A stretch of DNA of 64,000 nucleotides from Cyanobium sp. FACHB-13342 (lineage in GTDB: Bacteria; Cyanobacteriota; Cyanobacteriia; PCC-6307; Cyanobiaceae). The notes under the pieces were generated by a model, which did not search any database, was not told where the DNA came from, and saw only the letters and a list, made by a program, of their open reading frames with translations. Of this stretch, positions 1 through 64,000 are shown in pieces. The position numbers were made by a program, and so were the translations under genes. How positions within the stretch are numbered: position 1 is the first letter of the stretch; every line of letters starts with the position of its first letter. The stretch spans positions 186,001 through 250,000 of the forward strand of contig NZ_JACJRT010000014.1 of assembly GCF_014697415.1 (NCBI RefSeq). Direction: 5' to 3'.

Positions 1-476
1 GCCTCGACTGGATCCCCTGTCGCAGCACCGTGCTGCCCCAGCTGCGCCGGGCCATGGGCAGCGCCCTCGGGGTTGCCCCTCTGCCGGATGGGGAGGGTCA
101 CCGGGCCAGCCCGATCAACCGGCTGCGGGTGCTGGCCCTCGGCCGCAGCTCCAGCGCAGAGGGGCGGCGCCGCGCCCTGGCCTTCAGCTCTTACACCGTC
201 AATCCGCTCACCCAGCGCAGCATCACCCTGGGATCCCAGACGGTGCTGCCGGCCAACCGCTTCGTCACCGTGCCCGTGCAGAGCTCCCAGGTGCTGGCCG
301 CCATGGTGGCCGCCTCCAACCAGGGCCTTCAGAGCAACAGCCTGGTGACCCTGGTGCACTCCAATGACCCCCGCATTCCCCGCTTGCAGACCCTGCTGAC
401 GGAGTTGGTGTTCGGGGAGCGCAGCCCCGAGGGCGCCACCACCGAGCTGGTCCAGATCCTGCAGACCCGCCCATGA
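1..476 (+). CDS. Solute-binding protein, C-terminal part (gene runs off left edge)
   Basis: The frame is open from base 3, so this is the last ~157 residues of a longer protein. The visible start (LDWIPCRSTVLPQLRRAM) aligns residue by residue with [18 protein letters not shown] inside the complete solute-binding lipoprotein at 27864-29108. The ends also match (LVFGERSPEGATTEL against [15 protein letters not shown]). It is therefore a paralogue of that protein: a periplasmic binding protein of the extracellular solute-binding family 1 type. The ligand is not evident. Its stop overlaps the start of the MscS gene by 4 bp (ATGA), the same junction as in the second locus, which suggests translational coupling and a shared role. 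Signal peptide and N-lobe lie outside the window. Confidence 0.75.
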   Translation, partial: LDWIPCRSTVLPQLRRAMGSALGVAPLPDGEGHRASPINRLRVLALGRSSSAEGRRRALAFSSYTVNPLTQRSITLGSQTVLPANRFVTVPVQSSQVLAAMVAASNQGLQSNSLVTLVHSNDPRIPRLQTLLTELVFGERSPEGATTELVQILQTRP

Positions 477-1729
477 AAGAGCTGCTGCTGGAAATCTTCG
501 GCTGGCTGGGCTACCTGGAACGGCCCCTGGTGCTGGTGCAGCTGGGCCTGGTGATCGCCGTGGTGCTGCTCACCCGACAAGCCCAGCACCGACACTGGCT
601 ACCAGCACTGCCGCTGCTCGCCTATCCGCCCCTAGGCCTGTTGGTCCTGGGCCTGGGCTGCCTGGCCCTGGCTGGCCTGGGCTTGCCCCAGCGGCTGGCA
701 AGCCTGCTGGGGCTGCTATGGCTGGGCTGGTATGGCATCAGCCTGCTGCACCAGCCCCTGGCCCGCTGGCTGCCAGCGCAGCAGCTGCATGAACTGGAAG
801 CGCGGCTGCTGCGGCCCGCCTACCTGGTGGCCGCTGCCCTGCTGCTGATCGGGGAGGTCGACAACGTCAACGACCTCGCCGTGATCCGACTGGGAGAGCT
901 GCTGGGAGTGTCGATGAGCTTCGGCAAGTTGTCTAACGCCCTGGTGGTGGTCTACCTGGTGCTGGTGGGCTGCGGACCCCCGGCGGCCGGCGTGGCCTGG
1001 CTGATCCAGCGCAGCCTGGGGCTGAGCGACGGCAGCCGCAAGGCCATGGAACTGATGCTTCGCTACCTGGTGGTGGGGCTCGGTCTGGTGGGCGTCGCCA
1101 TGCACCTGGGCATCAACAGCACCGCCCTGATCGCCGTGGCTGGCGGCCTCTCGGTGGGCTTGGGCTTTGGCATCAAGGAGGTGTTCTCCAACTTTGTGAG
1201 CGGCCTCTGGCTGCTGTTTGAGGGGTCCGTGCGGCCCGGCGAAGTGCTGATGCTGGATGGCGATCCCTGTGAGGTGCGCCGGCTCGGCCTGCGGGCCACC
1301 CTGCTCTGGCGCAGCCGCGACAACGCCGAACTGCTGATCCCCAATCAGATGTTCTTCACCGCACCAGCCACCTCCTACACCGCCAGCGACCGCATGCGCC
1401 GCAGCCAGGTGAGCGTGGGAGCGGCCTACCACCACGATCCCGCCGCCGTGATCGCCCTGCTGGAGGCCACCGCGCTGGAGGTGCCAGGGGTGCTGCACAC
1501 TCCAGCCCCCAAAGCCCTGTTGCTCGACTACGGCGATTCCGCCATCCACTACGCCCTGCGCTTCTGGATTGCCAATCCGCTGGACAACGTCGGGATCTGC
1601 AGCGACGTGAACCAGGCGATCTGGCAGGCCTTCCGGCGAGAGGGCATCGAGATTCCATTCCCGCAACAGGTGCAGTACGAGATGGCGTGGCCCCCCGAAA
1701 ACCACCAGAGCATCCAACCCCATCGGTGA
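473..1729 (+). CDS. MscS-family mechanosensitive ion channel
   Basis: A 418-residue membrane protein with about six hydrophobic segments in the first 230 residues, then the MscS pore-helix and beta-domain signature (GLGFGIKEVFSNFVSGLWLL, residues ~228-247; VRPGE; RSRDNAELLIPNQ). It is longer than E. coli MscS because of the extra N-terminal membrane segments. MscS-family channels sit in the inner membrane and release osmolytes under membrane tension. It is a close paralogue of the MscS at 26638-27867, matching over most of the C-terminal 200 residues. The start overlaps the stop of the upstream solute-binding gene by 4 bp. Coupling to a binding protein suggests ligand-gated or ligand-associated function, but that is inference. 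Confidence 0.9.
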   Translation: MKELLLEIFGWLGYLERPLVLVQLGLVIAVVLLTRQAQHRHWLPALPLLAYPPLGLLVLGLGCLALAGLGLPQRLASLLGLLWLGWYGISLLHQPLARWLPAQQLHELEARLLRPAYLVAAALLLIGEVDNVNDLAVIRLGELLGVSMSFGKLSNALVVVYLVLVGCGPPAAGVAWLIQRSLGLSDGSRKAMELMLRYLVVGLGLVGVAMHLGINSTALIAVAGGLSVGLGFGIKEVFSNFVSGLWLLFEGSVRPGEVLMLDGDPCEVRRLGLRATLLWRSRDNAELLIPNQMFFTAPATSYTASDRMRRSQVSVGAAYHHDPAAVIALLEATALEVPGVLHTPAPKALLLDYGDSAIHYALRFWIANPLDNVGICSDVNQAIWQAFRREGIEIPFPQQVQYEMAWPPENHQSIQPHR

Positions 1730-1771
1730 AAGATCTCCAGCCCCAGTGCCAGCTTCAGCCGAGGACCGAAG

Positions 1772-2590
1772 TCAAACCTGATGGGCTTTCAACCGAGAGA
1801 CGGTTTTTTCAAGCAACTCGATCGAAACATCTTCGGCTGAGTCCACATCGGAATGGCCGAAAGGATTGTCGATATCGTCGATCAAACGCAACAGCAAGAT
1901 CACAATGAAAGAAATTACCGCCAAAAAGAAAACTGACTCAGCAAGATTCTCAGCGCGCGCCATCACCAGACCGGCAAACAGCAACACCGCAGCAATATCC
2001 GCCATCCAGTACACCAGCGGCACAAACGTGGTGTCGCGAATGGTCTGCACCCGGTTCACCTTGAGCAGAATGGTGGCCATGTCCTGCATGAGTCGCCCCC
2101 GCAGGGTGGAGGCATCACCCTTGAACTGCACCGCAGCAAGCACCACCTCGCGGTGCAACTGCTCATGGCAAAGCAGGATTTGATCGGTACTGATCCGCTC
2201 CTTCAACCAATCCAGCAGGGAACGGCCCAAACCCGCCACAGCCTCAATCGCTGGCGCAACACGGGCCTCCGGGTGATAGGCCCGAATCGCCTGGATCTCA
2301 AGCGTCAAGGACTGCAGGGCTGTGGCCAATTCACCGGGAATCTTCTCGCTTTCCTTGAAATCCGTGAGCACGCCGCTCAACAGAAAGCCCAGCAGAAAAA
2401 CGGTCGAGGCGACCATCGCCGAAAACAGCTGGTTGACGCTGATCCGCTCCAAACCCAGGGCATGCACCGCCACTTTGATGGCGCAGAGCACAAGCACCTG
2501 GAGAAACACGCCACGGATTTTTCTCAGACGACGCCGCCGCGCGGGTGGCCTGCCGGGCTGAGAAATGCTGGATGCCCTCGGACCGGTCAT
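1772..2590 (-). CDS. Membrane protein with paired TM segments, DUF4239/bestrophin-like architecture
   Basis: About 272 residues from an ATG at 2590; an alternative ATG at 2632 would add 14. Two hydrophobic stretches come early (VFLQVLVLCAIKVAV; FSAMVASTVFLLGFLL), followed by a ~110-residue soluble helical region, then two more TM helices and a short tail (RLIDDIDNPFGHSD). This TM-TM / soluble / TM-TM plan with an acidic DNPF motif after the last helix resembles DUF4239 'bestrophin-like' proteins, but the assignment is weak and no function can be claimed. It converges on the MscS gene with only 42 bp between the stops. It is less GC-rich than its neighbours. Confidence 0.55.
   Translation of the reverse strand: MTGPRASSISQPGRPPARRRRLRKIRGVFLQVLVLCAIKVAVHALGLERISVNQLFSAMVASTVFLLGFLLSGVLTDFKESEKIPGELATALQSLTLEIQAIRAYHPEARVAPAIEAVAGLGRSLLDWLKERISTDQILLCHEQLHREVVLAAVQFKGDASTLRGRLMQDMATILLKVNRVQTIRDTTFVPLVYWMADIAAVLLFAGLVMARAENLAESVFFLAVISFIVILLLRLIDDIDNPFGHSDVDSAEDVSIELLEKTVSRLKAHQV
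1791..1809 (+). terminator. Possible intrinsic terminator of the mscS transcript
   Basis: A 5-bp stem (AACCG / CGGTT) with an AGAGA loop runs straight into a run of six T (1804-1809) on the + strand, about 60 bp after the MscS stop. It lies inside the last codons of the converging gene. The stem is short, so confidence is low. Confidence 0.35.
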
Positions 2591-2731
2591 CGAAGGAGCA
2601 GTGTTCAAACGATGGCCGATCAATCGACCCATTCTGGCGATTTGAGCAGGCCGAAGCTGGTGTTCCAGAACACAAACGGGACGCTGACAGCGGCCTGGAG
2701 ATCTAGGGTTGTTTGTTGGTCATCTTTCCCC

Positions 2732-2995
2732 ATGGTTGAGGCTTTTCTGGCTGCGGTGCGCTCCAACGAAGACCTGCAACGCCAGATGCGCGGAGCCACC
2801 ACGGCGGCTGACCTGGCCGCCGTGGCCGCCCAGGCAGGCCTGACCCTCGAACCGGCCGCCCTGGTCAAAGGGTTCGCCCAGTTGCTGCTCGAGAGCGACG
2901 ACGCCATGGCCGTGCGCAACTTCGACAACCTCGGTTGGGACATGGGCGAGCTGCTGTGGGCCGCCAAGACCTGGGAGCGCCCGGATCAGGCCTGA
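2732..2995 (+). CDS. Nif11-domain small protein
   Basis: 87 residues starting MVEAFLAAVRSNEDLQRQM. The first ~55 residues fit the Nif11 pattern: an N-terminal helix with F..AV..N..LQ, an acidic/Ala stretch (AADLAAVAAQAGLTL), then a third helix. Nif11 domains occur in nitrogen-fixation-associated small proteins and as leaders of RiPP precursors in picocyanobacteria (the prochlorosin type). No Gly-Gly cleavage site and no Cys-rich core are present here, so a stand-alone Nif11 protein is more likely than a precursor. The start is the only Met before the domain. Its last 10 bp overlap the 3' end of the convergent oxygenase gene. Confidence 0.75.
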   Translation: MVEAFLAAVRSNEDLQRQMRGATTAADLAAVAAQAGLTLEPAALVKGFAQLLLESDDAMAVRNFDNLGWDMGELLWAAKTWERPDQA

Positions 2996-3624
2996 GCCAG
3001 ACGGCGCAGATAGCCCTCACGGCTGCCGGCATTGATCCAGCCCGTGGCAATGGTTTTGCTGTGGGTGGGGTTCACGCGGCCGCGGTGAATGTGGGAGGGC
3101 CCCGCCGGAAAGATCACGAGCTTGCCCCGCTCCGCTTCCTCGTGGTGACCCTGCCAATGAAATTCGGTGCCGCCCTCCGGCAGATCGTTGCAATAGAGGA
3201 TCCAGGCCAGCACGCGGTGCACCGGCTCGGTGGCCTCGTCGCTGATCGTCCAGTCGCAGTGCCAGCGCTTGAAGCCCTCACCAGGGGCGTAGCGCTGCAG
3301 GTTGAAGATCGGATTCACGAACAGTTGCTGCTCCGGGCAGCAGTCGCGAAACAGGGGCCGCTCCTGCAGATAGCGCTCCAACCCCGCCGAAACCCCCCGC
3401 AGAATCACCTCCGCCAGGGCGAAGGCCTCGGGATCGGAGCGATCGATCGCCACCAGGCTGATATCGGTGGAGATCTTGGCCGGCTCTGCACCCGCCCCGG
3501 CCTCACCCTCGGGACCGAAGGCCACTCCGGGGCGCTGCAGATCAACCCGCCGCTCAAAGAAGGCCATCACCCCATCGGCCAGGGCGGCGTAGCCAGCATT
3601 CCGGTAGGGGGCGATCAGATCCAT
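2986..3624 (-). CDS. 2-oxoglutarate/Fe(II)-dependent oxygenase
   Basis: 212 residues. The double-stranded beta-helix carries the iron triad as HCDWT (H-x-D, residues ~122-124) and a distal His in SHIHRGRV; the segment KTIATGWIN supplies the usual basic 2-oxoglutarate contact. The family includes prolyl hydroxylase-like and PKHD-type enzymes, and the substrate is not predictable. The ATG at 3624 is preferred because GGAGGA lies 9 nt upstream, whereas the in-frame GTG at 3633 would sit on that ribosome binding site. The start overlaps the stop of the upstream gene by one base (TGATG), so the two are probably an operon. Confidence 0.8.
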   Translation of the reverse strand: MDLIAPYRNAGYAALADGVMAFFERRVDLQRPGVAFGPEGEAGAGAEPAKISTDISLVAIDRSDPEAFALAEVILRGVSAGLERYLQERPLFRDCCPEQQLFVNPIFNLQRYAPGEGFKRWHCDWTISDEATEPVHRVLAWILYCNDLPEGGTEFHWQGHHEEAERGKLVIFPAGPSHIHRGRVNPTHSKTIATGWINAGSREGYLRRLAQA

Positions 3625-4076
3625 CACGGGCACTCCTCCGGGAGGTCGAGCCAGGGAATGGCCACCACCGCATCCAACTCCTGCCAGCGCTCCCGCGGGG
3701 CCACCCGCTGGGGCCCCAGGCCCACCCGCTCCAAGGCCTGGGCCACCCGCCCGACATCCAGGGGGCCCGGCGGGCCCATGGGCATCACCAGCACCTGCTG
3801 CTCGGCGGGGTCGGCCATCACCTGAAGGTCCAGATCCTCCAGCTCCCGCTCAAAGAACAGACGCCGCATCCGGCCGCTCAGCACCGGACCCAGAGCACCC
3901 GCAAAGGCCTCCAGCCCCTCCCGATCGCCGCTGCAGCCGCAGTTGAGCGACAGCCAGATCATCAGCTTGGCCCAGCTCTCGGTGCTCCACAGCGGCTGAA
4001 AGCTCTCGCGGTGCTGCCGCACCAGCTCGCCGATGGCGAAATCGAACAGGGTTGCCTGCAGGTTGGTGGCCTTCAT
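3624..4076 (-). CDS. Conserved hypothetical protein upstream of the oxygenase
   Basis: 150 residues from the ATG at 4076 (MKATNLQATLFDF); an ATG at 4085 would add three. I do not recognise the family. It has no signal peptide or TM helix. It is rich in aromatic and acidic residues, with a Cys pair (LNCGCSGDREGL, residues ~51-62), and ends in a Pro-rich stretch. Its stop is fused with the start of the oxygenase gene (TGATG), suggesting they are made together. It diverges from the small gene at 4133, leaving a ~56-bp shared promoter region. Confidence 0.6.
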   Translation of the reverse strand: MKATNLQATLFDFAIGELVRQHRESFQPLWSTESWAKLMIWLSLNCGCSGDREGLEAFAGALGPVLSGRMRRLFFERELEDLDLQVMADPAEQQVLVMPMGPPGPLDVGRVAQALERVGLGPQRVAPRERWQELDAVVAIPWLDLPEECP

Positions 4077-4132
4077 ACCTGCCATCCTGCCCACGGGCGG
4101 GCAGACTGCAAAAGCACGTGCCTGCAGCACCC

Positions 4133-4390
4133 ATGGCCCTCGACTTCAACGACCCCGATCTGGAGTTCGGCGATCTCGTGTACGCCTACCAGAGCTGGGT
4201 GATGGCGGTGATCAACGACGAGAAGCTGGGTGGCGACGACAAGCTGCTCACCGAGGAGATCGCCGACGACGCCCTCAATGCCATGCGCTTCCTACCCGGC
4301 GAGGTGACCAGCGCCATCGAAACCAGCCTCGCCCGCGTCTATGACGTGGATGCCGACGAGCTGGCCAACCTGCTGTTCCCCGAAGGCTGA
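4133..4390 (+). CDS. Small conserved acidic protein
   Basis: 85 residues (MALDFNDPDLEFGDLVYAYQ...), strongly acidic, ending DVDADELANLLFPEG. It is predicted soluble and helical, with no signal peptide. I believe similar short proteins occur in picocyanobacteria, but I recognise no named domain and make no functional claim. The start is the ATG at 4133; longer in-frame options upstream read into the promoter side of the divergent gene. Confidence 0.55.
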   Translation: MALDFNDPDLEFGDLVYAYQSWVMAVINDEKLGGDDKLLTEEIADDALNAMRFLPGEVTSAIETSLARVYDVDADELANLLFPEG

Positions 4391-4544
4391 CGCCCCACAA
4401 CCGGTCTGGCGCCCCTGCTCGCCCGGGCAGCAGCTGGACGGCACTGGTGACCCACGGAGGTCAGGAGTCTGGGACCGGGTTGGCTCGACAACACGCCGAA
4501 ACCACTGACAGAGAGCAAGGGCAAGCCATTCAGGCTCAATCGGC

Positions 4545-5567
4545 ATGCATGATCTCGACACGCCCATCGGCGGCGGCAGCGAAAGGCTGCATCTGATTCG
4601 CAAGATCGAGTTCAACAACGGTCAGACACTGGCCCCAGCACGCATCAATTACGTCACCCTGGGCACGCCCCAGCATGACCTGGACGGGCATATCACAAAT
4701 GCGATCTTGCTCATTCATGGAACGGCAAGCAGCTGGCAGATGTATGCCGAAGACTGGTGGACTAGCCAGATGTACGGCCCTGGTCAACCCCTAGATCTCC
4801 ACAGCACGTTTGTTATTATTTCAGATAATATTGGCGCAGGACGTTCCAGCAAGCCCAGCGATGGCCTGCGCATGGGGTTCCCCGCCTATCAGCACAGCGA
4901 TGTGGTGCGCGCCCAGCACCATCTGGTGACCAACGAGCTTGGCATCAAACAATTACGGGCCGTCATCGGCAGCTCCTATGGCGGCAGGCTCACCTGGCAA
5001 TGGGCTGTTCAATATCCCCATGTGGTGAAGGGCATTATTCCGATGATTGCCTCCCCATTTGCCCTGGCCGGCCGTCGTGGCATGCAAGATTATCTCGGCA
5101 TTGAACCGTTGCTCATTGATCCAACCTGGGACGGCGGCAATTACAAAGAACCCCCACGGAACTTCCCCTTGGCCATCATGGCCTATTGGATCTTTATGTC
5201 TGGGGTCAACCATCTCTGGAATGCGGCTCCCACCCGGGAGCGATCCCTGCGTCACCTGCCCAGGCTGGCGGAAAAGATTGCCGCAAAAATAGATGCCAAC
5301 GACTGGATTTATCAACTACGTGCCAATGACGAATTCAACGTGTCCCCAAAGCTGGAGGAGATTCAGGCCCGCGTGCTGGCCATCGCCGTGGATGGGGACG
5401 AAATGGTGCCGGTGGAGCTCGGACAACTGGAGGAGGCCAAGCGAAGACTCGGTGACAAAATGGAGATTCTTCTCGCCAGGGATTCAGGCAGAGGTCATGC
5501 CGCCTTGCAGCATGAGATTGGGGCTTGTGCAGCCCAAATCAACCAATTTCTGAAATCCCTTGACTGA
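4545..5567 (+). CDS. Alpha/beta hydrolase, homoserine O-acyltransferase (MetX)-like fold
   Basis: 340 residues. The layout follows the MetX-like branch of alpha/beta hydrolases: an oxyanion region ILLIHGTASS, the segment IISDNIGAGRSSKPSD, a nucleophile elbow GSSYGG (Ser at ~residue 145), an acid DGDEMVP and a catalytic His in GRGHAAL near the C-terminus. MetX itself has GGSMGG at the elbow, so this is probably a related hydrolase or acyltransferase and not the methionine enzyme. The DNA is visibly richer in A/T than both neighbours (for example 4801-4850), and the gene sits against the 3' side of a tRNA gene, which fits acquisition by transfer. Confidence 0.7.
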   Translation: MHDLDTPIGGGSERLHLIRKIEFNNGQTLAPARINYVTLGTPQHDLDGHITNAILLIHGTASSWQMYAEDWWTSQMYGPGQPLDLHSTFVIISDNIGAGRSSKPSDGLRMGFPAYQHSDVVRAQHHLVTNELGIKQLRAVIGSSYGGRLTWQWAVQYPHVVKGIIPMIASPFALAGRRGMQDYLGIEPLLIDPTWDGGNYKEPPRNFPLAIMAYWIFMSGVNHLWNAAPTRERSLRHLPRLAEKIAAKIDANDWIYQLRANDEFNVSPKLEEIQARVLAIAVDGDEMVPVELGQLEEAKRRLGDKMEILLARDSGRGHAALQHEIGACAAQINQFLKSLD

Positions 5568-5639
5568 CAACCTTGGGCCTAGCAAAGCCGTTCAAAGGCT
5601 GCCGCAATCCAGAGGTGCCCATTGCATGGGAGCGTCCAG

Positions 5640-5711
<72 letters not shown>

Positions 5712-5738
5712 GTGAGGCGCAACCTACACCACATCTCC

Positions 5739-6689
5739 ATGGTCCGTCGCCAGCCCAGCCCAGCCTCCGTGCCGCAGACGCTGCGCTGGCAGCTGGAGGC
5801 CTGCGCCGTGCGGCTGCTCCTGGCCCTGCTGCGGGGACGCAGCCATCGCACCATGGTTCGCGGCATCCGCCTGGCCCACCAACTCGCCAGGCCCTGGCTG
5901 CAGCAACGGCACGCCACGGCCCTGGCCAACCTGCAACGGGTCTACGGCGCCGAGCTCTCCCCCGCGCAACGCCAGACCATCGCCGAGCGCTCAATCGACA
6001 GCTTTTTTCTCTCCTGCCTCGAATCGATCATCCAGCCGGTCGACAGCACCCTGGTCCGCGCCGAAGGGGAGGGGCTGGACGACCTGCTGGCCCTGCATCG
6101 CCAGGGCCAGGGGGTGATCGTCGGCTCCCTGCATCTGGGCTGCTGGGATCTGGCCCTGCGTTGGCTCAGCGAACAGATCGACACCCTCTCGGTGGTCTTC
6201 CGGCCGGCCCACAACCCCATCAGTGATCGCCTGCTCAACCGTGCCCGCAGCGCCAACAGCCACTGCGGCTGGATCTCCCAGTTCGATGCGAAAGCGATGT
6301 TTCGCTGTCTGCGGGGGGGCGGCAGCCTGGTGATGATGACCGACCTCTACAGCGGCGACAGTGACCTGCAGGTCGATTTCCTGGGCCTCTCCACCCGCTT
6401 CGCCAAGGGGCCGGCCGCCCTGTCCCAGAAATCGGGCTGCCCCCTGTTTCCGGTGGCCCATGTGCGCGAGGACGACGGCCGCTTTCGCCTGATCTGCGGT
6501 CCAGCGCTCTGGCCGGGCCAGGGCGACGAGGCCCTGGCGGCCCAGATGGCGGCCCTGGCCCGCTGGCACGAGCCCTGGATCCAGGCCTACCCCGAGCAGT
6601 ACTACTGGATCAACCGGCGCTGGCGGCCAGGCGATGGCAGCGGCGAGCGGTTGCGCGCCATCGGCCCACCCGTCCTGCGGGGGCATTGA
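5739..6689 (+). CDS. Lipid A biosynthesis (LpxL/HtrB-type) acyltransferase
   Basis: 316 residues from the ATG at 5739; a GTG at 5712 would add 9 but abuts the tRNA. The acyltransferase signature H-x4-D is present as GSLHLGCWD (residues ~135-143), with later blocks TDLYSGDSD and a C-terminal YYWINRRWRP that matches the YLWxHRR(W/F) end of LpxL/LpxM enzymes. These enzymes add secondary acyl chains to lipid A precursors at the cytoplasmic face of the inner membrane. Many cyanobacteria lack typical Kdo, so the acceptor here is uncertain. Only 3 bp separate it from the next gene, with which it likely shares a transcript. Confidence 0.8.
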   Translation: MVRRQPSPASVPQTLRWQLEACAVRLLLALLRGRSHRTMVRGIRLAHQLARPWLQQRHATALANLQRVYGAELSPAQRQTIAERSIDSFFLSCLESIIQPVDSTLVRAEGEGLDDLLALHRQGQGVIVGSLHLGCWDLALRWLSEQIDTLSVVFRPAHNPISDRLLNRARSANSHCGWISQFDAKAMFRCLRGGGSLVMMTDLYSGDSDLQVDFLGLSTRFAKGPAALSQKSGCPLFPVAHVREDDGRFRLICGPALWPGQGDEALAAQMAALARWHEPWIQAYPEQYYWINRRWRPGDGSGERLRAIGPPVLRGH

Positions 6690-6692
6690 ACC

Positions 6693-7199
6693 GTGGCCAG
6701 CGGCCGCAGCCACGACCGGGCCACCTGGGCCCTGAGCCTGCCCTTCGGCCTGCTGTGGTGGCCGCTGTTGGGCCTGGCAGGCGTGGCCTGCGCCGGGCTG
6801 GCCTTTCTGCTGGGGGGCCTGCTGCTCTCCCCCGACCTCGACACCCGCTCCAACCCCACGCGCCGCTGGGGGCCCCTGCGGCTGCTGTGGTGGCCCTACC
6901 GGCGGCTGCTGCGCCACCGCTCGGTGATCAGTCACAGCCCCGTGGTGGGCAGCTGCGGGCGGCTGCTTTACCTGGGCGCCCTGCTGATCGGCCTCAGCTG
7001 GCTGGGCCAACCCCTCGGCACCCCCGCGCCAGCCGCCCTAGTGCAGGGGGCCCTGCAGCTCTGGCAGGGGCACCAGCCCCTGGTGATCGCGGCGCTGGTG
7101 GGCCTGGAGGCCAGCACCTGGCTGCATCTGCTGCAGGACGGTGATCCGATGCCCAAAACGCCGCGGCTGCTGCGGCGTTGGCGCCGGCGGCGCCGGTGA
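6693..7199 (+). CDS. DUF2227-type membrane protein (putative metal-binding)
   Basis: 168 residues from a GTG three bases after the acyltransferase stop. It opens with SGRSHDRATWALSLP and has LLLSPDLDTRSNPTRRWG, then RLLWWPYRRLLRHRSVISHS and late W-L-H (ASTWLHLLQDGDP). These conserved His/Asp positions between hydrophobic segments are those of the cyanobacterial DUF2227 proteins, related to the YdjM membrane-bound metal-dependent hydrolases. There are about four hydrophobic stretches, and a very basic C-terminus (RRWRRRRR). The substrate is unknown. Confidence 0.8.
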   Translation: MASGRSHDRATWALSLPFGLLWWPLLGLAGVACAGLAFLLGGLLLSPDLDTRSNPTRRWGPLRLLWWPYRRLLRHRSVISHSPVVGSCGRLLYLGALLIGLSWLGQPLGTPAPAALVQGALQLWQGHQPLVIAALVGLEASTWLHLLQDGDPMPKTPRLLRRWRRRRR

Positions 7200-7237
7200 G
7201 AGGGTGGCCCAACCGCGCACCGCCAACCGTCACCGCC

Positions 7238-8104
7238 ATGGGCTCCCCCTCCAGCACCCCCACCCTTGCGGCCCTCGCCGAGCTGATCGCCGTGGTGGCC
7301 CGGCTGCGGGATCCCGAAGGGGGCTGCCCCTGGGACCGGGAGCAGACCCACGCCTCCCTGGTGCCCTACGTGCTGGAGGAGGCCCACGAGGTGGCCGATG
7401 CCATTCGCCACGGCGACGACCAGCACCTGGCCGAGGAACTGGGCGACTTGCTGCTGCAGGTGGTGCTGCACGCCCAGATCGCCAGCGAAGCAGGCCGCTT
7501 TGACCTGGCGACCATCGCCACGGGCCTCAGCGCCAAACTCGTGCGCCGCCACCCCCACGTGTTCGCCGCAGCGGAAGCTGCCGACAGCGCGGCGGTCAAG
7601 CAGCTCTGGGACGCGATCAAGGCGGAGGAACAGATCCAAGGCAGGTCCACCGAGGCCCTGGCCAGCACCAGCCCCCTCAGCGATCGCCTGGCGGGCAAGG
7701 TGCGGGGCCAGCCCGCCCTGGCCGGCGCCATGACCATCTCGAAGCAGGCCGCCGCCGCCGGCTTCGAATGGGACGGCATCGACGGTGTGTGGGAGAAGGT
7801 GCACGAGGAGCTCGAGGAGCTCAAGGAAGCGGTGGCCGAAGCCAGGGCCAGTGGGGATCGGGCCCACGCCCAGGAGGAGCTCGGCGATCTGCTGTTCACC
7901 CTGGTGAACGTGGCGCGCTGGTGCGGCATCGACCCCGAGGCGGGCCTGGCCGGCACCAACCGCCGCTTCCTCGATCGCTTCTCCCGGGTTGAGACCGCCC
8001 TGGGCGGCGATCTGCAAGGCCGCAGCATCCGCGAGCTGGAGGGCCTCTGGCGGCAGGCCAAGGCGGAGATTCGGGCCGAACACGGGTCGCCAACCAGCCC
8101 CTAA
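7238..8104 (+). CDS. mazG: Nucleoside triphosphate pyrophosphohydrolase MazG
   Basis: 288 residues with two MazG repeats. The first has CPWDREQTHASLVPY, the metal-binding LEEAHEVADAI and EELGDLLLQVVLH. The second has FEWDGIDGVWEKVHEE and EELGDLLFTLVNVARW. MazG hydrolyses (d)NTPs to NMP and pyrophosphate, clearing aberrant nucleotides. The ATG at 7238 sits where E. coli-length MazG begins (just before LAELIAVVARLRDPEGG); an upstream in-frame start at 7178 lies inside the preceding gene and is unlikely. Confidence 0.93.
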   Translation: MGSPSSTPTLAALAELIAVVARLRDPEGGCPWDREQTHASLVPYVLEEAHEVADAIRHGDDQHLAEELGDLLLQVVLHAQIASEAGRFDLATIATGLSAKLVRRHPHVFAAAEAADSAAVKQLWDAIKAEEQIQGRSTEALASTSPLSDRLAGKVRGQPALAGAMTISKQAAAAGFEWDGIDGVWEKVHEELEELKEAVAEARASGDRAHAQEELGDLLFTLVNVARWCGIDPEAGLAGTNRRFLDRFSRVETALGGDLQGRSIRELEGLWRQAKAEIRAEHGSPTSP

Positions 8105-8131
8105 ACCCCTGGCAGCCCCACCCTCACAAAT

Positions 8132-8150
8132 TCTGTACAGGCTGTACAGA
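8132..8150. repeat. Two copies of a palindromic octamer forming an inverted repeat
   Basis: The octamer CTGTACAG, itself a palindrome, occurs at 8133-8140 and 8142-8149, separated by one base. Together they also make an inverted repeat of 8-bp arms (TCTGTACA / TGTACAGA) around GGC. It lies in the ~96 bp between the converging mazG and arfB genes. There is no T-run, so it is not a clear terminator; a protein-binding site is possible. Confidence 0.5.
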
Positions 8151-8200
8151 TTCAGGACACCGCCCGCACGCACCTCCCGGCCCGTCTGCCCTTGGTGCTT

Positions 8201-8677
8201 TCAGTCGTCCGGCAGCTGGGGGCGCGCCTGCCGCTGGCCCTTGATGGCACCGCGCTGCTTCTTGGCCGCCAGGCGCCGCTCCTGGGAACCCCGGGTGGGT
8301 TTGGTGGGCCGGCGCGGCGGGGGCGGGGGCTTGATTGCCTCCTGCAGCAGCGCCACCAGGCGCCGTTGCGCTGCCACCCGGTTCTGCCACTGGGAGCGGT
8401 GCTCACTGGCCGCGATCACCACGCAGCCATCCACCAGGGTTCCCTCCAGCCTCCGCAGGGCCCGGGCCCGCAGCAGCGGCGGCAAGGCCTGGGAGGCCGC
8501 CAGATCGAACACCAGCTCCACCCGCGAATCGGTGGTGTTCACGTTTTGGCCGCCGGGCCCCGAGGAGCGCGAAAAACGCCAGGTCAGGGCGGCCGCCGGA
8601 ATACGCAGCGCCGTGCCACCCACCCGCGGGATCTGCAGATCAGCTGTGGGCTGGGCGCCGGCCATCTCTCCACTCAC
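8201..8677 (-). CDS. arfB: Peptide chain release factor-like rescue protein (ArfB/YaeJ)
   Basis: 158 residues. It contains the peptidyl-tRNA hydrolase motif [14 protein letters not shown] (GGQ at ~residues 41-43) without the codon-recognition domain of full release factors, and ends in a basic tail ([15 protein letters not shown]). This is the ArfB/ICT1 arrangement, in which the tail occupies the empty mRNA channel of stalled ribosomes and GGQ releases the peptide. An alternative ATG at 8665 would remove four residues. Confidence 0.88.
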
Positions 8678-8746
8678 CTGAACCTCAGGCTGTCACGGGG
8701 GGCACACGGGCGGTGCGCAAAGGTGGAAGCAGGAATCCAAGCGCCC

Positions 8747-9616
8747 ATGGCCGAGAGCAGCAGCCAACCCGCCCCCGCCCCCAGCTGGATCGACGAGATC
8801 TTCGACGGCGTGCGCTACGGCCTGGCCGGCCAGGTGATCGCCGAGCAGCAGTCGGACTTCCAGCGGGTCACCATCATCGAGAGCGAGCGGTACGGCAAGG
8901 GCCTGCTGCTCGATGGCTGCTGGATGACGGCCGAGCGCCAGGAGCGGCACTACCACGAGGCGATCGTGCACCCGGCCCTCTGCAGCGCCGCCAGCATCGA
9001 GCGGGTGCTGGTGATCGGCGGCGGCGATGGCGGCACCGCCCGCGAGTGCCTGCGCCACGCCGGCGTGCAGCACCTCGACCTGGTGGAGATCGACGGCCTG
9101 GTGGTGGCGTGGAGCCAGCAATACCTGCCGAGCATCGGCGACGGGTGCTGGAGCGACCCCCGCTTCCACCTCACCGTGGGCGATGGCATCGCCTGGGCCG
9201 CGAACGCCCCGGATGCCAGCTACGACGTGGTGATCGTCGACGGCTCCGACCCCGCCGGCCCCGCCGAAGGGCTGTTCAACCGGGCCTTCTTCGAGCAGTG
9301 CCGCCGCATCCTGCGGCCCGGCGGCGTGTTCGCCACCCAGAGCGAATCGCCCGAAGCCTTCCGCCAGGTGCACCTCGACACGGTGAAGCTGCTACGCGAG
9401 GTGTTCGGCCACGCCGATCCGCTGTACGGCTGGGTGCCCATGTACCCGAGCGGCTGGTGGAGCTGGACGTTCGCCGCCAGCGATGGCCGTCGTTACCTGC
9501 AGCCGGATCCCGCCCGCGCCGCGGCCGTGGTCGCTGGCTCGGAGATCTGGAGTCCCCGCTGGCAGCGCGGCGCCTTCGACGCCATCCCCGCCGCCATCGA
9601 ACGGGAGCTTCAGTAG
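8747..9616 (+). CDS. speE: Spermidine synthase
   Basis: 289 residues with the aminopropyltransferase core: the N-terminal strand ([13 protein letters not shown]), the decarboxy-SAM site [13 protein letters not shown] (residues ~88-100), VEIDGLVV, and catalytic [16 protein letters not shown]. It transfers an aminopropyl group to putrescine to give spermidine in the cytosol. In the marine relatives I remember, speE is followed by an agmatinase (speB) and then gcvT; here a cNMP-binding protein and a Cys-rich peptide occupy that slot instead. Its last 7 bp overlap the convergent gene. Confidence 0.93.
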
Positions 9617-10017
9617 CAGCAGGTGCCGCTGGTGCGCTGCTCCCGCAGGCGCTCGTGCTGTTGGCTGATCAGCAACACCGCCAGGGTGGGGTGGTTGTGC
9701 AGCAGGTTGAGGAACCGCAGGCGGTCGAGGCGCAGGATTTCCACCGGGGTCCGGGCCACGGCGTCATTGCGGTAGATGCCATCCCGCCAGACGATGTCCT
9801 GGTAGCTGAACAGCTCACCGGGCCGGTAGCAGAGCTTTTCGCCGGCTTCCCCAATCACTTCGATGATGCCGCGGCGCACGCCATAGATGGAATCGGCCCG
9901 GGATCCCCGAACAAACACCTTGGCGCCGGTGGGGAGCGTGAGCACCTCACAGTCCACCTGAGCCGCCATCAGCTCGATCGGCGTGTTGATCGTCGGAGAC
10001 GCCACCAATTCAGCCAC
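9610..10017 (-). CDS. Stand-alone cyclic-nucleotide-binding-domain protein (Crp-like, no HTH)
   Basis: 135 residues, essentially one cNMP-binding beta-roll: [52 protein letters not shown], then the C helix. The phosphate-binding cassette is not the canonical GE(I/L)(A/G)L..., so cAMP binding is doubtful. The protein ends (TSGTCCY) before any helix-turn-helix, so it is not a transcription factor by itself. Related single-domain proteins may act as sensors with a partner. It converges with speE and is transcribed toward it. Confidence 0.75.
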
Positions 10018-10118
10018 CCCCTCGCAGCACCAGGAGTCCTTAATACAGCTCCATCACCCCCCACGCCTAGTGACGAGGACCACAGAACACGGATTTGCAG
10101 GAAGCCTTTAGATTTGCT

Positions 10119-10361
10119 TCAGCTTTCCGTCAGGGCCGATTCGAGGCTGAGCTGGTGGTTGGGCTCGGTGGCCGTTCCTGCCCCGGAGGGAGGTGCCGCC
10201 ATCACCGGCAACCGCGGCGGCCGGGCCGTCCAGTGGTGGCACCACAGTTCGGCGGCGAAGTCGGGATGGATCGGCAGCTGGCGCAGCTGGCACCAGCCGA
10301 ATTCCGCCCCACTGGGGGGAGCGCAATGGCGGCAGCTGCGGCAGCAGGGACGCTGACCCAT
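10119..10361 (-). CDS. Small Cys-rich (putative zinc-binding) protein
   Basis: 80 residues beginning MGQRPCCRSCRHC, followed by FGWCQLRQLPIHPDF and ELWCHHWTARPPRLP. The C-x2-C-x2-C cluster plus two later Cys and the CHH motif look like a small metal-binding fold, and the codon pattern is coding-like. I think short picocyanobacterial proteins with a CHHWT core exist, but I cannot name a family. Upstream in-frame extension to 10466 lacks Cys motifs and overlaps the gcvT promoter region, so the ATG at 10361 is chosen. The last ~25 residues are low-complexity. Confidence 0.5.
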   Translation of the reverse strand: MGQRPCCRSCRHCAPPSGAEFGWCQLRQLPIHPDFAAELWCHHWTARPPRLPVMAAPPSGAGTATEPNHQLSLESALTES

Positions 10362-10477
10362 CCAGACGTGGGGTTTGGGTCTCTCAAGGTATGCACGGCT
10401 ACGGAATCCGGGTAGGCGGAGAGCCGAATCTTCCAAGTTGCTTCTGGATTGCCGCAGGGTCTGCATAGGATCCGGCC

Positions 10478-11596
10478 ATGACCCTCCAGCGCACCCCCCT
10501 CTTTGATGCCGCCCGGGCGGCCGGGGGCCGGATGGTGCCCTTCGCCGGCTGGGAGATGGCCGTGCAGTTTTCCGGGCTGGTGGCCGAGCACAACGCCGTG
10601 CGCCAGGGCTGCGGGATGTTCGACATCTCCCACATGGGGGTGCTGAGCCTGCGGGGGGCGGGGGCCAAGGACGCCCTCCAGGGCCTGGTGCCCACCGACC
10701 TGTTCCGCATTGGCCCCGGCGAAGCCTGCTACACGGTGCTGCTCAACGACGCCGGCGGCATCCGCGACGACGTGATCGTCTACGACCGGGGCCAGGTGGC
10801 CAGGGACGATGGCAGCAGCGATGGCAGCACCGACGAGCTGCTGCTGGTGATCAATGCCGCCTGCGCCGAGGCCGACACGGCCTGGATCCGTAGCCAGCTG
10901 GAGCCCCAGGGGATCACGGTGGCCGACCGCAAGGGCGATGGCGTGCTGCTGGCCCTGCAGGGCCCCGGGGCCCAGGCCCGGCTGGAGGCCCTGAGCGGAG
11001 CCAACCTGGCGGGCCTGCCCCGCTTCGGCCACCGGGAGCTGGATCTGCCGGGCCTCGGCAACGCCTTCCTGGGCCGCACCGGCTACACCGGTGAAGACGG
11101 CTTCGAGCTGCTGCTGCCCCGCGAGGCGGGCCTGGCCCTGTGGGCCCAGCTCCTGGCGGAGGGCGTGACGCCCTGCGGCCTCGGCGCCCGCGACACCCTG
11201 CGCCTGGAGGCAGCCATGCACCTCTATGGCTCCGACATGGATGGGGCCACCACGCCCCTGGAGGCGGGCCTGGGCTGGCTGGTGCACCTGGAGATGCCGA
11301 AGCCCTTCATCGGCCGGGCGGTGCTGGAGCGCCAGACCGCGGAGGGGGTGGAGCGGCGCCTGGTGGGCCTGACCCTGCAGGGCCGTGCCATCGCCCGCCA
11401 TGGCTATCCGGTGCTCCAAAACGGAGAGCGGGTGGGGGAGATCACCAGCGGCACCTGGTCGCCGACCCTCGGCCAAGCCATTGCCCTGGCCTACGTGCCG
11501 GTGGCGGCCGCCAAGCTGGGCACCGAACTGGCCGTGGAAATCCGCGGCAAGGCCGAGCCGGCGGTGGTGGTGAAGCGTCCGTTTTATCGGCGCTGA
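10478..11596 (+). CDS. gcvT: Glycine cleavage system T protein (aminomethyltransferase)
   Basis: 372 residues, full length for GcvT. Visible family blocks are TPLFDAARAAGGRMVPFAGW, the Asp-containing MFDISHMG, LNDAGGIRDDVIVY, GRTGYTGEDGFEL and LGARDTLRLEAAMHLYG, ending with VKRPFYRR. It transfers the methylene group from aminomethylated H protein to tetrahydrofolate, releasing ammonia, in glycine decarboxylation (the photorespiratory pathway in cyanobacteria). aspS follows 60 bp downstream on the same strand. Confidence 0.95.
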   Translation: MTLQRTPLFDAARAAGGRMVPFAGWEMAVQFSGLVAEHNAVRQGCGMFDISHMGVLSLRGAGAKDALQGLVPTDLFRIGPGEACYTVLLNDAGGIRDDVIVYDRGQVARDDGSSDGSTDELLLVINAACAEADTAWIRSQLEPQGITVADRKGDGVLLALQGPGAQARLEALSGANLAGLPRFGHRELDLPGLGNAFLGRTGYTGEDGFELLLPREAGLALWAQLLAEGVTPCGLGARDTLRLEAAMHLYGSDMDGATTPLEAGLGWLVHLEMPKPFIGRAVLERQTAEGVERRLVGLTLQGRAIARHGYPVLQNGERVGEITSGTWSPTLGQAIALAYVPVAAAKLGTELAVEIRGKAEPAVVVKRPFYRR

Positions 11597-11656
11597 CAGC
11601 CCCACCATCACCCCCCGGGTGGGACAATCGCCCATTGCTCTTCCCACCTCCTCAGC

Positions 11657-13483
11657 ATGCGCAGCCACGGATGCGGCGACCTGCGCCCCGATGCCACCGG
11701 CCAGGCCGTTCAGCTCTGCGGCTGGGTGGACCGCAGCCGGGACCATGGCGGGGTGATCTTCATCGACCTGCGCGACCGCAGCGGCACGGTGCAGATCACC
11801 GTCGACCCGGACAACGGCGCCGCGATGTTCGCCGTGGCCGAGCACCTGCGCAATGAAACGGTGGTGCAGGTGCAGGGCACGGTGCGGGAACGCCCCGCCG
11901 ACGCCATCAACGACAAGCTGGCCACCGGCCGCATCGAGGTGCTTGCCAGCGCCATCACGGTGCTGAATGCCGTGAAGGGCAACCTGCCCTTCCCCGTGTC
12001 GGTGCACGACGAGGAGAACACCCGCGAGGAGCTGCGGCTGCGCCACCGCTACCTCGACCTGCGCCGCGAGCGCATGAACGGCAACCTGCGCCTGCGGGCC
12101 CGCACGATCCAGGCCGCCCGCCGCTTCCTCGAAGACCAGGGCTTCATCGAGGTGGAAACCCCGGTGCTCACCCGCTCCACGCCCGAAGGCGCCCGCGACT
12201 ACCTGGTGCCCTCCCGGGTCTGCGGCGGCGAGTGGTTTGCCCTGCCCCAGTCGCCCCAGCTGTTCAAACAGCTGCTGATGGTGGGCGGCATCGAGCGCTA
12301 CTACCAGGTGGCCCGCTGTTTCCGCGACGAAGACCTGCGGGCCGATCGCCAGCCGGAATTCACCCAGCTGGACATCGAGATGAGCTTCATGGGCCAGGAG
12401 GAAATCCTGGAGCTCAACGAGGCCCTGATCACCAGCATCTGGCAGGCCGTCAAAGGCGTGGAGCTGCCCCGCCCCTTCCCGCGGCTCACCTGGCATGAGG
12501 CCATGGCGCGCTACGGCACCGACCGGCCCGACACCCGCTACGGCCTGGAGCTCACCGATGTGTCCGACCTGGTGGCCGGCATGGGCTTCAAGGTGTTCTC
12601 CGGCGCCGTGGCCGCCGGCGGCTCGGTGAAATGCATCGCGGTGCCCGGCGGCAACGACGCCCTCAGCAACGTGCGCATCAAGCCCGGCGGCGATGTGTTC
12701 AGTGAGGCCCAGGCGGCCGGCGCTGGCGGCCTGGCCTTCATCCGGGTGCGCGAGGGCGGCGAGATCGACACGATCGGCGCCATCAAGGACAACCTCTCCG
12801 AGGCCACGAAGGCCGAGCTGCTGGAGCGCACCGGCGCCGAGCCCGGCACCCTGATCCTGTTCGGCGCCGGCGACACCGCCACGGTGAACAAGGCCCTCGA
12901 TCGGGTGCGCCAGTTCCTGGCCCGCGAGCTGGGGCTGGTCCAGCCCGACCGGGACAACGACAGCTGGAACTTCCTCTGGGTGGTGGATTTCCCGATGTTC
13001 GAGTTCAACGCCGGCGAAAACCGCCTCGAGGCGCTGCACCACCCCTTCTGCGCCCCCAACAGCGAAGACCTTGGGGCAGATCCCGCTGCCTGGGCCACCA
13101 CCCTGCCCACGGCCCGCGCCCAGGCCTACGACCTGGTGCTCAACGGCCTGGAGCTGGGCGGCGGCTCGCTGCGCATCCACGATTCGGCCCTGCAGCGCCA
13201 GGTGCTGCAGACCATCGGCCTGCCCCTGGAGGAGGCCAACCAGCAGTTCGGCTTCCTGATGGACGCCCTCGACATGGGCGCCCCGCCCCACGGGGGCCTG
13301 GCCTTCGGCGTGGACCGGATCGTGATGCTGCTGGCCGGCGAGGAGTCGATCCGCGACACCATCGCCTTCCCCAAAACCCAGCAGGCCCGCTGCCTGATGA
13401 CCCAGGCGCCCGCCGGTGTGGCCAACCAGCAGCTCGAAGAACTGCACGTGGCCAGCACCTGGGTGGAGGAGGAAGCCGGCTGA
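11657..13483 (+). CDS. aspS: Aspartyl-tRNA synthetase
   Basis: 608 residues, the usual bacterial AspRS length. An N-terminal OB-fold anticodon domain ([20 protein letters not shown]) precedes class II motif 1, motif 2 ([20 protein letters not shown]) and motif 3 ([15 protein letters not shown]). The GAD insertion typical of bacterial enzymes lies between motifs 2 and 3. It charges tRNA-Asp; in organisms with GatCAB it can be non-discriminating, which cannot be decided from the sequence alone. Confidence 0.96.
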
Positions 13484-13560
13484 AAACCAAAACAAATCGG
13501 AGCAATCGGCGTCGCCCGGGCCGGCGGTGGCAACCGTGAGAACGCCCCTGCCCCTTTGGG

Positions 13561-14478
13561 TTGCCCAACTCCCCCGCCATCACCGACCTGGTGCGGCTCT
13601 ACCTCCAGGACATCGGCCGGGTTGACCTGCTGAGCGAGGAGGAGGAGCTCACCCTGGCCCGCCTGGTGCAGCAACGGGAACAGCTGCTCCAGCAAGGGGA
13701 AGCCAGCGCGCTGGATGGGGCCGAACGGCGCCGGGCCCTGCACCGCGGCAAGCGGGCCAAGGAGCGGATGATCCAGGCCAACCTGCGGCTGGTGGTGGCG
13801 GTGGCCAAGAAATACCAGCGCCGGGGCCTGGAGCTGCTCGATCTGGTGCAGGAGGGCACCCTGGGGTTGGAACGGGCCGTGGAGCGCTACGACCCCACCC
13901 GGGGCTTCCGCTTCAGCACCTACGCCTACTGGTGGATCCGCCAGGGGATCACCCGCGCCATCGCCAGCCAGAGCCGCACGATCCGGCTGCCGGTGCACAT
14001 CACCGAGAAACTCAACCGGATCAAGCGTGCCCAGCGGGAGCTCACCGCCCGGCTCGGCCACACCCCCAGCGTGGCCGAGATCGCCCGGGAGCTGGAGCTC
14101 AGCGAAGCCGTGGTGCGGCAGACCCTGCTGCAGGTGCCGCGCCCCGTCTCCCTGGAAGGCCGCGTCGGCAAGGACCAGAACACCGAGCTGGGCGATCTGC
14201 TGGAGGACAGCCACGACACGCCCGAGCAGGAACTGGCCCGCGAGCAGCTGCACGACGACCTCGAAGCCCTGCTGCAGGACCTCAACAGCCGCGAAGCCCT
14301 GGTGATCCGCCAGCGGTTCGGCCTGGAGGACGACACCCCCCGCACCCTCACCGAAATCGGCGAAGCCCTGCACCTGTCCCGGGAGCGGGTGCGCCAGATC
14401 GAATCGCGGGCCCTGCTGAAACTGCGCCAGCCCCAGAACCGCTGCCGGGTGAAGGATTACCTCGGCAGCCTCGACTGA
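13561..14478 (+). CDS. Group 2 RNA polymerase sigma-70 factor
   Basis: 305 residues from a TTG start that places region 1.2 ([17 protein letters not shown]) at the N-terminus; there is no ATG before the domain. Region 2 has [20 protein letters not shown] and [17 protein letters not shown], and region 4.2 has [20 protein letters not shown]. It lacks the long region 1.1 of the primary RpoD and so belongs to the non-essential group 2 factors (SigB-SigE type) that respond to light, nutrients or stress in cyanobacteria. A second group 2 factor lies at 55240. Confidence 0.9.
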
Positions 14479-14545
14479 GGCCCCCAGCCCAACGAGCCAA
14501 GCCGACGAATTGGGACTACAAGGAAGGCAATCCGGATCCGCCGCC

Positions 14546-15031
14546 ATGGCCAGCACCACACCCCCCATCGACATCGGCATCCCCGAAGCCCAGCGCCTGC
14601 AGATCGCGGAGGGGCTCGGCCGGGTGCTGGCCGACAGCACCGTGCTCTATGCGAAAACCCACGGCTTCCACTGGAACGTCACCGGGCCGATGTTCAACAC
14701 CCTGCACCTGATGTTCATGGAGCAGTACACGGAACTGTGGACCGCCCTCGACGCCATCGCCGAACGGATCCGGGCCCTGGGCTGCCCGGCCCCCTTTGGC
14801 GGCGCCACCTACGGCCAGCTCTCTTCGATCCCGGAAAGCCAGGGCATCCCGGCCGCCCTGGAGATGGTGCGCGAACTGGTGCTGGGCCATGAGGCCGTGG
14901 CCCGCACGATCCGCAGCGTGATGGTCACCGCTGACGCGGCCAACGACCAGCCCAGCGCCGACCTGCTCACCCAGCGCCTCCAGATCCACGAGAAGACGGC
15001 CTGGATGCTGCGCAGCCTGCTGGAGGCCTAG
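14546..15031 (+). CDS. dps: Dps-family ferritin-like protein
   Basis: 161 residues; a four-helix ferritin-like subunit with the Dps signature ([32 protein letters not shown]). Dps dodecamers oxidise Fe(II), store iron and protect against peroxide. By the spacing of E. coli Dps (H51, H63, D67, D78, E82), the residue four after the second His should be Asp/Glu, but it is Met here (HLMFM) with Glu one place later. The other ligands are present. Iron chemistry may therefore be altered. The ATG follows a short leader downstream of the sigma gene. Confidence 0.9.
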
Positions 15032-15067
15032 CCGGCTGGGGCGCCCTTGGGGTGCCCGGTACATTGA

Positions 15068-17878
<2,811 letters not shown>

Positions 17879-17879
<1 letters not shown>

Positions 17880-20827
17880 CAGCTGGCCTCCTGTTGGCGG
17901 TAAAGGGCGTAGTAACGGCCGCGGCGCTCCATCAACTCGTCGTGGGTGCCCGTTTCCACCACCGCTCCTTCGTGCAGCATCACGATCAGATCGGCCCGGC
18001 GGATGGTGGAGAGCCGGTGGGTGATGAAGAAGACGGTGCAGTGCTGGAGGTTGTCGAGCAGGTTGTCGCAGACGCGGCGCTCGGTGTCGTAGTCGAGGGC
18101 GCTGGTGGCCTCATCGAGCACCAGCAGGCGGGGCTGGGAGAGCAGGGTGCGGGCCAGGGCCAGCCGCTGCCGCTGCCCCCCCGAGAGCCCGGCGCCACGC
18201 TCGCCCACGTTGCTGCTGTAGCCAGCCGGCAACTCCATGATGAAGTCGTGGGCGCAGGCCAACCGGGCCGCCTGCACGATGGCGTCGCTGCTGGCATCGG
18301 GATCGGTGAGGGCGATGTTTTCGGCCACGGTGCCGGTGAACAGCAGGGGCTCCTGGGGCACGATGCCGATCTGGCGGCGCAGGGAATAGAGCTCGACCTT
18401 GTCGATGTCGTAGTGGTCGATCAGGATCCGGCCGCTATCGGGGGAATAGAGGCGGGCGAGCATCTTGGTGAGGGTGCTCTTGCCGCTGCCGCTCTGGCCC
18501 ACCACGCCCACGAAGGTGCCGGCGGGGATGGTGAGATCGATGTGGCGCAGCACCTGGGCGCCGCCGGGGGTGAAGGAGAAGCAGAGGTCGTCGAAGCAGA
18601 CCTCCCCGGCGATGGGGGGCAGGGGGATCTTCTGCTTGTCGGCCTCGTCGGACTCCTCGGGGGTGTCCACCACATCGGCCAGCCGCTCAAACGACACCTT
18701 GAGCTCCTGGATGCTCTGCCAGATCGAGGAGAGCCGCAGCAGGGGCTGGGTGACGTAGCCGGAGATGATCCGGAAGGCGATCAGCTGGCCCAGGGTCATG
18801 TCGCCGGAGAGCACCAGGGAGGCCCCCACCCAGAGCACCAGCAGCTGGGAGAGCTTCTGCAGCACCTGGGAGGTTTCCGACAGGGCCGTGCCCGTGATCG
18901 TTTTCTCGAAGCTGCGGGAGATGTATTTGCCGTAGAGGTCTTGCCATTTCCAGCGGCTGATCATCTCCACGTTCTGGGCCTTCACCGTTTGAATGCCGGT
19001 GAGCACCTCCACCAGGTGGCTCTGGGTGCGGGCGTTCTCCTGGGCCGCGTCGCGGTATTGGCGGCGGAACAGGGGAGCCCCGAGCACGGTGAGGCCGATC
19101 TGGATCGGCAGCACGCACAGGGCGATCAGGGTGAGCAGCCAGCTGTAGAGCAGCATCACGGCGATGTAGATCACCGAGAAGGCCGTATCGAGCAGGGTGG
19201 TGAGCGCCTGGCCGGTGAGGAAGTTGCGGATCTTCTCCAGCTCGGCGATGCGGGTGCCGAGCTCGCCCACGGGGCGGCGATCGAAGTAGTTGAGCGGCAG
19301 CCGCAGCAGGTGGTCGATCACCTCGGCGCCGAGGCGCAGGTCGATGCGATTGGTGGTTTCGCTGAACAGGAAGGTGCGCAGGGCGCCGATCACCCCCTCC
19401 ATCAGGGTCACCACCACCAGGGCAAAGCCGAGCACCTGGAGGGTGTCGAGGCTGCGCTGGTTGATCACCTTGTCGATGATCACCTGGATCAGCAGGGGGT
19501 TGGCCAGGCTGAACAGCTGCACCACAAAGGAGGCGATCAGCACCTGGGTGAGGATGCCGCGATAGCGCTGCAGGGCCGGCCAGAACCAGGCAAAGCCGAA
19601 GCGCTGCTCCGGGGTGGCGGAACTGCGCTCCAGCAGGAGCACATCGATGCCGTCGGGGAAGGCCTCCGGCAGCTGGTCGGGGAGGAGCTCCACCCAGCCG
19701 TCGCGCGGCGAGGCCAGCAGCAGGCCGCGGGCGTTGGCGCCCCGCACCACGGCAAAGCCGCCCTGCCAGGGGATCAGGGCCGGCGTCTGCAGCCGGGTGC
19801 CCTGGGTGGCCGGCACCCGCACGCCGCTCACGTGGAGGCCCATCATCGCGGCGAGGTTGCCGCAGAGCTGGAGGTCCGGCGTCTGGCCGCGGCGCAACAC
19901 ATCGCGCAGGATCTTCTCGATCGCATCGCGGCGGAAGGGGAGCTTGAGCTCGGCCGCCAGCATCTGGAAACAGGCGAGGGTTTCCTCGAGGGGGCCGTTG
20001 CCGCGCAGCAGCTGCAGGGCCGTGCGATCCCGCTGGCCCAGATCCAGGGCCGACGCCAGCGGCGGGCCTGCGGCTCCAGCGGAGGTGCCCGCCGGGCTGC
20101 CATCGCCTTCGGGCATCAGCTCGGCCTCCAGCACCGGACCCACCGGCTCCAGTAGGCCCGCCGGCAGGGCGATCAGCCGCGGCGGCAGGGGCGGCGTGGC
20201 GGCGGGCACGCCCTGGCGGGGATTGAGCGCGGCACCGAGGGGGTGGTCCGGCAGGTTGTGGCTGGCGGCCAGCAGGCTGAGATCGGCGGAGAGGGCGGCG
20301 AGGGCCGCGGGTTCCGGCGCCACCAAGCGGGCCTGGGGCCGGGCCTGCTCCAGCAGCTCGAGCAGAGACGTGCGCGCCTGGGGATGCTGCTCCAGCTGCA
20401 GGGCGAGCAGGGCGGCCAGCTCGGCGGTGAACAGCTCGGCCGCGCACCAGGCAGCAAAGGAGGGCTCGGTGGCCAGCAGCTCCAGCACGAGGGCATCGGC
20501 GAGCACCCAGGCCTGCAGCTCGGTGCCGGCACTCACCTCTTCACAGGCTGCGGCGCGCAGCAGGGAGGCCAGCCCCACAAAGCTGCCGGGGCCGAGCTTC
20601 TCGGCGGTGCGCAGCCGGCCCTGATCCCGCACCAGCAGCCGGGCGCTGCCGGCTTCGATCAGCAGGATCTCCGCGGCAATCACGCCGGCCTGGGAGAGGG
20701 GATCGCCGACGGCAAACACCCGGCGGCTGAGCTGCTGCTCCACCCGGCTGCGGCCGGCGGGTGACAACCCGGCGAAGGCGGGATGGGCCGGCAGTGACAG
20801 TGGGGCGGTGACGTCCATGGCGCTCAT
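17879..20827 (-). CDS. Type I secretion ABC transporter with N-terminal cNMP-binding domain
   Basis: 982 residues, long for an HlyB/PrtD-type exporter. In order: a Crp-like cyclic-nucleotide-binding domain (~15-130); a Pro/Ala-rich linker; a C39-like domain (~260-400) without a recognisable catalytic Cys-His pair (GGFAVV stands where His is expected), so probably a non-cleaving substrate-docking domain; six TM helices (~415-700); and an ATPase with Walker A GQSGSGKST, signature LSGGQ and Walker B LLVLDEATSALD. It should form an inner-membrane dimer powering export of the neighbouring secreted protein. Overlaps with both neighbours (4 bp and 1 bp) indicate a tight operon. Confidence 0.92.
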
Positions 20828-21603
20828 GATGGGCCGGAGCTGGGCTGCTGGCCCGCATCGGGCGACACGCCGATCTGCAGCAGGGGCCGCAGCTCAGAGA
20901 GGCGACGCTCCACCTCGTCGCCGATCCACTGCTCAAAGAGTTCCTGGGCCATGCGGGCGGCGGTGGCCGCATCAAAGGTGGCGGGGGTGAGGCTCTCGAG
21001 GCGCACCACCAGCCACCAGGATTCGATCCGGAAGGGCTCGAGCACCACCCCCGGGGGCGCGGTGCGCAGGCGCTCAGCCAGTACGGGATGGGCCTGGGTG
21101 AGGGGCACGGGGCCGACGATGCCGCGGGTGGCCTTCTCCGGACCTTCGGCATAGGTGGCGGCGAGATCGGCGAAATTGGCCTCGCCGTCGTCGATGCGGA
21201 GGTAGAGCTCCCGCGCCAGGCCGGGATCCTGCAGCCGCAGCAGGCTGTACACGACGCGATCGAGCTGGCTCTTGCGCTGCAGGAAGCGGGCTTCCGCCTT
21301 GGGGGCGAACTGGCGCTGACTGAATTTGAATTGGCGGGCCGGGCGCAGGGCCTGGGCCGCCAAGGCAGCCGGACTGAGTAGTTGGGCCTGGGCGTAACGC
21401 TCCACAGCGGCCTGATCGGTGAGCTGCAGCTCCCGGGCGAACAGGGCCTTGGCCTGTTGCACCTCCTCGTCGGTAAGGGGTTCCTGATCGACGACGGCTT
21501 CGAGGCAGTCGGCACGAATGAAGGCCCGCAACAAGCCCCGATGGGCCAATTGGCGGAGCACATCAAGCGGCAGGTCTACCCATTCGGGCGAAGTGCTAAT
21601 CAT
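20824..21603 (-). CDS. Parvulin/SurA-type peptidylprolyl isomerase of the secretion operon
   Basis: 259 residues with no signal peptide. An N-terminal helical part (LTDEEVQQAKALFARELQL) is followed by a parvulin-like domain (~125-215; LRIDDGEANFADLAATYAEG, RGIVGPVPLTQAHPVLAERL, FRIESWWLVVRLES). Similar proteins occur next to HlyB/HlyD-type genes in cyanobacteria and may keep cargo unfolded or help it dock before export. It is the first gene of the operon; its stop overlaps the ABC transporter start by 4 bp. The proline-isomerase fold is clear, activity is not proven. Confidence 0.75.
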   Translation of the reverse strand: MISTSPEWVDLPLDVLRQLAHRGLLRAFIRADCLEAVVDQEPLTDEEVQQAKALFARELQLTDQAAVERYAQAQLLSPAALAAQALRPARQFKFSQRQFAPKAEARFLQRKSQLDRVVYSLLRLQDPGLARELYLRIDDGEANFADLAATYAEGPEKATRGIVGPVPLTQAHPVLAERLRTAPPGVVLEPFRIESWWLVVRLESLTPATFDAATAARMAQELFEQWIGDEVERRLSELRPLLQIGVSPDAGQQPSSGPS

Positions 21604-21877
21604 TGGATGCCGTAGGAAGTAGAGCCTTCGGAAGCCAAGTGCTGCGGGAAGATCTCCTGAGCCAAGAGGTGGAAAAGAACCTAAAGGATGGACCGGAATG
21701 GAACAATCAGACAGGGGCGAAACATTGCGGCCATGCCCCCATTGATGCCATTAAAGTCTACTACTGGGGACGAAAAGGGAAGGTGTTGGCCGTGCGATTG
21801 ACACCATTCGGCAAAACTACGTGCCCCTGTTGTTGGCCCTGCCCGAGGATGGAGCCCATGGCCGAGGTCAACCTGTG

Positions 21878-22360
21878 ATGTCCACACCCGGGAAGGACCT
21901 GAACCTCCCGGGAGTAGAAACCTTCCACTGCTTCCAGGGTGAAAGCCTTCACGCCGGCCGCAGCGCTTTCTTCATCCGGCGGGGGGGGGGCATCGTGGTG
22001 AACCCGGCCAAGAACCGCCGCACCACGATCTTGGGCCCCTTTGCCACACCCTGGACGCTGCGAAAGTGCCACTGCACCTGTTTCGCGCTCTAGCCCAAAG
22101 CACATCGGCCACCACCTCCTGAGCTGATGGCGGGGTGCGATGAGCTGAAGGTGCTAGTGCATAGGCCGGAGAATCTGGCGTTCGCCGAAGAAATGGCCGG
22201 GCAGGGGCTGGGCGGCCAAAGGAAAGCCGGGAGCCCAATCCTGCACCTACAAACCGGATTGATCACCGTGGATGGCCAAAGCCTGACCATCCACTATTTG
22301 CGCCGGCACCTGCAGTGGCAACTCAGATTGCAAAGCAATAAGTTGCAGGGGGTGCGGTGA
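21878..22360 (+). pseudogene. queE: Decayed copy of queE
   Basis: The start reads GVETFHCFQGESLHAGRSAF and the end reads LQWQLRLQSNKLQGVR, matching VVETFHSLQGEGLHAGRSAF and HWRLSLQSHKLLGVR of the intact queE at 25992-26633. A run of ten G at 21981-21990 marks an internal deletion that removes the radical-SAM CX3CX2C motif, and the rest of the middle is frameshifted with further deletions (stop codon TAG at ~22091; reading resumes at DELKVLVH). The copy lies between the exporter operon and the cargo gene, in the same orientation as intact queE. The 274 bp before it (21604-21877) hold no gene that I recognise. Confidence 0.88.
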
Positions 22361-22374
22361 ATGGGGCTGAATAT

Positions 22375-25300
22375 TTAGACCAAGTCAGATCCAATCAGTT
22401 GGGTGACCATCTTCACCTTCCCACCCCAATCGAACTGCTGCTCGGTGAAATCAACTAGGCCGTCTTTGTCCGAATCCAGAGTGCTAAGGCGATGGTCTGC
22501 CAAGAAGGTTTGATAGCTGGAACCAAGAGCCTTGGTGAAGCTATCCACCGTGACACCAGTGGTGTAGGTAGCCGTTGAACCCGAATGGGCGTAACTTGAC
22601 ATGAAATAGAGATCGCTGTCGACGCCCACCGAATCCTGCATTCCCGTGACTTTAGTATCGAGATCAATAACAGTCTTTGAGGTAACAGCTTCTGAACCCT
22701 TCCGCAGACCAGCTTTAAGTAGAGCAGCATTCCCACCGTAGCCACCAATCAACTTGTCAAACCCATCTTTATCGAGGATTCCATTAAAAGCGCGAGCATT
22801 CTTAAACTCGTTGTCGCCATAGGCAGTGGACCCTCCAATTATATCATCCGTCAAAACATCATTATCATCAATGTAGCTGACCTCAAAGGACAGAGCCTCA
22901 AGGTCGTCGACAATCTTCACTGTCCCGAGCATGGCATCGAGCCCTCCCGAGCCATCGGGTGCAGCAGAGACGCCGCTATAATACAGCGGATTTAAATCAA
23001 ATTCAAGCTTGAAGACAAAATAGATTAGAGAATCCGGATCCTGATTAAAGCCAGCCCAAGATTCGCTCTGAATGGTGATTTTCCCCGTGGCAGAGTCATA
23101 CGAGAAATCCCCCGCACCCAATACAAGGGGGTCGCCCTCATAAACCAATCCACCAAAGGCGTCATAGCTAACGGACTGATACACAGAAATGGAAGAACCA
23201 TCACGCAGCTGGAAGCCTCCGAGCTTGGATGCCAATTCCGGGAGATCTACAATAAAATCGCGATCGATCGCACTGTCGACAGCAACACCCAAAGCGAAGT
23301 TACCGCTATTGGTGGCAGACAGCTTGTACTTCATCGTACCGTCAGCGGCCAAGAACGGCGTCCACACCAGGCGGAACTGCTGGCCAGGATCCGCACTAGA
23401 GAAGTCGATCTGATCAAGATCACCATTGCCGAAGCGAACGGGGTCCATGACGCTGAACTCATAGGCGTCGTAGGTGACGAAAGCGCCTTCGCTATCGGTA
23501 GCGGTTACAGCAACACGATAGAAGCCAGATTCCTTGAATGAAATAACACCATTAATAATCTGATATTGAGCAGAAGAAACGGCTGATCCACTAAAGTTAG
23601 TGACGGAGTACGTATAAACAAGAGGCTCGCTACCCTGGTCGACATCATCAAATGCCAAATCTCCAAAGAGGTTAAAAGAAACATTCTTGAGGAGGGCGAT
23701 AGTTGAATCAAGGGGCTCGACATCAACTACTGGGCCATCGTTGGTGCCGAGGATCGAGACCGTGATGACTTTGCTGGTGCCGTCTGCGGTGGCGACGGTG
23801 ATGGAGTCGGTGTAGGTCGTGCCGTCAACGAATTCGTTGTGGGCGGAGTCGGCGGTGTAGGTCCAAGCGCCAGCGGTGGTGATGGAGAACTTGCCGAAGC
23901 CGTTGCTGCCGGCGACGTCGGTCTGGGCGACGAAGGCAGCGGAACTGTCGACGTCGGTGGCCGACAGGCTGCCGCTGGTGCTGATGGCGGCGGCGGTGTC
24001 ACCTTCTGTCAGCGAAGCGGTGCTGGTGCCGGTGATGACGGCGGCATCGTTGGTGCCGAGGATCGTGATCTCAATTTGGATCGGAGACTGACCCCCATTC
24101 CGCACACTAAACGAGTCCTTTCTCGTGGCACCAGCAGCTAACGATTGAACCGTAGAATTGTCGTTGTCTAGCGTATAAGTCCAACCTCCATCTGTCGCAA
24201 CAACTGCAGTACCGAGAGTCGCGCCCGAGCCTGACACCAAGGCCCAATTACCACCAGACGTCGTTCCATTGGCATCTCCAGAGGCAACTCCGAATGTATC
24301 CGTTGGCTGGAGAGAATTATTATCCCCCCCTAGCTCTGTGACATTACCAGAGGTATCTCCAGAAATGGCCCCGAAGCTGTATGTGTAGTTGAATGTAGGA
24401 TCGCCAGTTAAGCCAGTTCCCGCCGTATCGAATTTGAACGCGGTTGCTCCAATGGTTGAATCACTGGCATTGTTAAAAGCAGCCAGGTCGGTCGCCAAAA
24501 GAGTGGCCGCGAAAGCCCGTGTTCCCACGCCGCCGCTTCCGGAGTCAGTGACGACCGCAGTCACCGTCTTCGCCTGCCCCGTCCCCCAGGATATGGAGAG
24601 CGTGATTTCATATTTATTTGTTACTGGTCCTGATCCGGTTGATGTTAATGTGACATTGACAAGTCCTTCTACTAATAAATTTCCATTCGCTTGTATGGTA
24701 AAAGTGGGCGTCCCATTTATGCCATTGGATTTATAAGTATTGGTGGTTGCCGCGGCCGCCTCCACCCCAACCTCCACCCCATCAATCGTCAGGGTGGTGC
24801 TGTCGACATCCGCCTGAATCGCGGCCAGCTGCTCGGTGGTGAGATCGTTGCCCAGCACCAACTGAGCAAACAGCTCGCCTTCGTCGCCGAGGGTGTCGGT
24901 GCTGCCGTTGAGGCGCGTGTCGAGGGCGTGGCCGATCTCCTCGAGCAGCACCGCCAGGATCGCGGCGTTGTCGCCGCTGCTGAGCAGCATCTCGCTCAGA
25001 TAGGTCGTTTCCGTGCCGTCGGCACCCACCACCGCATAGGCACCCAGGGCACCGTTCATCTCCGTGGCGCTGGCCACGGCGAAATTCAGGCCCACAAGGC
25101 CCGTGCCGGACGCCAGCAGCTCGATCAGCGCGGGATCACTGCTGCCGAATACCTGTTGCAGCAGGGCTTCGAAGCCGGTCGGATCGGAGCTGGCGGAGGT
25201 GGCGAGATAGGCCCAGGCTTTCTGGAGCGACGCCTGCAGCTGCTCCTCGGGGGTGAAGGCGGTGTAGTCGCCATCGGCGTCCCACCAGCCGTTGTCCCCA

Positions 25301-25488
25301 AGCGTGATCGGGCCATCTGAAGGCGTATCCGTGCTCACCGGCTCGCTGGACGCGACCTCCACGGTCACGGTCGCCGTCGTGCCCTCAGCGTCCGTAAGCA
25401 CGACCGCATCGCTCTCAAGGCTGGCATCCAGCAGAACGGGCTCGGGAGCGAGCCCGGTGATCGGATCCAAAGCGAGGAGGTCGGCCAT
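22375..25488 (-). CDS. Large secreted protein with VCBS repeats and EF-hand; probable type I secretion cargo
   Basis: 1037 residues, acidic, without an N-terminal signal peptide and almost without Cys. An N-terminal ~240-residue region contains LLEEIGHALDTRLNGS, a form of a zinc-protease helix in which the first His is replaced (EEIGH, not HEIGH). VCBS-type repeats follow, each ending ILGTNDA/ILGTNDG (~390-600), then cadherin-like segments. Near the C-terminus is a canonical EF-hand loop (DSDKDGLVDFTE). No RTX nonapeptide array is visible. The last residues (MVTQLIGSDLV) may be the export signal. Base composition is patchy: GC-rich blocks alternate with A/T-rich ones. Function is unknown; surface or adhesive roles are typical of such proteins. 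Confidence 0.85.
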   Translation of the reverse strand: MADLLALDPITGLAPEPVLLDASLESDAVVLTDAEGTTATVTVEVASSEPVSTDTPSDGPITLGDNGWWDADGDYTAFTPEEQLQASLQKAWAYLATSASSDPTGFEALLQQVFGSSDPALIELLASGTGLVGLNFAVASATEMNGALGAYAVVGADGTETTYLSEMLLSSGDNAAILAVLLEEIGHALDTRLNGSTDTLGDEGELFAQLVLGNDLTTEQLAAIQADVDSTTLTIDGVEVGVEAAAATTNTYKSNGINGTPTFTIQANGNLLVEGLVNVTLTSTGSGPVTNKYEITLSISWGTGQAKTVTAVVTDSGSGGVGTRAFAATLLATDLAAFNNASDSTIGATAFKFDTAGTGLTGDPTFNYTYSFGAISGDTSGNVTELGGDNNSLQPTDTFGVASGDANGTTSGGNWALVSGSGATLGTAVVATDGGWTYTLDNDNSTVQSLAAGATRKDSFSVRNGGQSPIQIEITILGTNDAAVITGTSTASLTEGDTAAAISTSGSLSATDVDSSAAFVAQTDVAGSNGFGKFSITTAGAWTYTADSAHNEFVDGTTYTDSITVATADGTSKVITVSILGTNDGPVVDVEPLDSTIALLKNVSFNLFGDLAFDDVDQGSEPLVYTYSVTNFSGSAVSSAQYQIINGVISFKESGFYRVAVTATDSEGAFVTYDAYEFSVMDPVRFGNGDLDQIDFSSADPGQQFRLVWTPFLAADGTMKYKLSATNSGNFALGVAVDSAIDRDFIVDLPELASKLGGFQLRDGSSISVYQSVSYDAFGGLVYEGDPLVLGAGDFSYDSATGKITIQSESWAGFNQDPDSLIYFVFKLEFDLNPLYYSGVSAAPDGSGGLDAMLGTVKIVDDLEALSFEVSYIDDNDVLTDDIIGGSTAYGDNEFKNARAFNGILDKDGFDKLIGGYGGNAALLKAGLRKGSEAVTSKTVIDLDTKVTGMQDSVGVDSDLYFMSSYAHSGSTATYTTGVTVDSFTKALGSSYQTFLADHRLSTLDSDKDGLVDFTEQQFDWGGKVKMVTQLIGSDLV
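23736..24065. repeat. Direct repeat bounding one VCBS unit
   Basis: A 21-bp sequence encoding the ILGTND turn occurs at 23736-23756 and again, identically, at 24045-24065, 309 bp (103 codons) apart. This is the period of the VCBS module. The DNA between is much more GC-rich than that on either side, consistent with a repeat unit spread by recombination. Confidence 0.75.
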
Positions 25489-25991
25489 AGGAGTGGGTTA
25501 TGTAAACGATGCGCAACCTTGACAAAAGTTCCTGGGCATGAAGGAACCTTATTTGGCTCAAGCGCCAACTAAATTAACCCCGAAACGCTAGCACCAAGCT
25601 CCGGCCGGCCTGCAGGACAGGGCTACGCGCGGCCCACAGCGAAGGTAGCGATCAGCTCTAAAAACCATTGCGGTGCAAGGGCTTTGACGAATCTGAGAGA
25701 TCGCTGAGAAGTCTTTTTGGTGCCTGCACAACCAAGAATCCGGGCTAATCCGCAGGAAGAGAAGCCCAGCGCTATGCAGTTCCTGCATAAAATTGCGAAA
25801 TGTATCGGGCCACACTGTTCCGCCCAGGAATGCATGCTCGAAGCGCGGCCCGTGCCTTCACATCTCCTCCGTGTGCTATCCGCAGCCAGCAAAACTGAAG
25901 GGCCGTCGACCAAGAGATGAAAATTTCCTGAAGACGCCTCTGCCGCCGGGGCTTAGACCAGAGCCAGGTCAATCCCCAGGCGTGCTCCCCC
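25489..25991. other. 503-bp intergenic region between the cargo gene and queE
   Basis: No convincing gene. The short open frames here have no recognisable motif. It is A/T-richer than the backbone. It contains the hairpin at 25528-25547 and another perfect inverted repeat, ATGCAG-TTC-CTGCAT, at 25774-25788. It must carry the promoter(s) of the leftward cargo gene and possibly of queE, but I cannot place -10/-35 boxes with confidence. Confidence 0.5.
25528..25547 (-). promoter_or_regulatory. Hairpin in the probable 5' leader of the cargo gene
   Basis: GTTCCT and AGGAAC form a 6-bp stem around an 8-base loop, 40-60 bp upstream of the cargo start. Read in the cargo direction the stem is followed by TTTT (25527-25524), so it could be a weak terminator/attenuator or simply a leader structure. 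Confidence 0.3.
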
Positions 25992-26633
25992 GTGCCCCAG
26001 CCCCCGGCCGCTGAGTCCCTCCCGGTGGTGGAAACCTTCCACTCCCTCCAGGGCGAAGGGCTCCATGCGGGCCGCAGCGCCTTCTTCATTCGCCTGGGTG
26101 GCTGCAGCGTGGGCTGCTCCTGGTGCGACACCAAGCACTCCTGGCCCGCAGCGGTGCACCCCCAACAGCCCCTGGCCTCGCTGAACGCCAAAGCCAGGGC
26201 CGCCGCGGCGGCCGGCGCCGCCTTTGTGGTGGTCACCGGCGGCGAGCCGCTGCACCACGATCTCGGGCCCCTTTGCCAGGCCCTGGAGCGCTCAGGCCTG
26301 CCGCTGCACCTGGAAACCAGCGGCGTGGATCCGCTCAGCGGCCGCTTCAGCTGGATCACCCTCTCGCCCAAGCGCCACCGGCCGCCCACCGCGGAGCTGC
26401 TGGCGGCCTGCCACGAACTCAAGGTGGTGGTGCACGAGGCCGCCGATCTGGCCTTCGCCGCGGCCATGGCCACCCAGACCCAAACGGCCCGCGCCGGCAG
26501 CCCCGGCCCCGCGCTGCTGCTGCAACCGGGCTGGGAGTGCCCCAGAGGCCAGGCCCTGGCGATCGACTACGTGCGCCGCCACCCCCATTGGCGGCTCAGC
26601 CTGCAGAGCCACAAGCTGCTGGGGGTGCGCTGA
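25992..26633 (+). CDS. queE: 7-carboxy-7-deazaguanine synthase
   Basis: 213 residues from a GTG start. It has the QueE motif VVETFHSLQGEGLHAGRSAF and the radical-SAM cluster ligands in GGCSVGCSWCDT (CX3CX2C), then VVVTGGEPLHHDLGP. QueE rearranges carboxytetrahydropterin to 7-carboxy-7-deazaguanine with a [4Fe-4S] cluster and SAM; QueC (29777) takes the next step toward preQ0 and queuosine. The two genes are separated here by the MscS/binding-protein/ecotin operon on the other strand. It is convergent with the MscS gene, 4 bp apart. Confidence 0.93.
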   Translation: MPQPPAAESLPVVETFHSLQGEGLHAGRSAFFIRLGGCSVGCSWCDTKHSWPAAVHPQQPLASLNAKARAAAAAGAAFVVVTGGEPLHHDLGPLCQALERSGLPLHLETSGVDPLSGRFSWITLSPKRHRPPTAELLAACHELKVVVHEAADLAFAAAMATQTQTARAGSPGPALLLQPGWECPRGQALAIDYVRRHPHWRLSLQSHKLLGVR

Positions 26634-26637
26634 GGCC

Positions 26638-27867
26638 TCAGGGGTCGCTGGCCTGGGTGAGCACCCGCTGGGGGAAGGGAAACTCGATGCCCCGCTCCTG
26701 GAAGGCATGCCAGATCGCCCGCCGCATCTCGCTGCTGATGTCGCTATTGCGCATCGGATTGGCGATCCAGAAGCGCAGGCCGTAGTCGATCGACGACTCG
26801 CCGTACTGCAGCAACAGGGCCTTGGGAGCCGGCTCCGCCAGCACCCGCGGATGGGCCCGGGCCACCTGCTCCAGCAGGGCGATCACCGCATCGGGGTCGT
26901 GGCGGTAGGCCGCCCCCACCAGCACCTCGCTGCGGCGCATGCGGTCGCTGCCGGTGTAGGTGGTGGTGGTGTCGGTGAAAAAGATCTGGTTGGGCACCAC
27001 CAGCTCCACGTTGTCGCGGCTGCGCCAGAGGGTGGCGGCCCGCAGGCCGAGGCGCCGCACCTCCACCGGATCGCCCTGAAACAGCAGGATCTCCCCCGGC
27101 CGCACCGATCCCTCGAACAGCAGCCAGAGGCCACTCACGAAGTTGGAGAACACCTCCTTGATGCCGAAGCCCAGGCCCACCGACAACCCTCCGGCAATGG
27201 CCGCCACCGCCGTGCCGTTCAGCCCGATCTGGTTGCCCAGCCAGAGCACTCCCACACCGATCAGCACGTAGCGCAGGATCAACTCGAACACCTTGCGGTT
27301 GGCGGCCGTCATGCCCATCAGCCGCTCCAGCACCGCCCCGAGCACCAGCACCGGCAGCTCCGAGAGCACCACCAGGAAGTAGGGAAGAGTCAGCAGCAGC
27401 ACGGTGCCGCCCAGGGTGAGCTGCTCGCCGAACAGCTCCAGCAGGGGAAGGGAGGCCACCGCGCCGAGGCCATCGAGCCGCTCCACCAGCGCCAGCAGCA
27501 CCAGCACCACAAACAGCGGCCGCACCGCCCGCACCCAGTAGGCCTCCACTGCCGCCGCTGGGTGGAACCGCCGCAACACCAGCCGCAACCCATCGAGAAC
27601 CGTCCAGACCGCCACCAGCTGCAGCACCAGCAGCAGCAGACCCGCCGGCAGGCGCGCCAGGCCAAAGCCCACGCAGGCCAGCTGCAGCGCCGCGATCACC
27701 GCCAGCTCGCCCGCCACCCGCAGCCAGCTGCCCGCCGAGGGGCGCCAGCGCAGCCGCCAGGCCCGATGGGCCACCAGCAGGCCCAGAGCCACACCCACCT
27801 GCAGCAGCACCGAGCCGCGCAGCAGCAAGCCGCTCCAACCGGAAATCAGATAGAGGAGATCGTTCAT
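26638..27867 (-). CDS. MscS-family mechanosensitive ion channel (second copy)
   Basis: 409 residues; about six hydrophobic segments, then the same pore block as the first copy (GLGFGIKEVFSNFVSGLWLL), RSRDNVELVVPNQIFF, DRMRRSEVLVGAAYRHDP and FWIANPMRNSDISSEM. It matches the MscS at 473-1729 over the whole C-terminal half, with the N-terminal membrane part more diverged. It is the last gene of a three-gene operon after ecotin and a solute-binding lipoprotein; its start overlaps the latter's stop by 4 bp (ATGA), exactly as in the first locus. Confidence 0.9.
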   Translation of the reverse strand: MNDLLYLISGWSGLLLRGSVLLQVGVALGLLVAHRAWRLRWRPSAGSWLRVAGELAVIAALQLACVGFGLARLPAGLLLLVLQLVAVWTVLDGLRLVLRRFHPAAAVEAYWVRAVRPLFVVLVLLALVERLDGLGAVASLPLLELFGEQLTLGGTVLLLTLPYFLVVLSELPVLVLGAVLERLMGMTAANRKVFELILRYVLIGVGVLWLGNQIGLNGTAVAAIAGGLSVGLGFGIKEVFSNFVSGLWLLFEGSVRPGEILLFQGDPVEVRRLGLRAATLWRSRDNVELVVPNQIFFTDTTTTYTGSDRMRRSEVLVGAAYRHDPDAVIALLEQVARAHPRVLAEPAPKALLLQYGESSIDYGLRFWIANPMRNSDISSEMRRAIWHAFQERGIEFPFPQRVLTQASDP

Positions 27868-29108
27868 CGGCCCGCCAGCGCCTCCATCGCCGCCAGCACC
27901 TGCTCCGCGCTGCGCTCGCCGTACACGGCCTCCTTCAGCAGCTGGCTGAGGGGATCGGCCAGCTCACGCATGCGCACGCCCTCCTGAAAGGTGAGCACGA
28001 GGGAATCCCGGAGGCTCCCCTCCATCGCCGCCAGCTCCGGCGCCTCCTTCACCGGCACCACCACGTTCTGGTTCACCGGCATGTTGCCCTCGGCGCGCAC
28101 CATCAGGTTGTTCTGGCTGAAGTCGTTGAGGGCAAACAGGGCAAAGCGCTCAGCCACCCGGCGCTGGCTCGGCGTGGAGTCGCGGCCGAAGCTCAGCACC
28201 AGCACATTGGCCAGCGGACGGCTCGCCTGGCCGTTCACCCCCCGCGGCAGCACCGACACCGCCAGGTGGGTGCCCAGCGACTTGCGCAGCCGGCCGATGG
28301 CGGTGGCGTTGCAGCTGATCCAGTCGAGCTGGCCCCGCTCGAGCCGCTGCACCAGCTGGTCGCCATCGTCCACAAACACCAGGCTGGGGATCACGTTTGA
28401 GCGGTAGAGCCAGCGCAACCAGGCCAGCACCCGGCCCCGGGCCGCCGGATCCAGCCGCGGCGCCCCCCCAGCCACCGTCTTCGGATCAAACAGATGCAGC
28501 AGCGGGGGCTGGGCCCCAAAACCGGTGGCGGTCCAGAGCAGTTCATGGAGCTCCAGCGACAGGCCCATGCGCCGGCCCGCAGCGGCCTGGGCCACCAACT
28601 GCTCGAGGCTGGCGGGGGGGCGCGACAGGCGCCGCCGGTCGTAGCAGGCCAGGCTCGGCTGCACCAGGAGCGGCAGGGCGGCGTAGCCCTGGCCCTGGCG
28701 AAAGGACGGCAAAAACTGAAGCCGCAGCGGCTCGAGCTGGGCCGCCCCCAGCTCCACCGGACTGGTGTAGCCGCGACGGGCCAGGTTGAACGCGGCCGGC
28801 ACCCGGGTGATCAGCAGATCCGGGCCGACGCCCAACGACGAGCGCTCGCTGACGTTCTGCAGCAGCTGCCCCTCCGGCACGTAGCGGAAATGCAGGTTGA
28901 CCCCGGGATTGACCCGCATGAAGTCGTGCACCATCTGGCCGGCCAGCTGCCTGAGGCTGGCGCTGGCCACCCGATCACCCCCGGCCCCGGGAGCGATCGT
29001 GATCTGCACGTTCTCCAGCGGCGCCACCGCCCCCCGGCAGCCCGCCAGGAGCAGGGAGAGGGCGAGCCCCACACCCGCCCAGGGAGCCATCCGACGCACA
29101 GGCGGCAT
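27864..29108 (-). CDS. Solute-binding lipoprotein paired with MscS channel
   Basis: 414 residues from the ATG at 29108 ([12 protein letters not shown]), five bases after the ecotin stop. The lipobox LLLAGC gives a lipid-anchored periplasmic protein. The body resembles extracellular solute-binding family 1: [69 protein letters not shown]. No ABC permease or ATPase lies nearby; the partner is the MscS channel. It is paralogous to the truncated gene at 1-476. An apparent upstream extension to 29651 runs through the ecotin gene in another frame and is rejected. Confidence 0.82.
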
Positions 29109-29113
29109 GGGCG

Positions 29114-29671
29114 TCAGAACAGGTTGGCCGGCCGCTCCTGGCTCTCGGCCTTCCACAGCCGCCAGCGCAGCTCCAGGGGGCGGGGAGCATCCACCACGAT
29201 CGGGCGGCTGGCGTTGTAGGGCACCACAAACGGCTTGCCCGCCATCGGCACGAAGGCCCGGCGGCGGGGCTGCTCCGGCGGACAGGCCATGCGGGTGGAG
29301 GCCAGGGCGCCCACATCCGTGACCCGGTAGATCACCGGCCCACCCTCCTGGGCAGGCTTCACGGGGCGGAGCTTGCCGCCAAACATCTGACGGTTGCAAT
29401 CCACCTGGGCCATCTGGCCCACGATCAGCTGCACCCGCCAGTCGGCCGGGTTGGACGACAGGGCGGGATCGACATTGGGCCGCAGCACCCCCGGCAGCTG
29501 GATCACCCAGCGGCGATCCCCCGGCGCCGGCTTGGGGTAGCCCGAGAGATCCAGCCGGGGAATGGCCCCCGCTTGCGGCACCGAGGCCGGCACCAGGGCC
29601 AGGGCCAGCGCCCCGCAGGCCAGCCCCAGCACGCGGGGGGAGCGGAGCCAAGGGCGCAGGCGCTGAACCAT
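29114..29671 (-). CDS. eco: Ecotin-family serine protease inhibitor
   Basis: 185 residues with an N-terminal hydrophobic export signal ([20 protein letters not shown]). The mature part matches ecotin block by block: [50 protein letters not shown]-like loop [26 protein letters not shown] and RWRLWKAE. The disulfide Cys pair (VDCN / MACP) is kept. The reactive-site residue that is Met84 in E. coli ecotin (STMMAC) is Arg here (STRMAC), predicting preference for trypsin-like proteases. Ecotin dimers act in the periplasm against foreign serine proteases. It heads the operon with the binding lipoprotein and MscS. Confidence 0.88.
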
Positions 29672-29776
29672 CGCAGCAATCCGATCAACAGACGGTGGCC
29701 GCAGTCTGGCGAGACTGGCCGCCAGCGTCAGCCATCTGCCAGCCTGCAGGTCTGTGCTGCACCGCCCGGCCCCTCC

Positions 29777-30463
29777 GTGTCCGCCCAGCCCCTCACCATC
29801 GCCCTGCTCTCCGGCGGGCTGGATTCGGCCACCGCGGCAGCCCTGGCCCTCGAGGCCGGCCACCGGGTGATCGGCTTGTCGTTCGACTACGGCCAGCGCC
29901 ACCGCCGCGAGCTCGAGGCCGCCACCGGCCTGGCCACCAGCCTCGGCCTCGAAGAGCACCACACGATCCACGTCAACCTGGCCGCCTGGGGAGGGTCGTC
30001 CCTCACCGATGGGGCCCAGGCCATCCCCACCGGTGGCGTGGAGGCGGGCGTGATTCCCAGCACCTACGTGCCGGGCCGCAACACCGTGTTCATCGCCCTG
30101 GGGCTGAGCCTGGCCGAGGCCCGCGGCGCCGGGCGGCTGGTGCTGGGGGTGAATGCCGTGGATTACTCCGGCTACCCCGACTGCCGCCCCGACTACCTGG
30201 CCGCCTTCCAGACCCTGGCCGACCTGGCCAGCAAGGCCGGCCGCGAGGGCCACGGCGCCCAGCTCTGGGCCCCGCTCGTGCACTGGAGCAAAACCCAGAT
30301 CGTGCAGGAGGCCCTGCGGCTGGACGTGCCGATTGCGGCCACCTGGAGTTGCTACAGCGGCGGCGACCAGCCCTGCGGCGTGTGCGACAGCTGCCGCATC
30401 CGCGATGCCGCCCTGATCGAAGCGGGCCGGCCCGACCTGGCCAGCCGGCCCCCAGCCCCATGA
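29777..30463 (+). CDS. queC: 7-cyano-7-deazaguanine synthase
   Basis: 228 residues from a GTG at 29777, chosen because the PP-loop ([13 protein letters not shown]) then begins ~9 residues in, as in QueC; longer frames run into the ecotin promoter region. Family blocks: [45 protein letters not shown] and the zinc-binding end [15 protein letters not shown]. It converts 7-carboxy-7-deazaguanine to preQ0 with ATP and ammonia. Its stop overlaps the pabB start by 4 bp. Confidence 0.95.
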
Positions 30464-31773
30464 ACCGGCGCCACCCCCTGGCCTGGCGGGACCCCTGGCC
30501 CCTGGTGCGGGCCCTGGCCGCCGACCTGGGTCCGGCGGGGCTGGTGTGGCTCGATGGCGATGGCAGCCCCCAGGGCCGCCGCAGCGTTCTGGGCCTGGCG
30601 CCGCTGGAGCAGCGCTGCTGCCGCGGCCTGCCGGGCCAAGCCGGCGCCGAGGATCCCTTTGCCGTGCTGGCCGAGCTGGCCGCCGCCGGCGGTCACTGGA
30701 TGGGCTGGCTCAGCTACGAGGCCGGGGCCTGGGTGGAGCCCGCCCCCCACTGGCATCCGAGCGACATGGCCCTGCTCTGGGCCGCCCGCCACGACCCGGT
30801 GCTGGTGATCGACCACGAAGCCCAGGAGCAGTGGCTCGAAGGCCATGATCCGCGGCGGCTGGCCACCTTCGCGGACCAGCTGGAAAGGCTCGGCCCGGTG
30901 GCTGGCACCGAGGCCGCCGGCGCCGGGATCCCCCCAGACCAGTGGCACTGGCACACCCCACCCGAACGCTTCGCCACCCAGGTGGAGCAGGTGCTCGCCT
31001 GGATCGCCGCCGGCGATCTGTTCCAGGCCAACCTCACCACCTGCTGTGAGCACCAGCTGGGCAGTCCGGCCGATCCCCTGGAGCTCTACGGCCGCCTGCG
31101 CCGCAGCTGCGCCGCCCCCTTTGGCGGCCTGGCGATTGCCGGGGCGGGGGCCAGCGGCGAAGCGGTGCTCTCGGCCTCGCCGGAACGGTTTCTCCAGGTG
31201 GATGGGGCCGGCCGGGTGGAAACCCGGCCGATCAAGGGCACCCGGCCGCGCCATCCCCACCCGGAGCGCGACGCCGATGCCGCCGCCGACCTGGTGTGCA
31301 GCCCCAAGGACAGGGCCGAGAACGTGATGATCGTCGACCTGCTGCGCAACGACCTGGGGCGGGTCTGCATCCCGGGCTCGATCCAGGTGCCCCAGCTGGT
31401 GGGCCTGGAGAGCTACCGCCAGGTGCACCACCTCACCTCGGTGGTGCAGGGCCAGCTGCGGCCGGGGCTGACCGCCATCGACCTGCTGCGGGCCTGCTGG
31501 CCGGGGGGCTCGATCACCGGCGCCCCCAAGATCCGCGCCTGCCAGCGCCTGCACGGCCTCGAGCCGGTGCCCCGCGGGCCCTACTGCGGCTCCCTGTTCC
31601 GGCTGGGCGGTGATGGCAGCTTCGACAGCAGCATCCTGATCCGCTCGCTGCTGCTGCGCGGCCAGCGGCTGCGGGCCCACGCTGGTTGCGGCATCGTGGC
31701 CGACTCCGACCCCACCGCCGAAGCGGAGGAACTGGGCTGGAAGCTCCAACCCCTGCTGGAGGCCCTGGCATGA
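30460..31773 (+). CDS. pabB: Aminodeoxychorismate synthase component I
   Basis: 437 residues of the chorismate-utilising family: [10 protein letters not shown], the conserved [41 protein letters not shown] and [13 protein letters not shown]. The gene order queC-pabB-aminotransferase IV and the block spacing favour PabB over TrpE or an isochorismate synthase. It makes 4-amino-4-deoxychorismate from chorismate for folate, with a glutaminase subunit (PabA/TrpG) encoded elsewhere. Overlaps of 4 bp on both sides indicate translational coupling. Confidence 0.9.
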
Positions 31774-32669
31774 GTGGCCCCCCACCGGCCGCCATCGCCT
31801 GGGTGGGCGACGCCGCGGGGCAGGGCCGCTGGGGCTCGCCGGACGCCCTGACGCTGCCCATCAGCGACCGGGGCCTGCTGCTGGCCGATGGCCTGTTTGA
31901 AACCCTGCTGGTGGACGCCGGCGAGGCTTGGTTGGTGGAGGAGCATCTGGGCCGCTGGCAGCGCTCGGCCGCCCTGCTGGCCCTGCCGCCGCCGCCGAGC
32001 GCCGCGATCGCGGCGCCCCTGATCGCCGAGGCCATCGCCCGCAGCGGCATCACCCGCGGCGCCCTGCGGCTCAACTGGAGCCGGGGTGGGGGCCCCGGCG
32101 GCGGGCGCGGCATCGCCATCACGGGCGGCGGCACCCCGAGCTTCTGGCTGCAACTCAGCGCCGCGGCGCCCAGCTTCACGCCGCTGCGGGTGATCGTGAG
32201 CCCCACGGAGGAGCGCAGCGCCACCAGCCTGCTCAGCCGGTGCAAAACCTTCGCCTACGGGCCCGCCATCCAAGCCCGCCGCCAGGCCCAGGAGGCCGGC
32301 GCCGACGACGCCCTGCTGCCCAGTTCCGCCGGCGGCCTCTGCTGCGCCACCACCGCCAACCTGCTGGTGCGCCGCGAGGGGCGCTGGCTCACCCCACCGC
32401 TGAGCAGCGGCTGCCTGCCGGGGGTGATGCGGCAGCGGGCCCTGGATCAGGGGCTGGTGGCGGAGGCCCCGATCGCCGCAGAGGATCTGCTGCGCGGCGA
32501 GGCCGCCTGGCTGATCAACAGCCTGGGCTGCCGGCCGATCAGCCACCTGGGGGAGACCCCCCTGGGTGGGGGGCCAACCGCCAGCTCGCCTGAGACCGGC
32601 TCACCGGAGACGTTCTGGCGGGCACTGCTCTCGCTCAGTTGCAGCCCATCGTCGAAATCCGATAGGTGA
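31770..32669 (+). CDS. pabC: Class IV aminotransferase, probable aminodeoxychorismate lyase
   Basis: 299 residues, PLP fold type IV: ISDRGLLLADGLFETLLVDA, the probable PLP Lys in SLLSRCKTFAYGPAIQARR, then ADDALLPSSAGGLCCATTAN and LSSGCLPGVMRQRAL. It directly follows pabB (4-bp overlap), which supports the lyase that releases 4-aminobenzoate and pyruvate; branched-chain or D-amino-acid aminotransferase activity cannot be excluded from the fold alone. The C-terminal ~35 bp overlap the convergent secreted-protein gene. Confidence 0.82.
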   Translation: MSGPPPAAIAWVGDAAGQGRWGSPDALTLPISDRGLLLADGLFETLLVDAGEAWLVEEHLGRWQRSAALLALPPPPSAAIAAPLIAEAIARSGITRGALRLNWSRGGGPGGGRGIAITGGGTPSFWLQLSAAAPSFTPLRVIVSPTEERSATSLLSRCKTFAYGPAIQARRQAQEAGADDALLPSSAGGLCCATTANLLVRREGRWLTPPLSSGCLPGVMRQRALDQGLVAEAPIAAEDLLRGEAAWLINSLGCRPISHLGETPLGGGPTASSPETGSPETFWRALLSLSCSPSSKSDR

Positions 32670-33102
32670 AGCCCGTGGCCGCCTGATCGGCACTGGCACC
32701 GATCTTGAAGTTGAGCTGGCTCACCGTTTTGCCAGGAATCGCCGGGAAGGGGCCCCACATGCGGCCGGTGCCCATCTGGGGCGCAAACGACTCGTTGATC
32801 ACCTGCAGGCTGGAGCCATCGGTGAACTTCAGGTAGCCCTGGATCGGATAGGTGGCGCTCACCGAGGAATCGGCGGTGAAGAAGAACTTGAAGCTGCCGT
32901 AGGGCTGGGTCACGAAAAAGTCCGTGTTCCAATTGGGCCGGCCGAAGGGATTGCCCGGGCCGATCGTTTTGGTGATCACGTTGGTGGTGCCGTTGCCCCC
33001 CACCGGGGCCAGAAACTGACAGGTCTGGGCCTGCACCGGGGCCAGGGACGCCGCCAGGGCGGCACCGGTGAAGCCAACAACCAACGATGCGCGGATGGAC
33101 AC
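32635..33102 (-). CDS. Secreted hypothetical protein
   Basis: About 155 residues from the GTG at 33102, which gives a standard signal peptide (SIRASLVVGFTGAALAASLA, cut near VQA/QTC); a GTG at 33126 is possible but has its only AGGAG directly abutting it. The mature protein has two Cys, one at each end (QTC, MGC), likely a disulfide, and beta-rich aromatic segments (NWNTDFFVTQPYGSFKFFFT; MWGPFPAIPGKTVSQLNFKI). I recognise no family. It shares no operon partner and is convergent with pabC. Confidence 0.6.
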   Translation of the reverse strand: MSIRASLVVGFTGAALAASLAPVQAQTCQFLAPVGGNGTTNVITKTIGPGNPFGRPNWNTDFFVTQPYGSFKFFFTADSSVSATYPIQGYLKFTDGSSLQVINESFAPQMGTGRMWGPFPAIPGKTVSQLNFKIGASADQAATGFTYRISTMGCN

Positions 33103-33162
33103 GTGAACCAGAAGCTGAAAGCCCACTCCTAGCCAGGGCGCGGGGTCACGACAACCAGCGGT

Positions 33163-34464
33163 TCACAGCTTGACCCTGGCCTGAAACTTGCCGGGGTCGG
33201 GCACGTCCGTTCGGGTCCAGTCACAGGTGTAGCCCTTGGTTTCGGGCACGTATTGGTTCCAGGCCACGGGCTTCACAAAGCCTTTGTTCTCGAGGATCTT
33301 GAAGAGGCCGTCCTCCCGCACCTCACCGATCAGCACCAGCTTCTCCACATGGTGGTTGGGCTGCACGGTCACCTTGCCTTCCGGGGCCTCGAAGCTCACC
33401 CCAACCAGGGCCTCGCGCACCTTGTTGTCATCGATGCTGTTGGCCTTCTCAGCAGCAGCAGCCCACAGGTACACCATCATGTAGGCGGCTTCAGAGGGAT
33501 CATTGGTGACCCGATTCTCGCCATACATGGCCTTGAAGTTTTTGGTGAATCGCTTGGAGGCTGGTGTATCGAGGGTCTGAAAGTAATTCCAGGCCGCATA
33601 GGTTCCCTGGAGATACTCAGGGCCAATGGCGGCAATCTCCTCCTCAGCGATCGAGAAGCTCATGATCGAGTAGCCCTTGGCCGGCGTGATCCCAGCGGCC
33701 TGCATCTGCTTGAAGAACTGCACATTGCTATCGCCATTGAGGGTGTTCACGATCACACCACCCGTGGGCAGGGCCTGCTTGATCTTGGCGATGATCGGAG
33801 CCACCGCCGTGTTACCCAGCGGCAGGTACTCCTCCCCAACCACCGTGCCTCCCTTCACCTTCAGCTGCTCCTTCATGATTGTGTTGGCCGTCCGCGGATA
33901 CACGTAATCCGACCCCACCAGGAAGAAGGCCTGACCCTTGTTCTTCAGCAGCCAGTCCACGGCAGGTTCCGCCTGCTGGTTGGGTGCAGCACCGCTGTAG
34001 AAGATGTTCCTGGAACACTCCTGGCCTTCGTACTGAATCGGGTAAAAGAGAAAGTGATCCTTCGCCTCGAACACCGGCAGCATCGCCTTGCGGCTCGCGG
34101 AGGTCCATCCCCCGAACACCACAGCCACCCGGTCCCGATCGATCAGCTTCTCAGCTTTCTGCGCAAAGGTGGGCCAATCGGAAGCCCCATCTTCCTCAAT
34201 GGGAACGATTTTCAACTTTTTGCCAGCAATCCGAACGCCGCCCTTGGCATTGATCTCATCAATGGCCATCAACTCAGCCTCGGCCACCGTGTTCTCGGAG
34301 ATCGACATGGTGCCGGAGCGCGAGTGAAGAATGCCCACCTTCACCTCACCGTCGAAGTGGCCGGAGGCCTGCTCACCGCCACCACAGGCCGCCAGCGCCA
34401 GGCTTAGCCCCGCAACAGCAGCCACAGAACGGAAGCCCGCATTGCGCAGGGGGGAAGGATTCAT
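33163..34464 (-). CDS. urtA: Urea ABC transporter substrate-binding protein
   Basis: 433 residues. A lipoprotein signal (LSLALAACGGGEQ) precedes the UrtA body: VKVGILHSRSGTMSISENTV, DEINAKGGVRIAGKKLKIVP, GGWTSASRKAMLPVFEAKDH, PIQYEGQECSRNIFYSGAAP and VYPRTANTIMKEQL. It binds urea in the periplasm for UrtBCDE; none of those genes is in the window, so this is either a separated member of the system or an extra copy. The only close neighbour on the same strand is a PilZ gene 40 bp upstream. The ATG at 34464 directly precedes the signal peptide. Confidence 0.92.
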   Translation of the reverse strand: MNPSPLRNAGFRSVAAVAGLSLALAACGGGEQASGHFDGEVKVGILHSRSGTMSISENTVAEAELMAIDEINAKGGVRIAGKKLKIVPIEEDGASDWPTFAQKAEKLIDRDRVAVVFGGWTSASRKAMLPVFEAKDHFLFYPIQYEGQECSRNIFYSGAAPNQQAEPAVDWLLKNKGQAFFLVGSDYVYPRTANTIMKEQLKVKGGTVVGEEYLPLGNTAVAPIIAKIKQALPTGGVIVNTLNGDSNVQFFKQMQAAGITPAKGYSIMSFSIAEEEIAAIGPEYLQGTYAAWNYFQTLDTPASKRFTKNFKAMYGENRVTNDPSEAAYMMVYLWAAAAEKANSIDDNKVREALVGVSFEAPEGKVTVQPNHHVEKLVLIGEVREDGLFKILENKGFVKPVAWNQYVPETKGYTCDWTRTDVPDPGKFQARVKL

Positions 34465-34504
34465 CACAACTCCTACAGGACACCCTCTGGCTCTCGAACC
34501 CGCC

Positions 34505-35023
34505 CTAGGTCTTGGGCGCTTCGTTGGGATTGCGGAGACGATGGCGGCGCTCGGGCAGAAGCTCAGGGAGTTCGGGGAGCGGTTGGGCAAATCCGAGCCC
34601 CATGGTGGTGACACTGCCGGAGCGCACAAACCAGCGCACCAGCCCGGGCACCCGATGCAGATCGCTGCTGCGATGGGCCTTGAAATCCACCAGCACCCCA
34701 TGGCCCACCTCGAGCGCATGGCTCTCGGTGATCAGCAAGCAGAGACCCCCCAGGCTGATGTCGAGGATGTCGGCGTAAAACCATTCGGTGCGGGGGGAGC
34801 CGTCCGGATGCTGCAGCTGGATCGGCACGGGCCGGCAGGGCGGGGCCACCAGGCGTTCATGGCGCCGATGGCCCTCCGGAGGGCCAAGGGTCTCCAGGTC
34901 GTCGGCGGTGCGGAGGATGGTTTCCGCCTCAAACTCCCCCAGTTCGGCCCCAAAGGCATCGGCCCAGGTGCTCCCCTGCTGCGTGGGCGCGTCACCCGAA
35001 AGGTTGGGGAGATGACTGGGCAT
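34505..35023 (-). CDS. PilZ-domain protein (c-di-GMP receptor)
   Basis: 172 residues. The PilZ signature is visible as RRHERLVAPPCRPVPIQL (Arg-rich entry, ~54-71) and DILDISLGGLCLLI (D-x-S-x-x-G, ~86-99), which form the c-di-GMP pocket in this family. The N-terminal 50 residues are acidic and the C-terminus is Pro/Glu-rich. It is soluble with no catalytic domain. It likely reads out the c-di-GMP made by the cyclases in the next 16 kb. It is 40 bp upstream of urtA on the same strand. A TTG one codon before the ATG is ignored. Confidence 0.85.
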   Translation of the reverse strand: MPSHLPNLSGDAPTQQGSTWADAFGAELGEFEAETILRTADDLETLGPPEGHRRHERLVAPPCRPVPIQLQHPDGSPRTEWFYADILDISLGGLCLLITESHALEVGHGVLVDFKAHRSSDLHRVPGLVRWFVRSGSVTTMGLGFAQPLPELPELLPERRHRLRNPNEAPKT

Positions 35024-35166
35024 CAAGGGCCGCCGCAGATTGCCACGCCTTCAACCTAAACGCGAAAACCGGGGCCTGCCAAGACTTCGAGCTGTTCTTT
35101 CGTATCAACCCACACCGGCGAGGGGCACCACCGGTGGACATGATCCGGCCAGCGCCGTGGTGGAGC

Positions 35167-36636
35167 ATGTTTACGGAATACCGTCCCGATCGGGGCTACG
35201 ACGAGTATTTCAGCGCGGTGGACGTGCCCCGCACAGCCCTGCGCCCCCTGCTCTCCTCCCTGGGCCAGCTGGGCCTCGACGAACTCAACCGCAACCACGC
35301 GGCGGCCGGCGTGTTGCTGCGGCGGCTGGGGGCCACCTTCCGCCTCAACGGCTCCGGCAGCCAGGGGGGCGAACGGATCCTGCCCTTCGATCCCCTACCC
35401 CGACTGATCAGCAGCGGGGACTGGCAGCGCTTAGAGGACGGTCTGTTTCAGCGGCTGGAAGCGATAGATCTCTTCCTCGCCGACGTCTATGGCCCCCAGC
35501 GAATCCTGGGCGACGGGGTGATCCCCCGGGAAGACGTGGAAAGCTCCCAGGGCTGGCGACCCCAGCTGCAGGGCTTCGAACCGCCGCTGGGTCGCTGGTG
35601 CCACATCTCCGGCCTCGACCTGGTGCGCGACGGCCAGGGCACCTGGCGGGTGCTGGAGGACAACCTGCGCTGCCCCTCCGGCGTGGCCTATTTCCTGGAA
35701 AACCGCCGGGTGATGAAGCGCATGTTCCCGAGCCTGTTCTCGGGGCGCACGGTGCAGCCGATCGACGACTACCCCTCCCACCTGCTGCAGACCCTGCGGG
35801 AGCTGGCCCCCTGGACCGACACCCCCAAGGTGGTGCTGCTCACCCCCGGGGTGTTCAACAGCGCCTATTTCGAGCACAGCTACCTGGCCCAGCAGATGGG
35901 CATCCAGCTGGTGGAGGGCCGCGACCTGGTCTGCCAGGACGACCGGGTGTGGATGCGCAGCACCGCCGGCCTCGAACCGGTGGATGTGATCTACCGGCGC
36001 ATCGACGACGACTTCCTCGATCCAGCCGTGTTCCGCAGCGATTCGATGCTGGGGGTACGGGGCCTGATGGCGGCCTACCGGGCCGGCCGGGTGGCGATCG
36101 CCAACGCCCCCGGCACCGGCGTGGCCGACGACAAGCTGATCTACGCCTATGTGCCGGAGATGATCCGCTACTACCTGGGCGAAGAGCCGATCATCGAAAA
36201 CGTGCCCACCTACCTGTGCGCCCGACCCGATGACCAGGCCTACGTGCTGGCCCACCTGGGCGAGCTGGTGGTGAAGGCGGTGGCGGAAGCCGGCGGCTAC
36301 GGGATGCTGATCGGCCCCCACGCCAGCCGGGAGGAGATCGCCGAATTTGCCGGCAAGATCCAGGCCGATCCCCGCAACTACATCGCCCAGCCCACCCTGG
36401 AACTCTCCACCGTTCCCTCCCTGAGCGAGGGCGAGCTGTTCCCCTGCCACGTGGACCTGCGGCCCTACGTGCTGCGGGGCAAGGGGGCCTGGGTGAGCCC
36501 CGGCGGCCTCACCCGGGTGGCCCTGCGCCGGGGCTCCCTGGTGGTGAACTCCTCCCAGGGCGGCGGCTGCAAGGACACCTGGATCGTGAGTGAAAGCGAG
36601 GAGACCGGCGCCGCACGGCAGGAGGTTCCATGCTGA
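35167..36636 (+). CDS. Circularly permuted ATP-grasp protein (DUF404/DUF407 type)
   Basis: About 489 residues from MFTEYRPDRGYDEYF, where related proteins begin; starts at 35134 or 35140 would add ~10. Motifs include LNGSGSQGGERILPFD, the segment WRVLEDNLRCPSGVAYFLEN, VIYRRIDDDFLDP and IENVPTYLCA, typical of the circularly permuted ATP-grasp family always found with alpha-E and transglutaminase-like genes. Biochemical function is largely unknown; an amide ligase in peptide or small-molecule synthesis is the usual guess. Its last 7 bp overlap the alpha-E gene. Confidence 0.88.
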   Translation: MFTEYRPDRGYDEYFSAVDVPRTALRPLLSSLGQLGLDELNRNHAAAGVLLRRLGATFRLNGSGSQGGERILPFDPLPRLISSGDWQRLEDGLFQRLEAIDLFLADVYGPQRILGDGVIPREDVESSQGWRPQLQGFEPPLGRWCHISGLDLVRDGQGTWRVLEDNLRCPSGVAYFLENRRVMKRMFPSLFSGRTVQPIDDYPSHLLQTLRELAPWTDTPKVVLLTPGVFNSAYFEHSYLAQQMGIQLVEGRDLVCQDDRVWMRSTAGLEPVDVIYRRIDDDFLDPAVFRSDSMLGVRGLMAAYRAGRVAIANAPGTGVADDKLIYAYVPEMIRYYLGEEPIIENVPTYLCARPDDQAYVLAHLGELVVKAVAEAGGYGMLIGPHASREEIAEFAGKIQADPRNYIAQPTLELSTVPSLSEGELFPCHVDLRPYVLRGKGAWVSPGGLTRVALRRGSLVVNSSQGGGCKDTWIVSESEETGAARQEVPC

Positions 36637-37589
36637 GCCGGGTAGCCGATTCGCTCTACTGGATCAACCGCTACGTGGAACGGGCGGAGAACATCTCCCG
36701 CTTCGTGGAAGTGAGCGAGGCCATGGCCCTCGACTGCCCCCCGGGCAGCGCCGAGCCCTGGCTGCCCCTGATCGACGCCAGCGGCGATCGGGAGTTGTTC
36801 GATCGTCTCTATCCAGGCGGTGGGCCTGACCAGGTGGTGGAGTTTCTGGTGCGGGCCGAAGCCAATGCCAACAGCGTGGTGAACTGCATCGCCATCGCCC
36901 GGGAAAACGCCCGCCAAATCCGCGAGGTGATCACCACCGAAATGTGGGAACAGCTCAACGACATCTACTGGACCCTGCTCGACAACGAGGGCTTCTGGAA
37001 ACAGCCACCCCAGGAGCAGCTGCGGGACATCCGCCGGGCCTGCCAGCTGTTCTATGGCATCACCGATGCCACCCTCAGCCGCGACCTCTCCTGGCAATTC
37101 AGCCGCCTGGGACGGGTGCTGGAGCGGGCGGAAAAAACCACCCGGATCCTCGATGTGAAGTACTTCCTGCTGCTGCCCTCCCCGGACGAGGTGGGCGGCG
37201 TGCTGGATGAACTGCAATGGATCTCCCTGCTGCGCAGCGCCGGGGCCTACCAGATGTTCCGCCAGTCCCGCCAACAGGCGATCGAACCCAAAGCCGTGGC
37301 CTCCTTTCTGCTGCTCGACCCGATCTTTCCGCGGTCGGTGCGCTACTGCCTGGAGCGCATCCACGAAACCCTGCGGATCGTGCGGGGCCAAGCGGTGCCG
37401 GGAGCTCCCGATGATCTCGAATGCCTCAGTGGGCTCACCCTGGCCCGCTGGAGCTACACCCGCATCGACGAGCTGATCGCCGGAGGATTGCACGAGTCGA
37501 TTGACGCCCTGCAACGGGACCTCAACCGGCTCCATGATCTGATCGAGCAGCGCTACTTCATCGCCGAGCCCGCATGCGTGCCCGCGTAA
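36630..37589 (+). CDS. Alpha-E domain protein (DUF403)
   Basis: 319 residues, starting with the family hallmark MLSRVADSLYWINRYVERAE, then ARENARQIREVITTEMWEQL and FSRLGRVLERAEKTTRILDV. The all-helical alpha-E domain is known mainly from its operon with circularly permuted ATP-grasp and transglutaminase-like proteins; no activity is assigned. It overlaps both neighbours (7 bp and 16 bp), so the three are surely co-translated. Confidence 0.9.
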   Translation: MLSRVADSLYWINRYVERAENISRFVEVSEAMALDCPPGSAEPWLPLIDASGDRELFDRLYPGGGPDQVVEFLVRAEANANSVVNCIAIARENARQIREVITTEMWEQLNDIYWTLLDNEGFWKQPPQEQLRDIRRACQLFYGITDATLSRDLSWQFSRLGRVLERAEKTTRILDVKYFLLLPSPDEVGGVLDELQWISLLRSAGAYQMFRQSRQQAIEPKAVASFLLLDPIFPRSVRYCLERIHETLRIVRGQAVPGAPDDLECLSGLTLARWSYTRIDELIAGGLHESIDALQRDLNRLHDLIEQRYFIAEPACVPA

Positions 37590-38455
37590 TCCACACCTTC
37601 ACCTACCGGTACAGCGCTCCGGTGTTGCTGGGGCCCCATCGCTTCTGCCTGAAGCCCAGGGGCCATGGCTTTCAGCGCCTGCTGGACTTCCAGCTGACCG
37701 TCACGCCAGAACCGGGCCGGCTCTACCCCCTGGTGGCCGCCAGTGGCGATGAAATCCTCCGCGCCCGCTTCAGCGGGGCCACGGACGCCTTCCTGGTGCG
37801 GGCCAGCAGCCTGGTGGAAACGGACACCGCTCCCCTGCTGCGGGCCTGCCTGGAGGACAACGAACCCCTGCTGCCCTATCCGGTGGGTCACCTCAACGGT
37901 GACCTGGCCGGCAGCCTCGAGGGCTGGCTGCCCAATGGCCAACACGATCCTGCCGCCGTGGACATGGCCCAGGAAGCCCTGATGGGCAGCGACCAGCGCG
38001 CGCTGATGTTTCTGCAGCAGCTGGTGGAAATCATCCAGGACCGGGTGAAGTACACCCAGCGGCATGTGGGCCCCGCCTGGCCCGCCGGTCGCACCCTCAA
38101 GGAGCGGGTGGGCTCCTGCCGCGACCTGGCCATGCTGATGGTGGAGGCCTGCCGCTGCGTGGGGCTGCCGGCCCGCTTCGTGAGCGGTTACCACCTGTTG
38201 GAGCCGAAACCGGAGCGCTACGACCTGCACGCCTGGGCGGAGGTGTACCTGCCCGGGGCGGGCTGGCGGGGCTTCGACCCCAGCGGCATGGGGGTGGTGG
38301 ACGACCGCTACATCACCCTGGCCACCTCCTCGAAACCGGAACTCACGGCCGCGATCACGGGCAGCTTCTCAGGGCCCAACGGGGTGGAGAGCGCCTTGGA
38401 GTGGAGCATTGAGGCCGATATCCAAGAACCGGCTGTGGTTCTCGACCCCGTCTGA
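37574..38455 (+). CDS. Transglutaminase-like cysteine protease
   Basis: 293 residues. The N-terminal half is the beta-rich region common to bacterial transglutaminase-like proteins (HTFTYRYSAPVLLGPHRFCL). The catalytic triad follows: Cys in RVGSCRDLAMLM (~177), His in DLHAWAEVYLPG (~217) and Asp in GFDPSGMG (~232). It probably hydrolyses or forms amide bonds in the product of the ATP-grasp partner. It is the third gene of the operon, starting 16 bp inside the alpha-E gene, and converges on a diguanylate cyclase gene 9 bp away. Confidence 0.9.
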   Translation: MRARVIHTFTYRYSAPVLLGPHRFCLKPRGHGFQRLLDFQLTVTPEPGRLYPLVAASGDEILRARFSGATDAFLVRASSLVETDTAPLLRACLEDNEPLLPYPVGHLNGDLAGSLEGWLPNGQHDPAAVDMAQEALMGSDQRALMFLQQLVEIIQDRVKYTQRHVGPAWPAGRTLKERVGSCRDLAMLMVEACRCVGLPARFVSGYHLLEPKPERYDLHAWAEVYLPGAGWRGFDPSGMGVVDDRYITLATSSKPELTAAITGSFSGPNGVESALEWSIEADIQEPAVVLDPV

Positions 38456-38464
38456 ATCGAGCGG

Positions 38465-39697
38465 TCACGCCATCCGCACGGTCCAACCGTCGTCGGCTGA
38501 ACCCTCCCCGGGAGACTCCAGCTCCAGGCAGACCACCTGGTGACGGCCCCGATCCTTAGCCACATAGAGGGCAGCGTCCGCGGCCCCCATCAGGGCCTCC
38601 AGGTTGTAGCCGCTGGCCCCAGCCGTGGACGCCACGCCCACGGACAACTCAATCTCCACCACCCCGCCCTCCTGCTTGCGCAGGGGTGTGACCTGGAGCT
38701 GCTGGCGGGTGCGCTCCAACATCTGAACCGCCTTGGCGCTGGGGTTTTGCAGCAGGATGATGAATTCATCTCCCCCCAGCCGGCCGACCAGATCATTGCT
38801 GCGGCCCACCCCAGCGAGAAACTGGGACACGTGGCGGATCACCTGATCGCCCACCTCGTGGCCGTTCTGGTCGTTGATGGTCTTGAAGTGGTCCACATCG
38901 ACCACCGCCAGCGAGCAGGGCACCCCAACCCGCTCCGCCTTCGCCAACACTTCCCGGGCCGTTTCAAGGAAGGTGCGGCGGTTGAAGATTCCCGAGAGCG
39001 CATCGATCTGAGCCAGGTTGAGCAGCTCCGGCAAAAGCTTGCGGCGCACGAGCAACAGCAGGCCCAGACAACCAAAAATCAAGGGCAAGGTGCCGGCCGC
39101 GAACACCAGCAGCACGAAGTTGAGGGCCTGGTTGCGCTGGGGACGCAGATCAATGACGGTGATCAAGGTGGCGCGGTCGCCGAAACGACCCAGGCCCTCC
39201 AGGGCCAACGGAAACTGGCGCATCGTGACCAGGGCCTCCCCCCCCAGCCAGGGCAGGGGGCCCAGAAAGACACGACGGTCCTGGTTGAGGCAGGCCACCA
39301 CGCCATCCTGCGCCGGACAATCCGCAAAGATCGCCTTGAGGGGCTGCTCGGCTGGCAGTTGCAGCACATGCTGCAGGGGCATGCTCACCAAGGCACTGTT
39401 GGAAGCCGCCAGCACCACCCCCCGTCGATCCACCACCAGCGCACTCTCAAGCGCCTGGTTCGAGGCCGCCCGCTGCAGCTGACGATGCAAATCATGCAGC
39501 GGCCGATAACTGGTCATCCCCTCACTCAGGGACCGTTCCAGGTTGGTGGCATTGCGCAGCTGTTCATTGGCGTTGGTGGAGAGCACAAGGGCACCAGCCA
39601 GCAACGCCATCAGGGCAGAGCCCGTGGCACCGGTGAAGGCCACCAACAACCAGAGTTGCTTGTTGACCCGACCCTTCAGCAGGGACTCTTCAGCCAA
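38465..39697 (-). CDS. Membrane diguanylate cyclase with extracytoplasmic sensor
   Basis: 410 residues. One TM helix (LLVAFTGATGSALMALLAGA, ~17-36), a ~155-residue extracytoplasmic sensor (DRRGVVLAASNSALVSM is PAS/Cache-like), a second TM helix (~197-216) and a GGDEF domain (~235-400). The catalytic motif is intact (RLGGDEFIILL), and five residues before GGDEF sits RSND, an RxxD product-inhibition I-site. It should make c-di-GMP from two GTP in response to an external ligand. The ~219 bp upstream also separate it from the tandem binding-protein genes on the same strand. Confidence 0.9.
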   Translation of the reverse strand: MAEESLLKGRVNKQLWLLVAFTGATGSALMALLAGALVLSTNANEQLRNATNLERSLSEGMTSYRPLHDLHRQLQRAASNQALESALVVDRRGVVLAASNSALVSMPLQHVLQLPAEQPLKAIFADCPAQDGVVACLNQDRRVFLGPLPWLGGEALVTMRQFPLALEGLGRFGDRATLITVIDLRPQRNQALNFVLLVFAAGTLPLIFGCLGLLLLVRRKLLPELLNLAQIDALSGIFNRRTFLETAREVLAKAERVGVPCSLAVVDVDHFKTINDQNGHEVGDQVIRHVSQFLAGVGRSNDLVGRLGGDEFIILLQNPSAKAVQMLERTRQQLQVTPLRKQEGGVVEIELSVGVASTAGASGYNLEALMGAADAALYVAKDRGRHQVVCLELESPGEGSADDGWTVRMA

Positions 39698-39816
39698 AGG
39701 GGCCCGGCGACAGAGAGGGTTCCGGCAAGTCAGCTTGGTTCAAGAGAATCATGAGCTTAGGGATGAATAACCGTATGCAGCGGTAGAACCAGCACCCTGT
39801 CCGAAAGAAGGGCGAT

Positions 39817-39830
39817 GTTGACTAATCAAC
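39817..39830. repeat. Short inverted repeat upstream of the cyclase gene
   Basis: GTTGA-CTAA-TCAAC lies in the 219-bp gap between the binding-protein pair and the cyclase gene, about 120 bp upstream of the cyclase start. It could be an operator or a weak hairpin; there is no T-run in either direction. Confidence 0.25.
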
Positions 39831-39916
39831 CCAAAAGAGATTGAAAAAATCTAGAGGCACCACACAGGCCAGTCCGGCCCCAGGGTCAACTCTTAGGAAA
39901 TCGCCATCCCAGCCCC

Positions 39917-40912
39917 TCACGGCTGAACCAGAAAGGCGCGCGTGGGCTTGGGGAGGGGTTCCTCGGGCTCAATCCGGCGGGCGGCAACCATGTGGGCCGC
40001 CATGCGAGACACCACCTGGGCCACCGCACCCGACTGTCCCAGCAGGCGATCCTGCTCACCTCGGCCCGGGTACCGGATCCAGCGCTCAGACTCCAGGAAG
40101 GCGGCCGGGCTCACCTGCTCCCGTTGGGCCATTAACGCCTGGGACGCCACCGGCTCGGCCTGAACCAAGGCGCGGGAGGCCCACCAGGTGCGCACCAAAT
40201 TCCTCACCCGATCGGGATGGCGCTGGGCAAAGGCCGGATTAACCGCCAACACATCCAACACCTCCCCGGGAGTCTGGAGGGAACTGAACAGCACCCGGTA
40301 GCGCGGATCGGCACGCAAGGGGTTGGCGTGGGGGGGATAGGTCACCACCGCGGCCAGATCGCCTCGCGTGAAGGCAGCCACCAGGCCCTGGGGCCCTTCG
40401 TGCACAAGGCGCACCTGATCCAAGCCAAGCCGCTCCGACTCCAGGGCCCGAAGCAGGAGGTATTCGCTCAGCACAGCGCGCTCCAGGCCCACCCGTTGCC
40501 CCACCAGATCGCGCACGCTGGTGATCTCCCGCCGACTCACCAGCACATCAGCCCCAACGGATTGATCCAGCACCAGGATCAGCTGCGGGCAGCGGCTGGG
40601 GGCCTCCTGGCAGATGGCGATCGCATCGGGAATCGTGGTGGCGATGATGTCCACATCACCGCGTCCATAGGCAGCGCGCTGATCATCGAGGGAGCTGTAC
40701 TGCTGCACCCGCAGATCCAGGCCGAAGCGCTGGCCCAGACGTCGCTGCTCCGCCAGGTAAAACGACTCATACCCCGGCCAGCTGGTGATGGCGACCACCA
40801 CCTTGGGGTCCTGCCGCAGCAGGCGCCAAACCCCCACCCCTGCCGCCAGCAGGGCCAAACCCGCCAGCCAGGCCAGGCTTTGCTTCCGAGAGGGCCAGCG
40901 CCTTGGCGTCAT
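39917..40912 (-). CDS. NMT1/SsuA-type substrate-binding protein (second of tandem pair)
   Basis: 331 residues. The N-terminal hydrophobic stretch (SLAWLAGLALLAAGVGVWRL) has no lipobox Cys, so it is a signal anchor or uncleaved signal. The periplasmic body starts VVVAITSWPGYESFYLAEQR and continues YGRGDVDIIATTIPDAIAIC and ADVLVSRREITSVRDLVGQR, the pattern of nitrate/sulfonate/taurine-type binding proteins. It is a paralogue of the next gene upstream, whose stop it overlaps by 4 bp. No ABC permease or ATPase is adjacent. The ligand is unknown. Confidence 0.82.
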   Translation of the reverse strand: MTPRRWPSRKQSLAWLAGLALLAAGVGVWRLLRQDPKVVVAITSWPGYESFYLAEQRRLGQRFGLDLRVQQYSSLDDQRAAYGRGDVDIIATTIPDAIAICQEAPSRCPQLILVLDQSVGADVLVSRREITSVRDLVGQRVGLERAVLSEYLLLRALESERLGLDQVRLVHEGPQGLVAAFTRGDLAAVVTYPPHANPLRADPRYRVLFSSLQTPGEVLDVLAVNPAFAQRHPDRVRNLVRTWWASRALVQAEPVASQALMAQREQVSPAAFLESERWIRYPGRGEQDRLLGQSGAVAQVVSRMAAHMVAARRIEPEEPLPKPTRAFLVQP

Positions 40913-41907
40913 CGTCCCGCCTCCTGCACCACACGGGCGTTCACCTGCGGCAGCGGGGCATCCGGACGCACCAGCTTCAGCTGTTGCTGCACCTGCTGAA
41001 CGGCCTTGAGGTTTCGTTCCATCACACCCCCCGGAGCCAACAACGCCATCTGCTCTGCCAGGGAAAAGTAAACCAATCCCCGCTCAGCTGCCTGAAACTC
41101 CTGAACACTCACATTCTGGCGCCGGGCCATCAGTATCAGCGCTTCACGGGGATGGAATTTGGCATAGTCGTGGGCATCCTGCCAGGTGCTGAGCAACTTT
41201 GTGATCGCCACAAAGTGCTGCTTGAGATAGGCGGGGTCAACCACAAGCACGTCAAAGATCTCGCCTGGAATCTGACGGCTGTCAAAGAGCACTCTGGAGT
41301 GTCCAGACCGCAGCGCAGCATCGCTGAACGGTGGGAAAAATGCCACCGCATCCACAGTGCCCTTGGCGAGGGCCTCTGGCATCTCAGCCAGAGGCATATT
41401 CCGAATCACCACCTGATCCAAGGTCAGCCCGGAGCGCTGCAAGGCCCGGCTCACAAAGTAGGGCCCCAGCGTGGAAAAAGTCATGCCGATGGTCTGACCC
41501 GCCAACGCTTTGACAGACCCCACATCCCGACGGGCCGCCAGGATATCGGCCCCCCGGGATTCATCCAGAATCAGCACCACCTGGGGACACCGCTCGGGGA
41601 CCCGTCCACAGATGTCCACCAGTTCGACAGTGGTGAGCTGGGCAATCGGAATCTCACCACGCAGATAGGCGTGGACGATCTCCTGGGGGTCGGAAAACTG
41701 GGAGGTGGTGAGCTTCAGGTTGTGGCGCTCGGCCAGTCCCTTCTGTTGAGCCAGAAAAAAATATTCATAGCCCGGCCAGCTGGAAACCGGCACATTCACC
41801 GCATGGCTGCCCGGGCTGCAGCCCGTCAGGCTCAGCAGGCCCATGGCCAATCCGAGCACAACCGGAAGCTGGCGCCCCCACCAACCAGGAATCGAGAGCA
41901 ACGTCAT
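40909..41907 (-). CDS. NMT1/SsuA-type substrate-binding lipoprotein (first of tandem pair)
   Basis: 332 residues with a lipoprotein signal (LGLAMGLLSLTGCSPG). The body VNVPVSSWPGYEYFFLAQQK, YLRGEIPIAQLTTVELVDIC, DESRGADILAARRDVGSVKA and VVDPAYLKQHFVAITKLL mirrors the downstream gene. Each protein has Cys in the same IC segment (ICGRVPERCPQ / ICQEAPSRCPQ), suggesting a shared disulfide. Its start lies ~120 bp from the divergent membrane cyclase. Two binding proteins in tandem without a transporter suggest a sensing role. Confidence 0.83.
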   Translation of the reverse strand: MTLLSIPGWWGRQLPVVLGLAMGLLSLTGCSPGSHAVNVPVSSWPGYEYFFLAQQKGLAERHNLKLTTSQFSDPQEIVHAYLRGEIPIAQLTTVELVDICGRVPERCPQVVLILDESRGADILAARRDVGSVKALAGQTIGMTFSTLGPYFVSRALQRSGLTLDQVVIRNMPLAEMPEALAKGTVDAVAFFPPFSDAALRSGHSRVLFDSRQIPGEIFDVLVVDPAYLKQHFVAITKLLSTWQDAHDYAKFHPREALILMARRQNVSVQEFQAAERGLVYFSLAEQMALLAPGGVMERNLKAVQQVQQQLKLVRPDAPLPQVNARVVQEAGR

Positions 41908-42028
41908 CGCGATCTCGAACGCAGATCAACAATGGACGAACAGACCAACGGGTGAGAGCCCGGCCACGGGCGATCCCGAAAACTTCACAGTTGGGCCCGA
42001 GCCAGCCGGCGACCCCTACCTTGCGGCG

Positions 42029-43828
42029 ATGGTTCCCCTCCCTGCCGCTTCAGCCACCGCACCATCCCGCCAACAGGCCCTGGTACTGGCCCTGTTCACC
42101 GGCCTGGCGGTGCTGCTCAACTTGCAGCCCCTGCCACTCTTCTACGGGATTCAGGTGCTCCTGGGCTCCACCTTGCCAATCCTGGCCCTGCTGCTGTGGC
42201 GCACGGGATGGTGCATCCCGATGGGATGCATCGCCAGCCTGGTGACCTGGAAGCTCTGGGGCCACCCCTGGGCCGTGGTGATCTTCACGGCCGAACTGGT
42301 CTGGCTCACCTTGGGATTGGGGCAGCTGGGGCGCCGTTCCATCGACAGGAGCACCGGCGCCATCATTCCGCTGGCGATCAGCTACTGGATCGTGCTGGGC
42401 AGCCCCCTGGTGGCGCTGTTTTACGGCCTGATCCTTAAAATTGATGCCACCAATGTTGCGGTCACAGCCCTGAAGCAAAGCTTCAACGGGATTCTCAACA
42501 CCACAATTGCCTTTGTGCTGTATGTGCTGATCAGCGCCATTGAGAACCGCAAAGGCATGGGCAGTGGCATCTCACTGCGGGGTGTGATTGTGGGGCTGGT
42601 GCTGCTGATCACCACCATTCCGACCCTGTTCATCACGATGGCCTCCGGTTACCAACTGGAGCTGGCGGTGCAGCAGGCAGAGCTGGATAACCTCAAAGCG
42701 GTCAATCAAGCCGTTGCGGCCTCTCGCCCCCTGACAGAACTGCCCGGTGGCGACGTCGCCTACCGCCACATTGAAGCCAACGGCAAGAGCATCAGCTCTG
42801 ATCCCGAACTGTTCGCACGGCTGGACAAGTCATTCACCGACGGTGGGCGCAGCTATGTCCATCCTCGCGAGTTGTCGGTGCTGATTTCCAGGCAGCCGTT
42901 GCCCATGCTGAAAAAGTGGATCAACGGCTACTGGAGTTACAGCCAGCTCCACAGGAGTAGCGACCAAGAATCGGTGCTGATTCAGGTGGTCCAGCCGGCT
43001 GCCACCCTGGTGAAACGCATGCAGAACCAAAGTGCCTACCTGCTGGGTGTGGTGCTGGTGATGCTGGTGTTGGGAACGATCGCCAGCATGGCCCTCGGTG
43101 CCCTGTTCGAACGGGAAGTCAACGCCGTGCTGCGCCCCCTGCTGTCCAACAACGACGGCATCGCCACCCTGGCCCCTTCCCTGATCATCGAGCTGCGCAT
43201 GATGGTGCAACTGGTGAACCAGCGAATCCAGCAGACGCGCCTACTGGCCGACGATCTCCGGGAGGCCAACCTGGCCCTGCGGCGCTCCCGGGATGAACTC
43301 GAACAGCTCAACACCAGCGACGTGCTCACCGGCTGTGGCAACCGGGCCGCCCTGTTCCAACGGTTGAAGGAGGAATGCCATCGATCCCGACGCACGGGCG
43401 AACCGCTGAGCTGCCTCACCCTGGATGTGGATGGCCTGACGGCGATCAACGACCGATTTGGCCATGAAACCGGTGATCTGGTGCTCAAACGGGTGGCCAG
43501 TGCGGTGCGGCTGCGGCTGCGCATCACCGATCACTTCTTTCGCAGTGGCGGTGATGAATTCGTGGTGATCGCCACCGACTGTGATGGCATCGCCGCCCAG
43601 GAGATGGCCACCGAGCTGCGGGCCCTGGTCCGCGAGCTGGGGCTCACCGACAAACACGGACAGGTGCCAACCAGCATCTCGATCGGCATCAGCAGCCTCA
43701 CGGGCAAAGACCAGAAGCCGGATACGCTGCTGGCCCGCTCGGATGCGGCCCTGCGGGTAGCCCGGAAACAGGCGACATCGGGCATCGCCACAGAGCAAGA
43801 CATCCCCAGACCTGAACAGCCTGGCTAA
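42029..43828 (+). CDS. Multi-TM diguanylate cyclase
   Basis: 599 residues from the ATG at 42029; an upstream in-frame start at 41843 would overlap the divergent gene and only adds hydrophilic residues. The first ~215 residues hold about seven TM helices (MASE1-like integral sensor), then a ~120-residue extracytoplasmic loop, another TM (LLGVVLVMLVLGTIASMALG), a coiled coil and a GGDEF domain (~440-590) with RSGGDEFVVIA. RITD stands five residues before GGDEF, an intact I-site. It should make c-di-GMP. The next gene (GAF-GGDEF-EAL) starts 32 bp downstream, giving a likely synthesis/breakdown pair. Confidence 0.88.
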   Translation: MVPLPAASATAPSRQQALVLALFTGLAVLLNLQPLPLFYGIQVLLGSTLPILALLLWRTGWCIPMGCIASLVTWKLWGHPWAVVIFTAELVWLTLGLGQLGRRSIDRSTGAIIPLAISYWIVLGSPLVALFYGLILKIDATNVAVTALKQSFNGILNTTIAFVLYVLISAIENRKGMGSGISLRGVIVGLVLLITTIPTLFITMASGYQLELAVQQAELDNLKAVNQAVAASRPLTELPGGDVAYRHIEANGKSISSDPELFARLDKSFTDGGRSYVHPRELSVLISRQPLPMLKKWINGYWSYSQLHRSSDQESVLIQVVQPAATLVKRMQNQSAYLLGVVLVMLVLGTIASMALGALFEREVNAVLRPLLSNNDGIATLAPSLIIELRMMVQLVNQRIQQTRLLADDLREANLALRRSRDELEQLNTSDVLTGCGNRAALFQRLKEECHRSRRTGEPLSCLTLDVDGLTAINDRFGHETGDLVLKRVASAVRLRLRITDHFFRSGGDEFVVIATDCDGIAAQEMATELRALVRELGLTDKHGQVPTSISIGISSLTGKDQKPDTLLARSDAALRVARKQATSGIATEQDIPRPEQPG

Positions 43829-43860
43829 CTTGAGACTCGATCCCCTGAAGGCTGAGGCCG

Positions 43861-45717
43861 GTGCTGGAAGCCCCCATCCCCGAAGAGGAACCGGCTCGGC
43901 TGAAGGAGCTGCACAGCTATGGCGTTCTCGATACCTCACCAGAGGACATCTTTGATGACATCACCCATCTTGTGCAGGACATCACCGGCGCAAAGATTGG
44001 CATCATCAGCCTGGTCGATGAAAATCGGCAGTGGTTCAAATCCTGCGTTGGACTTGAAGATGCGCCCCAGGAAACACCTCGCAATATCTCATTTTGCGGG
44101 CACACGATTGTTCAGCGCAAACCCCTGATCATCCCTGATGCCCTGGAGGATGAACGCTTCTGTGACAACCCCCTGGTTAAGGAACCACCGCGGATCCGCT
44201 TCTATGCCGGCTTCCCCCTGATCGCCGCCAACGGCATGGTGCTGGGCAGCCTCTGCGCCATTGACCTTGAACCCAGAAGCCTCACGCCCCAGCAGATCAC
44301 CTCCATGGAACGGCTGGCCCGCCAGGTGGTGAGCCAGATGGAACTGAGGCGTGAAGCCCATCTGCTGCAATCGGCAGAACGGGCTCTCCAGATCCAGGAT
44401 TCCAAGGCCGCTCCCCCCGACATTCAGCTACTGAGCGACATCACGCTGGTGATGGATCGGGACCAGCTGATGCAGATGCTGACGCTGATGTTTGAACTGG
44501 ATCAGCCCCCTTGCTTTGCCCTGGCCCGCTGCAAGTTCAAGGAGTATTCCCGCATCAGCGCCACCCTGGGCACTGCCGCGGCCGAGAGCCTGGTGCAAAC
44601 GGGCCTGGAGCGCCTGCGCAGCTGCTTGCCTCCCCAGGCAACCATGACCCGTTTCTCCGAAAACGAGGTGGTCATCGTGCTGCCCCACCTCTCCGAAGAG
44701 GCCGCCGTCACAGCCATCGTCGAACGCTGCGTCGCCAGCCTTGAAACACCCCTAAAACTGAATGATCGTGACCTGGAACTCAACATGAGCGCGGGTGTTG
44801 TGATCTTCAAAAACAACTACAACGACCCGGATTCCCTACTCTCTGACGCCAGCATCGCCCAAAGGATTGCGATCACGGATCGTTCCACCAACAGGGCGTT
44901 CAGGTTCATTGATTTGCCCTCACGACTGGCTGTCCAGCAGCACTACCAGATCGAAACCGACCTGCGTCGCACGATTCGCCGTAACGAGATCATTCCGTAC
45001 CTCCAACCGATCGTGGATCTAGGCACGGGAGATCCGGTGGGCTTGGAGTGTCTGATGCGCTGGCGCACCGAGTCCAGCGACATCTTGCTGCCGGATGCCT
45101 TTCTGCCCATCTCCCACCTGGCCGGCCTCAGTGGGGAGCTCGATCTGCAGATCATTCACAAAGCGCTCCAGGCCAGCCAGCAGCTGGCCGCCGTCGCGCC
45201 GGAACGGCCCCTACAGCTGTCCGTGAACCTTTCAGGCCTGCTGCTGGAGAACGAAGCCCTACGGATCCGCCTGCTCCAGCTGATCCGCACCACACCCTTG
45301 CCCCCGGGCTGGCACCTGCAGGTGGAACTGGTGGAGGACTACCTCCAGGACAACGGCTCTGACCTGGGGGCCTTCCTCAACACCCTGCGACGCCAGGGCG
45401 TGTCGATCGCCATCGACGATTTCGGCACCGGTTACTCCTCCCTGAGCCGGTTGCACAACTACCCGGTGCGCACGGTGAAAGTGGATTCCAGTTTCGTGCA
45501 GCGCATCAACGACCCGCGCAACCCCAGCAACCAGGTGCTGAAGACCATCCAGTCTCTGGGTGCGGATCTGGCGCTCACCATCACCGCAGAGGGCGTGGAA
45601 ACGGAAAGCCAACGCACCTGGTTGCTGGAGAACGGCTACAGCCAGGGGCAGGGCTTCCTGTTCAGCCGGGCGATGTCGGTGCAGGCCACCTGCGACTATC
45701 TGGCCCAGGTCCGTTAG
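43861..45717 (+). CDS. GAF-degenerate GGDEF-EAL protein (probable c-di-GMP phosphodiesterase)
   Basis: 618 residues from a GTG. GAF domain (~20-170; HSYGVLDTSPEDIFDDITHL, ISFCGHTIVQ, FYAGFPL); a GGDEF-like domain (~195-345) in which the motif has decayed to FSENEV, so no cyclase activity is expected; and an EAL domain (~370-615) with ECL at the EAL position, LSVNLSG, AIDDFGTGYSS, TVKVDSSF and ITAEGVETE. Most metal- and substrate-binding residues of active EAL phosphodiesterases are present. It is cytoplasmic with no TM helix and likely degrades c-di-GMP under control of a GAF ligand. Confidence 0.88.
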   Translation: MLEAPIPEEEPARLKELHSYGVLDTSPEDIFDDITHLVQDITGAKIGIISLVDENRQWFKSCVGLEDAPQETPRNISFCGHTIVQRKPLIIPDALEDERFCDNPLVKEPPRIRFYAGFPLIAANGMVLGSLCAIDLEPRSLTPQQITSMERLARQVVSQMELRREAHLLQSAERALQIQDSKAAPPDIQLLSDITLVMDRDQLMQMLTLMFELDQPPCFALARCKFKEYSRISATLGTAAAESLVQTGLERLRSCLPPQATMTRFSENEVVIVLPHLSEEAAVTAIVERCVASLETPLKLNDRDLELNMSAGVVIFKNNYNDPDSLLSDASIAQRIAITDRSTNRAFRFIDLPSRLAVQQHYQIETDLRRTIRRNEIIPYLQPIVDLGTGDPVGLECLMRWRTESSDILLPDAFLPISHLAGLSGELDLQIIHKALQASQQLAAVAPERPLQLSVNLSGLLLENEALRIRLLQLIRTTPLPPGWHLQVELVEDYLQDNGSDLGAFLNTLRRQGVSIAIDDFGTGYSSLSRLHNYPVRTVKVDSSFVQRINDPRNPSNQVLKTIQSLGADLALTITAEGVETESQRTWLLENGYSQGQGFLFSRAMSVQATCDYLAQVR

Positions 45718-45760
45718 GTGCCTCTGACAGTCGGCAGCCGATGCTGCTGCGGCTACTGGC

Positions 45761-46267
45761 CTACCAGCTCACCCCGTGCAGCTTGGGCAACGGCGCCGTC
45801 TTGTAGGTGATGGCAAACAGGCGCGGGATCCGGCGGCTGTTGTACAAGCGGAATTCGCGCACCACGCTGGCCCCGTCCTCCCTCACGGCCTGGTTGAGCA
45901 CCACCGAACCATCGGAATCGGACACGGAGCGGTGGAAGGTGCCGGGGGGAATGCGCAGGATGTCGCCGCCGGTGTCCAGCCGAACAATGTGATACGGATA
46001 GTTCCAGCCGAAGTTCACCAGGTAGAAGGTGCGGCCGCCATGCAGGGCCAGCAGGTTGTCCTCCTGGTGGGGATGCAGATAGAACTGCCAGGCGCCGGTG
46101 CTCTCCTCATCGGGAGGACTCACCGCCGGCCCGGAATGGATCACCAGGTCGCGGGCATTGGAGCTGGCCACGGTGATGTCGAAGAAGCGAACAGCCGGGG
46201 TATCGCGGAACTTCTCGTAGGGAATCAGCTCGAACATCGGCGCCTGCTGCAGGGGAGGGGCGGCCAT
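45761..46267 (-). CDS. Cupin-like protein
   Basis: About 168 residues from the ATG at 46267; the ATG at 46237 (MFELIPYEKFRD) is equally possible, and the 46339 start adds only a low-complexity Pro/Ser tail. The centre reads FYLHPHQEDNLLALHGGRTF, LDTGGDILRIPPGTFHRSVS, a double cupin motif with metal-binding His/Glu residues. The best known cupins of this size act on sugars or as storage/regulatory proteins; the substrate cannot be told. It stands alone between the EAL gene and cobA. Confidence 0.65.
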   Translation of the reverse strand: MAAPPLQQAPMFELIPYEKFRDTPAVRFFDITVASSNARDLVIHSGPAVSPPDEESTGAWQFYLHPHQEDNLLALHGGRTFYLVNFGWNYPYHIVRLDTGGDILRIPPGTFHRSVSDSDGSVVLNQAVREDGASVVREFRLYNSRRIPRLFAITYKTAPLPKLHGVSW

Positions 46268-46415
46268 GGGGACAGGCACGGACGGGTGCGGGTGCAATGG
46301 GCCACTAGACCGCAGCGCCCCCGGGGAGAGAGGTTGCATCCACTACCCAATCCCGGTTTCCGCAGACCAGTTCTCCAGGTGGTTTGGCGGCGCCGATTGG
46401 GGCGAGCCGCTGGCT

Positions 46416-47195
46416 TCAGAAGGGAATCGGCATCTCCGCATCGGCGGGGTCGGGGGCACAGGCCGGCACCCGCTGGGCCACCACCTCACCCAGAACCACG
46501 ATCGAAGGCGAGGCGAAGCCCTGCTCCTCCGCCCGATCGGCCAGCTCGGCCAGCACGCTGATCAGCTGCCGCTGGCCCCGCACCGTGCCCTGCTGGATCA
46601 CGGCCGCGGGCGTGTCGGGCGCCAGGCCCCCCGCCATCAGCTCTTCAGCGATGCGGCGCAGGTTGTGCAGGCCCATGTAGATCACCAGGCCATCACTGCT
46701 CTGGGCCAGGCCGCGCCAGTCCACCCCGGGCCGGCCCTTGTCGATCTCCTCGTGACCCGTCACGAAGGTGACGCTGGAGCCGGCGCGGCGGTGAGTCACC
46801 GGAATGCCCGCATAGGCGGGCGCGGCAATGCCGGCGGTGACGCCGGGCACCACCTGCACCGGCACGCCCCGGGCCGCCAGATGGGCCGCCTCTTCCCCGC
46901 CGCGTCCAAACAAAAAGGGATCGCCGCCCTTGAGCCGCACGATCAGCCGGTGGCGGCTGGCCAGCTCCACCAGCACCGCATTGGTGCTGGGCTGGGGCAC
47001 CGAGTGGTGGCCGCGGCGCTTGCCCACGAAATGACGCTCACAACCCTCCGGCACCAGATCCAGCAGCGCCTTCGGCACCAGGGAGTCGTACACGAGCGCA
47101 TCGCACTGGCGCAGCAGCCGATGGGCCTTGAGGGTGAGCAGCTCGGGATCCCCCGGACCAGCCCCCACCAGATACACGGTGCCGGGTGCGTTCAT
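46416..47195 (-). CDS. cobA: Uroporphyrinogen-III C-methyltransferase
   Basis: 259 residues of the SUMT family: YLVGAGPGDPELLTLKAHRL, DALVYDSLV, RLKGGDPFLFGRGGEEA and VVPGVTAGIAAPAYAGIPVT. It uses two SAM to convert uroporphyrinogen III to precorrin-2, the branch point to siroheme (nitrite and sulfite reductases) and corrinoids. It is a stand-alone methyltransferase without CysG dehydrogenase domains. Its start overlaps the stop of the upstream CbiX-like gene by 4 bp. Confidence 0.93.
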   Translation of the reverse strand: MNAPGTVYLVGAGPGDPELLTLKAHRLLRQCDALVYDSLVPKALLDLVPEGCERHFVGKRRGHHSVPQPSTNAVLVELASRHRLIVRLKGGDPFLFGRGGEEAAHLAARGVPVQVVPGVTAGIAAPAYAGIPVTHRRAGSSVTFVTGHEEIDKGRPGVDWRGLAQSSDGLVIYMGLHNLRRIAEELMAGGLAPDTPAAVIQQGTVRGQRQLISVLAELADRAEEQGFASPSIVVLGEVVAQRVPACAPDPADAEMPIPF

Positions 47196-47923
47196 GGCAG
47201 GGCCTCCAATTCGGCCAGCAGCAGCTGCTGAAAACGCGGGCGCTCCAGTAGCGGTGGACCCACCAGGGGGGCCAGGCTATCGGTGAGTCGGTTGGCCGCC
47301 AGGGCGAGGGGCAGGGCCGGCGCCGTGAGGGTCAGCTGCAGCTCCGCAAGATGCTCCGCACTGTATGGAGTGGCCAGGCAGCGAGCACCGGTGCGGCGCT
47401 CCAGGGTGGCGAGGTAACGCTGGGCCAGGCAGCCTTCCAGGGGATGGTGCAGCAGCAGGGGCTGGACGAAGCCCTGGGACTCCCGAGACCCCAACACCGC
47501 CAACTCCTGGGCCAGCGCCGCCTGCCAGCAAGGCCAGGCCCCCACAAAGGGCCAGTGCTGCACCCGCGCAAACGCCGACCAATGGCGCACGATCGCCGGC
47601 AGGTCGTGACGGACATGGCCGCCTGGCAGCAGTAGCAAGGGAACCAGGGTGAGCGGCTGATGGCGGAGCCCCAGCTGCCGGGGCTCCGGCGGGGCAGGCG
47701 CCGATAGGGCCTGTAGGCGTACGGGTGACCCGCGGCGGCGCTTCAGCTCAGCCGCGAGGGCCACCAGCGCTTCAGGCAGCTGGCCGCCCGAGCGGCCATG
47801 CACCACCAGCAGCAGGGGCTGGGCAGGGGTAGCCGCGAGGCGACGGCGGAGGCGCGCAGCCAGCCGGGGTTCGGCACCTAGCGGAAGTTGGCTCCGCAGC
47901 TCCGGCATCGGTTGGGGCTCCAC
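47192..47923 (-). CDS. CbiX/SirB-like sirohydrochlorin chelatase-family protein
   Basis: 243 residues. LLLVVHGRSGG at ~37-47 gives the chelatase His near the first strand; LTLVPLLLLPGGHVRHDLPA gives the second conserved His region. Such proteins insert Fe or Co into sirohydrochlorin, and coupling to cobA (4-bp overlap) places it in siroheme or cobalamin synthesis. The C-terminal half (LEGCLAQRYLATLERRTGAR...) is diverged, and only one chelatase domain is clear, so metal and activity remain open. Confidence 0.75.
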   Translation of the reverse strand: MEPQPMPELRSQLPLGAEPRLAARLRRRLAATPAQPLLLVVHGRSGGQLPEALVALAAELKRRRGSPVRLQALSAPAPPEPRQLGLRHQPLTLVPLLLLPGGHVRHDLPAIVRHWSAFARVQHWPFVGAWPCWQAALAQELAVLGSRESQGFVQPLLLHHPLEGCLAQRYLATLERRTGARCLATPYSAEHLAELQLTLTAPALPLALAANRLTDSLAPLVGPPLLERPRFQQLLLAELEALP

Positions 47924-47984
47924 AGGGGCCAGGGCGATCAGCTCGCGAGGTGTGTGGGGTCGGCAACCGGTTGAACCTTCCCAC

Positions 47985-48001
47985 TGGTGTTCTTAACACC
48001 A
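47985..48001. repeat. Inverted repeat upstream of the chelatase-cobA operon
   Basis: TGGTGTT-CTT-AACACCA is a perfect 7-bp stem in the ~100 bp between the Nif11 peptide gene and the CbiX-like gene, both leftward. It could terminate the former or serve as an operator for the latter; no T-run follows. Confidence 0.35.
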
Positions 48002-48023
48002 CCACCCCGCGTGGCCGACGCGA

Positions 48024-48275
48024 TCACCCCCGCCAAGTGGGCAATCCGCCGGTCATCAGGGTGCCCCGATGGCGCCAGAGGGCCTCCGGGCTCAGCGTAA
48101 TCCCGTGTCTCTGGGCCACGAGAACGGCCTCTTCAGTGGAACCCGTGGCCATCAGGGCGGCCGCAAAGAGCGGATCACGTTGGGCAAGCTCCTTGAGCTG
48201 ATGCAGGGCCTCCGTGGCAGCGGTAACCGCGGTGGCGGCGGGAACGGTGGTGGAAGGTACGTTGCAGGTCGTCAT
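48024..48275 (-). CDS. Short Nif11-type peptide with C-terminal Gly-Gly motif
   Basis: 83 residues. After a Thr/Val/Ala-rich N-terminus, the segment LHQLKELAQRDPLFAAALMA, TEEAVLVAQRHGITLSPEAL fits a Nif11 domain, as in the leaders of picocyanobacterial RiPP precursors. It ends LMTGGLPTWRG: a Gly-Gly followed by only six residues, with no Cys. A double-Gly site at the leader end is what Nif11 leaders use for export cleavage, but the 'core' is too short and lacks Cys for a lanthipeptide. No LanM or PCAT gene is nearby. It may be a vestigial or orphan precursor, or a plain Nif11 protein. Confidence 0.65.
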   Translation of the reverse strand: MTTCNVPSTTVPAATAVTAATEALHQLKELAQRDPLFAAALMATGSTEEAVLVAQRHGITLSPEALWRHRGTLMTGGLPTWRG

Positions 48276-48409
48276 CTCATCTCCTCAACAGGCTTCCCCC
48301 ACGCTAGGAGCGCCGTTTCGTGAGCAGGGTGAGTACAAGCACCTGTCTGGGCAGAACCCAAGCGCCCCTGCCAGATTCATTGGGCAGAACAACCGCTGGA
48401 GACCTGGCC

Positions 48410-48697
48410 ATGCACATGGTGGCGAATTTTTGGCCCGGGGCAACACTGGAGCAATTCAAGGTGGAACTGGCCCAGCTGGAGGGCAAGGAGCAACCTCAGG
48501 CCCAGCTGCTGCGCACGGTCGCGGAAGTGGAAGGCGGTCTCATGATCGTGTCCCTGTGGGAGGGACAAGCGCAATACGACAGCTGGGCTGCGGCCACCCT
48601 GATGCCCCAGATCGATCTTCCAGGGGGCATGGACGGTCGGCCGGAACAACGCAAGGGACTGGTGGTGCATCACTTCTCCGTGCTGCCGGCGAGCTGA
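48410..48697 (+). CDS. Small hypothetical protein, possible dimeric alpha/beta-barrel fold
   Basis: 95 residues from the ATG at 48410 (MHMVANFWPGATLEQF); the GTG at 48320 would add 30 residues without clear structure. The pattern strand-helix (TLEQFKVELAQL), strand (GLMIVSLWEGQAQYDSWAAA), strand (KGLVVHHFSVL) is that of ABM/YciI-like ferredoxin-type dimers, but the match is only by eye. It overlaps the converging GGDEF-EAL gene by 28 bp. Confidence 0.5.
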   Translation: MHMVANFWPGATLEQFKVELAQLEGKEQPQAQLLRTVAEVEGGLMIVSLWEGQAQYDSWAAATLMPQIDLPGGMDGRPEQRKGLVVHHFSVLPAS

Positions 48698-50877
48698 GCA
48701 CCCAACAGCGCCGCAAAAGCCTCCACTTCGAGGGGATGGCTGAACCAATACCCCTGGTAGGCATCGCAGCCCAAGGCCTCCAGCACGGCCAACTGGCCGG
48801 CGGTCTCCAAGCCCTCCGCCAGGGTTTGCATGCCGAGGCCCCGACCCATGGCGAGGGCGGTCCGCACGATCGTGCGGGCCGCGTCACTGGTTTCCAGGTG
48901 CTGGATGAAACTGCGGTCAATCTTCAACTTGTGCAGAGGCAGGCGATTCAGCACCGACAGAGAGGAATACCCGGTGCCGAAGTCATCGAGGGCGAGCCGC
49001 ACGCCCAGGGCCGCCAGATCCTGCACCGCGGCGGTCACGCCCGCCACCGGCAGGATGCAGCTTTCGGTGATCTCCAACTCGAGCACTCCCGCTGGTAGGC
49101 GATAGCGCTTCAACAGGGCGATCACCTGATCGACCAGGGGCGGCAAGGTGAGCTCAAACTGGCGCGGCGAGAGATTCACCGCCAGCCGGGGGACCTGGAG
49201 CCCCGCATCCAGCCAGGCCCGCAGCTGGCGGCAGGCTTCCCCCAGCACCCACTGGCCCAGGGAATGGATCAGGGTGGTGCGCTCCGCCAGGGCCACAAAC
49301 CGCGCCGGAGGGACGGCGCCAAGGGTCGGGTCGTTCCAGCGCAGCAACGCCTCCGCCCCCAGCAGACACCCGCTCCCGTCGAACTGGGGCTGGTACACCA
49401 ACCGCAACGCCCTATCGCCCACGGCCTGATGCAGGCGTGCCTCCAGCTCCATCTCCCGACGCAGGCGCGTGGTGAACGTGGGCTCGTAGGCCAGGGCCGT
49501 GCCCGGGGCCACCTCACGGGCGCGGCTGAGGGCCGTGGCCGCCCCCTGCAGGAGCGGTTCCACCTGCTGGCCATGGAGCGGCGCCAGGCAGTAGCCGGCA
49601 CTGAATCCCAGGGCCATGGGCGCCATCTCCTCGCCAACCGGCAGCTGGCTGAGGGCAGCCCGCAGCTGCCGCAGCACCGCTTCGGCCTGGCGGCCCAGGG
49701 CCAGCGAATCCTCTGCCGGGCCCGAAAGCTCCCGCACCAGCACAAACTCATCCCCACCGAGTCGGGCCAGCAGATCGGAGGGGCCTGCCCAGGCCCGCAA
49801 GGCGTTGGCCACGGCCTGCAGCAAGGCATCGCCCACCTCCCGTCCGAAGCTGTGGTTGACCCGGCGGAAGCCATCGAGGTCGAGCCAAAGCACCAACCAC
49901 GGATGTCCCCCCGCCTGGGCCAAGCGGCCCTCCAAGCCACGCCGGCAGCTCTCCAGGTTGGCCAGACCCGTCAGAGGGTCGTGAAAGGCCAGGGCGGTCA
50001 GCTCGTCGAGGGCGCAGGTGAGGTCGGTGACGTCCCGGAGCATCAGGCCCACGGCCGGGGCGGAGCCGGGCTCCGTTTCCCCCGGGGAGGGAGGCTGCAG
50101 GGTCATCTCCACCTGATGGGCCCTGCCGTCGGCCGCCAGCAGCGGCAGGGTGATCCGACGCTCCTGGCCGGCCAGCACGGCTCCCCAGATCTGCTCGAAG
50201 GCCCCCCGCGCCTGGGGCGTGAGGAACTCCAGCAGGCGCCGGCCCTGCAGCTCCCCGTCCGCCACCGCCAGGATCCGATGCAGGGCGGGATTGGCAAACA
50301 GCAGCCTGGTGCCCGAATCGATCTGGCCGAGACCATCCGCCAGCTGGGACACCAACGCCCGATAGCGGGCCTCGCTGGTGCCCAGCGAAGCGAGCAGGCT
50401 GGCCTGAACCTGGCGGGCCGCCTCGCTGCTCGCCAACTGCCGGCGCACGCCGATGTCGCGCAGCGCCAGGGTCCAGCGGGGTTCACCCTCACCCTGCTGG
50501 AGCAGCGGATGGGCCTCGAGCTCCAGGGCCAGGGGCTCCCCCTGCAAGGGCTGCAGGTCGAGCTCCATCCGCAGCGGCACGGGGTCGGCCGTGGCCGCCA
50601 GCCGCTCCTCCAGCAGGCGCACCTGGCCAGGATTGGGCATCCACTGCTGCAGCCGCTCGCCGTAGAGCGCGTGCTGGGGCACCCCCAGGGCCTCGGCCAG
50701 ACGGCCATTGGCCTCCAGGATCCGCCCACCGGCCCCCGCCAGGATCAGCAGGTCGCCGCTGAACTGCACCATCTGGCGCAAATGGGGCAGCGCATGCACC
50801 GCCTGCTGCAGTTCATGGCGCAGCCGCCGGATCTCCCGCTCCAGGCGCTGCCGATCCTCGGCAGAGGAGGCGCTCAT
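48670..50877 (-). CDS. PAS-PAS-GGDEF-EAL protein
   Basis: 735 residues, no TM helix. PAS 1 (~30-145; GGRILEANGRLAEALGVPQH), PAS 2 (~165-290; LLFANPALHRILAVADGELQ), GGDEF (~300-460; LARLGGDEFVLVREL, intact) and EAL (~475-725; GAEALLRWNDP, LAVNLSPRQF, LELEITES, LALDDFGTGYSSLSVLN, LKIDRSFIQHL, LAEGLET). The I-site Arg is missing: GPSD replaces RxxD five residues before GGDEF. Both catalytic domains look competent, so it may switch between making and breaking c-di-GMP. Its start overlaps the upstream DsbA-like gene by 4 bp. Confidence 0.92.
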   Translation of the reverse strand: MSASSAEDRQRLEREIRRLRHELQQAVHALPHLRQMVQFSGDLLILAGAGGRILEANGRLAEALGVPQHALYGERLQQWMPNPGQVRLLEERLAATADPVPLRMELDLQPLQGEPLALELEAHPLLQQGEGEPRWTLALRDIGVRRQLASSEAARQVQASLLASLGTSEARYRALVSQLADGLGQIDSGTRLLFANPALHRILAVADGELQGRRLLEFLTPQARGAFEQIWGAVLAGQERRITLPLLAADGRAHQVEMTLQPPSPGETEPGSAPAVGLMLRDVTDLTCALDELTALAFHDPLTGLANLESCRRGLEGRLAQAGGHPWLVLWLDLDGFRRVNHSFGREVGDALLQAVANALRAWAGPSDLLARLGGDEFVLVRELSGPAEDSLALGRQAEAVLRQLRAALSQLPVGEEMAPMALGFSAGYCLAPLHGQQVEPLLQGAATALSRAREVAPGTALAYEPTFTTRLRREMELEARLHQAVGDRALRLVYQPQFDGSGCLLGAEALLRWNDPTLGAVPPARFVALAERTTLIHSLGQWVLGEACRQLRAWLDAGLQVPRLAVNLSPRQFELTLPPLVDQVIALLKRYRLPAGVLELEITESCILPVAGVTAAVQDLAALGVRLALDDFGTGYSSLSVLNRLPLHKLKIDRSFIQHLETSDAARTIVRTALAMGRGLGMQTLAEGLETAGQLAVLEALGCDAYQGYWFSHPLEVEAFAALLGAQLAGSTEK

Positions 50878-51590
50878 CGGCAGGCCGGACCGGCGGGGGG
50901 ATCGTGCAGGGCTCCCAGCACAAACGCCTCAACGGCCGCCCGGTCCTGCAGGCCAAGGTGACGCGCACCGGAAGGGGCAAGCATGCAGGGAATGCGGTCG
51001 AGCTCCAGACGCCACCAAGTGGTGAGCCGATCGAGGGCCTCCGGGTCGAGAAACCGCTCCGGATCGGGCTCCACCCCGGCCTGCTGCTGGCAGTGGTGAA
51101 GCTGTTGGGCGTTGGCGATGTTGCGTTGATCGCGCCAGAAGGAGCGAAAGATCGCCGTACGCAAAGGTGCCGCCAGGGCGGGTTCATCGGCTTCCACGGC
51201 GGCCTGCAGCAGCAGCGCCTGGTGGGAATTCACCCACACCGGCGGCAGCTGAACCTCCACCTCGGGAGCACGGCGCTGCACATCGGCCACCTCCTTGAGC
51301 AGGGTGGTGTGATCGTCCGGCTGGTTGGTGGCCGAGAACTCAAACGGCAGATGGGATTTGTGCTCCACCCCCACCCAGTACACCCGCTCAGCCACCCCCA
51401 GCTGGTTCAGCCACTCGTTGAGCGTGTAGCAGTAGGGACAGTTGAAATCTGAGATCACCACGATCCGGCTGCTCTGCAGTTCCGGAGGAAGTTCCTGCGG
51501 CAGTTCCGGCGAACACTCCAACGGCTGAAGCAAGGACAACGGATGGGGTGATGGGTTCAACTGTAGGCAGTGCCCCGAGGCTTGCGCCAT
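50874..51590 (-). CDS. DsbA-like thioredoxin-fold protein with CPYC motif
   Basis: 238 residues. IVVISDFNCPYCYTLNEWLN (~43-62) holds a CPYC redox pair in a thioredoxin first strand; a helical insertion and a distal QPDDHTTLLKEVADV follow, as in DsbA/FrnE-like oxidoreductases. No signal peptide is visible, so it is probably cytoplasmic. The ATG at 51590 overlaps the divergent MFS ATG within a single CATG; upstream in-frame sequence runs into the MFS gene and is not credible. Coupling to the PAS-GGDEF-EAL gene (4-bp overlap) hints at redox control of c-di-GMP, which is speculation. Confidence 0.78.
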   Translation of the reverse strand: MAQASGHCLQLNPSPHPLSLLQPLECSPELPQELPPELQSSRIVVISDFNCPYCYTLNEWLNQLGVAERVYWVGVEHKSHLPFEFSATNQPDDHTTLLKEVADVQRRAPEVEVQLPPVWVNSHQALLLQAAVEADEPALAAPLRTAIFRSFWRDQRNIANAQQLHHCQQQAGVEPDPERFLDPEALDRLTTWWRLELDRIPCMLAPSGARHLGLQDRAAVEAFVLGALHDPPAGPACR

Positions 51591-52863
51591 GCGCTGGAGA
51601 CGCCCCTCCACCTTCTTCTGCGCCTTCCTCACCCTGCTCAACGACCGGCTGGGGGAGAGCATCGTGTTCCCGCTGCTGCCGTTCCTGCTGGCGGGGTTCA
51701 CCAACGACGGCCGGGTGCTGGGTCTGCTGGCGGGCAGCTACGCCATCGCCCAGTTCGCCTTCACGCCCCTGATCGGTGCCCTGAGCGACCGCTTCGGCCG
51801 CAAGCCGGTGATCAGCATCTGCGTGGCGGGTTCGGTGCTGGGCCTGGCCCTGTTTGCCCTCACCATCAGCCTGCCCTGGGCCACCCTCTGGCCCGCAGCC
51901 CAGGCGGCCGGGCTGCCCCTGGCCCTGCTGTTCGGAGCCCGACTGATCGACGGGGTGAGCGGCGGCACCGCCGCCACCGCCAGCGCCGTGCTGGCCGACA
52001 TCTCCCCGCCGGAGAAGCGGGCCAAGGCCTTCGGCCTGATCGGGGTGGCCTTCGGTCTGGGCTTCATCCTCGGCCCCGCGCTCGGCGGCCTGCTCGGCCG
52101 CCTCAACGTCACCCTGCCCCTGCTGGTGGCGGTGGCCATCGCCGTGCTCAACCTGGTGCTGGTGCTCACCGTGCTGCCGGAAACCCACCCGGTGAGCGCC
52201 CGCCGCGCCATGCCCCGCAAACGGGATCTCAACCCGTTCACTGCCCTGCAGCGGGTGTTCACCAACCCCCAGGTGCGGCGTCTGTGCGTGGCCTTCTTCC
52301 TGTTCTTCCTCGCCTTCAACGGCTTCACCGCCGTGCTGGTGCTGTATTTCAAGCAGGCCTTCAACTGGGGGCCAGGCCTGGCCGCCGCGGCCTTCCTGGT
52401 GGTGGGCGTGGTGGCCACCGTGGTGCAGGGCGGCCTGATCGGTCCGCTGGTGAAACGCTTCGGCGAATGGCGCCTCACCCTGGCGGGCCTCGGCTTTGTG
52501 ATCGCCGGCTGCCTGCTGATCCCCATGGCCACCCGGGCCAATGCCCAGCCGGTGGTGTTCAGCGCCGTGGCGATCCTGGCCCTGGGCACGGGCCTGGTCA
52601 CCCCCTGCCTGCGCAGCCTGGTGTCCCGCCGACTCGACAGCGAGGGCCAGGGTGCGGCCCTGGGCAGCCTGCAGGGGCTGCAGAGCCTGGGCAGTTTTCT
52701 GGGGCCACCCCTGGCGGGCCTGGCCTACGAAACCACCGGTCGCCAGAGCCCCTTCTGGCTGGGCATCACCCTGCTGGTGGGCGTGGCCCTGCTGGTGGCC
52801 GGGGGCCTGCCGACGCCACCAGCGGAGGCGATGACAGCAGGACTACACGGGTCTGACGGTTGA
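51589..52863 (+). CDS. MFS efflux transporter (TetA-like, DHA1 type)
   Basis: 424 residues with 12 predicted TM helices. Motif A between TM2 and TM3 (GALSDRFGRKPV), an Arg in TM4 context (GARLIDGVSGGTAATASAVL), motif C-like GLIGVAFGLGFILGPALGG and a central basic loop (SARRAMPRKRDLNPF) place it with drug/proton antiporters such as TetA; the substrate is unknown. ppk1 follows 38 bp downstream on the same strand. Confidence 0.88.
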   Translation: MRWRRPSTFFCAFLTLLNDRLGESIVFPLLPFLLAGFTNDGRVLGLLAGSYAIAQFAFTPLIGALSDRFGRKPVISICVAGSVLGLALFALTISLPWATLWPAAQAAGLPLALLFGARLIDGVSGGTAATASAVLADISPPEKRAKAFGLIGVAFGLGFILGPALGGLLGRLNVTLPLLVAVAIAVLNLVLVLTVLPETHPVSARRAMPRKRDLNPFTALQRVFTNPQVRRLCVAFFLFFLAFNGFTAVLVLYFKQAFNWGPGLAAAAFLVVGVVATVVQGGLIGPLVKRFGEWRLTLAGLGFVIAGCLLIPMATRANAQPVVFSAVAILALGTGLVTPCLRSLVSRRLDSEGQGAALGSLQGLQSLGSFLGPPLAGLAYETTGRQSPFWLGITLLVGVALLVAGGLPTPPAEAMTAGLHGSDG

Positions 52864-52901
52864 GATTGCTACCTTGCCACTAACGAAAGCCCAGGCGTGG
52901 T

Positions 52902-55046
52902 ATGGCGGACTCCCAGGCTGACGCGCCCCTCGCTCCTGAGCTCTACATCAATCGCGAGTTGAGCTGGCTGGAGTTCAACTACCGGGTGCTGGCCCAGGCC
53001 CTCGACGAACACACCCCGCTGCTGGAACAGGCGAAATTCAGCGCCATCTTCAGCAACAACCTCGATGAGTTCTTCATGGTGCGGGTGGCCTCGCTGAAGT
53101 CCCAGATCGAAGCCGGGGTCAGCACCCTCAGCGACGACGGCCTCACCGCCCAGCAACAGCTCAAGGCCATCCGCACCAAGCTGCGGCCCCTGCTGGACAT
53201 GCAGCAGCAGCACTACCGCCACTCCCTCAAGAGCCATCTTGCCGACTACGGCATCCACCTGATCGACTACGCCAACCTCAACAGCTCCCAACGGGAGTGG
53301 CTGGAGGCCTACTTCCGGAACGCGATCTTTCCGGTGCTCACCCCCCTGGCGGTGGACCCGTCCCACCCCTTCCCCTTCATCAGCAACCTGAGCCTCAATG
53401 TGGCCGCCCTGGTGCGCGACCCCGATACCGGCCAACAGGAATTCGCCCGGGTGAAGGTGCCCCAGAAAAACCTGCCCCGCTTCGTCAAGATCCCCACCGA
53501 CCTGAGTGGCAAGCAGCCCGAACCCGTGTACACCGCCGTGCCCCTCGAGCAGGTGGTGGCCTTCAACCTGGGCCTGCTGTTCCCCGGCATGCACGTGGAA
53601 GGGCACTACTTCTTCCGCGTCACCCGCGACGCCGACCTGGAACTGCGCGACCTGGAGGCCGACGACCTGATGGAGGCCCTGGAGGAGGGCCTGCGCAAAC
53701 GCCGCCGGGGCGGCGAGGTGGTGCGGCTGGAGGTGGCCGACGAGATGCCGGAGGCGGTGGTGCAACTGCTGATGGAGGGCACGGCCGTGGAGCCCGAAGA
53801 CGTCTACCGGATCAACGGCCCCCTGGGCCTCGACGACCTGATGAGCCTGCTGAGCATCCCCCTGCCGCAGCTCAAGGAAAAACCCCACAAGGGCCGCACC
53901 GCCCCCGCCCTGGCCCGCACCCAGAAGGGCCAGCTGGAAGACGGTTCCATCAAGGCGGAGGAGTTCGAGAGCATCTTCTCGGTGATCCGCCGCGGTGACG
54001 TGTTGGTGCATCACCCCTACGACCTGTTCTCCACCTCCGTGGAGGAATTCCTTAACCAGGCCGCCGACGACCCGTCGGTGCTGGCCATCAAGATGACTCT
54101 CTACCGCACCTCCAAGGATTCACCGGTGGTGGCGGCCCTGATCCGGGCAGCCGAGAACGGCAAGCAGGTGATGGCCCTGGTGGAGCTCAAGGCGCGCTTC
54201 GACGAAGACAACAACATCCAGTGGGCCAAACAACTGGAGGCCTCCGGCGTGCACGTGGTGTACGGCGTGCTGGGGCTAAAGACCCACACCAAGATCCTGC
54301 TGGTGGTGCGCAAGGAAAAGGAACGCCTCAACAGTTACGTGCACATCGGCACCGGCAACTACAACTCCAAAACATCCAGCCTCTACACCGACATCGGCTT
54401 GCTCACGGCCCGTCCGGAATTCGGCGCCGATCTGGTGGAGCTGTTCAACTACCTCACCGGCTTCTCCAAGCAGCAGAGCTTCCGCCGGCTCCTGGTGGCG
54501 CCGGTCACCCTGCGCAGCCGCATGGAGGGCCTGATCCGCCGCGAGATTGACCATGCCCAGGCCGGCCGCGGCGGCCACATCCGGGCCAAAATGAATGCCC
54601 TGGTGGATCCAGCGATCATCGCCCTGCTCTACGAGGCGTCCCAGGCCGGTGTGCACATCGAGTTGGTGGTGCGGGGCATGTGCAGCCTCCGGCCAGGGCT
54701 GGCCGGCATCAGCGACAACATTGCCGTGGTGAGTGTGATCGGCCGCTTTCTCGAACACTCCCGGATCTTCTGGTTCGGCAATGGCGGCGACGCCGAATTG
54801 TTCATCGGCAGTGCCGACTGGATGTCACGCAACCTGGATCGGCGCGTGGAGGCGGTGGCCCCGATCGAAGATCCACGCCTCCGCCAGCAACTCGAACAGA
54901 TCCTCGACCTCTACCTGCATGACACCGGCGCGTGGCACATGGACAGCGAGGGACACTTCAGCCAACACCAGCACGAAGGAGAAGCCCAACTGGTGCAGCG
55001 CGAGATGATGCGTCGCTGGCGCGGTGGTTTGGTCCCTACCAGCTGA
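52902..55046 (+). CDS. ppk1: Polyphosphate kinase 1
   Basis: 714 residues, complete. The N-terminal domain opens with YINRELSWLEFNYRVLAQAL and NNLDEFFMVRVASLKSQIEA; the kinase part carries LTLYRTSKDSPV-like MTLYRTSKDSPVVAALI, the phosphorylated His in LGLKTHTKILLVV, TGNYNSKTS and MSRNLDRRVEAVAPIED. It polymerises ATP gamma-phosphate into polyphosphate at the membrane, providing phosphate storage. It lies between the MFS gene and a group 2 sigma factor, all rightward. Confidence 0.96.
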   Translation: MADSQADAPLAPELYINRELSWLEFNYRVLAQALDEHTPLLEQAKFSAIFSNNLDEFFMVRVASLKSQIEAGVSTLSDDGLTAQQQLKAIRTKLRPLLDMQQQHYRHSLKSHLADYGIHLIDYANLNSSQREWLEAYFRNAIFPVLTPLAVDPSHPFPFISNLSLNVAALVRDPDTGQQEFARVKVPQKNLPRFVKIPTDLSGKQPEPVYTAVPLEQVVAFNLGLLFPGMHVEGHYFFRVTRDADLELRDLEADDLMEALEEGLRKRRRGGEVVRLEVADEMPEAVVQLLMEGTAVEPEDVYRINGPLGLDDLMSLLSIPLPQLKEKPHKGRTAPALARTQKGQLEDGSIKAEEFESIFSVIRRGDVLVHHPYDLFSTSVEEFLNQAADDPSVLAIKMTLYRTSKDSPVVAALIRAAENGKQVMALVELKARFDEDNNIQWAKQLEASGVHVVYGVLGLKTHTKILLVVRKEKERLNSYVHIGTGNYNSKTSSLYTDIGLLTARPEFGADLVELFNYLTGFSKQQSFRRLLVAPVTLRSRMEGLIRREIDHAQAGRGGHIRAKMNALVDPAIIALLYEASQAGVHIELVVRGMCSLRPGLAGISDNIAVVSVIGRFLEHSRIFWFGNGGDAELFIGSADWMSRNLDRRVEAVAPIEDPRLRQQLEQILDLYLHDTGAWHMDSEGHFSQHQHEGEAQLVQREMMRRWRGGLVPTS

Positions 55047-55239
55047 GGCTTTCCAGCACACGACATCGCATTGATCGGCAGCAATCCATACAGGAAATCT
55101 TCCAAATCAATCCGTTGCACGGTGCCCTGCAGTGCTACATTCCGGCCAAATCCAATACGGAGGCTTGGGTGTGGGGACGCCTTTGCAATCCGCTTTGAAC
55201 GTTGTTGACAGCAACGTCTCGAAGCTTTCGCCATCGTTG

Positions 55240-56184
55240 ATGGCATCCAGTTCAGCGTCAGCAACCAAACCGAAGCCCACGGGCCCCCGGGCCGGCGGAC
55301 GTCTCAGTGCCGATTCCATCGGCTGGTATCTGAGCACGATCGGACGGGTGCCCCTGCTCACGGCCGCCGAAGAGATTGAGCTGGCGCACCACGTGCAGGC
55401 CGGTAAACGCCTCCAACAGCTTCCGGCCGAGGAGCTCACCCCCAAGCACAAGCGCCAGCTGCGCATGGCCCAACGGGCCCGTGACCGGATGATGGCGGCC
55501 AACCTGCGCCTGGTGGTGAGCGTGGCCAAGAAGTACCAGAACCAGGGGCTGGAATTGCTCGACCTGGTGCAGGAAGGGGCCATCGGCCTGGAGCGCGCCG
55601 TCGACAAGTTCGACCCCGCCATGGGCTACAAGTTTTCGACCTACGCCTACTGGTGGATTCGCCAGGGAATGACCCGGGCCATCGACAACAGCGCCCGCAC
55701 CATCCGCCTGCCGATTCACATCAGCGAAAAGCTCTCCAAGATGCGGCGCATCAGCCGGGAGCTGTCCCACCGTCTGGGTCGCCAGCCCAACCGCCTGGAG
55801 CTGTCCCACGCCATGGACATGGCCCCCCAGGACCTGGAGGAGCTGATGTCCCAGAGCGCCCCCTGCGCCTCCCTCGATGCCCATGCCCGTGGCGAGGAAG
55901 ACCGCAGCACCCTGGGTGAGTTGATTGCCGACCCGGCCAGCAACGAGCACATGGACTCGATGGACCGGCACATCCAGAAGGAGCATCTGGGCACCTGGCT
56001 GTCCCAGTTGAATGACCGGGAACAGAAGATCCTCAAACTGCGCTTCGGGCTGGAGGGCTCGGAACCGCTCACCCTCGCCGAGATCGGCCGGCTGATCAAC
56101 GTGTCCCGGGAGCGGGTGCGGCAGCTGGAAGCCAAGGCGATCATGAAGCTGCGCTTGATGAGCAACTACCAGCAGGCCGCCTGA
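55240..56184 (+). CDS. Group 2 RNA polymerase sigma-70 factor
   Basis: 314 residues from the ATG at 55240 (MASSSASATKPKP); upstream in-frame starts from 55132 add a segment of doubtful coding value. Region 1.2 (DSIGWYLSTIGRVPLLTAAE), region 2 ([37 protein letters not shown]), region 3 and region 4 (LTLAEIGRLINVSRERVRQL) are complete. It is clearly distinct from the factor at 13561. The ~193 bp before it must hold its promoter; I cannot define the boxes. The phytol kinase gene starts 4 bp after its stop. Confidence 0.92.
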   Translation: MASSSASATKPKPTGPRAGGRLSADSIGWYLSTIGRVPLLTAAEEIELAHHVQAGKRLQQLPAEELTPKHKRQLRMAQRARDRMMAANLRLVVSVAKKYQNQGLELLDLVQEGAIGLERAVDKFDPAMGYKFSTYAYWWIRQGMTRAIDNSARTIRLPIHISEKLSKMRRISRELSHRLGRQPNRLELSHAMDMAPQDLEELMSQSAPCASLDAHARGEEDRSTLGELIADPASNEHMDSMDRHIQKEHLGTWLSQLNDREQKILKLRFGLEGSEPLTLAEIGRLINVSRERVRQLEAKAIMKLRLMSNYQQAA

Positions 56185-56188
56185 GCCC

Positions 56189-56863
56189 ATGGCCGGCGGC
56201 TGGCCGCAACAGCTCCTGGGCGTTGCGGCGGTGGCCGGTTGGCTCGCCCTGCTGGCGATCGCCGCCCGAGAGGTGCGGCGGCGCTGGAGTGGGCAGCGGG
56301 AGTGGAGCCGCAAACTCGTGCACATCGGCACCGGAGCCGTGGTGCCGATCGCCTGGGCCTGCGGCATCGACCGCCTGATCGCCGTGCCCGCCGCCGGAGC
56401 CATCACCCTGGTGGCCGCCTTCAACCACCGCTTCCGCCTGCTGCCCGCCATCGAAGATGTGGGCCGCTCCAGCTACGGCACGATCGCCTACGGCGCCTCG
56501 ATCACCCTGTTGCTGCTGCTGTTCTGGCCGGGGCACCCGGCCGCGGTGGCCGCCGGCGTGCTGGTGATGGCGGTGGGGGATGGCCTGGCCGGACTGCTGG
56601 GCCCCCTGCTGACCTCGCCGAGCTGGCGGGTCTGGGGGCAACGCAAATCGATCGTGGGCACCGGGGCCATGGCCCTGGGCAGCCTGGCGATGCTGCTGCT
56701 GGTGCGTCAGCTGGCCGTGGCCGCTGGTCTGCCCCACCCCGGGCCGGCCGCCCTGCTGGCCATCGCCAGCGTGGCCGTGGCCCTGGAGCAGATAGCCGTG
56801 ATGGGCCTCGACAACTTCACCGTGCCGTTGACCACCGGGTGGCTCTGGCAGCAGCTCAGCTGA
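56189..56863 (+). CDS. Phytol/dolichol kinase-family membrane protein (VTE5-like)
   Basis: 224 residues, about six TM helices. Conserved blocks of the SEC59/VTE5 family are present: WSRKLVHIGTGAVVPIAW, SYGTIAYGASITLLLL, MAVGDGLAGLLGPL, GQRKSIVGTGAMALG and ALEQIAVMGLDNFTVPLTTG. In cyanobacteria these enzymes phosphorylate phytol released from chlorophyll for tocopherol and other prenyl-lipid synthesis, using CTP at the membrane. A phosphatidate cytidylyltransferase-like role is less likely given the length and motifs. Confidence 0.82.
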   Translation: MAGGWPQQLLGVAAVAGWLALLAIAAREVRRRWSGQREWSRKLVHIGTGAVVPIAWACGIDRLIAVPAAGAITLVAAFNHRFRLLPAIEDVGRSSYGTIAYGASITLLLLLFWPGHPAAVAAGVLVMAVGDGLAGLLGPLLTSPSWRVWGQRKSIVGTGAMALGSLAMLLLVRQLAVAAGLPHPGPAALLAIASVAVALEQIAVMGLDNFTVPLTTGWLWQQLS

Positions 56864-56873
56864 TCCCCCCAGC

Positions 56874-57968
56874 TCAGGCCGGCACCAGGGAGCGGGCAGC
56901 CTGGGACTCCCGCACCGCCTCGGCAAGGCTGTCGAGCACCGCGGTGGTGGTGGCCAGATCAATGCAGGCATCGGTGATGCTCTGGCCGTAGGTGAGGCCC
57001 CCCACATCCAGCTGGGCCAGATCGTTGGGGATCTTCTGGCTGCCCGCCACCAGATGGCTCTCCAGCATCACGCCCATCACGTGGGTGGAGCCGGCGCGCA
57101 GCTGCTCGGCCACCTGGGCAGCCACCTCGCCCTGCCGGCGGTAGTCCTTGTTGGAATTGCCGTGGCTGCAATCCACCATCAAACGGGGGGGCAGGCCCGC
57201 CTTGGCCAGCTCGGCAGCGGCCTCCTCCACCGCCTCGGGGTGGTAGTTGGTGCCGCGCTTGCCGCCCCGCAACACCAGATGGCCATCGGGGTTGCCGGTG
57301 GTGGTGACGATGGCCGCATGGCCCTCGCCGTTGATGCCGAGGAAGTGGTGGGGCCGGGCCGCGGCCTCCATCGCATTGATGGCGGTGATGGCACTGCCAT
57401 CGGTGCCGTTCTTGAAGCCGATCGGCATCGAGAGGCCGGAGGCCATCTCCCGGTGGGTCTGACTCTCGGTGGTGCGGGCGCCGATGGCGGTCCAGCTGAT
57501 CAGGTCGGCGATGTACTGGGGCACCACCGGATCGAGCAATTCCGTGGCCGCGGGCAGCCCCATCTCGGCCAGGTGGAGCAAGAGGCCGCGGGCCACCCGC
57601 AACCCACTGTTGATGTCGTAACTGCCGTCGAGGTGGGGATCGTTGATCAGGCCCTTCCAGCCCACGGTGGTGCGGGGCTTCTCGAAGTACACCCGCATCA
57701 CGATCTCCAGCGCATCCCGATAGCGCTCGTGGGCCGCGGCCATCGCGGTGGCGTACTCCTTAGCAGCCGCCACGTCGTGCACCGAGCAGGGCCCCACGAT
57801 CACCAGCAGGCGGGAATCGCGGCCGTGCAGGATCGCCTGAATCCGCTCCCGGGCCTGCTGCACGGTGAGCGCCGAGCGCTCGGTAATCGGCAGTTCGCGG
57901 TGCAACAGGGCCGGCGACACCAGTGGCCGGGTTTCCACCACATGCAAGTCGGAGGTGGTGGTGGGCAT
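56874..57968 (-). CDS. aroG: 3-deoxy-7-phosphoheptulonate (DAHP) synthase, class I AroG type
   Basis: 364 residues, the AroF/G/H length. LLVIVGPCSVHDVAAAKEYA, MRVYFEKPRTTVGWKGLIND, the metal-ligand region VDCSHGNSNKDYRRQ and GVMLESHLVAGSQKI are diagnostic. It condenses phosphoenolpyruvate with erythrose 4-phosphate, the first step to chorismate, which supplies pabB above. It converges with the phytol kinase gene 10 bp away and is divergent from acnB, with ~119 bp between. Confidence 0.95.
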   Translation of the reverse strand: MPTTTSDLHVVETRPLVSPALLHRELPITERSALTVQQARERIQAILHGRDSRLLVIVGPCSVHDVAAAKEYATAMAAAHERYRDALEIVMRVYFEKPRTTVGWKGLINDPHLDGSYDINSGLRVARGLLLHLAEMGLPAATELLDPVVPQYIADLISWTAIGARTTESQTHREMASGLSMPIGFKNGTDGSAITAINAMEAAARPHHFLGINGEGHAAIVTTTGNPDGHLVLRGGKRGTNYHPEAVEEAAAELAKAGLPPRLMVDCSHGNSNKDYRRQGEVAAQVAEQLRAGSTHVMGVMLESHLVAGSQKIPNDLAQLDVGGLTYGQSITDACIDLATTTAVLDSLAEAVRESQAARSLVPA

Positions 57969-58087
57969 GGGCCTGAGGCCGTCAGAACGGCGCTGCGCGG
58001 GAGCATCCCACCCTAGTCAGCAGCCATGGCGACCAAACGCTGGGCCGGTCGCGAAGAAGAATGGGACGCAGATTGATGCGATCGGGC

Positions 58088-60703
58088 ATGTCTGCAGCCA
58101 GCTTCCTCTCCAGCTACCGAGCCGCCGCGGCCGAGCGCGAAGCCCTGGGCGTGCCCGCCCTGCCGCTCTCCGCCGAGCAGACCCAAGCGCTCACCGAACT
58201 GCTGCAGGCCCCGCCGGCCGGGGAAGAGACGGTTTTGCTGCACCTGTTGAGTGAGCGCATCCCCCCCGGGGTGGATGAGGCCGCCTACGTGAAGGCCAGC
58301 TGGCTGAGCGCCGTGGCCCAGGGCAGCGCCAGCAGCCCGCTCGTCAGTCCGGTGCAGGCCGTACAGCTGCTGGCCACGATGATCGGCGGCTACAACGTGG
58401 GCGCCCTGATCGCCCTGCTCTCCAACGCCGATCCGGCCATTGCCGAGGCCGCCGCCGCCGGCCTCAGCCGCACCCTGCTGGTGTACGACGCCTACCACGA
58501 TGTGCTGGAGCTGGCGGCCAGCAACCCCTACGCCAAGCGGGTGGTGGACAGCTGGACCGCCGCCGAGTGGTTCACCGCCAAGCCCGAGCTGCCGGCGGAG
58601 ATCACCGTGACGGTGTTCAAGGTGGAGGGGGAGACCAACACCGACGACCTCTCCCCCGCCACCCACGCCACCACCCGCCCGGACATCCCCCTGCACGCCA
58701 TGGCGATGCTGGAGACCCGCATGCCGGGGGGCCTGGAGCTGATCGCCCAGTTGAAAACCAAGGGTCACCCGGTGGCCTACGTGGGCGATGTGGTGGGCAC
58801 GGGCAGCTCCCGCAAATCGGCCATCAACTCGGTGCTGTGGCACACCGGCAGCGACATCCCCCACGTGCCCAACAAGCGCAGCGGCGGCGTGGTGCTGGGA
58901 GGCAAGATCGCCCCGATCTTCTTCAACACCGCCGAAGACTCCGGCGCCCTGCCGATCGAGTGCGACGTGAGCGCCCTCAATTCCGGTGATGTGATCACGA
59001 TCCGGCCCTACGCCGGCACGATCGAGCGCGCCGCCGGTGAACCGGGCGCCGGCGACATCGTGGCCCGCTTCGAGCTCAAGCCCAGCACGATCACCGATGA
59101 GGTGCGCGCCGGTGGCCGCATCCCCCTGCTGATCGGCCGCTCCCTGACAGACAAGGTGCGTGCCCAGCTGGGTCTGAGCGCCTCCGAGCTGTTCATCCGG
59201 CCCGTAGCCCCGGCCGACACCGGCAAGGGCTTCACCCTGGCCCAGAAGATGGTGGGCAAGGCCTGCGGCCTGCCGGGCGTGCGCCCCGGCACCAGCTGCG
59301 AGCCGCTGATGACCACCGTGGGCTCCCAGGACACCACCGGGCCCATGACCCGCGATGAGATGAAGGAGCTGGCCTGCCTGGGCTTCAGCGCCGACCTAGT
59401 GATGCAGAGCTTCTGCCACACCGCGGCCTATCCCAAGCCGGTGGACCTGAAAACCCACGCCGAACTGCCGGATTTCATGGCCTCCCGCGGTGGCGTGGCC
59501 CTGCGCCCCGGCGACGGCATCATCCACAGCTGGCTCAACCGCATGCTCCTGCCCGACACCGTGGGCACCGGCGGCGACAGCCACACCCGCTTCCCCCTCG
59601 GCATCTCCTTCCCGGCCGGCTCGGGTCTGGTGGCTTTTGCGGCGGCCATCGGCGCCATGCCGCTGGACATGCCCGAATCGGTGCTAGTGAAGTTCACCGG
59701 CAAGCTGCAGCCAGGCGTGACCCTGCGCGATGTGGTGAACGCCATCCCCTATGTGGCGATCCAGCAGGGGCTGCTGACGGTGGCCAAGGAGGGCAAGAAA
59801 AATGTCTTCAACGGCCGGATCATGGAGATCGAGGGGCTGCCCGATCTCAAGCTGGAGCAGGCGTTTGAACTGACAGACGCGACCGCCGAACGCTCCTGTG
59901 CCGGCAGCACGATCAAGCTGAGCGTGGAGACGGTGAGCGAATACCTGCGCAGCAACGTGGCCCTGCTCAAGAACATGATTGCCCGGGGTTACGGCGATGC
60001 CCGCACCCTGGCCCGCCGCATCCAGGCGATGGAGGCCTGGCTGGCCAATCCGGTGCTGCTGGAGGCCGATGCCGATGCGGAGTACGCCGCCGTGATCGAG
60101 ATCGACCTGGACCAGATCACCGAGCCGATCCTGGCCTGCCCCAACGACCCCGACAACGTCAAGCTGCTCTCCGAGGAGGCGGGCAAACCGATCGATGAGG
60201 TGTTCATCGGCTCCTGCATGACCAACATCGGCCACTACCGCGCCGCCGCCAACGTGCTCGAGGGCCAGGGACAGAACGCCGCGCGCCTGTGGGTGTGCCC
60301 GCCCACCCGCATGGACGAGGAGATGCTGAAGGAGGAGGGCTATTACGCCACCTTCGAAGCCGCCGGCTCCCGCATGGAGATGCCCGGCTGTTCCCTCTGC
60401 ATGGGCAACCAGGCGCGCGTGGAGGACAACACCACCGTGTTCTCCACCAGCACCCGCAACTTCAACAACCGCCTCGGCAACGGCGCCCAGGTGTACCTCG
60501 GCAGCGCCGAGCTGGCGGCGGTGTGCGCCCAGCTGGGCCGGATCCCGACCAAAACCGAATATCTGGCCATCGCCGCCGAAAAGATCGATCCCTATGGCGA
60601 TGAGCTCTACCGCTACCTCAACTTCGACCAGATCGCCGGCTTCGAAGATGCCGGCCGGGTGGTGAGCGCTGACGAGGAGGCCAAACTGCTGGCGGGGGTT
60701 TGA
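58088..60703 (+). CDS. acnB: Aconitate hydratase B
   Basis: 871 residues from the ATG at 58088 (an ATG at 58076 adds four). The AcnB order is kept: an N-terminal HEAT-like domain (~1-155), the swivel domain, then the core with [28 protein letters not shown] and cluster Cys in [11 protein letters not shown] and [13 protein letters not shown]. It interconverts citrate and isocitrate using a [4Fe-4S] cluster; it is the only aconitase type in most cyanobacteria. Confidence 0.97.
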
Positions 60704-60723
60704 GCCCAAGGCCCCCCTATCCC

Positions 60724-61089
60724 ATGACTGCAGACCGTCGCTTGCTTTCGAGACATCCATGGGGGCTGCCCCTGGGACTCGCGTTGGGCCTGGCCCTCGG
60801 GATCACTCCCACCCAGGCCTCCAGTCCTGCCGCCTGGAGCGCCTACGACGCCAAGGTGCGCACGGCCTGCGGGGCCGCCAGCCGTCTCACCCAGATGCGG
60901 GTCCGGGGTGAACGGCTGGACCTGCCGGGCCCAGGCCTCAGCCTGCTGGTGCTGGAGGGCCGCTATCCCCAGCCCCACATGCAGGGCAAGCGGGGACTGG
61001 AAATCTGTGTGTTCGAAAAGAGCAGCGGCAAAGCCAGTGTGGAGGAGGCCGATCGTTGGCTCAAGGCCGCTTCTGGCGGTTCGCGCTGA
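60724..61089 (+). CDS. Small secreted hypothetical protein
   Basis: 121 residues from the ATG at 60724. A signal peptide (GLPLGLALGLALGITPTQAS) precedes a ~90-residue domain with a Cys pair (RTACGAAS; LEICVFEK), likely disulfide-bonded. Blocks such as LDLPGPGLSLLVLEGRYPQP are distinctive but not recognised. It lies 20 bp after acnB on the same strand and may be co-transcribed with it. No function can be assigned. Confidence 0.55.
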   Translation: MTADRRLLSRHPWGLPLGLALGLALGITPTQASSPAAWSAYDAKVRTACGAASRLTQMRVRGERLDLPGPGLSLLVLEGRYPQPHMQGKRGLEICVFEKSSGKASVEEADRWLKAASGGSR

Positions 61090-61183
61090 ATGACACGCTG
61101 GTGGGACCACCGGCCCCCAGCCCCTGAACCAGGAAACCCTGCTGTTTGAGCCCGCCCAGCCGGTAGCCGGAGCCTTAAGGGCC

Positions 61184-62785
61184 GTGCTGGCCTTCCCCAG
61201 CACCTACACGGTGGGGATCACCAGCCTGGGCTACCAGGTGGTGTGGGCCACGCTGGCCCAGCGGGCCGATGTGGACGTGCGGCGCCTGTTCACCGACCAG
61301 GGCGACCCACCGCACCGCCACTGCGACCTGTTCGGCCTGTCGCTGAGCTGGGAGCTCGATGGGCCCGTGCTGCTGGATCTGCTCGAGCAGCAGCGCATCC
61401 CGCTCTGGGCCAGCGAGCGCGGCGACAGCGACCCGATCGTGTTCGGCGGCGGGCCCGTGCTCACGGCCAACCCCGAGCCGCTGGCCCCCTTCTTCGATGT
61501 GGTGCTGCTGGGCGACGGTGAGCTGCTGCTGCCCGCCTTTGTGGATGCCCTGCAGGCGCACCGCGAGGCGCCGCGGGCGGAACGGCTGCGCCGCCTGGCC
61601 CAGGTGCCGGGGGTGTACGTGCCAAGCCTCTATGCCCCCCGCTACGCGAGCGAGGGCGAGCTGCTGGCGGTGGAACCCACGGAGGCCGGCATCCCCGCCA
61701 CCGTGGCCAAGCAGACCTGGCGCGGCAACACCCTCAGCCACTCCACCGTGATCACGCCCGAGGCGGCCTGGCCCTCGATCCATATGGTGGAGGTGGTGCG
61801 CAGCTGCCCGGAGCTGTGCCGCTTCTGCCTGGCCAGCTACCTCACCCTGCCCTTCCGCACACCGAGCCTCGACGACGGCCTGATCCCAGCGGTGGAGAAG
61901 GGGCTCGCCGCCACCCAGCGCCTGGGGCTGCTCGGAGCTTCGGTGACCCAACACCCCCAGTTCGCCGACCTGCTGGCCTGGCTGGATCAGGATCGCTTTG
62001 AGGGCACCCGCGTCAGCGTGAGCTCCGTGCGAGCCGCCACCGTGACCCCCGAACTGGGGCGCATCCTGGCCAAGCGGGGCAGCAAGTCGCTCACGATCGC
62101 GATCGAGAGCGGCAGCGAGCGGATCCGCCAGGTGGTGAACAAAAAACTCGCCACCGAGGAGATCTACGCCGCCGCCCGCTACGCCAAGGAGGGCGGCCTC
62201 ACGGGCCTGAAGCTCTACGGGATGGTGGGCCTACCCACCGAAGAGGAGGCCGATGTGGAGGCCACCGCGGCGCTGCTGCTGGATCTGAAAAAGGCCACCC
62301 CAGGGCTGCGGCTATCCCTGGGGGTGAGCACCTTCGTGCCCAAGGCCCACACCCCCTTCCAGTGGCAGGGCGTGCGCCCCGAGGCCGACAAACGGCTCAA
62401 GCTGCTGGCCAAGCGGCTCAAGCCCAAGGGCATCGAACTGCGGCCCGAGAGCTACGGCTGGAGCGTGATCCAGGCCCTGCTGTCCCGCAGTGACCGCCGC
62501 CTCGCCCCGGTGATCGCCGCCGCCCGCGGCAACCACGACAGCCTGGGGGGCTGGAAACAGGCGTACCGAGCCATCCGCGAACAGCCCGGCGCCGACCTAC
62601 CCAGCTGGGAGGACGTCATTCACGCCACCTGGAGCTCGGAGCGCGTGCTGCCCTGGGACCACCTGGAGGGACCGCTGCCCAAGACAACGCTGCACTCGCA
62701 CGCAGCAGAGGCCCTCAAACAGCGTGAACCGGAGCTCACTCAAACACCGCCGTCCGCCCCCGATACACCATCACCTGGTGCTTGA
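61184..62785 (+). CDS. Radical SAM protein with B12-binding-like N-terminus
   Basis: 533 residues from the GTG at 61184. An N-terminal region of the cobalamin-binding type (FPSTYTVGITSLGYQVVWAT; VFGGGPVLTANPEPL) precedes the radical-SAM core with VEVVRSCPELCRFCLASYL (CX3CX2C, ~207-225), GLKLYGMVGLPTEEEADVEA and a C-terminal domain. The frame is open back to 61094, and the residues encoded there (LLFEPAQPVAGALRAV) look like protein, so the true start may be a CTG at 61139 or 61142, preceded by AGGA. Related cyanobacterial proteins are uncharacterised. The last 50 bp overlap purU. Confidence 0.82.
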   Translation: MLAFPSTYTVGITSLGYQVVWATLAQRADVDVRRLFTDQGDPPHRHCDLFGLSLSWELDGPVLLDLLEQQRIPLWASERGDSDPIVFGGGPVLTANPEPLAPFFDVVLLGDGELLLPAFVDALQAHREAPRAERLRRLAQVPGVYVPSLYAPRYASEGELLAVEPTEAGIPATVAKQTWRGNTLSHSTVITPEAAWPSIHMVEVVRSCPELCRFCLASYLTLPFRTPSLDDGLIPAVEKGLAATQRLGLLGASVTQHPQFADLLAWLDQDRFEGTRVSVSSVRAATVTPELGRILAKRGSKSLTIAIESGSERIRQVVNKKLATEEIYAAARYAKEGGLTGLKLYGMVGLPTEEEADVEATAALLLDLKKATPGLRLSLGVSTFVPKAHTPFQWQGVRPEADKRLKLLAKRLKPKGIELRPESYGWSVIQALLSRSDRRLAPVIAAARGNHDSLGGWKQAYRAIREQPGADLPSWEDVIHATWSSERVLPWDHLEGPLPKTTLHSHAAEALKQREPELTQTPPSAPDTPSPGA

Positions 62786-63608
62786 GGTGCAGGCGCACGG
62801 CCCGGGCCAGGGCCAGGCGTTCGGTGTCGCGGCCCTTGCGGATCAGGTCGTCCACCTCATCGCGGTGGCCCACACCCACGGTGGACTGGGCAATGATCGG
62901 GCCGCCATCGAGCTCTTCGGTCACGTAGTGGGCCGTGGCCCCGATCAGCTTCACGCCCCGCTCCCAGGCCCGGTGATAGGGCTGGGCACCCTTGAAGGCC
63001 GGCAGAAACGAGTGGTGGATGTTGATCACCCGGTGGAAGGCATCGGGGGGATCAAAGCTCGCCAAAAACTGGGGGGTGAGCACCTGCATGTACTTGGCCA
63101 GCACCACCAGTTCGATCCGGTGCTCCGCCAACAGGGCCAGATGGCGGGCCTCCGCCTCCTCCCGGTTGACCGCTGAAATCGGCACGTACTCGAAGTGCGC
63201 TCCAAACTCCTCGGCGATCGAGCCGAGATCGGGGTGGTTGGCGATCACCAGCGGCACCCGCATCGGCAGCTCACCGGTCCGCACCCGCCACAGCAGATCC
63301 AGCAGGCAGTGGTCCTGTTTGCTCACGAAGATCGCCACCGGCGGGCGGTCATCGGAGAAGGTCACCTTGTATTCGCCACCCAGCCGCTCCGCCAGGGCCT
63401 GGGCCGTGGGACAGATCGCCTCCCGGGGCAGGCCAAAGCCCTCCAGCTGCCACTCAATCCGACTCAGAAACAGGCCGGCGCCCTGATCGCTGTGGTGGTC
63501 GGCATGCACGATGTTGCCCCCGTTGGCAGCCACCCACCCGGAGAGCTCCCGCACCAGTCCGGGTTGATCCGGACACAGCATCTGCAGGATGGCGGTGGGA
63601 GCAGACAT
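62736..63608 (-). CDS. purU: Formyltetrahydrofolate deformylase
   Basis: 290 residues. N-terminal ACT domain (ILQMLCPDQPGLVRELSGWV, ~7-75) then the formyl hydrolase fold with INIHHSFLPAFKGAQPYHRA and TAHYVTEELDGGPIIAQ, which carry the catalytic His and Asp. It hydrolyses 10-formyl-THF to formate and THF, balancing one-carbon pools with GcvT. The ATG at 63608 (MSAPTAILQM) starts the ACT domain correctly. It is divergent from psbQ (~135 bp). Confidence 0.93.
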   Translation of the reverse strand: MSAPTAILQMLCPDQPGLVRELSGWVAANGGNIVHADHHSDQGAGLFLSRIEWQLEGFGLPREAICPTAQALAERLGGEYKVTFSDDRPPVAIFVSKQDHCLLDLLWRVRTGELPMRVPLVIANHPDLGSIAEEFGAHFEYVPISAVNREEAEARHLALLAEHRIELVVLAKYMQVLTPQFLASFDPPDAFHRVINIHHSFLPAFKGAQPYHRAWERGVKLIGATAHYVTEELDGGPIIAQSTVGVGHRDEVDDLIRKGRDTERLALARAVRLHLKHQVMVYRGRTAVFE

Positions 63609-63743
63609 GGCCGCGGTCGACGTCCATGCAGACGTAGCACCTCCAGGGTGGCCAGGCCCAGATTGCAAGGGGCTACAGACGGAGTGGGGCGGCAGGCCAG
63701 CCCCGATACACTCAGCGCCACGATCCTGGTGTTGGTCCCTGTG

Positions 63744-64000
63744 ATGGCTTCTGCGCGGATTTCTTCGGCCACCGCTGCCCTGATGCAGCAGCTGCGCCGT
63801 CTGGTGATGGTGGGCCTGGTGGCGGTGCTGTGTTTGGGTCTGGCCGCCTGTGACGGCAGCCAGGGCCGCAAGGCCCCCAGCATCAGCCCGGCCGACATGG
63901 CCCTGATCGAGCGCCAGGCCGAAGGCTTCCTGGCCGCCCGCAACCGCCTGCCCGAGCTGGCCAGCCTGGTGAATGAGCGCAACTGGGTGTTCACCGCCAA
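63744..64000 (+). CDS. psbQ: PsbQ-like photosystem II lipoprotein (CyanoQ), N-terminal part
   Basis: The frame opens at the ATG at 63744 and runs off the right edge after 85 codons. The signal ends in a lipobox (VLCLGLAACDG), so the mature protein is lipid-anchored in the thylakoid lumen. The following helix ADMALIERQAEGFLAARNRL, PELASLVNERNWVFTA has the spacing and the NW motif of the first helix of CyanoQ, which stabilises the oxygen-evolving side of photosystem II. Identification rests on less than half of the protein. Confidence 0.75.
   Translation, partial: MASARISSATAALMQQLRRLVMVGLVAVLCLGLAACDGSQGRKAPSISPADMALIERQAEGFLAARNRLPELASLVNERNWVFTA

Follow-up and report, generated by a model that had tools for sequence, protein, structure and literature searches.

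To our knowledge, little has been learned about the chemical gating of MscS-family channels beyond MscK, which depends on K+, and the MscS proteins gated by cyclic nucleotides. Of the described systems, Escherichia coli MscK (KefA), considered here together with MscM, comes closest to the channel of the present locus, being the best curated and structural match of its core. MscK opens in response to tension together with an external ligand, K+, and has a large N-terminal periplasmic domain of ~500 aa (PMC9653487). By contrast, the channel presented here has 418 rather than 1120 aa, probably seven rather than 11 transmembrane (TM) helices, and lacks a periplasmic domain; the sensor that it would need is instead encoded by a separate gene, whose product has a MalE fold. 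In concept, the nearest precedent, by analogy, is GluR0 of Synechocystis, a cyanobacterial channel that has a binding-protein-type ligand-binding domain and was shown to affect cell volume under KCl stress (PMC13099474). However, GluR0 is a single polypeptide with a K+ channel pore, whereas the module described here consists of two genes and combines an MscS pore with a MalE-type fold. The binding protein itself resembles those of ABC importers (MalE, SBP_bac_1, SBP_bac_8) in its fold over residues 46–429 and in its profile match to MalE, but differs in having two extra cysteines, an MscS neighbour and, in this genome, no permease of family PF00528 beside it. Finally, MscS-family genes of Synechococcus and Cyanobium have been noted, as clusters such as CK_00056919, in connection with salinity niches, and their distribution varies from habitat to habitat; the accessible parts of these papers mention no binding-protein partner (PMC9361551, PMC7522525).

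The initial annotation of this locus proposed that a solute-binding protein and an MscS-type channel form a conserved, perhaps undescribed, ligand-linked channel. The pair is conserved, as detailed below, and a link to a ligand is plausible. As to its novelty, among the open-access literature matches listed, no title or beginning of an abstract deals with the combination of a binding protein and an MscS channel, and the accessible parts of PMC8786288, PMC9361551, PMC9948718, PMC7522525, PMC12903740, PMC8670252 and PMC7771541 do not mention the pairing.

Three modules in one Cyanobium genome

The window, i.e. the whole stretch of 64,000 nucleotides that was analysed, spans positions 186001–250000 of contig C6 in a Cyanobium genome (G000) of 2.37 Mb and 99.4% completeness. 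It contains two modules (Table 1). At the left edge, a truncated binding-protein gene had been described as overlapping an MscS gene by ATGA, and the frames, order and overlap (473–476) are indeed as described, with the TGA of the former at 474–476 and the ATG of the latter at 473–475. Leftward reading on the window's own contig recovers the complete binding-protein gene (~185184–186476), which encodes 429 aa from the start codon used here, with more start codons upstream, and the lipobox looked for at its N-terminus is present (LGGC, last residue Cys41). Convergent with this module lies a gene for a membrane protein (window 1775–2632, minus strand) with a weak, below-cut-off match to Bestrophin (E 0.0002); its relatives are found in 5 of 89 related loci.

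Table 1. Genes of the two binding protein–channel modules in the window (positions from the first nucleotide of the window).
Feature	Position	Strand	Details
Binding-protein gene, module 1, 3' part	1..476	+	begins at G000:C6:185184 (~817 bases before the window) or at a start codon further upstream
MscS-family (MscK-type core) channel gene, module 1	473..1729	+	418 aa; PF00924, PF21082 and PF21088 above cut-off
MscS-family channel gene, module 2	26638..27867	-	409 aa; ATGA overlap with the binding-protein gene
Binding-protein (lipoprotein) gene, module 2	27864..29108	-	414 aa; lipobox LAGC; profile match

The second pair had been called paralogous to the first. Its gene order and 4-base overlap (27864–27867) are the same as in module 1, the binding proteins share 33% identity over 381 positions (E 2e-50), and the channels share 48% over 410 (E 2e-107), all of which agrees with paralogy. 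Module 2 is immediately preceded, on its own strand, by a gene for an ecotin-family protease inhibitor (29117–29671, minus strand; PF03974, E 1e-31), and frames resembling queE and queC flank the ecotin/module-2 region. The minus-strand gene at 22375–25488 encodes a large protein that contains a cadherin-like domain of the bacterial type (PF17803).

Both loci are thus real, but the genome holds three modules rather than the two reported at first. Module 3 (L008:6011–7370; C17 ~432010–433370) is located on contig C17 between glgB-like and hemE-like frames, where '-like' gene names, here and below, come from the reading of translated frames rather than from a database result. Its channel frame is intact, whereas its binding-protein gene, which has the lipobox LQGC, is frameshifted into two overlapping frames and is either a pseudogene or the product of an assembly error.

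Occurrence and anatomy of the pair

The module is not peculiar to this genome. Among 40 relatives, strong matches of the two families adjoin each other, the exceptions being a channel (G003) and a fragment of a binding protein (G009:C189), both lacking a partner. In 400 genomes of Cyanobiaceae, binding proteins (E ≤ 1e-15) were found in 169 and channels (E ≤ 1e-50) in 170, with either family represented in 19 of 59 genera. Both families occur in 165 genomes and neither in 226, while only four genomes have the binding protein without the channel and five the channel without the binding protein; a Fisher p-value for this co-occurrence is not to be taken literally, because the genomes are related. 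Eight of the nine one-family genomes are 62–85% complete, and the ninth (G227, 99% complete) has just a weak binding-protein match and no channel at E ≤ 1e-50. Among the carriers are Cyanobium, Vulcanococcus, Aphanothece and marine Synechococcus; one of the latter, WH7803, has two modules (L082, L135). Records titled Bifidobacterium breve (L084) and Rhodopirellula (L103) also carry picocyanobacterial modules and are probably mis-binned or mislabelled MAGs. Among the genomes listed, near-complete ones of 1.6–1.8 Mb are all devoid of the module, suggesting that it may mark a niche difference.

Adjacency was consistent from the side of either family. In 76 of 80 named loci retrieved by the channel alone, a binding-protein gene lies directly upstream, and in the other four (L094, L103, L125, L134) the locus begins no more than 235 bases before the matched channel. 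Conversely, in loci retrieved by the binding protein, a channel follows 63 of 64 distinct binding-protein genes scoring above 100 bits, and the remaining gene extends to the very end of its locus. In a survey of the phylum, 35 of 292 genomes were matched, and 19 of these come from five further families within the class; all 20 binding-protein genes of these 19 genomes are followed by a channel gene on the same strand. Three more distant matches from outside the class have no channel within ~10 kb, and one of the three (L174) lies, judging from its frames, in an ordinary operon of the order ATPase, binding protein, permease, permease. The pairing thus recurs in six families and several chromosomal contexts with constant order and strand, so that the opposite expectation, according to which relatives would usually stand beside ABC permeases and MscS adjacency would be confined to this genome, does not hold (76/80, 63/64 and 20/20 paired). 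Chance or genome-specific adjacency can be dismissed on the basis of the Cyanobiaceae, phylum and locus surveys. Spread on plasmids was likewise rejected, since tblastn with the binding protein of module 1 gave no match at E ≤ 1e-5 in 72,556 plasmid records.

The genes of all 125 distinct pairs are on one strand. For the 122 entries with a start codon (one channel was entered twice), the most common arrangement is the 4-base overlap (82 entries), followed by a 1-base overlap in six; the remaining spacings extend from 20 overlapping bases to a gap of 398, the extremes probably reflecting uncertain start codons. The surroundings vary: of 66 loci of at least 9 kb, 31 contain valS and 18 have none of the neighbour genes tested with seven valid queries. 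Pairwise distances of the binding proteins and channels are correlated (r=0.92 for 118 pairs, a value that includes shared species history), compared with r of at most 0.12 in 500 permutations (116-pair run). Paralogue matching is less open to shared ancestry. In seven genomes with two modules, 15 of 21 comparisons agree and six, all involving small differences, disagree; where both proteins differ by more than 0.1, agreement is complete (6/6), although these genomes are few and partly near-identical.

Fused frames, which would have been direct proof of a unit, number zero in the loci retrieved for the surveys, and a role in defence was rejected given that four proteins have no PADLOC match at E ≤ 0.001. 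The pair is not strictly obligate, because broken binding-protein genes are found beside intact channels, not only in module 3 but also in G186 (L167), where the gene is in three pieces, and in L124, where it is in two. G186 is a one-contig genome, and decay of the gene there is therefore probably real. The binding-protein gene of L103 is a single open frame and is not broken. Taken as a whole, the genomic comparisons provide good support for regarding the binding protein and the channel as a conserved functional unit.

Predicted structures of the two proteins

Pfam recognizes the binding proteins poorly: that of module 1 has no match at E ≤ 1, that of module 2 is matched at E 0.4 only, and SBP_bac_8 at E ≤ 0.001 is matched by 8 of 16 family members tested. 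The original identification of the left-edge gene as a binding protein finds no backing in Pfam; it is the profile, the predicted fold and the paralogue of module 3 that speak for it. Profile comparison with E. coli MalE gives a probability of 98.7% over 345 columns. The predicted model is good (pLDDT 85.3, pTM 0.81) and has the two-lobe MalE fold. Its best listed fold match is GacH (3jzj_A; Z 34.9, 354 aligned, rmsd 3.4), and Z values to MalE-fold proteins are ~33–35 among the matches listed (50 rows). The protein is thus predicted to be a lipoprotein with the maltose-binding-protein (MalE) fold. Signals for anchoring are common to most of the family, with the strict lipobox pattern in 94 of 116 binding proteins. 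By reading of the 22 others, 14 have a looser lipobox cysteine, one is cut off and seven have no cysteine; several of the seven (L093, L114, L164, L166, L171) have a hydrophobic N-terminal segment, which could serve as an anchor instead, so that anchoring seems to be kept by other means.

A mark of the family is a pair of cysteines, C175 and C279, which is present in 118 of 118 binding proteins (98 from Cyanobiaceae, 20 from outside) and in none of eight other cyanobacterial binding proteins (three further control loci gave no match and were dropped). The two residues likely form a disulfide, and by their sequences the module proteins constitute a separate subfamily marked by this pair.

The channel of module 1 matches all three MS_channel Pfam domains (TM2/3, beta and C-terminal) above cut-off; that of module 2 is slightly below the cut-off for the TM2/3 model, and that of module 3 has no C-terminal match. 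The best curated model for the module-1 channel is NCBIfam MscK, but with 148.7 bits over residues 177–398 only, versus a cut-off of 991 over the full length, it does not qualify as an MscK equivalog. MscK (7uw5) is also its best solved relative (profile E 1.2e-44; first fold match, E 1.6e-20), while in the VIA-align structural list chains of MscS and of MscK score alike, at Z ~15. The large N-terminal periplasmic domain of MscK is absent, as the protein has 418 aa and is hydrophobic from about residue 18. Membership in the cyclic-nucleotide-gated MscS (bCNG) type was considered and rejected, since Pfam at E ≤ 1 finds no C-terminal cyclic-nucleotide-binding domain in the three module channels of this genome. 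Across 118 aligned channels, hydropathy and charge are compatible with seven TM helices and an external N-terminus: the loop at 36–52 has 4.2 Lys+Arg per sequence, that at 65–76 has 0.4, and that at 125–152 is acidic. Because the loops were placed by a weak model (pLDDT 72.4, pTM 0.34), which is also too poor for docking, this topology is a probable one.

A proposed sensor in trans and its alternatives

The channel lacks a periplasmic domain of its own, its relative MscK requires an external ion in addition to tension (PMC9653487), and the neighbouring gene encodes a tethered solute-binding fold; the simplest reading is therefore that of a sensor acting in trans. We suggest, with a probability of about one half, that the two genes form one unit, in which the tethered MalE-fold protein most likely serves a 7-TM MscK-like channel as a periplasmic sensor or regulatory subunit. 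The binding protein would be exported and tethered to the periplasmic side of the inner membrane by its lipid or, in a minority of cases, apparently by the N-terminal hydrophobic segment, next to a channel that probably has seven TM helices and an MscK-type MscS core without the large periplasmic domain of MscK. It would bind an external, probably sugar-like, solute and its lobes would switch between open and closed states. This change, passed on through the N-terminal periplasmic helix or the 125–152 loop, would shift the tension needed to open the pore, and the release of ions and osmolytes would thereby depend on the solute outside. Physical contact, ligand class, gating direction and docking sites are here, like the topology, those that we infer for such an arrangement. 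A putative ligand-gated channel is plausible on these grounds. In its fullest form, a two-protein ligand-gated osmotic valve, with a MalE-type sensor gating the channel in trans and paralogous modules (three in this genome) reading different external solutes, the proposal is a tentative one. Glucosylglycerol is unlikely to be a general ligand, because T1B-Tous and N.Huapi 1H5, both freshwater strains judging from their names, carry the module.

The variation among paralogues bears directly on whether a ligand is bound at all. For the comparison of ligand sites we used Trp62–Arg66 and Glu111 of MalE, which we take to be suitable reference positions. In a profile alignment to MalE, the positions matching Trp62–Arg66 read NGD, RVP and QGP in the three modules, a pattern that fits either different ligands or the loss of a ligand. 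Should binding have been lost, the MalE-like fold would persist solely as a scaffold, a structural or regulatory subunit that is docked on the channel and sets the tension threshold or assembly of the latter. Full conservation in the binding-protein alignment (effective sequence number ~81) is confined to the cysteine pair and Pro residues, with Gly and Trp near-invariant, which would suit such a scaffold, as would the patchy SBP_bac_8 recognition noted above. However, the fold match covers both lobes, 82 of 98 family members retain a Gln at the position of Glu111, and the variability between paralogues is equally what different ligands would produce, so that we consider a ligand-free subunit unlikely.

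The regulatory reading must also be weighed against ordinary transport, in which an ABC binding protein would work with a permease encoded elsewhere and the channel would merely be co-transcribed for osmotic protection. The absence of a permease, on which the initial annotation had relied, holds for the vicinity of the modules (no PF00528 match within 20 kb of those of this genome, none anywhere on C6, and on C17 none closer to module 3 than ~23 kb), but not for the genome, in which a MalF-like permease stands alone on C17 (144692; L192:3438–4433) next to an aroB-like gene. An SBP_bac_1/8 protein likewise stands alone on C12 (21019; L193:2843–4186) next to an mreB-like frame. Since sugar-type ABC parts do stand alone here, the lack of a nearby permease is a weaker argument than it might seem, and the fold of the module proteins is, after all, that of ABC binding proteins. 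On the other hand, the canonical SBP_bac_1/8 protein could itself serve the lone permease, the module proteins fall into their own two-cysteine subfamily, and the next gene is of the same MscS subfamily in all but one of the 64 cases, that one having no downstream sequence. An importer with a bystander channel is accordingly rather improbable. Facilitated passage, with the captured solute handed to the channel pore acting as a permease, would be in line with an arrangement like that of a binding protein plus permease and with the membrane anchoring signals, but it is very improbable, because MscS pores are wide and weakly selective, so that delivery down a gradient would leak ions for little gain, and no sequence feature points that way.

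A widespread natural pairing of MscS channels with sugar-type binding proteins would provide a defined bacterial system for separating chemical from mechanical gating gene by gene. It might also help to explain the many MscS genes of Synechococcus and Cyanobium, and it would caution against labelling these binding proteins as genes of nutrient uptake. If the valve proposed above is real, the chemical context, in addition to tension, would govern when the cells release or retain osmolytes.
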